Origin: Candidatus Latescibacterota bacterium
GTDB lineage: Bacteria > JAAXHH01 > JACQVL01
NCBI GenBank assembly: GCA_016209865.1
Contig: JACQVL010000252.1
Coordinates: 1-30,513, forward strand
Reading direction: 5' to 3'
Length of the DNA stretch: 30,513 nt
Both the position numbers and the translations under genes were made by a program. Of this stretch, positions 1-30,513 are shown in pieces (position 1 is the first letter of the stretch; each line of letters starts with the position of its first letter). The notes below the pieces were generated by a model. That model saw only the letters and a program-made list of their open reading frames with translations. It was not told where the DNA came from and searched no databases.

Positions 1-60
1 CTGGGGAGTAGGGGTGAGGTGCAAAACTGGGCAGTCCAATTCTTTTTCTGAAAAACTATA

Positions 61-223
61 GTAAGGACGAAGGACGAAAGAGCAAGGGCAAAGTAAGAAG
101 AGCGAAGGACAAAGAAACAAAGGCGGAAAAGGACCGGGGTGTCATTCCCGCGCAAGCGGGAATCCATTTTCATCCTTCGCCCTTTGTCTTTCGTCCTTGC
201 TTTTTCGTCCTTCGTCCTTGCTT
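61..223. repeat. Heptad array with inverted arms around a palindromic core, copy 1
   Basis: The left arm (61-118) is purine-rich with repeated GGACGAA-like heptads. The right arm (171-223) carries the complement, TTCGTCC-like heptads. Between them lies a 40-bp core at 136-175, which includes a perfect hairpin with stem ATTCCCGC (144-151), loop GCAA and stem GCGGGAAT (156-163). The same 40 bp recur exactly, in opposite orientation, at 2387-2426. The array runs up to the stop codon of the DUF6785-type gene. It could fold into one long hairpin on either strand. The 7-bp units resemble the STRR repeats described in cyanobacteria, but no relationship is shown. Confidence 0.9.
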
Positions 224-2194
224 TCAATCAATCCCAAACAACGAATGTCCGGCGTGGGGGAACCAGATGAAATCGACCACCATCGACAACGCGACCCCAC
301 ACCCGACCCCGAAGATCAGGCCGAGGAAGAACGGCTGTCCCTTCCGGTAGAGTTCGATGCCGCCGACCCACATCATGACCCGCTTGATCAGCCAGCAGAG
401 GAAGATCGAGGACACGATATTCCGCTGCGGCCAGGAGTACGCTAACATGAAGCCTAACGGGTGGATCGGCCACCACGGCAGACTGGCCCGGAGGGACATG
501 AGCAGGAGCATCAACGTACTCCCGATCCCGAAGAACGTCAGCCGCGACCAGTCAGGGCCGAACGGATTACGCATCTTGACTAACGTCTGATCGAACGGAA
601 TCGTCGAGCCGATCCGGCCGAACCACCAGCCGTTCGTGAATTGCCGGGTGCCCTGGTCGTACCCTAAGTAGAGGGTGTAGACGAGGGCGAGGACGACGCC
701 GATCGTCGCGGCCGCCCCGATCGCCCAGGCCAGCCCCCGGTGCCAGCGCCGTCCGAATTCCGAGAGTTTGCTCGCCTGGACGAGCGCGGGCATGAACGTC
801 GATTTGATCTCGCCGAGCGGGCCGTACGTCTGGGCCATGGCGGTCATCGTGGGGGCGGACATGTTGATGGAGCCGACGGAGTAGAAGACGAGCACCTGGG
901 GGGTCATCGGTGAGCGGACGAACGGGATGCCCGCTTCTGCGATGATCCGGGAGACGCCGAGGTAGATCAGGAAAACGGCGAATAAGAGAAAGACTGCAAT
1001 CCCGTAGTGCATGCCTAAGGTGTGGAGCCAGACGACCGCGTAGACGAACCCGCCGAGCAGGCCGAACACGGCCACCCGGTACGGGAGCATCTCCTTCGAG
1101 TCGTCGAGGTCGGGCCGGCGGCCGAACGCTTTGGCGACGACATCCCGGATGTGGTGCCGGGCCCGCCACAGCCCCCAGCCGACGAAGACGAGGAACGCCC
1201 CCATGTTCTGCCAGTCGAGCATGGCGATTTCCGAGGTGTAGTTGTCGTACCCCGGGATGACGTACCCGACCCGGTTGGCAATTCCGACCTGGATGATCCC
1301 GGTCAGGAAGAAGAACCAGAGGCCGGCCAGCACATCAAGGTTGACGAAATACGAGACCCCTAAGATGATCGGCAGGAAGTTCACGTCGATCGCCGGGAAG
1401 CCCTCGCCGAATGAGATCGCAGGCGCGTACCCGAAGTACGGAAACCGGGGGACGACCGGGGTGAAGTACCCGATGATGTTGTAGACGATCACCCCGAACG
1501 GGATGGCAAACCCGAACCAGAACCGCTTGTCGGTGAGGAAATCCGGGATGTGGCGGGACGAGTCCATCCCCCGGGCGAACGACAGGGGAATCTGCATCAT
1601 CGGGAAGACGAGTTTCTCGTGTTCGACCCACTGCCGCCGGATGATGACGGTCAGGCACAACGCCATGAAGATAACGGGGAGGATGAGCGTCAGCCACCAG
1701 AACAGCGGGATCACCCAGACGGCCCACGGGGCCGCCTGTCCGTCGGGGAGGCCGTCCACCAGCCAGGTCAGGGCATGGCCGGTGTTCTTCACCGTCGCCC
1801 ACGGTTTGAGGTACGCGTAGAAATACTCCGCCCATCGATTCTCCGGGGTTGCCATGAAGTACGGCGCCATGAGCATCGACAGGAAGGGGGCGCTCATCCC
1901 GTTCGTGGACAGCCCGGAGGCGGTCATCCCCATGATGAGCGGGAGGATGAATTCCTGGGGAGTGAGCGCCCACCGTTCGTTCCACCGGACGAGCACGACG
2001 TTGAAGATGAGCAGGTAGAAAAAACACAGAATCAGCGGGCCCAGGTGGAAGTGGTCCGCGCCCAGCATCGACGACGCCATCGTGTACTGGAAGTACGGGA
2101 CGATGAGGGCGATGGCGACGACGGTGATCAGGCCGAGGATGATCGACCGTCGCGTGATATCGCTCGTGCCGGAGTGTCTGACGTTCTCCGCCAT
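224..2194 (-). CDS. DUF6785-type polytopic membrane protein, function unknown
   Basis: The product is 656 residues if it starts at the ATG at 2194. A TTG-initiated extension to 2311 adds an unlikely polar N-terminus. Only a weak AAGG lies just upstream of the ATG. After a short polar start (about 20 residues) the protein is mostly hydrophobic, with roughly 12-14 likely membrane helices and a long loop in the middle carrying charged segments. Length and pattern match the large membrane proteins annotated as DUF6785/DUF6784 in Planctomycetes and Poribacteria, whose substrate is unknown; that match is from memory. The gene stands alone between two inverted copies of the same repeat module. A transport role is plausible but unproven. 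Confidence 0.7.
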   Translation of the reverse strand: MAENVRHSGTSDITRRSIILGLITVVAIALIVPYFQYTMASSMLGADHFHLGPLILCFFYLLIFNVVLVRWNERWALTPQEFILPLIMGMTASGLSTNGMSAPFLSMLMAPYFMATPENRWAEYFYAYLKPWATVKNTGHALTWLVDGLPDGQAAPWAVWVIPLFWWLTLILPVIFMALCLTVIIRRQWVEHEKLVFPMMQIPLSFARGMDSSRHIPDFLTDKRFWFGFAIPFGVIVYNIIGYFTPVVPRFPYFGYAPAISFGEGFPAIDVNFLPIILGVSYFVNLDVLAGLWFFFLTGIIQVGIANRVGYVIPGYDNYTSEIAMLDWQNMGAFLVFVGWGLWRARHHIRDVVAKAFGRRPDLDDSKEMLPYRVAVFGLLGGFVYAVVWLHTLGMHYGIAVFLLFAVFLIYLGVSRIIAEAGIPFVRSPMTPQVLVFYSVGSINMSAPTMTAMAQTYGPLGEIKSTFMPALVQASKLSEFGRRWHRGLAWAIGAAATIGVVLALVYTLYLGYDQGTRQFTNGWWFGRIGSTIPFDQTLVKMRNPFGPDWSRLTFFGIGSTLMLLLMSLRASLPWWPIHPLGFMLAYSWPQRNIVSSIFLCWLIKRVMMWVGGIELYRKGQPFFLGLIFGVGCGVALSMVVDFIWFPHAGHSLFGID

Positions 2195-2323
2195 GACCTT
2201 GCTGTCGTGCTGGTGTCTCGTGGGTGAGGGCGAGCGAAGCGGACAGCCGTCTTCGTCGCAACGATGCGGTCGTTCCGGCGTTGTTATAACACCGCAGGCC
2301 GCGAAAGTCAACTCGAAAATGCA

Positions 2324-2521
2324 AGGTCGAAGGACGAATTAAAAGCAAGGACGAAGGACGAAATGGCAAGGACGAAAAAGAACAAAGGATGAAAATGGAT
2401 TCCCGCTTGCGCGGGAATGACACCCCAGTGCTTTTCTGTCCTTGTTTCTTTGTCCTTCGTCCTTACCTCTTCGTCCTTGCTTTTTCGTCCTTCGTCCTTC
2501 GTCCTTACTCCTTCGTCCTTA
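2324..2521. repeat. Heptad array with inverted arms around a palindromic core, copy 2
   Basis: This is the mirror copy of the module at 61-223. The purine arm with AGGACGA heptads lies at 2324-2390. The 40-bp core at 2387-2426 is the exact reverse complement of 136-175, with hairpin stems at 2399-2406 and 2411-2418. The pyrimidine arm with TTCGTCC heptads lies at 2431-2521. The last heptad of this arm supplies the TAA stop codon of the neighbouring oxidoreductase gene (2519-2521), so the array begins exactly at the end of that coding region. The DUF6785-type gene therefore sits between inverted copies. Confidence 0.9.
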
Positions 2522-3562
2522 CGTCAATTCCACCGCCTTGCCGGTCTGCGAGCTTTCGACCGCCCCGTAGGCGATCTTGATCGACTGCAGGTTGTCCCGC
2601 CCGCTCGTCTGCGGAGGCCGACCTTCTGTCAGCGCCTGCATCAGCTCACCCATGCTCCCCCCGAACGCCTCCGGGAACCAGCTCCCCTGCACCTGGATGA
2701 CCTGCCGCTCCCCCGGGCTATCCTTCAGGCAGATTTCTACCGTGCTGTGCGTCGCCATGATCGACCCGTCGGTCCCGTCTAAGTACCAGGTATTGCCGTG
2801 CAACCCGGACGCCCGGATGATGTTGTTAAAATGGAGGGTGGCCATGACGTCCGCGTCGTATTCGCAGGTGATCGAATAGATCATCGGGGTGACCGCGTGC
2901 TGGCCGGGGACGATCGTCGTCGTCGCCTTCACCCGTTGCGGCGTCAGGCCGGTGAAATAGCGGGTCAGGTCGATGTAATGAATCCCGTGATCGATGATGT
3001 TAAAATGCTCCAGGGCCACAATCCACGACCCGGCGACGTCCTGACAGCTCCGGAGGACGTGCAGCACGCTGTACAGATGGCCGACCGTCCCGCGTTCTAA
3101 GAGGAGCTTGAGCACTCGGTGCTGGGGCGCCCAGCGGGCCTGTTGGTTGACCATCAACGTCACTCCGGCGGCCTCGCACACCTCCACCATCCGCTGCGCG
3201 TCCGCCCAGTGCATGGCGAACGGTTTCTGGCTCAGGATGTGTTTCCCGGCGGCGGCGATCCGTTCGACGAGCGGCCGCCGCTGGGAGGCATGGACGGCCA
3301 GGTCGACGATCTGGACGTCCGGGTCGCTCAAGACCTCATCAAGGTCTGCCGTCCACTTCGGGATGCCGAACTTCTGGGCGGTCGATTCGGCCGCCTCTGG
3401 GCGGACATCGCAGCAGGCGACGACCCGGTACCCGCACGTCCGGTAGGCCGGCAGATGGGCCCCGTTGGCAATGCCGCCGCACCCGACGAGGCCGATCCCA
3501 TAGTCACGCCGGTCGGGCAACTGGGGCCGATAATCGATGGGGTTCACGTCCATACCGCGCAT
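2519..3562 (-). CDS. Gfo/Idh/MocA family oxidoreductase
   Basis: This 347-residue protein is an NAD(P)-dependent sugar or cyclitol dehydrogenase by family. The Rossmann motif GLVGCGGIA lies at residues 24-32 and the family Lys-Pro (SQKPF) at about 111-115. The C-terminal half holds DHGIHYIDL, where the second histidine is a typical catalytic position. The start at 3562 is chosen for the strong AAGGAGG about 4 nt upstream; a second in-frame ATG at 3553 is 13 nt from it. The longer upstream reading frame has no ribosome site. The substrate cannot be read from sequence. It lies upstream of, and in the same direction as, the DUF6785-type gene, but the repeat module separates them, so co-transcription is uncertain. 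A CRP-like palindrome lies 27 bases upstream of the start codon. Confidence 0.88.
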   Translation of the reverse strand: MRGMDVNPIDYRPQLPDRRDYGIGLVGCGGIANGAHLPAYRTCGYRVVACCDVRPEAAESTAQKFGIPKWTADLDEVLSDPDVQIVDLAVHASQRRPLVERIAAAGKHILSQKPFAMHWADAQRMVEVCEAAGVTLMVNQQARWAPQHRVLKLLLERGTVGHLYSVLHVLRSCQDVAGSWIVALEHFNIIDHGIHYIDLTRYFTGLTPQRVKATTTIVPGQHAVTPMIYSITCEYDADVMATLHFNNIIRASGLHGNTWYLDGTDGSIMATHSTVEICLKDSPGERQVIQVQGSWFPEAFGGSMGELMQALTEGRPPQTSGRDNLQSIKIAYGAVESSQTGKAVELT

Positions 3563-3581
3563 AGACCCTCCTTTTTTTATG

Positions 3582-3610
3582 TTGACATTGTGACACGGCT
3601 CACATACTCT
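3582..3610 (+). promoter_or_regulatory. Candidate promoter for the metallo-beta-lactamase gene
   Basis: A perfect TTGACA at 3582-3587 is followed 17 bp later by TACTCT (3605-3610), a poor -10. The region downstream (3612-3626) is very AT-rich and could supply other -10 sequences for either divergent gene. The spacer is almost exactly filled by the TGTGA-N6-TCACA palindrome. Confidence 0.35.
3589..3604. promoter_or_regulatory. CRP/FNR-type palindrome TGTGA-N6-TCACA
   Basis: The half sites TGTGA (3589-3593) and TCACA (3600-3604) form a perfect dyad identical to the core consensus for CRP. It lies between the divergent oxidoreductase (-) and metallo-beta-lactamase (+) genes. Position does not favour simple activation: it overlaps the spacer of a + strand TTGACA and would lie downstream of the AT-rich -10 candidates for the - strand gene. 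Repression or chance are both possible. Confidence 0.45.
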
Positions 3611-3710
3611 GTATATATAATATAACATGCTGTATTCATAAGCGCTTCTATTATTCTTCTGTTCTATTCTGTTTTATGATCACACGAGTGAGCGCGTCCG
3701 TAGAGACCCC

Positions 3711-4340
3711 ATGCTGATCGAGTCGGTCGTGGTCGGGGCCTTCCAGTGCAACTGCCTGATCCTCGCTGACGAGGACACTCGCCAGGCGATCGTGATCGAC
3801 CCGGGGGACGAGCCGGAGCGAGTCCTCGACATCATCCGGCACTACGACCTGGCGGTGAGGTTTACACTCCACACGCACGCCCATCTCGATCATATCATGG
3901 GAACCCGGACGCTCAAACAAGCCTTGGGGCCGGAGCTGCTCCTCCATGCCGCTGATGCGTTCCTCTACGATCGTCTCGTCGAACAGGCGGCCGAGTTCGG
4001 GTGGCGTGTCGACGAACCGGTGCCGATCGACCGGTTCATCGCTGAGGGGGATGACGTGCCGTTCGGCCACGCCCATGTCACGGTGCTCCACACGCCCGGC
4101 CATACGCCGGGCAGTGTGTGCTTCCAGATGCCGGGGGAGGCTCCGATCCTGTTCGCTGGGGATACGCTCTTCGCCGGGAGTATCGGCCGGACTGACCTCC
4201 CTGGCGGGTCGTACGAATCGATCATCCAATCCATCCGTGAGAAAGTGCTTCCGCTCCGGGAGGACACGATCGTCTACCCCGGTCACGGGCCCCGCACGAC
4301 GATCTGGGAAGAAAAGCGGCAGAATCCGTTCTTGATATAA
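3711..4340 (+). CDS. Metallo-beta-lactamase fold hydrolase (glyoxalase II/YcbL-like)
   Basis: The protein has 209 residues, the usual size of small stand-alone MBL hydrolases. Metal ligands are visible: THAHLDH at residues 55-61 (His56, His58, Asp60, His61), a later histidine in HTPGHTPGS, the aspartate in FAGDTLF and the final histidine in VYPGHGP. The pattern AGDTLFAGSIGRTDLPGG is typical of glyoxalase II-related thioester hydrolases. It lacks the C-terminal helical domain of full glyoxalase II, which fits the YcbL type. No strong ribosome site precedes the ATG. It is divergent from the oxidoreductase and followed by a heptad inverted repeat, so probably transcribed alone. Confidence 0.9.
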   Translation: MLIESVVVGAFQCNCLILADEDTRQAIVIDPGDEPERVLDIIRHYDLAVRFTLHTHAHLDHIMGTRTLKQALGPELLLHAADAFLYDRLVEQAAEFGWRVDEPVPIDRFIAEGDDVPFGHAHVTVLHTPGHTPGSVCFQMPGEAPILFAGDTLFAGSIGRTDLPGGSYESIIQSIREKVLPLREDTIVYPGHGPRTTIWEEKRQNPFLI

Positions 4341-4360
4341 GGGTAATCAGACTATAAAGA

Positions 4361-4453
4361 GTGACCCGTGACGAGTGACGAGAAAAATAGATTCACATCA
4401 GGCTTTGCTTCGTGTTGGTGTCTACTCGTCACTTGTCACTCGCCACTCGTCAC
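4361..4453. repeat. GTGACGA heptad inverted repeat
   Basis: GTGACGA-type units on the left (4361-4382) face their complements TCGTCAC, TTGTCAC and TCGCCAC on the right (4425-4453), about 42 bp apart. The layout matches the GGACGAA modules but the unit sequence differs and there is no palindromic core. The right arm lies about 17 bp before the kinase start codon. Reading through the array in frame gives a spurious N-terminal extension of the kinase from a GTG at 4375. Confidence 0.85.
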
Positions 4454-4470
4454 TGAATGAGACTCCCATC

Positions 4471-7062
4471 ATGACATCCCTTCAAGACCTCGTCGATCTG
4501 ATCCAGACACACCGAGAAACCATCCTGCAGGAATGGGTGCAGCGCACCCGTGTCCATGAGACGGATGAATTCCGCCAGACGCGGACGTTCGCGGCCGCGC
4601 GCGTGGATTTCTTCGTGCGCCTGCAATCTATCTGGGCGCGCCCGGACGACCCCGCTCCTCGCACCGCGCTCGACCGCTGGATTCGGGCGAGATGCACCGC
4701 GGGCGAGAACAGCGACACGCTCATCCGCCGGTGCGTCACCCTCCGGGATGCGATCTGTCAGGTCCTCGGCACCGCGGTCGAGCGCGCCCCCCAGGCGACC
4801 CTCCTGCTCGACGGAGTCCATCATCTGTTCGATGAGGTCGAGCGGATGATCTACCGGGTGTGCCAGGACCTGGCGATGGCGCGTACGGTTGAACAACTCC
4901 GGCTGGCACACGAAGTCAGTAACGAAATCCTGATGGCCAGCGATCTCGAGCAGTTGTTGCCCGATGTCGTCCGCCTGATCGCGTCGAAACTCAGCTATAT
5001 GGTGGTCAGCCTTTCCCGGATCGAGGATGACGGGGCCGTGTCGTGGGCGTGGACGGGAGAGTACGGGAAGACGGTCCAGGTGGGACGCGACCGGGAGAAA
5101 GACGGGCCGTTCCGGCTGAACGCCGGGGAAGGGATCGTCGGGTGGGCGCTCGAACAAGGGACGACAGTGATCGTGCCAGACGTCCTCCAGGAGCCGAGGT
5201 ACATTCCCCATCCCTACATCCGGGGGGTTCGATCCGAGATCGCCGTTCCCCTCCGGCAAGGCGGGCGGGCGATCGGGATTCTGGACGTCGAAAGCCGGGC
5301 TGTCGGGGCGTTCGATGAGCATGACCGGCAGATCCTGGAACTCCTGGCGTCGCAGATCTCCATCGCGCTCGAGAAGTCCCGCCTGTTTAACATCGAGCGG
5401 AAGAAATCGGAGTACTTGGCGCTCGTCAACGACGTCGGACGGAGAGCGGTGGGCGTGTTAACCGTCCCGGAACTCTGTGAGCAGGCCACCCGGCTGATCC
5501 ACGAGCGTTTTGCCTATTCGTCCGTCGGGCTGTTCCTGGTCGACCCGATCCGTCCTATCCTGCTGCTCCAGTGTGCCGCGGGGGCGTATGAGAACCTGAC
5601 TCCGCCCGGCTACGAACAGCCGATCGACCAGGGGATTCTCGGCCATGTCGCCCAGACCGGCCAGCCGTTCCTCACGAACGCGGTTCAGCACGACCCGTAT
5701 TATTATCAGCCGTTCCAGGAGATGGGGGCGACCCAGGCGGAATTGTGCGTGCCGCTGTGGACGGGCGGCCGCGTGATCGGAGTGATCGATGTCCAGCACA
5801 CGGACACCGACCGGACGTTCGACGAGGTCGACCTGCTGGCGATGACGGCCTTGGCCGGCCAGGTCGCCATCGCCCTCGACAACGCCCGGCTCTTCCAGGA
5901 CCTGGAGCGGAGCGTCGATCAACAGACCCGGCTGCAAGAGCAGTTGATCCACAACGAAAAAATCTCCACCATCGGCCAGCTCGTCGCGGGGGTGGCGCAT
6001 GAACTGAACAACCCGCTGACCTCGATCATCGGGTACGCGGACCTCTCCCTCCAGCGCAGCCAGGATGACCAGACCCGGAGCTACCTGAACCGGATTTCCA
6101 AAGAATCCCACCGGATGGTGCAGATCGTCAAGAGCCTGCTCGCGTTCGCCCGGAAGGAACAGCCCCAGCGGACGCTGGTCGACCTCAATACCCTGATTCG
6201 GGACGTGCTCCGGCTTCGGGCGTATAATTTCAGGGTCAGTAACATCCGTCTGATCGAACGGTATGAACCGGACCTGCCCCTGACCCTGGGGAACGCGAAT
6301 CAACTCCAGCAGGTCATCCTGAACATCATCACGAACGCGGAGTATGCCATCCGGAAAGTCTATTCTCGTGGATGGATCGAGATCACGACCGGGTGTGACA
6401 CGATCCAGGACGACCAGGTCATCCGGGTCCGCATCAGGGACAGCGGGACGGGGATTCCGGAAGAGCATCTGCCGAAGATCTTCGACCCATTCTTCACGAC
6501 CAAACAGGCCGGGGAAGGCACCGGGCTGGGTCTCTCGATCTCGTCCGGGATCGTCAGGGAACATGGCGGCCGCTTGCTGGCCGAGAGCCCGCCCGATGAA
6601 GGGGCGTGCTTTACGATCGAGCTCCCCGTGTGTACGGCCGAGACGAGCACTGGCCGCGATGCCCGGCCGGCGACAGCCATCGCGCGCCTCCCGCTCAAAC
6701 GCATCCTGGTGATCGACGATGAACGGGAGATCACCGATTACCTGGCCCAGGTCCTGACCGCGAACGGACACACGGTGGAGACCGCGTTCGACGGCGAGGC
6801 CGGGTTGCGGAAACTCGACCAGGTCTCCTATGACCTGATCCTCAGCGACATCAAGATGCCAGGGTTGAGCGGCCGCCATCTCTACAACGCCGTCAAGACC
6901 CGACAGCCCCACCTCCTCAGCCGTTTGATCCTCATGACCGGAGACCTGACCAGCCCCGACACACAACAGTTCCTGAAGACCGCCCGCGTTCCCTACCTGA
7001 CCAAACCCTTCACCGTCCACGAGCTGGAACAGGTGATGGCGGCGGTCTCAGAAGGCCAGTGA
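4471..7062 (+). CDS. Hybrid sensor histidine kinase: two GAF domains, kinase core, receiver
   Basis: The start at 4471 gives 863 residues. Order: an all-helical N-terminal region (about 1-145, possibly RsbRD-like), GAF 1 (about 147-307), GAF 2 (about 319-482), a HisKA dimerisation helix with phospho-acceptor His510 in [10 protein letters not shown], and an ATPase domain (about 605-720) with [17 protein letters not shown] and GTGLGLS boxes. A C-terminal receiver domain (about 744-863) carries acceptor Asp793 in LSDIKMPG and the conserved Lys-Pro near the end. No membrane segment is seen, so it is a soluble cytoplasmic sensor, and there is no DNA-binding output. Phosphate is likely passed within the protein or to an unlinked partner. 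The HD-GYP gene follows 185 bp downstream from its own promoter. No clear ribosome site precedes the start. Confidence 0.93.
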
Positions 7063-7119
7063 TCGTCGGAGGATCGTCCGCCTTCCGCCGGTCGCGCAGA
7101 CCAGACCGCAAGAAACTGG

Positions 7120-7148
7120 TTGACAGCATCCGTAGAACGTCCGATATT
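7120..7148 (+). promoter_or_regulatory. Promoter for the HD-GYP/MMPL operon
   Basis: TTGACA (7120-7125), a 17-bp spacer and GATATT (7143-7148). It lies about 100 bp before the HD-GYP start codon. The same -35/-10 pair with the same spacing appears on the - strand at 15023-15051, which supports it as a housekeeping promoter form here. Confidence 0.65.
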
Positions 7149-7247
7149 GTATCCCTGATGGCCCTGATCCACTCTCCCACCCTGTCAAGCAAGTGAGGAA
7201 ACTTTTCTTCATCATCAGCGTCATCAGTGATAGAGGGAGACAACGCT

Positions 7248-8852
7248 ATGGCCATCGACGGGCAGGAAGACCGGAGTACCAAGCTGATCCAGATCGGGAT
7301 CGCGCTCTCCAGTGAACGCAACCTGGATCGCCTCCTGGAGATGATCCTCGACCTCGCCCGCGACCTCACCCACGCGGATGCAGGGACCTTATACCTGGTG
7401 CGTGAGGAGTCCCAGGACCTCAAGTTTGAGATCGCGCACAACCAGACCTTGGGGACGCGGGTCGGCGGGACGAGCGGGAACGAAGCCAAGATTCCTCCCG
7501 TTCCCCTGGTGAGAGACGGCAGTCCCAACCTGGCCAACGTATCGGCGTACGTCGCCAACACCGGCCAACTGGTCAACATCCCGGACGTGTACGAAGCGGA
7601 GGGGTTCGATTTCACCGGCCCGCGTAAGTACGACGAGTTCACCGGGTACCGGACAAAATCGATGCTGTGCATCCCGATGCGCAACCATGAGACCGAGATC
7701 ATCGGGGTGCTCCAGCTCATCAACGCGCTCGACCCGGCGACCCGGCAGGTCATCCCGTTCGCGTCCGAGCATGTCGACCTGACCAGCGCCTTAGCGTCTC
7801 AGGCCGCGGTCGCCCTGACGAACGCCAAGTTGATTCAAGACCTCAAGAACCTGTTCGACGCGATCATCAAGTCGATCGCGACCGCCATCGAGGAAAAATC
7901 CCCCTACACCGGCGGCCATATTCGCCGGGTGGCGGAGTTGACAATGACCATCGCCCAGGCGGTCAACGAGACGACCGACGGCCCGTTCGCCGGCATCCAC
8001 TTCACGCCGGATGAGATGGAAGAACTCCGGATCGCGGCCTGGATGCACGATATCGGGAAGATCACGACGCCCGAGCACGTCGTCGATAAATCGACGAAGC
8101 TGGAGGCGATCGTCGACCGGATCGAGATGATCAAAGCGCGGTTCGACAGCATCCGCCGCGATTGCGAGACGAGCGCGCTCAAGAAAAAGATCGATCTGCT
8201 CACGACCGGGACCGCCGACCCGGATCAGCTCCACCAGATCGATGAGGAACTCAACCAGCAGCTCACCCAGCTCGACGACGACCTCAACTTCATCGTCACC
8301 ATCAACAAGGGCGGCGAGTTCATGGAAGACGAGAAACTCGAGCGGCTCCGCGCGATCGCCAGGCGGACGTACACGGCCAACGGGGAAGAGCGGCCGTACC
8401 TGACGGAGAACGAAGTGTACAACCTGTCGATCAAGCGCGGAACCCTGAATCTCGAAGACCGGAAGATCATCGAGAACCATGCGTTGATGAGCATCAAGAT
8501 GCTCCGTGAGCTGCCGTTCCCGAAGAAACTGAAGCACGTGCCGGAGTACGCCGGCGGCCACCACGAGAAGCTGAACGGCAAGGGGTATCCGTTCGGCCTG
8601 ACCGCCGATCAGCTCTCCCTCCAGGCGCGGATCATGGCGGTGGCCGACATCTTCGAGGCGCTCACCGCGCACGACCGGCCGTACAAGAAGCCGATGCCCC
8701 TCTCCAAAGCGATCCAGATCCTGGGCTTCTTCGTCAAAGACCAGGATATCGATAAAGATGTCGTCGATCTGTTCGTCAAACAACACATCTTCGAGGATTA
8801 CGCCAAACGCGAGATGGACCCGACACAGATCGACGAAGTCAAAGTGCAGTAA
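7248..8852 (+). CDS. GAF plus HD-GYP domain protein, likely cyclic-di-GMP phosphodiesterase
   Basis: The protein has 534 residues; the ATG at 7248 has AGGGAG about 8 nt upstream. An N-terminal GAF domain (about 10-190) precedes an HD-GYP domain (about 205-530). Catalytic motifs are intact: His267-Asp268 in HDIGK, His438-His439-Glu440 in HHEKLNGKGYP, and Gly446-Tyr447-Pro448. The later MAVADIFEALTAHDRPYK also fits. HD-GYP enzymes hydrolyse cyclic di-GMP. The gap between HDIGK and HHE is about 167 residues, much longer than I know for the family; the extra part is charged and helical, looks coiled-coil, and may be a regulatory insert. The MMPL exporter starts 15 bp after the stop, so the two are probably co-transcribed. 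Confidence 0.93.
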   Translation: MAIDGQEDRSTKLIQIGIALSSERNLDRLLEMILDLARDLTHADAGTLYLVREESQDLKFEIAHNQTLGTRVGGTSGNEAKIPPVPLVRDGSPNLANVSAYVANTGQLVNIPDVYEAEGFDFTGPRKYDEFTGYRTKSMLCIPMRNHETEIIGVLQLINALDPATRQVIPFASEHVDLTSALASQAAVALTNAKLIQDLKNLFDAIIKSIATAIEEKSPYTGGHIRRVAELTMTIAQAVNETTDGPFAGIHFTPDEMEELRIAAWMHDIGKITTPEHVVDKSTKLEAIVDRIEMIKARFDSIRRDCETSALKKKIDLLTTGTADPDQLHQIDEELNQQLTQLDDDLNFIVTINKGGEFMEDEKLERLRAIARRTYTANGEERPYLTENEVYNLSIKRGTLNLEDRKIIENHALMSIKMLRELPFPKKLKHVPEYAGGHHEKLNGKGYPFGLTADQLSLQARIMAVADIFEALTAHDRPYKKPMPLSKAIQILGFFVKDQDIDKDVVDLFVKQHIFEDYAKREMDPTQIDEVKVQ

Positions 8853-8867
8853 CCAGGGATACCCCGC

Positions 8868-11450
8868 ATGGCCCACTCGTCCGATGACCCGTTCGCCCAC
8901 TCGTTAAACCGGTATGCCTCGTTCCTCTGCCATCACCCCGTCACCGTCACCCTCCTCGCTCTCGGACTGACCGTCCTGTCGTTCTTCCTCACCAAACGGC
9001 TCACGATCAAGAGCGATTTCGCCGAGCTCCTGCCCGACGGGTACCGCAGCGTCCAGGACATCCACCGGATCACGGAGCGTGTCGGGGGACTGGGCAACTT
9101 AGTCGTGGCCATCCAGTCGGACGACCTGAAGGCATCGGAGCGGTTTGCGGATGACCTGGTCGTCCGGTTGAAGACGTTACCGCCCGGCTACGTCCGGTAC
9201 ATCGAGTATCAAATCGATGAGGAGAAAAAATTCTACGAAGACAACCAGTTCATGTACGCCAATTTAGAAGACCTGGAAGAGGTGCGGGACCGGCTCCGGT
9301 CGCGCATCCAGCGGAAGAAACTGGAACAGAACCCGCTGTTCGTCTCCGCCGCGGAACTGGGTGTCGAGGACGACGAGGGCGACAAGCCGTTCGACATCTC
9401 GGACATCGAAGAGAAGTACAAGAACAAGGCGCAGAGTAAGGTCAGTAAATGGAAGGACGGGTACTTCGTCGGGGAGAACGGCCAGCTGCTCGCCGTGATC
9501 ATCAAGCCGTACGGCACGACCACCGGCGTCAAATTCTCCGAGGACCTCTGCAACCGCGTCCAGCGAGTGATCGACGGTCTGCGCCCGGCGTCGTACCACC
9601 CGTCGATGCGGGTCGGGCTGACGGGCAAGTACCGGATCGTCTTAGATGAGTACGCGTCCATCCGGGAGGAGATCGTCTCGACCGCGCTGTTTACCGTCCT
9701 GCTCGTCTACCTGGCGATCTACTTCTACTACTGGACGTTCGCGGCCATCATTCACCTGAGCATCGTGGTCGGGATGGGCATCCTGTGGACGTTCGCGGCG
9801 ACGTACCTCCGGATCGGCTACCTGAACAACCAGACGGCGTTCCTCGGCTCGCTCATCGTCGGCAACGGCATTAACTACGGGCTGATCTACATGGCCCGGT
9901 ATAAAGAAGAACGGCTGCAGAATCATGACGTCTCCACCGCCGTCGCCAACGCCATGCGGAACACGATCGTGGCCACGGCCACCGCGTCGTTCGCCACCGG
10001 GGTCGCGTACGCCACGCTGATGATCACGGATTTTAAAGGGTTCAACCAGTTCGGGTTCATCGGCGGACTGGGGATGATCTTCTGCTGGGTGGCGACGTTT
10101 ACGGTGCTCCCGGCCCTGCTGGTGCTGTGGGAGCGCACCCCGTTCGGACGGCGGAGTTGGACCCGGCGTCAGAAGAAGAATATCCTTTTCCGCGCGGTGG
10201 CGCAGGTCGTCATCCGTGCGCCCCGCCAGATCGTCGTCATCAGCACGGTCCTCGTCGTCGCCGCCATCGGCCTGATCATCTGGTGGCTGCCGAACGCCTT
10301 CGAGTACGATTTCTCCAAGCTGCGACAGGAGAGCAAGACGCGGTCGGAGACGCGTGACCTCAACTCCCGCGTCAACCGGATGTTCGGCATCTCTCAGAAC
10401 CCGGCGGTCATCTTAGCCGACCGGCTGGATCAGGTCGTCCCCATCCGCGACGCGATTCTGGCGAAGAAAGCGGACGAAGAGCAACACCCCAACCCGACGA
10501 TCGATGAGTGCAAGACGATCTTCGACCTCCTCCCCAAAGACCAGGATGAAAAGCTCGAGGTGCTGGCCGATATCAAGCGGACGCTCGACGAGAACCCGCC
10601 CGACTCCCTGGGAATCAGCCCGGATCAGGTGGCCAAGGTGAATGACTTCAAACAGAAGATTCGTCTGAAGTCGCTCACCATCCAGGACCTGCCCGGCGGG
10701 CTGGCCCGTAACTTCGAGGAGAGCGGCGGCCGGCGCGGTCTGCTCATCTACGTCTACCCGCGTCCGGATGCCGGGCTGTGGAACGGCAAAAACCTCGTCC
10801 AGTTCGCGGAAGTCATCCGGTCGAACGCCCTCCCGTCGGGCGAAATCATCTACTCATCGGGCGAGGCGGTGATCTTCGCGGACATGCTCAAGGCCGTCGC
10901 CAAAGACGGGCCGGTCGCCACGGTCGGCGCGTTCGTCGGGGTCATCGGGCTGCTGCTCATCAGCTTCAGGAACCTGCGGGCCTCGATGATCACCCTCGCC
11001 TCGCTGATGGGCGGGATGATCCTGATGGGCGGGGTGATGGTCATCTTTGATATTAAAGTCAACTTCTTCAACTTCATTGTTATTCCGACGACGTTAGGGA
11101 TCGGGGTCGATTACAGCGTCAATATGTACCAGCGGTACCGGCTGGAAGGCTTCGGCTCCGTCGCGCGCATCATCCAGAACACGGGCGGAGCAGTCGCCCT
11201 CTGTTCGCTGACCACCCTCATCGGGTACAGCTCCCTCCTCCTCGCCAGCAACCGGGCGCTCGTCTCGTTCGGCGTCATGGCGAACATCGGGGAGGTCACG
11301 ACGCTGCTGACCGCCCTCCTGACCCTGCCCGCCTACCTCCTCATCCTCGAGCAGCGCGCCGGCCGGGCCGCCCTCGCCGTGCCCGAGGTGGCGCCAGCAG
11401 AACCGAAGCCTGAGCCAGAGTCAGCCGTGGCAGGAGGGAGTGGGAAATAG
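8868..11450 (+). CDS. MMPL/RND-superfamily exporter, possibly HpnN-like
   Basis: An 860-residue inner-membrane transporter in the classic two-fold MMPL layout. One helix near residues 24-42 is followed by a large extracytoplasmic domain and five helices (about 268-428). A second single helix (about 451-475), another extracytoplasmic domain and five helices (about 677-830) complete it. Family motifs are GNGINYGLIYMARY in the first half and GIGVDYSVNMYQRYR in the second. Size and layout fit the lipid or hopanoid exporter branch (HpnN-like), but no hopanoid gene is nearby, so the substrate is open. The last 25 residues are rich in Pro, Glu and Ala. It starts 15 bp after the HD-GYP gene with a weak GGGA ribosome site, suggesting control in common with cyclic-di-GMP signalling. 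Confidence 0.9.
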   Translation: MAHSSDDPFAHSLNRYASFLCHHPVTVTLLALGLTVLSFFLTKRLTIKSDFAELLPDGYRSVQDIHRITERVGGLGNLVVAIQSDDLKASERFADDLVVRLKTLPPGYVRYIEYQIDEEKKFYEDNQFMYANLEDLEEVRDRLRSRIQRKKLEQNPLFVSAAELGVEDDEGDKPFDISDIEEKYKNKAQSKVSKWKDGYFVGENGQLLAVIIKPYGTTTGVKFSEDLCNRVQRVIDGLRPASYHPSMRVGLTGKYRIVLDEYASIREEIVSTALFTVLLVYLAIYFYYWTFAAIIHLSIVVGMGILWTFAATYLRIGYLNNQTAFLGSLIVGNGINYGLIYMARYKEERLQNHDVSTAVANAMRNTIVATATASFATGVAYATLMITDFKGFNQFGFIGGLGMIFCWVATFTVLPALLVLWERTPFGRRSWTRRQKKNILFRAVAQVVIRAPRQIVVISTVLVVAAIGLIIWWLPNAFEYDFSKLRQESKTRSETRDLNSRVNRMFGISQNPAVILADRLDQVVPIRDAILAKKADEEQHPNPTIDECKTIFDLLPKDQDEKLEVLADIKRTLDENPPDSLGISPDQVAKVNDFKQKIRLKSLTIQDLPGGLARNFEESGGRRGLLIYVYPRPDAGLWNGKNLVQFAEVIRSNALPSGEIIYSSGEAVIFADMLKAVAKDGPVATVGAFVGVIGLLLISFRNLRASMITLASLMGGMILMGGVMVIFDIKVNFFNFIVIPTTLGIGVDYSVNMYQRYRLEGFGSVARIIQNTGGAVALCSLTTLIGYSSLLLASNRALVSFGVMANIGEVTTLLTALLTLPAYLLILEQRAGRAALAVPEVAPAEPKPEPESAVAGGSGK

Positions 11451-11462
11451 GGAAGAGGACAC

Positions 11463-11520
11463 GTTCCAGGTTCCAAGTCTATCCTCCAGCCTGGAACTTG
11501 AAACCTGGAACCTGGAACCT
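11463..11520. repeat. CTGGAAC heptad inverted repeat
   Basis: Left arm: two complementary heptads, GTTCCAG and GTTCCAA (11463-11476). Right arm: four consecutive heptads, CTGGAAC, TTGAAAC, CTGGAAC and CTGGAAC (11491-11518). It fills most of the short gap between the MMPL gene and the glycosidase and ends 16 bp before the glycosidase start, so a hairpin here could affect translation of that gene. Confidence 0.88.
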
Positions 11521-11536
11521 TTTCTGGGAAAAACCC

Positions 11537-12634
11537 ATGCGCCGCCTCCTGATTCCCCTCTTCGGCGTCCTCCTCGCCCTCACCCTCCTCCTGTTCGACC
11601 TGATCATCCTGCGATCCGGACGGACGGCCGTCCGCCCGACGTTTCACAAGGGCGTCGTCCTCGGCCTGCACCGGGCGTCGAACGGCACCGCCTACTACCG
11701 GCCTGCCCTGGAACAGATCACCGCCCTCGGCGCGACCCATCTCTCCATCCCCGTCTACTTCTTCCAGGATTCCGTCTCCTCCGTGACGCTGTACCCCAAG
11801 CCGACCGACGGCGCGTCCCCGGAGGAGTACGACCAGGTGGTGAGTGACGTGATCGACGAAGCGCACCGGCTCGGCCTGAACGTCTTCCTCTTGCCGGTCG
11901 TGGACATCGAGCATCCCGCCGGCACTGAGTGGCGTGGGATGATCCGGCCGGCAGACTGGAACGCCTGGTTCCGGAGTTATCGGGCGTTCCTGGCGCAGTA
12001 TGCCCGGCTCGCGGAGCAGCATGACGTCGAGCTGATGAGCGTGGGGACGGAATTAGTCTCGTCTGAGGGGCAGACAGCGGCATGGCGGGAGACGATCCGG
12101 TCGGTGCGCCGGCTGTACACGGGACCGCTCACGTATTCCGCCAACTGGGATCACCACGAAGCGATCGAGTTCTGGGATGACCTCGATCTGTTGGGGGTGT
12201 CGGCCTACTACGAGCTCACCGACCGGCCCAACCCCACGGTGGCCGAGTTGATCGCGGGATGGCGGCCCATCCAGCGCCGGCTGCGCGCCTGGCAGGCCAG
12301 ATGGGACAAGCCGCTGCTCTTCACGGAGGTCGGGTATGCGAGCCAGGACGGAGCGAGCAGCCAGCCGTGGAACTACCTGGCGGATGGGCCGCTCAACTTA
12401 GAGGAACAGCGGCGGTGTTACCAGGCGTTGAAAGCCGTCTGGCAGGACGAGCCGCGCTTTGCCGGACTCTATCTGTGGGTCTGGGAACCCGGCACAGGGG
12501 GGCCAGCGGACACCGGGTACGCGTTCGCCGGGAAACCGGCGGAGGCCGTCATCCGGGCATGGTACTCCGGTCTCCCGCCAGACGCGACGATCCTGGATCG
12601 GGCGATCGCGTCGATCACCCGCTTTATCGAATGA
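11537..12634 (+). CDS. Membrane-anchored clan GH-A glycoside hydrolase, GH113-like
   Basis: The protein has 365 residues. The start at 11537 gives a signal or anchor sequence: Met-Arg-Arg followed by about 18 hydrophobic residues, with no clear cleavage site. The rest reads as a TIM barrel. Two glutamates fall at the right places for a retaining clan GH-A enzyme: Glu172 in SVGTEL as acid/base and Glu264 in FTEVGY as nucleophile. FTEVGYAS and the tryptophan-rich WVWEP strand near the end resemble GH113 beta-mannanases. Substrate is not certain; mannan or another beta-linked polysaccharide is likely. It follows the MMPL gene by 86 bp with a heptad hairpin between, so it may be the last gene of that operon. 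There is no clear Shine-Dalgarno. Confidence 0.75.
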   Translation: MRRLLIPLFGVLLALTLLLFDLIILRSGRTAVRPTFHKGVVLGLHRASNGTAYYRPALEQITALGATHLSIPVYFFQDSVSSVTLYPKPTDGASPEEYDQVVSDVIDEAHRLGLNVFLLPVVDIEHPAGTEWRGMIRPADWNAWFRSYRAFLAQYARLAEQHDVELMSVGTELVSSEGQTAAWRETIRSVRRLYTGPLTYSANWDHHEAIEFWDDLDLLGVSAYYELTDRPNPTVAELIAGWRPIQRRLRAWQARWDKPLLFTEVGYASQDGASSQPWNYLADGPLNLEEQRRCYQALKAVWQDEPRFAGLYLWVWEPGTGGPADTGYAFAGKPAEAVIRAWYSGLPPDATILDRAIASITRFIE

Positions 12635-12824
12635 ACGGCGTCTCTCGCGTAAAATCCGGACAATAATAGTCCGCGCTCTCGAACTCCTGCACCCAGCCTT
12701 CCTCCAGTCCCAACTTTTCTAACAGGGCCATCACCCGGACATATTCCATCGGCCGGATTTTCCGGTCGAGTAAGGGGAGATTCGCCGCCTTGTGTGTCGG
12801 GTAGTACTGCGACGTCAACGACAC
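12624..12824 (-). pseudogene. C-terminal remnant of a radical SAM enzyme (COG1313-like)
   Basis: About 66 codons in frame, containing TSQYYPTHKA, RPMEYVRVM and LGLEEGWVQE, and ending PDFTRETPFIR. These match the C-terminal end of pyruvate-formate-lyase-activating-enzyme-like radical SAM proteins, as I recall the family. The CxxxCxxC cluster and the rest of the enzyme are missing. Upstream, past about 12824-12845, the frame runs into unrelated sequence and a stop. It overlaps the end of the glycosidase gene by 11 bp on the opposite strand. The break abuts the IS200/IS605-like remnant, so the element probably destroyed this gene. Confidence 0.65.
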
Positions 12825-12848
12825 CTGACTGACGTCAGATGCTTGTGA

Positions 12849-13125
12849 CTCACCGCTGAGGCGGCGTTCACGTCTGGCCGGTTGACGGCGACCCTGTCAG
12901 ATGGCTCTGACAGCGCGAGGTGCAAGACCGACGTCTTGACGCTGAAGGTTTTACGTCTCAGACGATTCCCTGAGACAACCCCCTATCTTCAGTTCTCAAA
13001 GAACGTGCGAGCCGTTGGCTCCCCGCAGGGAGTGCCTTGCTTCTACGATACGTCGAAGCGTGGTGATTGTCAAGAGCAATGTTGGCCGTGTTTCCTCCCC
13101 GGACTGAAATCCGAGGTTTCCACAC
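12849..13125 (+). ncRNA. Orphan omega-RNA-like right end of an IS200/IS605 (TnpB) element
   Basis: No convincing protein is encoded here; instead there is a chain of hairpins. CTGTCAGA (12894-12901) pairs with TCTGACAG (12906-12913). AAGAC and GTCTT pair near 12923-12936. A nested pair follows: CTGAAG (12942-12947) with CTTCAG (12987-12992), enclosing GTCTCAG (12955-12961) with CTGAGAC (12970-12976). GGTTTT and AACCCCC between them could also pair. A terminal hairpin has CGGA (13100-13103) and TCCG (13110-13113). This order, GAAGGTTTTA-hairpin-AACCCCC and a final CCGG-type hairpin, matches what I recall of TnpB-associated omega RNAs at the 3' end of IS1341-type elements. No tnpB coding sequence is present. 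Identification rests on memory of the pattern. Confidence 0.55.
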
Positions 13126-13159
13126 GGGAGAAGTTCTATGAGGGAACCCCTTCCAAAAT

Positions 13160-14461
13160 CTAAAATTCTCCCGCGGGCGTGACCCTCGCCATATCGCGTG
13201 TGATCGTCCAGGAGGCCGTCAGGATGATCAGCCCGCCGAGGAATGCGACCAGGGGGAGGACGACGATCGCGTCATCGAGGCCGTAGATATCGGATAATCG
13301 GCCGATGATCAGCGGGGCGAGCGCGGCGCCCAACAGATGGACGCAGCAGTTATAACAGGCCATGATCGTGGCCTTGAATTGCACCGGCACGATGTCGAGG
13401 ATCGTGGCGGTCAGCGGGCCGTTGTACCAGGTGAACAAGAAAAGTGACATCAGCAATGACCCGATGACCACGCCCTCATTCACGCTGGAGATGGCGGCCA
13501 GACAGAACGGCGTGCCGATCAAGAACCCAGAGCCAGCCACGATGACGCGGCCTGCCTTCGTGCGTCGTAAGAACCAGTCTCCGAGCATCCCGCCGGAGAG
13601 GTTGCCCATGACGACCCCGATCACCCCCAACCCGCCGACCAGTCCGGCTTTCATCAACGAGAACCCGAGGTAGCGGTTCATGTAGGACACGCCCCAGGTG
13701 ATCAGACCGTTGACCGCAAAGATGATGAACGTTCCCCCTAAGAAGACGATGAGGAGTGTCGGGGTTCGGTAGAGCGTGGCCAGTCCGTTCCGCAAGGTGG
13801 TCAGCGCCAGTTCCCACCAGCCGTCGACGCCTGGGTTGGTTGATACCGCTAATCCGGGCATCTCACCATGCTCGCTGGCTCTCACGTGTCGTGGCCGGCC
13901 ATTCGATTCACGTAGGCGCCAGACCGCGACGGCCAGGCACAGGCCCGGCAGACCGACGAGGAAGAGGGCGTACCGCCAGCCGAGGTAATGCGCGACGATC
14001 CCCCCCACGATAAACCCTAGCATGCCTCCGAACCCCATCCCGGCCGAGAAGACACCGATCGCTCGGGCCCGTTTTTCGGATGGGAAGTATTCGGCGATGA
14101 GCGCCGTGGCCGAGGGGGCATAGCTGGATTCTCCGATGCCGATGAGGAAACGGCACAAGAAGAGTTGTCGATAGCTCGTGACCAGCCCGCCGGCGGCGGT
14201 CATCAGGCTCCAGAGGAGCAAACCCGTCCCGATGATCGTCTTGCGCGACCCGATATCAGACGCGATTCCCATCGGAATCGTCGCGACCGCCAGGACGACT
14301 TCGACGACCGTCTCTAAGAGTCCGAGTTGAAGGTCCGACACGCCCAGTTCTTGTTTGATGGGCGTAAAAAGGGATAAGACGACGTACCGATCCAGGTAAT
14401 TGAACAGGTTGATGAGGGTCAGGAGGAGCAGGACATACCTGGCGTACCGGGTGCCAGTCAT
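13160..14461 (-). CDS. MFS transporter, Spinster-like
   Basis: A 433-residue major facilitator protein with about 12 helices and a longer polar loop in the middle (about 190-225). FNYLDRYVV near residues 25-33 in the first helix and the loop DIGSRKTII after helix 2 are typical; CRFLIGIGESSYAPSA and EYFPSEKRARAIG fit Spinster-like or organic-anion-type MFS members. A good AGGAAAGG precedes the ATG. It begins 13 bp after the lipoprotein gene stop, so the two form an operon driven from 15051. Substrate unknown. Its stop codon lies about 35 bp from the omega-RNA-like remnant. Confidence 0.88.
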   Translation of the reverse strand: MTGTRYARYVLLLLTLINLFNYLDRYVVLSLFTPIKQELGVSDLQLGLLETVVEVVLAVATIPMGIASDIGSRKTIIGTGLLLWSLMTAAGGLVTSYRQLFLCRFLIGIGESSYAPSATALIAEYFPSEKRARAIGVFSAGMGFGGMLGFIVGGIVAHYLGWRYALFLVGLPGLCLAVAVWRLRESNGRPRHVRASEHGEMPGLAVSTNPGVDGWWELALTTLRNGLATLYRTPTLLIVFLGGTFIIFAVNGLITWGVSYMNRYLGFSLMKAGLVGGLGVIGVVMGNLSGGMLGDWFLRRTKAGRVIVAGSGFLIGTPFCLAAISSVNEGVVIGSLLMSLFLFTWYNGPLTATILDIVPVQFKATIMACYNCCVHLLGAALAPLIIGRLSDIYGLDDAIVVLPLVAFLGGLIILTASWTITRDMARVTPAGEF

Positions 14462-14474
14462 GAACGACCTTTCC

Positions 14475-14957
14475 TCATCGCGGCGTCGCCCGTGTATACG
14501 TCGAGGTCCACTGCATCGCCTTCGTGGGGTCGTTCCGGTCGGGCCGTTCCGCCCGTCGCACCAGGGTCTCTCCCGTCAACTGGATGATCGTAGTCGACGG
14601 CACCCCCACCGCGCTGGGATCACGGGCGACCTGCGGGGTGAGCGTCAACGTCGAGTCCGCCAGGGTGTACGTCCCAGCGCTCGCGTCGAACGTGTCGTAC
14701 GCATCCACTTTCTCCAGGTCGCTGGGGGGGATGCTGTAGCGCCGGTTGGCATCCATCCACACCTGGCTGTAATGCCCGTTATGCAGGATGAGGATGCCCG
14801 TACCGGGCGTGTCCAGGGTTGCGGTCGTATCCGGCGCAGTCACCGCCACGGACGTCATCATCCAGACGCCCTCCACGCCAGCCCCCCCTCGTTGACCGCA
14901 GGACAGGAGGGCGATCCCATACACAGACATCAGCATCATCGCAATCAGGTGTCGCAT
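14475..14957 (-). CDS. Lipoprotein with lipocalin-like domain
   Basis: Starting at 14957 the protein has 160 residues. A signal peptide of about 19 residues ends in LLS before Cys20, a lipobox, so it should be lipid-anchored. The rest is beta-rich and holds GVWMMTSVAV and GILILHNGHYSQVWMD, which resemble the short lipocalin-like family that begins with G-W and a G-H-Y-S strand. The function of that family is poorly known; ligand binding is suspected. The start is preferred over the one at 15008 because the longer form spoils the signal peptide, and GAGG lies 8 nt upstream. It is the first gene of a two-gene operon with the MFS transporter. Confidence 0.72.
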   Translation of the reverse strand: MRHLIAMMLMSVYGIALLSCGQRGGAGVEGVWMMTSVAVTAPDTTATLDTPGTGILILHNGHYSQVWMDANRRYSIPPSDLEKVDAYDTFDASAGTYTLADSTLTLTPQVARDPSAVGVPSTTIIQLTGETLVRRAERPDRNDPTKAMQWTSTYTRATPR

Positions 14958-15022
14958 AGTCGGCCTCGTCGGTAAGGAGTGAATGGGTGACACGCTGCTG
15001 ATGGACACTTCGATGCCGAGCT

Positions 15023-15051
15023 AATATCCATCAGAAAGGCGAGGTTGTCAA
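15023..15051 (-). promoter_or_regulatory. Promoter for the lipoprotein/MFS operon
   Basis: Read on the - strand: TTGACA (15051-15046), 17-bp spacer, GATATT (15028-15023). It lies 66 bp upstream of the lipoprotein ATG and repeats the element pair and spacing of the promoter at 7120. Confidence 0.65.
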
Positions 15052-15087
15052 GAGAAAAGGGGATGAAAATTTGTGCAGAGAAAACGG

Positions 15088-15116
15088 TTGACAAGGGGAC
15101 GCGGATGTGATAGGGT
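15088..15116 (+). promoter_or_regulatory. Promoter for purB-mutL operon
   Basis: TTGACA (15088-15093), 17-bp spacer, TAGGGT (15111-15116). The -35 is perfect, the -10 weak. It lies 26 bp before the purB start and is back to back with the leftward promoter at 15023-15051. Confidence 0.55.
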
Positions 15117-15141
15117 AGTAGGAGAACAAGGAGGACCTCCT

Positions 15142-16590
15142 GTGTCACCCGACCCTTCTCCCTACGACGTCTACCAGACCCCGCTCGTCGAGCGGTACGC
15201 GACGCGGGAGATGAGCGAGAATTTCTCCGCCAACACGAAATTCCGGACGTGGCGGCGGCTGTGGGTCGCGCTGGCTGAAGCCGAGCAAGAATTGGGCCTG
15301 CCCATCACCGACGCGCAGCTCGATGAGCTGCGCCGGTTCCAGGATGACATCAACCACGAGGCCGCGGAAGCCCGGGAAAAACAGACCCGCCACGACGTCA
15401 TGGCGCACATCTACGCCTACGGCCTCCAGTGCCCGACCGCCAGGCCGATCATCCATCTGGGCGCGACGAGCGCCTACGTCGGGGATAACACCGACTTGAT
15501 CCTCATGCGGGACGGGCTGCGGATTCTGCTGAAGAAGCTCGTCAACATCATCGACGTGCTCGGCACGTTCGCGGCGCAGCACCGGGACGTGGTCACCCTC
15601 GCGTTCACCCACTACCAGCCCGCCCAGCTCACCACCGTCGGCAAGCGGGCGTGCCTGTGGGCGTACGACCTGGTGCTCGACCTCGAAGACCTGGAGTTCC
15701 GGCTGCACACCCTCCGTTTCCGCGGCGAGAAAGGCACGACCGGGACGCAGGAGAGTTTTATGAAGCTGTTCAACGGGGATGAAGAAAAGGTGAAAGCGGT
15801 CGACCGGCTCGTCGCGGAGAAGATAGGGTTCGCCGAGACGTTCCCGGTGACCGGCCAGACGTACCCCCGCAAAGTGGATAGCCAGATCTTGAACACCCTC
15901 TCCGGCCTGGCCCAGTCGGCCCACAAATTCTCCAACGACCTTCGGCTCCTCCATAACCTCAAGGAGATGGAAGAACCGTTCGAGGCGGAGCAGGTCGGGT
16001 CGTCCGCCATGGCGTACAAGCGCAACCCACGGCGCTGCGAGCTGATCGCGGCCCTCGCCCGGCACGTCATCGTCAACACCCTCAACCCGGCGTTCACGGC
16101 GGCGAATCAATGGTTCGAGCGGACGTTGGACGACTCTGCCAACCGCCGGCTGTCCCTGCCAGAGGCGTTCTTGGCGGTCGACGGTCTGCTCAACGTCTAC
16201 CTGAACGTCGCCGCCGGCCTGGTGGTCTACCCGACGGTCATCCGCCGCCACGTCATCGATGAGCTGCCGTTCATGGCCACCGAAGACCTCTTGATGATGG
16301 CCGTCAAAGCCGGGGGCGACCGGCAAGACCTGCACGAACGCATCCGGCGCCACGCCGTCGAGGCCGCCCGGATGGTCAAGGAAGAAGGCCGGCCGAACGA
16401 CCTCCTCGACCGGCTCACGACTGATCCCGCGTTCGCCCCGGTGCGCGAGCGTCTCGCGCAGTCCCTCGACCCTGCCCGGTTCGCCGGCCGCGCGCCGCGT
16501 CAGGTGGACGAATGTCTCGATCAGATCATCAACCCGATTCGCGCGAAATACGCCCATCTCCTCGGCCTCCGGGCGACGGTGGAGGTGTAG
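15142..16590 (+). CDS. purB: Adenylosuccinate lyase
   Basis: Fumarase/aspartase-superfamily enzyme that cleaves SAICAR to AICAR and adenylosuccinate to AMP in purine synthesis. The protein has 482 residues, close to the longer (human-type) form. Signatures: GATSAYVGDN, THYQPAQLTT and the mobile-loop signature GSSAMAYKRNP with Ser287-Ser288; the usual proline after Met is alanine here. The start is a GTG at 15142, chosen for AAGGAGG 7 nt upstream; the open frame runs further upstream but without a ribosome site and through the promoter. mutL follows after only 2 bp, with its ribosome site inside the end of this gene, so the two are translated from one message. Confidence 0.95.
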   Translation: MSPDPSPYDVYQTPLVERYATREMSENFSANTKFRTWRRLWVALAEAEQELGLPITDAQLDELRRFQDDINHEAAEAREKQTRHDVMAHIYAYGLQCPTARPIIHLGATSAYVGDNTDLILMRDGLRILLKKLVNIIDVLGTFAAQHRDVVTLAFTHYQPAQLTTVGKRACLWAYDLVLDLEDLEFRLHTLRFRGEKGTTGTQESFMKLFNGDEEKVKAVDRLVAEKIGFAETFPVTGQTYPRKVDSQILNTLSGLAQSAHKFSNDLRLLHNLKEMEEPFEAEQVGSSAMAYKRNPRRCELIAALARHVIVNTLNPAFTAANQWFERTLDDSANRRLSLPEAFLAVDGLLNVYLNVAAGLVVYPTVIRRHVIDELPFMATEDLLMMAVKAGGDRQDLHERIRRHAVEAARMVKEEGRPNDLLDRLTTDPAFAPVRERLAQSLDPARFAGRAPRQVDECLDQIINPIRAKYAHLLGLRATVEV

Positions 16591-16592
16591 CG

Positions 16593-18413
16593 ATGCCCAA
16601 CCGCATCCGGATTCTCCCCGAGGATGTCGCCAACAAGATCGCGGCGGGTGAGGTCATCGAACGGCCAGCCTCCGTCGTCAAGGAGTTGATCGAGAACGCC
16701 ATCGACGCGGGGGGCACCCGGATCGGGATCGAGATCAAAGCGGGCGGAAAGCAGCTCATCCGGGTGACGGATAACGGGGCGGGCATGACGCGGGACGACG
16801 CCATTTTAGCGTTCGACCGGCACGCGACGAGCAAGATCACGAGTGCGGACGACCTGGCGCGCATCGGGACGCTCGGGTTCCGGGGCGAAGCCCTCCCCAG
16901 CATCGCGTCCGTCTCGAAAGTGGAGTTGATCACGAACGTCCGAGAGAGCGTGGCCGGGACGGTCATCCGCATCGACGGTGGGGTGATCAAGAGCGTGGAC
17001 GACGTCGGGCGGGCGGAGGGCACGACGCTCTCCGTGTCGCAACTGTTCTTCAACGTCCCCGCCCGCCGGAAATTCTTGCGCGGGGCGGATACCGAGCAGC
17101 GGCACATCGCCAACGTCGTGACGAACACCGCGATGGCGTATCCGGAGATGGCGTTCTCCCTGACCAGCGACGGCCGGGAGATCGTCGCCCTGCCGGCCGT
17201 GAACCACACCCACGCCCGGGCGCGCGCCGTCTGCGGGGATACCCTGATGAACCAGATGCTCCCCGTGACGTTCGAGGATGAGACGTTCCGGATCGACGGG
17301 TTCATCGGCCGGCCGGACGCGGCCCGGATCGCCCGGACGAACCAGTACGTCTTCATCAACCGGCGGGCGATCACCAGTCGGCTGCTCAACCACGCGGTCT
17401 ACGAAGGTTACGGCAGCTTGCTGCCGAAAGACCGTTACCCGGTCACGATTCTCTTCCTGACGCTCGACCTCGACCAGGTGGACGTCAACGTCCATCCGAC
17501 GAAGCGGGAGGTCCGGTTCTCGAACGAATCGTTCGTGTACGAACGCACGATGCGAGCGGTGCGGCTGGCGTTGCAGAGCGCGGACATCATCCCGGACATC
17601 CGGGCGAACTCCCGGACGATGGTGACGATCCCCCCGATCGAGCTGGCCGCCTCCAAAGCGGGCATCCACCCGCTCTCCCGAAAACAGCTCCAGACCGACC
17701 TTTTCGTCGCGCTCAACCGAGCCCCTCAGGCCGCACCAGCCTGGACGTTTACCCCTCCGGCTGAGCCGGCCCCCGCGCCCTCTCCCTCTCCTGATCCCCC
17801 CGTCCCATCTGCGCCCCCCGGTGAACCAGAGGCCCACGCGGATGAAGGGCTGATTCCCCTGTGGCAGTTACACAACACGTACATTTTCGCCCAGATCAAG
17901 GGCGGACTGGTCATCATCGACCAGCACGTCGCGCACGAGCGCATCCTATTCGAGCGGGCGCTGGCCGCCATCAGAGAATCCGCCGGGACATCCCAGCAGT
18001 TGATGTTCCCCATCACCGTCGACCTGACGATGCCCCAGTTCGCGATCGTCAAGGACTATCTCGACCTGTTCAACAAGATCGGGTTCAGCCTGAAACTGTT
18101 CGGTGGACAGACGGTCGTGATCGAAGCCGTACCCAGCCTCATCCGCCAGGGCGGGGAAGAACGGCTCCTGCAGAACATGATCGACGTGCTGGCCGACCGG
18201 CCGGAAACGGGATTCAAACCGGAAGAACGGATCGCCGCGGCGTTCGCCTGCGAGGCGGCGATCACGAAGGGGAGGCCGCTCGTCCAGCAGGAGATGAACG
18301 CGCTCATCAACGACCTGTTCGCCACGTCGATGCCCTACGCTTGCCCGCACGGCCGCCCGATCGTCGTCCGCATCCCCTTAGAAGAGCTGGACCGGAAGTT
18401 TAAACGGACGTAA
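16593..18413 (+). CDS. mutL: DNA mismatch repair protein MutL, endonuclease type
   Basis: The protein has 606 residues. The N-terminal GHKL ATPase shows AAGEVIERP, DNGAGM, the ATSKI segment and LGFRGEALPSIASVS. A proline-rich linker (about 385-415) joins the C-terminal dimerisation domain. That domain carries DQHVAHERILFE from Asp443, which fits the DQHxx(x)ExxxxE metal-binding endonuclease motif, plus ACEAA and CPHGRP. It should therefore nick DNA itself, as in bacteria without MutH. The first motif has Val where Ala is usual. GGAGG lies 7 nt before the ATG, within purB. No mutS is in the window. Confidence 0.96.
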   Translation: MPNRIRILPEDVANKIAAGEVIERPASVVKELIENAIDAGGTRIGIEIKAGGKQLIRVTDNGAGMTRDDAILAFDRHATSKITSADDLARIGTLGFRGEALPSIASVSKVELITNVRESVAGTVIRIDGGVIKSVDDVGRAEGTTLSVSQLFFNVPARRKFLRGADTEQRHIANVVTNTAMAYPEMAFSLTSDGREIVALPAVNHTHARARAVCGDTLMNQMLPVTFEDETFRIDGFIGRPDAARIARTNQYVFINRRAITSRLLNHAVYEGYGSLLPKDRYPVTILFLTLDLDQVDVNVHPTKREVRFSNESFVYERTMRAVRLALQSADIIPDIRANSRTMVTIPPIELAASKAGIHPLSRKQLQTDLFVALNRAPQAAPAWTFTPPAEPAPAPSPSPDPPVPSAPPGEPEAHADEGLIPLWQLHNTYIFAQIKGGLVIIDQHVAHERILFERALAAIRESAGTSQQLMFPITVDLTMPQFAIVKDYLDLFNKIGFSLKLFGGQTVVIEAVPSLIRQGGEERLLQNMIDVLADRPETGFKPEERIAAAFACEAAITKGRPLVQQEMNALINDLFATSMPYACPHGRPIVVRIPLEELDRKFKRT

Positions 18414-18429
18414 GAAGGGAGTCCCTCCC

Positions 18430-19356
18430 ATGCCCGAACCCATCGTCTACCTTAACGGACGCACCGTCCCGGAGTCCGCCGCGTCGATCAAAATCTATGA
18501 CGCTGGGATCGTCTTGGGCGCGACGGCGACGGAGATGACCCGGACGTTCCATCAGAAGCTGTACCGGCTCACCGACCACATCGCGCGACTGTACCGGTCG
18601 CTCAAGTTCATGCAGGTCGACCCGGGGCTGTCGCCGGAGGAGATGATCGCCGTGTCGGAGGAGGTGATCGAGCACAACGCCGCCCTCCTGGAGCCGGGAC
18701 AGGAGCTCGGCCTCGTCCATTTTGTGACGCCCGGGGAGTTTACCGTGTATGCCGGTTCTGCTGCCGGCCAGCGGATGAAGCCCACGCCCACCGTCTGTAT
18801 CCACACGTTCCCCTTGCCATTCTATCTGTGGGCGGACTTCTTCCGCACCGGGGTGCACGTCGTCACCCCCGCCATCCGGCACGTCCCGCCCCAGTGCGTC
18901 GACCCGAAGATGAAATACCGCAGCCGGATGCACTGGTTCCTGGCCGACCGCCAGTCGCACCTCGTCGACCCGAAGGCGGTCACGCTTCTGCTCGACCTCG
19001 ACGGCAACATCACCGAGACGAGCGGGGCAAATTTCCTGATCGTCAAAGACGGCGCGGTGCTCTCCCCCACGACGCGGAACATCCTGCCAGGGGTGAGCCG
19101 GCAGGTCGTGATTGAGTTGTGCGCTGAGGTTGGCATCCCGTTCATCGAACGCGACCTGCAGGCCTTCGACGTCGTGAACGCGGATGAAGCCTTCCTGTCC
19201 ACGACGCCGTATTGTCTTGCGCCCTGCACGAAGATCAACGGGATTCCGATCGGGACTGGTCAGGCCGGGCTGATGTTCCGGCGGCTCATCGGAGCGTGGA
19301 GCGCGAAGGTGGGATTGGACATCGTGGAGCAGGTGTTGACTACGCGGGACTCTTGA
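18430..19356 (+). CDS. Class IV PLP enzyme (branched-chain or D-amino acid aminotransferase-like)
   Basis: The protein has 308 residues, usual for the fold. TETSGANFLIVKDGAVLSP followed by NILPGVSRQVV is the class IV signature that holds the cofactor phosphate. The PLP lysine should lie in DPKMKYRSRM; Lys162 or Lys160 is the candidate, Lys162 fitting the family spacing better. Branched-chain aminotransferase, D-amino acid aminotransferase and aminodeoxychorismate lyase share this fold and cannot be separated here. It starts 16 bp after mutL and probably belongs to the same operon. Its last 17 bp overlap the end of the convergent hydrolase gene, leaving no room for a terminator. Confidence 0.85.
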   Translation: MPEPIVYLNGRTVPESAASIKIYDAGIVLGATATEMTRTFHQKLYRLTDHIARLYRSLKFMQVDPGLSPEEMIAVSEEVIEHNAALLEPGQELGLVHFVTPGEFTVYAGSAAGQRMKPTPTVCIHTFPLPFYLWADFFRTGVHVVTPAIRHVPPQCVDPKMKYRSRMHWFLADRQSHLVDPKAVTLLLDLDGNITETSGANFLIVKDGAVLSPTTRNILPGVSRQVVIELCAEVGIPFIERDLQAFDVVNADEAFLSTTPYCLAPCTKINGIPIGTGQAGLMFRRLIGAWSAKVGLDIVEQVLTTRDS

Positions 19357-20401
19357 GCCGCTCGACCAGCCACGGAATCGACACCTCCCCCCGGAACAGA
19401 TGCCCGCCGTCGTAGGCATCCAATCCCAATCGATCAGGCGATCCCAGCAGCGTATACGCCCGTTTGACCATCGTGAACGCCGGCTCCAGCGGGTACGGGG
19501 TATCTTGCTTGCCGGATTCGATGAACTGCGGTCGTGGGGCGATCAGGGCGGACAGGTCGGGGAGGTCGCACAGCCGGCCGATCCCGAACGGATGGTGACA
19601 GATGCAGTGGCCGTGCCAGACCGTCTGGACGAACGTCGTGAAGAACCCGCTCAAGATGACCGCCCTGATCCGGCGGTCGAGGGCGGTCAGCACCTGCGAC
19701 AGCCAGCAGCCGCCCGACAGACCGGCGCACCCGATGCGCTGCGAGTCGACATCGGGTCGTGCTGTGAGGAGGGTGATCCCGGCCATCAGGTCGAAGACCC
19801 GCAGGCCGGTCAGGTCGAGGCCGATATGGTTCAGCCGGACCCAGGTCAGCATGCAGCCGCTGCTTCCATGGTACGCCTGATCCGGTTTGATGTCCCGTTC
19901 CCCCATCCCGGCGTTGTCCGGGGCGAGTACCACCAGCCCTCGCCGGGCCAGCTCATGCCCGTACGCCACGCCCAGCGCGTTCTGCGGGTTGACCACCCCC
20001 TCCTTCCCGCCCTTCACGTGGCCGTGGGGACAGATCACCGCCGGTCGCCGTCCTTTGCCATCGTGAGGAATGAGCAGGTAGGCGCTCGCCCAGTTCCCCG
20101 GCAGGGTCTCGTACGCGATCTTCTGACGCTGATACCCGTCCCCCCCGCTCGTCTCCAGGACGACGGGACGGGGCGTCGGGATCGGGCCCAGCCGGTCGAG
20201 TCGCAACGTCCGGCGCAGCGCCCGCCGCAACCGCGCCCGCCAGCGCGTCCAGTCATCGTGGTTCCGGCTCTCCGGGCAGGGCCACTGGCGCTCAAACTGG
20301 AAATACTGCGCATTCAGGTACACCGCCGTCTGAGGCTGGTCGGGGCCGCATCCTGTCACCGGCTCGATCAACGGCTGTCCGCTCCGCGTCACCCGCTTCA
20401 T
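19340..20401 (-). CDS. Alpha/beta hydrolase (acetyl-xylan-esterase or dienelactone-hydrolase-like)
   Basis: The protein has 353 residues and no signal peptide, so it is probably cytoplasmic. The catalytic triad is visible: Ser229 in GLSGG, Asp300 in SGKQDTPYP and His334 in DGGHLF. ICPHGH at about 123-128 forms the oxyanion strand and DNAGMGERD at 162-170 is typical of the large esterase group seen in Planctomycetes and Poribacteria. The substrate is unknown; sugar esters are likely for the group. Its ATG overlaps the TGA of the dehydrogenase upstream by 4 bp (20398-20401), so the two are translationally coupled. Confidence 0.85.
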   Translation of the reverse strand: MKRVTRSGQPLIEPVTGCGPDQPQTAVYLNAQYFQFERQWPCPESRNHDDWTRWRARLRRALRRTLRLDRLGPIPTPRPVVLETSGGDGYQRQKIAYETLPGNWASAYLLIPHDGKGRRPAVICPHGHVKGGKEGVVNPQNALGVAYGHELARRGLVVLAPDNAGMGERDIKPDQAYHGSSGCMLTWVRLNHIGLDLTGLRVFDLMAGITLLTARPDVDSQRIGCAGLSGGCWLSQVLTALDRRIRAVILSGFFTTFVQTVWHGHCICHHPFGIGRLCDLPDLSALIAPRPQFIESGKQDTPYPLEPAFTMVKRAYTLLGSPDRLGLDAYDGGHLFRGEVSIPWLVERLKSPA

Positions 20402-21447
20402 CGTCCTGAGTCCTCCGTCGTATGATCGATCCCCAGCTTGATCGACCGTTCCGGGTGCTCGTTGATCTCCTGATAGGCTTCTGCAGCCCGCGCAAACGGG
20501 ACGATGGGGTCGATGAGGTCGTCTGCCTTCAGGCGGCCTTCCACGAGCAGGGCGAGCGACTCAGACTGGATGCGCGCAAAGTCCCACCCGTAGTCCGGCA
20601 ACGGCTCGCTGCACGCCCGACTCGACACGATGCTGACCCGGTTCCGGTGCCACTCCCCCGACAGCAACAGTCCATGGGCCGGGCCGACGTAGTAGGCGGT
20701 GGACACGACCGTGCCCTGGTAGCGCGCCGACCGGAGCGCGTCGTACAGCGCCGCGGACGAGCCGCTCGTCTCGAAGGCCACGTCCACCCCGATCGTGTCC
20801 GTCCGCCGTTTGACCTCGACGCCCGCATCCCCCCGCGCCGGGTCGAGCGTCAGGTCCGCGCCGTGGCGGGCGGCGGCGTCCCGGCGGCGCTCGATGGGAT
20901 CGACCGCGATGACCCACCGGGCTCCGGCCAACCGGGCGGCCTGGACGACCATCTGGCCGATCGCCCCCAGGCCGAACACCGCCACCCGGTCGCCCAGACG
21001 CACATGGCCGTCCCGAACCCCGCCCACCGCAAAATCCGCCGGGTCCCAGTACATCAAACTCTGCGGGGAGACGCCCTCAGGCGCGACCTGCACCCGCTGC
21101 TCCTGCACCGTGTGGGTCTCCCGTAGGGAGAAGTGGCTGAAGACCCGATCCCCGACCTTCAACCGGCTCACCCGGCCGCCGACCTCCGTGACGACGCCCA
21201 GACACATGTTGCCAAGCGGCATCGGAAACTGCGCGCGCACCGGCTCGCCCCGAACATGGAGCCGGAGCTCCCCGTCCCACCGGGCCGACGTATCGGCGGA
21301 CGTGCCCCGAAACCCGCGGAGCTCCGTGCCATGCTTGACGGAGCTGAACAGGCTCCGGATGCGGACGTGATCGGGTTGAAGCGGGGGTTCTTCGTAGGCC
21401 CGCAGGATCGCGTGGCCCGGCTGGTCGGCGATGAGTTCGAGGGGCAT
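20398..21447 (-). CDS. MDR-family dehydrogenase lacking the catalytic zinc site
   Basis: The protein has 349 residues. The N-terminal GroES-like domain is followed by a Rossmann domain with VAVFGLGAIGQ. The usual catalytic zinc ligands are absent: the Cys-Gly-x-Cys region reads SVKHGTELRG, and the Gly-His-Glu is replaced by GNMCLGVV. The structural-zinc cysteines are also missing. It should therefore be a zinc-independent NAD(P)H oxidoreductase, related to BchC-like or quinone-reductase-like members. AAGGAC lies about 8 nt upstream of the ATG. It is the first gene of a two-gene operon with the hydrolase and is divergent from the first PhyH oxygenase. Confidence 0.85.
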   Translation of the reverse strand: MPLELIADQPGHAILRAYEEPPLQPDHVRIRSLFSSVKHGTELRGFRGTSADTSARWDGELRLHVRGEPVRAQFPMPLGNMCLGVVTEVGGRVSRLKVGDRVFSHFSLRETHTVQEQRVQVAPEGVSPQSLMYWDPADFAVGGVRDGHVRLGDRVAVFGLGAIGQMVVQAARLAGARWVIAVDPIERRRDAAARHGADLTLDPARGDAGVEVKRRTDTIGVDVAFETSGSSAALYDALRSARYQGTVVSTAYYVGPAHGLLLSGEWHRNRVSIVSSRACSEPLPDYGWDFARIQSESLALLVEGRLKADDLIDPIVPFARAAEAYQEINEHPERSIKLGIDHTTEDSGR

Positions 21448-21461
21448 AGCGACGTCCTTTC

Positions 21462-21506
21462 AGTGACGAGTGTGTTACCCCCCTATCGTCCCCCCGCATG
21501 CGGGGG
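21462..21506. repeat. GTGACGA remnant and 16-bp perfect palindrome
   Basis: A single copy of the GTGACGA-family unit (about 21465-21474) is followed by CCCCCGCATGCGGGGG at 21491-21506, a perfect palindrome. It lies between the divergent dehydrogenase and oxygenase genes, just left of the third palindromic core. It could act as a bidirectional hairpin or simply be a repeat landing site. Confidence 0.7.
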
Positions 21507-21515
21507 AACACGGAG

Positions 21516-21548
21516 GGGGTGTCATTCCCGCGCAAGCGGGAATCCATT
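21516..21548 (+). repeat. Third copy of the 33-bp palindromic core
   Basis: Identical over 33 bp to the first part of the core at 136-175 and in the same orientation, with hairpin stems at 21524-21531 and 21536-21543. Here it lacks the flanking GGACGAA heptads, so the palindrome can occur without the arms. It lies 11 bp upstream of a promoter -35. Confidence 0.9.
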
Positions 21549-21558
21549 CGTTTCGCGC

Positions 21559-21586
21559 TTGACAACGGCGATGGGAATCACATATT
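21559..21586 (+). promoter_or_regulatory. Promoter for the first PhyH oxygenase
   Basis: TTGACA (21559-21564), 16-bp spacer, CATATT (21581-21586), about 75 bp before the start codon. It belongs to the same TTGACA/NATATT form found at 7120, 15051 and 24793. Confidence 0.6.
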
Positions 21587-21624
21587 CTTCGAGGTCACAT
21601 CGAGACACGAGGTTTTCAAATCCG

Positions 21625-21645
21625 CAATCGACAATCGACAATCGG
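21625..21645 (+). repeat. CAATCGA heptad array
   Basis: Three consecutive units, CAATCGA, CAATCGA and CAATCGG, preceded by a degenerate CAAATCCG. It ends a few bases before the GGGAG ribosome site of the oxygenase gene, so it is in the transcribed leader. No facing inverted arm is seen here, unlike the other heptad families. Confidence 0.8.
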
Positions 21646-21660
21646 AACAGGGAGTCCATC

Positions 21661-22635
21661 ATGCCTCGATCATCCCGGTACCAACTGAGCGTCCAGGACT
21701 ACATCGACTATCACGAGCAGGGGTTTGTGATCATCCGTGGGCTGGTCTCATCCCGCGAGGTCGCGGAGCTTCGTCGCCATACCGAGGCGCTGATGTACGG
21801 CCGCATCACGGTCGAGGGGGTGGAACCCCCACCCGCCGGCCTGAGCCGTGAGGAGCAGGCGCAGCACTGGCTGCGCGTCCACATGCTGCACCGCAAGCTG
21901 GACATCCACGAACGGTTTCTGTTACACCCGCGAATGCTCGACGTGCTGGAGACGCTCATCGGGCCGGACGTGCTCGCCCTCCAGACGATGCTCTTCCTGA
22001 AGCCGCCCGGACGGGAAGGACAGGGGTATCACCAGGACTCGTACTACATCCCGACGTACCCCGATACCCTCTGCGGGGCCTGGCTGGCCATCGACCGGGC
22101 GGATGAAGAGAACGGCTGCGTCTGGCTCATCCCGGGGTCACACCACGAACCGATCTATCCTGACAGACACAAGATCGGTCAGAACCATGCGGACGGGGCG
22201 ATCCGCGACCTGACGGTGATCGAGCACGCGAGCGCGACGGATGACTCGATCAACGGCCTGACCCCGATCGCGGCGAAATACCCTGGCCAGGAAATCCCCG
22301 CCGTCCTCGACCCGGGCGACGTGATGATCTTCCACAGCCATCTCCTCCATCGCTCCCACACGAACCGGAGTCAGACCCGGTTCCGCCGGGCGTTCGTCGG
22401 ACACTACTGCAACGCGCGGTCCTGGGTGCCCTGGAATCACGGGATGCCGTTCGAGGGGCCGTCCGCCAACTACCTGCACATCCTGGCGCGCGGCAACACC
22501 CACCTGCCGTACGCAAAGCCGAAGTTCGGCACCCCCTGCGCGGCCCTCAACCCGCGTCCCGTCACGGCCGGCACTCCTCCTCCGATGATGATGGGGAACG
22601 GGAAGAAGATGACGGCAGTGACCCCACGTGCGTGA
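21661..22635 (+). CDS. Phytanoyl-CoA dioxygenase (PhyH) family oxygenase 1
   Basis: A 324-residue non-haem iron, 2-oxoglutarate-dependent oxygenase. Iron ligands: His124 and Asp126 in YHQDSYY, and the distal histidine, probably His230 in LLHRSHTNRS. The arginine that would bind 2-oxoglutarate is in TRFRRAF. Substrate unknown; the family hydroxylates many small molecules. The start at 21661 has GGGAG 6 nt upstream; the open frame extends far upstream but only through repeats and the opposite gene. It ends back to back with the MLE-like gene: stop codon TGA at 22633-22635 touches the other stop at 22636-22638 with no gap. Confidence 0.9.
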   Translation: MPRSSRYQLSVQDYIDYHEQGFVIIRGLVSSREVAELRRHTEALMYGRITVEGVEPPPAGLSREEQAQHWLRVHMLHRKLDIHERFLLHPRMLDVLETLIGPDVLALQTMLFLKPPGREGQGYHQDSYYIPTYPDTLCGAWLAIDRADEENGCVWLIPGSHHEPIYPDRHKIGQNHADGAIRDLTVIEHASATDDSINGLTPIAAKYPGQEIPAVLDPGDVMIFHSHLLHRSHTNRSQTRFRRAFVGHYCNARSWVPWNHGMPFEGPSANYLHILARGNTHLPYAKPKFGTPCAALNPRPVTAGTPPPMMMGNGKKMTAVTPRA

Positions 22636-23772
22636 TCACCGTTCTACGATGAACGAGAGCGATGCCGCTGCCCGACCGTCGAGCGTCAGTCCGAGGCCCG
22701 GCCCGGCCGGCACCGGGAGTTGATCGCCGTGCGGCACCAGCGTGTCTCCGGACAGGCGGTCGGTCAGGAACTGCGGCCCGTTCAGCGCGCACGGCCGGTC
22801 GATGCCCGCCCACGCGAACAGATGCGCAGCGGCGGCGAGAGAGAGATCAGGGTCGGTCAGCCCGGAGCCGAGCACCAGTAGACCGCGTTCCTGGAGGAGC
22901 CGGACGATCTGAGAGGATGGCCGCAGGCCCGCATTCCGGGCCGGTTTCATGGCGATGCCGTCGAGCATGTCCAGCGCGATGAACTCGGCAGTCTCGACGG
23001 AGGAGAGGATGCCTTCATCCATCAGGATGGGCAACGCGCCAAGTCGCCGCAGCGCCCGGTAGCCTCGGATGCGCGCGGGCGGCAAGGGGGATTCCAGGAC
23101 ATCCACGCCCGCGTCGGCGAGCTTCGGGGCGATGGCGAAGGCGGTGTCGGGCGTGTACCCGGTGTTCGCGTCCGCCCACAGGAAGCCGTCAGGCGCGAAC
23201 GCGCGAACCTTCCGGGCGAGTTCCAGGTCGTACTCGGGCATCTGCGGCGGCCCGACTTTGATGTTGAAATGGTGATACCCGCGGCCGCGGCCTTGCTCGA
23301 GCTGTTCCTCGACGATCTCCATGTCGGGAGAGGCCACCGTCCAACTGAGCGTGAGCGTGTCACGCTGCACGCCACCGAGCAGCGCGGACACCGGTCGGTT
23401 GAGCCGCTTGCCGGCTAAGTCGTAGCAGGCCAGGTCGACCGCCGCCTTGCACAGCGGCTGGCCGACCGAGAACGCCGGCCGGATGGCGTGATGCAGCCGG
23501 TCGTGGATGTCGTTGACGTCCACCGGATCGGCGCCGAGAATCGCGTCGGCCAGGTAGCCGGTCAGCGTCGTCTCGACCGTCTCCACCGTCTCGTACGTCC
23601 AGGCCGGCACGGGCACCGCCTGTCCCCAGCCCTCGACTCCATCCTCATCCGTCAGGCGGAGGAGGACGGAGGGCCGGCGGACGCGCCCATCCGGGCCGGG
23701 CTTGAAGAATTTGAAGTGACCCACAACATCGTAATCGAACCGCCCGACCTCGACCCTGACGATGCGGCTCAT
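22636..23772 (-). CDS. Enolase-superfamily enzyme, muconate lactonizing enzyme-like
   Basis: The protein has 378 residues from the ATG at 23772, which has GGAGG about 8 nt upstream. The capping domain is followed by a barrel. Metal ligands: Asp201 in WADANTG, Glu227 in LESPLPP and Asp252 or Glu253 in MDEG. Lysines lie on both sides of the active site: Lys172 in NIKVG (the usual KxK motif reads NxK) and Lys276 in AMKPAR. This set fits the MLE subgroup (cycloisomerases, racemases, o-succinylbenzoate-synthase-like), not mandelate racemase, which has a His-Asp dyad. The reaction cannot be named. It lies 60 bp downstream of PhyH 2 in the same direction, with a heptad array between. Confidence 0.86.
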   Translation of the reverse strand: MSRIVRVEVGRFDYDVVGHFKFFKPGPDGRVRRPSVLLRLTDEDGVEGWGQAVPVPAWTYETVETVETTLTGYLADAILGADPVDVNDIHDRLHHAIRPAFSVGQPLCKAAVDLACYDLAGKRLNRPVSALLGGVQRDTLTLSWTVASPDMEIVEEQLEQGRGRGYHHFNIKVGPPQMPEYDLELARKVRAFAPDGFLWADANTGYTPDTAFAIAPKLADAGVDVLESPLPPARIRGYRALRRLGALPILMDEGILSSVETAEFIALDMLDGIAMKPARNAGLRPSSQIVRLLQERGLLVLGSGLTDPDLSLAAAAHLFAWAGIDRPCALNGPQFLTDRLSGDTLVPHGDQLPVPAGPGLGLTLDGRAAASLSFIVER

Positions 23773-23802
23773 GGAGACGGCCTCCAATAAGACGAGTTGT
23801 CC

Positions 23803-23830
23803 CGTCACTCGTCACTTGTCACTCGTCACC
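23803..23830 (-). repeat. GTGACGA-family heptad array
   Basis: Four heptads of the CGTCACT/TGTCACT type, the complement of the GTGACGA family also present at 4361-4453. Only one arm is seen. It occupies the gap between the second PhyH gene and the MLE-like gene, upstream of the latter's ribosome site. Confidence 0.8.
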
Positions 23831-23832
23831 GA

Positions 23833-24672
23833 TTAGCCCCGCGACGGCTCCGGCATCGTCTCTCTCGCCTTCCGTGAGAGTTCCGCGATATGACCGTCGT
23901 TCGCCATCACCTGTTCGAGATGCCGCATCCGCTCCGGGTCGGCGGTACGAATCATCACCTCGCTATAAGCCCGATCCACCCAGAATCGTGCGAACCCGTT
24001 CAGATAATTGCGGAGGGTCGGCAGCAGGGCCTCCGGGTACCGCTGGCAGAGGTTGATCGTGAACATCCGCCGTCTCGGATTTCCGCCGAACGCCGCATGC
24101 TTGGTGTTGTGGTTGAAGCAGACGACATCACCAGGCCGCGTCTCTAACGCCATCGCCGGTACCTCGCGGCCGTGGATGCCCCACAGGTCTTCACTCTTTC
24201 TGATGTGCTCCTGCAGCGAATTGGCGTACCGGTCGACGATGATATGGCTCCCCGGAATGACCCGGAGGCAGCCGGTGTCGCGGGTCAGCGGGTCCAGATA
24301 GAGCGCGATCTTGATGTGCAGCATCTCCGGGTGCCAGCCGTCAGAATGCCACCCCGTATCCCCCGCGTAGTAGTTCCCGTCGCTCCCCATGTAGTTGAAG
24401 TCCTCGCCTAACAGGCTGGTCGCCATCCCGGCGATGCGGGGGTCGTCCAGCAACGAACAGAGTTTCTCGCGCTGGTCGATGAACGGGACGATGCAGGAAC
24501 GGGCTTTGCCATCATGGGGCTTCCCGTAGTGTCCGCCGCCCCGGCTGGCCCACACGGCCTCGAATTCGTCGATGATTTCATCGATGCGGTCGGCCAGCAG
24601 GCCGGGGAAACCCAAATAGCCGAACGTGCGGAAGAACGCGAGTTGCTGGTCGGTGAGCGGGACTGGAGTCAT
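23833..24672 (-). CDS. Phytanoyl-CoA dioxygenase (PhyH) family oxygenase 2
   Basis: The protein has 279 residues. Iron ligands: His109 and Asp111 in GWHSDGWH, and probably His192 in NTKHAAFGG. Arginines 200-202 just after it should bind 2-oxoglutarate. RVIPGSH at about 137-143 is a standard PhyH segment. It is only distantly like the other PhyH protein here, so the two are not a recent duplication. AGGAG lies about 10 nt upstream of the ATG. A good promoter precedes it. It may be followed in one message by the MLE-like gene. Confidence 0.9.
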   Translation of the reverse strand: MTPVPLTDQQLAFFRTFGYLGFPGLLADRIDEIIDEFEAVWASRGGGHYGKPHDGKARSCIVPFIDQREKLCSLLDDPRIAGMATSLLGEDFNYMGSDGNYYAGDTGWHSDGWHPEMLHIKIALYLDPLTRDTGCLRVIPGSHIIVDRYANSLQEHIRKSEDLWGIHGREVPAMALETRPGDVVCFNHNTKHAAFGGNPRRRMFTINLCQRYPEALLPTLRNYLNGFARFWVDRAYSEVMIRTADPERMRHLEQVMANDGHIAELSRKARETMPEPSRG

Positions 24673-24765
24673 CGTGAGCGATCTCCTGGCTGGAGGGTAT
24701 GAGCGCGCATGGCACCATGTGGTCTTGGCTGATTGAAGCGGCTGAAAGCCCGAACATCTGCGGGG

Positions 24766-24793
24766 AATATAGAGCCAGAGAGAGGATTGTCAA
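24766..24793 (-). promoter_or_regulatory. Promoter for the second PhyH oxygenase
   Basis: Read on the - strand: TTGACA (24793-24788), 16-bp spacer, TATATT (24771-24766), about 95 bp upstream of the start codon. It is another member of the TTGACA/NATATT set. Confidence 0.65.
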
Positions 24794-24817
24794 GGGTTTC
24801 AATAGACAGGGGGAGAC

Positions 24818-24857
24818 TGTATAATTTTTACTCGCCTCCGTTGTGTAATTTTTACTC
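24818..24857. repeat. Tandem 16-bp AT-rich direct repeat
   Basis: TGTATAATTTTTACTC (24818-24833) and TGTGTAATTTTTACTC (24842-24857) differ at one base and are 24 bp apart. The first contains a perfect TATAAT, but no matching -35. The spaced direct repeats resemble, from memory, the multiple terminal repeats of IS21-type elements; they could equally be regulator binding sites. No transposase is nearby. Confidence 0.6.
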
Positions 24858-25111
24858 ACTGTCCCGGCCAGACGAGGTCTTCGCCCCCACCTCCCCCGCC
24901 TGATCCTGCCTCCCGGCCCTGGATGGCCGCGCTTCCCAGTTCCATTCGAAGTGTCTCTGCTTCCGTCACATCCGCCATCGCGCAGAGAGAACAAGAACCC
25001 GCGCCGAGCAGAAAAAGATCACCCGGCGGCGCTCTGGCATGAGAAATGCTGGAGAACAGGATCGTGTGTTCCAATAAAAGACAATTTTGTCCTTAATTAG
25101 AAGGAGGCGGT
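24858..25111. other. Intergenic stretch before the radical SAM operon
   Basis: I see no convincing gene in this stretch. A - strand frame (about 25060-24860) contains LGAGSCSLC, vaguely like a metal-binding fragment, followed by a low-complexity glycine run; it is probably chance or a decayed fragment. A small dyad, GACAA-TT-TTGTC (25080-25091), lies about 20 bp before the radical SAM start codon and could be an operator. Confidence 0.4.
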
Positions 25112-26071
25112 ATGATCGACCCCGAACTCGCCAAGATCGAACACACCCTGCGCGAAATGCCGTTTCCCTCACGGTTCGCGGTGGAGATTTGCGCCGACTG
25201 CAACCTGGCGTGCACGATGTGTCACCATCCCTTTATGCGTCGACCGAAGGGGACGATGTCGTTTGAGCTGTGGCAGCAATGCGCCGATGAGATCGCCACG
25301 ATCTCGCCCCACACCCAGTGCTGGTTCTCGTTCTGCGGCGAACCCCTCCTCGAGCCCGACTTGCTGCTCCGGATCCTGGCTTACGGGAAGTCAGTCGGCC
25401 TCCGCTCGCTGAACGTCAACACCAACGGCATGTTGCTCACCCCCGACCTCGTCGACCCCCTGCTGGACTCCGGGGTTGATCTCGTCGTCTTCGGGGTGGA
25501 TGGGTTCTCACGCGAGACGTATGAAGCCATCCGCGTCGGCGGCACGCGCGAGGTGTTATACGCCAATATCGAACGTTTCTTGGCCGCGCGGCATGCCCGC
25601 CGCACCGGCCCTGAGGTGCAGGTGCAGTTCATCGAGATGGACGAGAACGAGGTCGAGGTCGAGGCGTTTACGGCGTACTGGCTGGAGCGGGGCGCGACGC
25701 TGAAGGTGCGGAACAAGCTCAGTTGGGGCGGGATGTTCGAGACCTCCCTGACCATCCCGAAGGAACATCGTATCCCGTGCCCCTGGGCGCTCACGATGAT
25801 GCATGTCTTCTGGGACGGGCGGGTGCCCCGGTGTCCCGGGGACACGGAAGGAGCAGAGGGGGTGGGGAATGCGTGGGACGAGCCGTTAACCGTGCTGTGG
25901 GGACGGCTCGGGACATACCGGGAGAAGCACTTACAGCGCCGCTTCGACGAACTGCCCGACCGGTGCCAGACTTGCAAAGACTGGATGACCGGAGCGGCCA
26001 AGCGAATCCGTCCTGCGGAACTGGCCGTGCCAGCGCGGGAGGGGAAGACGGATGGACCGAATGGGAGGTGA
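25112..26071 (+). CDS. Radical SAM enzyme with SPASM-type C-terminus
   Basis: The protein has 319 residues. The 4Fe-4S cluster that cleaves SAM is bound by Cys30, Cys34 and Cys37 (CNLACTMC). FCGEPLLEP follows as the conserved Gly-Glu-Pro, and a barrel continues to about residue 215. The C-terminal part has CPWA, a DGRVPRC strand and a final CQTC, which fits a short SPASM auxiliary cluster domain. Such enzymes modify peptides, sugars or carrier-bound substrates; no precursor peptide is visible next to it. AAGGAGG lies about 5 nt before the ATG, one of the best ribosome sites in the window. It leads a four-gene operon: the next gene starts 4 bp after its stop. Confidence 0.9.
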   Translation: MIDPELAKIEHTLREMPFPSRFAVEICADCNLACTMCHHPFMRRPKGTMSFELWQQCADEIATISPHTQCWFSFCGEPLLEPDLLLRILAYGKSVGLRSLNVNTNGMLLTPDLVDPLLDSGVDLVVFGVDGFSRETYEAIRVGGTREVLYANIERFLAARHARRTGPEVQVQFIEMDENEVEVEAFTAYWLERGATLKVRNKLSWGGMFETSLTIPKEHRIPCPWALTMMHVFWDGRVPRCPGDTEGAEGVGNAWDEPLTVLWGRLGTYREKHLQRRFDELPDRCQTCKDWMTGAAKRIRPAELAVPAREGKTDGPNGR

Positions 26072-26075
26072 CTCG

Positions 26076-26816
26076 ATGGCTATCCTGTACCTCTGTGGGG
26101 CCGGGAACCCTGAAGCGGTCCGGCTCGCCCTCAGAATCAACCAGCATCAGGCCCGCTGGGAGGACATCATCCTGCTGGATGATGATGCGGCCAAGCATGG
26201 ACAATCGATACTGGGAGTGACGATCGCAGGCCGATTTGCGATGCTGGAACAGGCCGAAGCGGGATCGGCGGAAGTCGCCAACCTGGTCGCACGGACGACG
26301 GCGAAGCGGTGGTCGGCGCGTCTGAAGATTGAAGAGTACAAACTCCCGTTTGCTCCCCTAATCCATCCGACGGTCGATCTGATGGGCGCGGAGGTCGGGA
26401 GGGACGCGATCGTCTATCAGCATGCCACCGTTGGGGCCCAGGCGTCGGTGGGCGAGGCGTCGGTCGTCTTCATGGGCGCGGTCGTCGGGCATGAGAGCCG
26501 GGTGGCCCGTTGCTGCATCGTCGCCTCAAACGCCGTGATCAACGCCCGGGTGCAGGTTGGGGAAGGGGCGTACGTCGGCACGAACGCGACGATTCTGCCC
26601 GACGTGACCGTCGGGCCCTGGGCGACGATCGCGGCGGGGTCTGTGGTCATGCGAGACGTCCCAGCCGGGGCGACCGTCATGGGGATACCGGCGAAGGTTC
26701 TGATGAAACTCAACGATAAACCCACGCTGCGCAGTTTTCTCACATCCACAACCGGGGGAGAGACGAATGGAGCGCCACGAACGCCTCACGCAGGCAGTCT
26801 ACAACGCGATCGATGA
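26076..26816 (+). CDS. NeuD/PglD-like hexapeptide acyltransferase
   Basis: The protein has 246 residues. An N-terminal Rossmann-like part beginning MAILYLCGAGNPEA (about 1-85) is followed by a left-handed beta-helix built from hexapeptide repeats (about 95-210, for example VGRDAIVYQHATVGA), ending in MGIPAKVL. This is the layout of NeuD/PglD sugar O- or N-acyltransferases, which use acyl-CoA and work as trimers; the catalytic histidine is likely in VVGHES. The start at 26076 has GGGAGG 7 nt upstream. Its last 50 bp overlap the acyl carrier protein gene in another frame, so the C-terminal tail (about 20 residues) may not be under strong selection. Confidence 0.85.
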   Translation: MAILYLCGAGNPEAVRLALRINQHQARWEDIILLDDDAAKHGQSILGVTIAGRFAMLEQAEAGSAEVANLVARTTAKRWSARLKIEEYKLPFAPLIHPTVDLMGAEVGRDAIVYQHATVGAQASVGEASVVFMGAVVGHESRVARCCIVASNAVINARVQVGEGAYVGTNATILPDVTVGPWATIAAGSVVMRDVPAGATVMGIPAKVLMKLNDKPTLRSFLTSTTGGETNGAPRTPHAGSLQRDR

Positions 26817-27069
26817 GGTCAATGAGAGGCTGGAGCCGGACGAGGCCCTCGACCGATCACCGGATACCGTGCTCATCGGCGAGCACGGCACGCTCGATTC
26901 GGCCGGGTTCGTCACGTTTATCGCCGCTGTCGAGGAGCAGGTCGAGCGGACCTTCAGGATCACGATCAACGTCATCGACGTCGTCACGGCTGGCGAACCC
27001 GGCCAGTGGACGGTGGCGATGTTGACGGCGCGCCTCGCCGACCTGGTCGATGGCGCCGAGCCTCGGTAG
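26767..27069 (+). CDS. Stand-alone acyl carrier protein
   Basis: A 100-residue acidic, helical protein. The pantetheine attachment site is Ser45 in GTLDSAGFVTF, the Asp-Ser motif of carrier proteins, though the residue after Ser is Ala where Leu or Met is common. A GGGGGAG ribosome site lies just upstream, inside the acyltransferase gene. It is not next to fatty acid synthesis genes, so it is likely a dedicated carrier for a small acyl or aminoacyl unit used by this operon. The overlap with the gene before and the 12-bp gap to the gene after point to tight co-expression. Confidence 0.85.
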   Translation: MERHERLTQAVYNAIDEVNERLEPDEALDRSPDTVLIGEHGTLDSAGFVTFIAAVEEQVERTFRITINVIDVVTAGEPGQWTVAMLTARLADLVDGAEPR

Positions 27070-27081
27070 AGGAGCCGTCGC

Positions 27082-27498
27082 ATGGATGAGTACGCGTTCT
27101 TCGGCCCGGCGGCGCGGTTTCATCATATCGGGTTGGCGATGCAATCGATCCGGGCGGTGAATCCGTCCTGCGAAGTCGTCGTCAACAAAACGCAGGGCGT
27201 CTCGATGGCGTTCATCCGGGTCAACGGGGTCACGGTCGAGCTCCTCGAACCGTTCGGGGACGATTCACCGATTGCCAGAAGCGTGCGCGACGGGGTGAAG
27301 TTGCTGCACCTCTGCTACGAGGTGCCGGACCTCGACGCGGCACTCAGGTCGTGTCAGCCGGCCGGGTTTCATCGGGTGTCACGCCCGGTGAGGGTTCCGG
27401 AGTTCGAGAACCGCCGCATCGTCTGGGTCTTTAGCAAGCACTATGGGTTAATCGAGCTCGTGGAACGAGACGGTGACGGGGTCGGCGGCGGCGAGTAG
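27082..27498 (+). CDS. VOC-superfamily metalloprotein (glyoxalase/epimerase-like)
   Basis: A 138-residue protein with the paired beta-alpha-beta-beta-beta fold. All four likely metal ligands are present: His14 or His15 in FHHIGLA, Glu53 or Glu56 in VELLEP, His76 in LLHLCYEV and Glu125 in LIELVE. This resembles methylmalonyl-CoA epimerase and the VOC proteins found with carrier proteins in polysaccharide and secondary-metabolite loci. It may epimerise or isomerise a carrier-bound substrate. GAGGAG lies 7 nt before the ATG. It is the last intact gene of the operon; fragments begin right after, so the original operon may have been longer. Confidence 0.82.
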   Translation: MDEYAFFGPAARFHHIGLAMQSIRAVNPSCEVVVNKTQGVSMAFIRVNGVTVELLEPFGDDSPIARSVRDGVKLLHLCYEVPDLDAALRSCQPAGFHRVSRPVRVPEFENRRIVWVFSKHYGLIELVERDGDGVGGGE

Positions 27499-27500
27499 GA

Positions 27501-27557
27501 CTACTACCCCACCCACAGCGCGCGGGCCAGGTACCGCTGGATGTCCTCCGGGGGCAA
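27501..27557 (-). pseudogene. Tiny ComM/YifB remnant
   Basis: Eighteen codons reading QLPPEDIQRYLAR then ALWVG and a stop. The first part matches the [12 protein letters not shown] of the larger ComM fragment at 28402-28671 and the last part matches its terminal MWVG, so this is an internally deleted second copy. It shares the 11-bp string CCCCACCCACA with the larger fragment's end (27504-27514 and 28405-28415). Confidence 0.55.
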
Positions 27558-27704
27558 TTGACGACCTATAAGAAGTGGGTTCGTCGCGGCTGGTTTCCGA
27601 AAGCCAGGAAAGAACCACAGAATGGCTATCGTGTCTTCAATGAAAAAGTGCATAGGAGAGAGAGGAGGAATCGATCGGGAGAAGCCAATACAGAGAGCGA
27701 CTGA
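27558..27704 (+). pseudogene. Remnant of a MerR/excisionase-like helix-turn-helix gene
   Basis: In frame from 27558: LTTYKKWVRRGWFP, then KARKEPQNGYRVFNEKV, then a short tail to a stop at 27702. The Trp-x-Arg-x-Gly-x-Phe-Pro and Asn-Gly-Tyr-Arg-Val pattern is that of the wing of HTH_17/MerR-like DNA-binding domains. The N-terminal recognition helix and any ribosome site are missing, so it looks truncated on the left, where it meets the ComM remnant. Confidence 0.55.
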
Positions 27705-27728
27705 CGACCTCGACTGCCCGACTCGTTT

Positions 27729-27974
27729 CTACTGCACCTGGAAAGTCTGTCCGACAGGCTGGAATTCCGCCGTTTCTTCCCGTTGCAACTTCCGTCTGAT
27801 CTCTTCGAAGCGGTTGATCGCTGCTCTTGAATACAGCCGTTCCCCGCATCGGAGACAGACATCAGCCATCACCCTGATGACAGCCGTATGCTTGCCTCCA
27901 TGCAGCAGTTTTTCAACCTGCTTCTCAACCATCTCCCCGCCACAAAGCGGACACTGTTTAAAGGGCATCATCAT
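27729..27974 (-). CDS. YgiT-type zinc finger protein, probable antitoxin
   Basis: An 81-residue protein with two CxxC pairs, Cys8-Cys11 and Cys40-Cys43, forming the zinc-binding domain seen at the N-terminus of MqsA/YgiT. The helix-turn-helix half of full MqsA is absent, as is usual for the short partners of DUF4258 proteins. AAGGAGA lies 5 nt before the first ATG. Its start overlaps the end of the DUF4258 gene by 17 bp, a coupling typical of toxin-antitoxin pairs. Base composition is more AT-rich than the genes to the left, which suggests import. Confidence 0.82.
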   Translation of the reverse strand: MMMPFKQCPLCGGEMVEKQVEKLLHGGKHTAVIRVMADVCLRCGERLYSRAAINRFEEIRRKLQREETAEFQPVGQTFQVQ

Positions 27975-28284
27975 CTCGTCTCCTTATACGCCAGTTGATC
28001 CATCGACTGGGATCAGGACGGTACACCGTGATCAGCACTGCCCATTGATTCTGGCGATTATACGCCCACACACTGTGAATCGGTTCATCTGTAGAGGCTG
28101 GTCCGTAGATCAGACAGCTCGGATAGGGATGATCCGTTGGATAGTCCTCGATAATTTCACCATGCTGCACGGAATAGAAGATCTCATTCAATGTCAGTTG
28201 ATCAGCCTGCGCTTCCTCGTCTGCATGATCGGTAATGCGTATACGATCAGCGTGAATCGCGTTGATGATATCAGCCAGGTCCAT
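27958..28284 (-). CDS. DUF4258 protein, probable toxin
   Basis: From the ATG at 28284 the protein has 108 residues; GAGGA lies about 8 nt upstream. It shows the DUF4258 pattern: an early [13 protein letters not shown] histidine-acid motif, the EIIEDYP strand, PSCLIYG and a final [14 protein letters not shown]4258 proteins are predicted RNases related to MqsR/RelE-like toxins and are often paired with YgiT-type zinc fingers; activity is inferred by family. Here the toxin comes first and the antitoxin second, the order known for mqsRA. Promoter at 28365-28393. Confidence 0.8.
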
Positions 28285-28364
28285 GCGATCTGTCCTCAGC
28301 CCATTGCTCGCTGAGTAGGATTGTTGCACTATCGGTCAACGCAATAGATGCTCTCCTGAAGAGC

Positions 28365-28393
28365 AGTATAAATCGAAAATCATCAATACGCAA
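28365..28393 (-). promoter_or_regulatory. Promoter for the DUF4258/YgiT pair
   Basis: Read on the - strand: TTGCGT (28393-28388), 17-bp spacer, TATACT (28370-28365). A small hairpin CTCTTCAGGAGAG follows directly downstream (about 28363-28351) and could be an autoregulatory site. Confidence 0.5.
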
Positions 28394-28401
28394 CCCATTC
28401 T

Positions 28402-28671
28402 TCACCCCACCCACATCTGCCGGTCGAGCGTGCGGTACTGAATCGCCTCGCTCACGTGCTCCATCCGGATCGCCTCCGCACCGGCCAGGTCCGCGGTACG
28501 GGACGGCGGGGACGTCGATGTGGAGGTCGATCCGGTCGAGGAGCGGGCCGGAGACGCGGGCCAGGTAGCGCTGGATGGTCGCCGGGGGGCAGTGGCAGTC
28601 ATGGTGCGGGTCGCCGAAGTAGCCGCACGGGCACGGGTTCATCGCGGCCACCAGCGTGAAGCGGGCGGGGT
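28402..28671 (-). pseudogene. ComM/YifB (Mg-chelatase-like ATPase) pseudogene
   Basis: Reading right to left: [19 protein letters not shown], then [20 protein letters not shown] and [12 protein letters not shown], all conserved in the middle of ComM/YifB. The frame then jumps: the end of the gene, [20 protein letters not shown] followed by TLDRQMWVG and a stop, is in another frame. The join is near 28480-28490, so a stretch of roughly 130 residues plus the reading frame was lost. The N-terminal half is gone, cut at about 28671 where the methyltransferase gene begins to end. GC-rich, unlike both neighbours. Confidence 0.8.
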
Positions 28672-28677
28672 AGATCC

Positions 28678-29835
28678 CTACTCTTTGCGCATGACTAAAA
28701 TTCGTTCAAATTTTGTTGTTCGAGTCCGTCGCCGTGAGCGGCGTTCATCAGGGATGCGATCATCGTAGATGGTGTCTACGACAAACCGATGCTGCGTTAC
28801 ATCAACAGCCAGATCAGCCAGTATCTCTGCTGTGCGCCGCGTTGCACCATCTCGTTCCACGTCGCCCAACACGAGGATGCAATACCCACCGGGCTTGAGA
28901 ACACGCTCCATCTCTTGCAGGCACACGGACATTTGGGGGATGTAGGCTTTACTATTCGCCGTTAAGGAGGTATCAAGTTCCTTCCAGTCTTGGCATCCCA
29001 GAAACCATAGCCGTAGCCGATTGTCGCGAGCATAGTCCAATGCTCCAAAATAAGGAGGACTGGAAATAATCGCATCAACTGTTTCATCGTCGATAGACAA
29101 CTTCATCGAATTTGTTTGCCACACACGATACTGGCGCTGCTCCCAGTTGTCTCGCAGCATAGAGCGACGATACGCTCGTTTGACCTTTGCCAGCAACCGC
29201 GAGCGTAGATCACGATACGCATACATCTTCGGGAATTTATCAGGTGGATATTTGGCCTTACGCAGATAGGGCACAAGATGACTGGCTGGATAAGAAAGAA
29301 AGCCGGGACGCACGTGGTGCAAGATTCCAAGCATACAAGCGGTTAAGAAATGATCTCCCTGTTGTCGCAGTATTCGAAAAGCAGCCAGGGCTTCGCATAA
29401 CGTATCGGGATGAAAGAATTCGCACACCCATTCGGGAACGGCTGTCAAATCTACCGATGCCGCTTCTCGCTCAACGACATCAAGGAGCGTTTTTGCTCTA
29501 TGGATAGCCGCTTCTTCACTCTCGGGTGCTTCCAACTTTCCCCGTGTGAGCACATACGCATAGGGACTGAGGTCATTCGCCCAGGCGTGCCGTCCAGCCA
29601 ACGCAGCTTCCAAAGGGACAACCCCGGAGCCAGAGAATGGGTCCAACACGACATCATCGGGCTTCGAATACAGACTAATCAGTACCCGTGCCATCCCTGA
29701 TTTCATTTTTCCCACGTAAGGGGATAATTGTTGCAGAGTACTTTCCCTGCCGTTAAACGAGCCGTGCCATAACCGGGCATCCAGCCGCGTGATGATCTCA
29801 GTCTCATCAAACAGATAGAGTTGGGGTTCTTTCAT
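28678..29835 (-). CDS. DNA methyltransferase of a restriction-modification system
   Basis: The protein has 385 residues from the ATG at 29835; GTG or TTG codons up to 29871 are possible alternatives and no strong ribosome site decides. The SAM-binding motif DPFSGSG is at residues 65-71 and the catalytic SSPPYF at 258-263, so motif I precedes motif IV. The Ser-Pro-Pro-Tyr form suggests N4-cytosine, though N6-adenine cannot be excluded. The roughly 185-residue span between motifs may hold target recognition. FRPGGY-like [14 protein letters not shown] follows. The likely endonuclease gene lies directly upstream on the same strand. Confidence 0.88.
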
Positions 29836-29858
29836 GCTTTCAGACACAAACTTCACCC

Positions 29859-30513
29859 CTATAGTCGCCAAGAGTGGGAGAGGCTTTCATCAACCATTTC
29901 TCCTTGATGCCAGACTTGAACTGCTCTTTGGAGCCGTCTGTTGGGAAGCTGAACGACTTTCACATGAACGTCCCAAATGTGTTTCTCTCGTTCAGGAGCC
30001 GACACCCCGAAGAGCTCCAGAATGAGACCGGGGAGTTTCAATGTCTTCAATGTATGAATGGGAGGTTCAGGATCATCAACCGAAGGAATGCGTTGCGGAA
30101 ACAAGAAGACGTCGGGGGCTGTCTGAAGTCCAATGTGATCCTCTCGACCAGGGTATTTAGGGCATGGTCGTGTACGGGTTCCACAGAGGATGTCCTTGAA
30201 GAACAAGATATCTACTAACTTGCGCCGTCTGACCAATTCATTCGTCAGACGGTTGATGATCGAGTGAGCACCATGCGCTGGCTGGTTGACGATCGCGCCA
30301 TCGAGATGACACCACACAGCAAATTCTTTCGCCCATAGAGGGCGTTCAGAAATATTGATGCTGTTGCCTTCACCTCCCTTGACTTCAAGGGCAACAAAAT
30401 AATCAGGATCGCGTTCCAGGCAAACGGTGAAATCATACCGGCCGCTGCTACTACTTTGTTTGTACTCAGCGATACGGGCACGTTGTAGCAAATTCTCCAG
30501 AACGTCCTTCACC
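29859..30513 (-). CDS. Probable restriction endonuclease, partial
   Basis: At least 217 residues; the N-terminus probably lies beyond the window, because the visible first codon is at the very edge and there is no ribosome site. A PD-(D/E)xK-type nuclease core is visible: Asp27 in RYDFTV and Glu43-x-Lys45 in VALEVKGG (numbering from the window edge). The rest is not recognisable. It ends 23 bp before the methyltransferase start, the usual pairing of a type II system, and shares its AT-richer composition. It could also be another nuclease of unknown role. Confidence 0.6.
   Translation of the reverse strand, partial: VKDVLENLLQRARIAEYKQSSSSGRYDFTVCLERDPDYFVALEVKGGEGNSINISERPLWAKEFAVWCHLDGAIVNQPAHGAHSIINRLTNELVRRRKLVDILFFKDILCGTRTRPCPKYPGREDHIGLQTAPDVFLFPQRIPSVDDPEPPIHTLKTLKLPGLILELFGVSAPEREKHIWDVHVKVVQLPNRRLQRAVQVWHQGEMVDESLSHSWRL

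Follow-up and report, generated by a model that had tools for sequence, protein, structure and literature searches.

A rare multi-phylum gene cassette pairs a twitch-type radical SAM enzyme with a NeuD-like acyltransferase and a dedicated carrier protein

Based on sequence, structure prediction and comparison across bacterial genomes, we found that four adjacent genes of a Candidatus Latescibacterota contig belong to a cassette that is real, conserved, rare and apparently self-contained. A radical SAM enzyme (rSAM) is followed by a NeuD-like acyltransferase (NeuD), a free acyl carrier protein (ACP) and a VOC-fold protein (VOC). Direct observation covers the gene content, the adjacency of the genes, the conservation of their catalytic residues and the finding that a carrier is always present. 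We propose that the cassette is a portable biosynthetic unit, which would combine a radical modification with carrier-dependent acylation of a small, probably sugar-like acceptor; we judge the chances of this proposal to be even. Among open-licence papers, no described system was found with this combination (a radical SAM enzyme with NeuD, a hexapeptide protein or a peptidyl carrier). The features of the locus are as follows.

25087-25116, forward strand: weak sigma-70-like promoter match, agreeing with the consensus at 9 of 12 positions and extending over the rSAM start codon
25112-26071, forward strand: rSAM, twitch-type radical SAM enzyme, 319 aa (Pfam Radical_SAM, invariant cysteines, AF2 fold)
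26076-26816, forward strand: NeuD, NeuD/PglD/PerB-like left-handed beta-helix acyltransferase, 246 aa (NCBIfam NeuD_NnaD, alignment with PerB)
26767-27069, forward strand: free ACP, 100 aa (invariant Ser45, homology to an FkbH-linked ACP)
26899-26901, forward strand: codon of ACP Ser45, the expected phosphopantetheine attachment site (LDS motif)
27082-27498, forward strand: VOC-fold protein of the methylmalonyl-CoA epimerase type, 138 aa (Glyoxalase_4, E 3.3e-13)

The window, that is, the whole stretch of DNA analysed, is the entire contig C213 (30,513 bp) of the host genome G000, a 3.75-Mb assembly of 356 contigs that is 83% complete. Our analysis confirmed that the four-gene group is real, intact, correctly placed and beyond chance. 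The spacing is the one claimed in an earlier note on this DNA, with 4 bp between rSAM and NeuD, an overlap of 50 bp between NeuD and ACP, and 12 bp between ACP and VOC. A GGAGG-like ribosome site stands ahead of rSAM (AGAAGGAGG) and another ahead of NeuD (GGGAGGTG), and for the start of NeuD the alignment of homologues preferred the ATG at 26076 to position 26052. The weak sigma-70-like match does not count as evidence of function. Misbinning of the contig was ruled out, its MutL being 57-78% identical to those of genomes from the same order. The cassette is absent from the same-order genomes, where the best rSAM match is about 30% identical.

To describe the distribution of the cassette, about 85,000 species genomes were scanned, which revealed 27 relatives of rSAM at 60-77% identity and two remote ones (L035 and L037); one further cassette locus, L077, was found beyond these 27. 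The hosts belong to Acidobacteriota, Gemmatimonadota, Planctomycetota, Myxococcota and Pseudomonadota, with one Acidimicrobiaceae bin, and the cassette spans at least five bacterial phyla. It is rare, being detected in 3 of 347 Acidobacteriota and 4 of 346 Gemmatimonadota genomes, with 2 strong matches in 140 Myxococcota (whole-genome search), where each set includes the genome that was used as search centre. NeuD lies directly after rSAM in all 27 loci with a continuing contig (the window and L077 counted), each of the 26 assessable loci has a carrier, either fused or free, and VOC comes next after the free ACP in 6 of 6 loci, the contig of the seventh (L011) ending there. The conserved neighbourhood that the earlier note had proposed to look for was therefore recovered. 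No flanking family occurs in more than 4 loci, the flanks are unrelated between loci, and sugar-nucleotide genes are not recurrent beside the cassette. No plasmid carrying the cassette rSAM was found. Phyla are mixed in the gene tree, whose resolution is too poor for this to prove horizontal transfer. Several neighbours of the cassette (Rrf2, Crp/Fnr, NrdD/G) seem connected with Fe-S or redox functions, as judged by eye and uncontrolled; Rrf2-type regulators, also identified by eye, stand immediately upstream of rSAM in three Gemmatimonadota loci (L023, L026 and L029), hinting at Fe-S or redox control. The Acidimicrobiaceae copy of rSAM (L036:1609-2410) is split by an apparent frameshift, due to sequencing error or decay.

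The carrier of the cassette exists in two architectures. The fused form occurs in 19 loci; here NeuD has roughly 100 additional residues, with a classical peptidyl-carrier (PCP) domain at its C-terminal end (motif NFFDxGGxSLLA). All fused PCPs keep the active serine, and PF00550 scored above its cut-off in all three fused forms tested (L012, L029 and L031), with L029 carrying two carrier repeats. In the structural model of the L012 fusion, a confident C-terminal four-helix bundle matches NRPS PCPs, and the N-terminal part matches PerB/PglB/VioB. In the free form, found in 7 loci (the window, L009, L010, L011, L013, L024 and L077), a short NeuD is followed by a separate ACP, whereas VOC, which accompanies this ACP, was found in no fused locus. 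On the combined rSAM and NeuD tree, the free and fused forms fall on opposite sides of one branch (support 40/89), and each side contains several phyla. The profiles of free ACP and fused PCP have weak similarity (hhalign probability 5%), and the free ACP appears to be a carrier of another type than the fused PCP. Because two unlike carriers fill the same slot, the carrier is predicted to be functionally required; this slot-sharing is the best evidence for such a need, and the presence of a carrier is itself well supported. Fused forms, such as that of the named cultured strain Hydrogenophaga pseudoflava, offer a compact system of two genes for tests, since rSAM and NeuD-PCP make up the whole unit.

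The first enzyme of the cassette contains the CxxxCxxC motif and matches Pfam Radical_SAM (PF04055, E 2.8e-17). Seven of its cysteines are invariant in 25 sequences, namely C30, C34 and C37 of the radical SAM cluster and C223, C241, C285 and C288, which are likely the ligands of one auxiliary cluster. The name radical SAM/SPASM, given in the earlier note, holds in its first part but not in its second: PF13186 scored 21.1 bits, under its cut-off of 21.5, and with four conserved C-terminal cysteines and one predicted auxiliary cluster, twitch is the better name. The best full-length NCBIfam match, spiro-SPASM TIGR04321 (86 bits), is far under its cut-off of 250, and a viperin-like PADLOC match was judged to be generic radical SAM similarity. 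For the AF2 model (pLDDT 84), the best fold match is BtrN, the butirosin 2-deoxy-scyllo-inosamine dehydrogenase (4m7t, Z 21.6), which has the same twitch fold over 233 residues and a four-Cys site; rSAM is, however, only 18% identical to BtrN, and its partners are NeuD and a carrier. ChlB, SuiB, CteB, anSME and MoaA follow among the fold matches, which also include DesII and BlsE. The substrates of BtrN, DesII and BlsE are free aminocyclitols or sugar nucleosides/nucleotides. In the twitch domain of BtrN, the four-Cys site is the proposed acceptor of the substrate electron (PMC9012708).

Distant paralogues of rSAM (30-39% identity), the host's own copy on G000:C157 among them, sit mostly in glycan loci. 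By eye, most of the inspected loci hold glycosyltransferases, flippases, epimerases and heptosyltransferase-like genes, and one paralogue is followed by a GNAT acyltransferase. Together with the fold matches, this mostly glycan-related setting of the paralogues favours a sugar-like substrate for rSAM. Unlike the cassette, the inspected paralogue loci have no NeuD-carrier partner. In two glycan loci (L035:7995-9679 and L037:7992-9822), a 36% identical homologue of rSAM is directly followed by a creatininase-family gene, a pairing that recalls MftC/MftE of mycofactocin clusters.

The second enzyme matches TIGR03570 (NeuD_NnaD, NeuD/PglB/VioB) with an E-value of 1.2e-40 and 139.3 bits, below the family cut-off of 160.8. 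With the NeuD/PglD/PerB sugar N-acetyltransferases (4ea7, 4m98), it has in common an N-terminal alpha/beta domain, a beta-helix and the catalytic histidine: H139 (26490-26492), the putative catalytic base, falls opposite PerB H141 in the alignment, and it is this PerB residue that 4eaa and 4eab have mutated. The GH pair is invariant in 22 sequences. Cassette NeuD differs from that family not only by its score, but also in being fused to a carrier or encoded with one, whereas PerB and PglD are acetyl-CoA enzymes. A precedent for acyl-ACP donors exists in LpxA and LpxD, which belong to the same beta-helix fold family; these enzymes take fatty acyl-ACP from fatty-acid synthesis and have no fused carrier. 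From the NeuD-PCP fusion we predict a sugar-type N-acyltransferase, tied to radical chemistry, whose acyl donor would be a dedicated carrier and not acetyl-CoA.

The free ACP is recognised only from its motif, its setting in the genome and its homology with an ACP linked to FkbH; it matches no Pfam or NCBIfam family, including PF00550. Ser45 is the only invariant serine of the ACP alignment (A3) and is conserved in all seven free homologues, so that the attachment serine, whose absence the earlier note had named as a counter-argument, is in place. The best PDB matches of the ACP profile are carrier-sized proteins, one of them named acyl carrier protein, and are weak (E 0.015 and 0.29). For VOC, the nearest family is methylmalonyl-CoA epimerase TIGR03081, with 41.5 bits against a cut-off of 115, and the PDB relatives are 2qh0, 3hdp and 3rmu. 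H14/H15, E53, H76 and E125 are invariant in five homologues and, from their role in the family, we take them to be possible metal ligands. The free ACP is 42% identical over 69 aa to the ACP beside FkbH in L076, the window VOC is 47% identical to the VOC of the same locus, and a similar VOC adjoins FkbH in L079. The carrier and VOC groupings with FkbH in surface-glycan loci, which the earlier note had mentioned, do therefore exist among these relatives. The cassette differs from such FkbH/ACP/VOC acyl modules in that it has no FkbH and no glycan locus, and holds a radical SAM enzyme and NeuD instead.

It is possible to arrange these proteins in a pathway, for which we infer all substrates, the order of the steps and the radical reaction. 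The twitch rSAM would use the 5'-deoxyadenosyl radical to oxidise, epimerise or eliminate on the acceptor, its four-Cys auxiliary cluster taking up the electron as proposed for BtrN. The dedicated carrier would hold an acyl or aminoacyl group as a thioester. In the free-carrier form, the acyl group on the carrier would be the substrate of VOC, the most likely reaction being C2 epimerisation, after the model of methylmalonyl-CoA epimerase acting on a CoA thioester. NeuD, with its histidine as base, would then transfer this group off the carrier and onto an amine or hydroxyl of the acceptor. A wider reading, that the cassette represents an undescribed carrier-coupled radical class, in which a twitch rSAM works obligately with a PCP-bearing sugar-type acyltransferase in a rare multi-phylum cassette fed in trans by an adenylation-ACP system, is tentative, and we put its chances well short of even. 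Through the cassette, a modified sugar, lipid or metabolite not described before might come to light in soil and water phyla that have received little study.

The earlier note had suggested a radical step on a carrier-bound substrate. In a rival reading of this kind, rSAM would modify the carrier-bound acyl or aminoacyl group and NeuD would transfer the modified acyl. That rSAM never occurs without a carrier in the 26 judged loci, and that the two are tightly encoded together, are in agreement with this order of events. However, the closest small-molecule folds use free sugars or aminocyclitols, and no obvious carrier accompanies the distant paralogues of the glycan loci. Since BtrN, DesII and BlsE act on free substrates and the paralogues are found mostly in glycan loci, the radical step has at least an equal chance of taking place on the acceptor, and we consider a radical step on the carrier unlikely to be the correct account.

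For modification of the acceptor, as for any of these readings, the source of the acyl group leads to the question of a loader. A motif scan of the cassette loci for adenylation, FkbH, AT and KS loaders returned only the fused PCP and two chance KS-like motifs, and no adjacent loader of these types was found, in accordance with the earlier observation of no FkbH and no ketosynthase. FkbH is absent genome-wide in 6 of the 7 free-type genomes (G000 and 5 of 6 others), where G000 is only 83% complete and G059, which holds L009, is a chromosome on one 4.1-Mb contig. The suggested loss of a loader gene at the right end of the contig found no support, as in the motif scan no homologous locus has an adjacent loader and FkbH is missing from those six genomes. 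The loader may be encoded elsewhere, and the leading candidate is a standalone adenylation enzyme: a genome search for adenylation domains found standalone amino-acid adenylation enzymes in cassette genomes.

One reading, compatible with our main model, is that an unlinked cluster of an adenylation enzyme, an ACP and a luciferase-like monooxygenase supplies the acyl group in trans, the cluster and the cassette being two halves of one pathway. Such a cluster is present in G000:C296, G060, G063 and G066, which represent several phyla, with monooxygenases 56-68% identical. Of the 7 free-type genomes 4 have it, and of the 12 inspected genomes of the fused type none does (Fisher p 0.009), a comparison that covers the strongest adenylation loci of cassette-bearing genomes, which are not independent. 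G070 has the adenylation enzyme and ACP pair without the monooxygenase, and 0.5 kb from the cassette of L009 lies an orphan ACP that shares 49% identity with the ACP of the G000 cluster. Nevertheless, similar monooxygenases (45-48%) are located in natural-product clusters on Tritonibacter and Rhizobium plasmids, whereas no plasmid has the cassette rSAM. The cluster is a candidate loader and, being uncontrolled, a lead and not a result; we regard supply in trans by it as rather improbable. The G000:C296 cluster (L104:3526-10846), partly common to G060, G063, G066 and G070, comprises two AMP-ligases, GNAT-like proteins, the luciferase-like monooxygenase, the adenylation enzyme, a formyltransferase and the ACP. 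In some fused-type genomes (L108-L111), a standalone adenylation enzyme stands beside a gene resembling those of acyl-CoA dehydrogenases (PigA/RedW-like in L110), with an ACP in 3 of the 4 loci, that of L110 being near NF052616; these clusters resemble NF052616/RedW systems.

A pathway of the FkbH type with its loader elsewhere, where FkbH would put a glyceryl group on the ACP, VOC would invert it and NeuD would transfer it, accounts for the relatives of ACP and VOC flanking FkbH in L076 and for the similar VOC of L079; we consider it very improbable, given the six free-type genomes without FkbH, and for L009, on its single-contig chromosome, it is largely refuted. Maturation of a ribosomal peptide or protein by rSAM is highly improbable. 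Many radical SAM/SPASM enzymes do mature peptides, and the fold matches include CteB and ChlB; but rSAM is of the twitch type and not a full SPASM enzyme, NeuD and a carrier are always present, and in 24 loci the 900 bp on each side of the cassette hold no conserved small ORF, in line with the earlier claim that a precursor peptide is missing. The small-ORF matches considered as precursors were rejected as low-complexity GC-rich frames or pieces of a flanking gene.

Downstream of the cassette, the right end of the contig, described earlier as eroded by fragments, is so only in part. A ComM/Mg-chelatase fragment (28271-28651, reverse strand) does adjoin restriction-modification genes, which points to an insertion at comM or to its erosion; but an intact-looking MqsA-like/DUF4258 pair and a type II restriction-modification pair are also present. 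At 27729-28329 (reverse strand), a candidate MqsA-like zinc-finger antitoxin (28.8 bits, just below the cut-off) overlaps a gene for a DUF4258 protein, and the two are probably a toxin-antitoxin pair. At 28678-30512 (reverse strand), a type II DNA methyltransferase is accompanied by a restriction-enzyme-like ORF that reaches the contig end (PADLOC REase_II, E 7.6e-17). The GC content drops from about 0.62 to 0.50 at these genes, which look like an acquired restriction-modification system.
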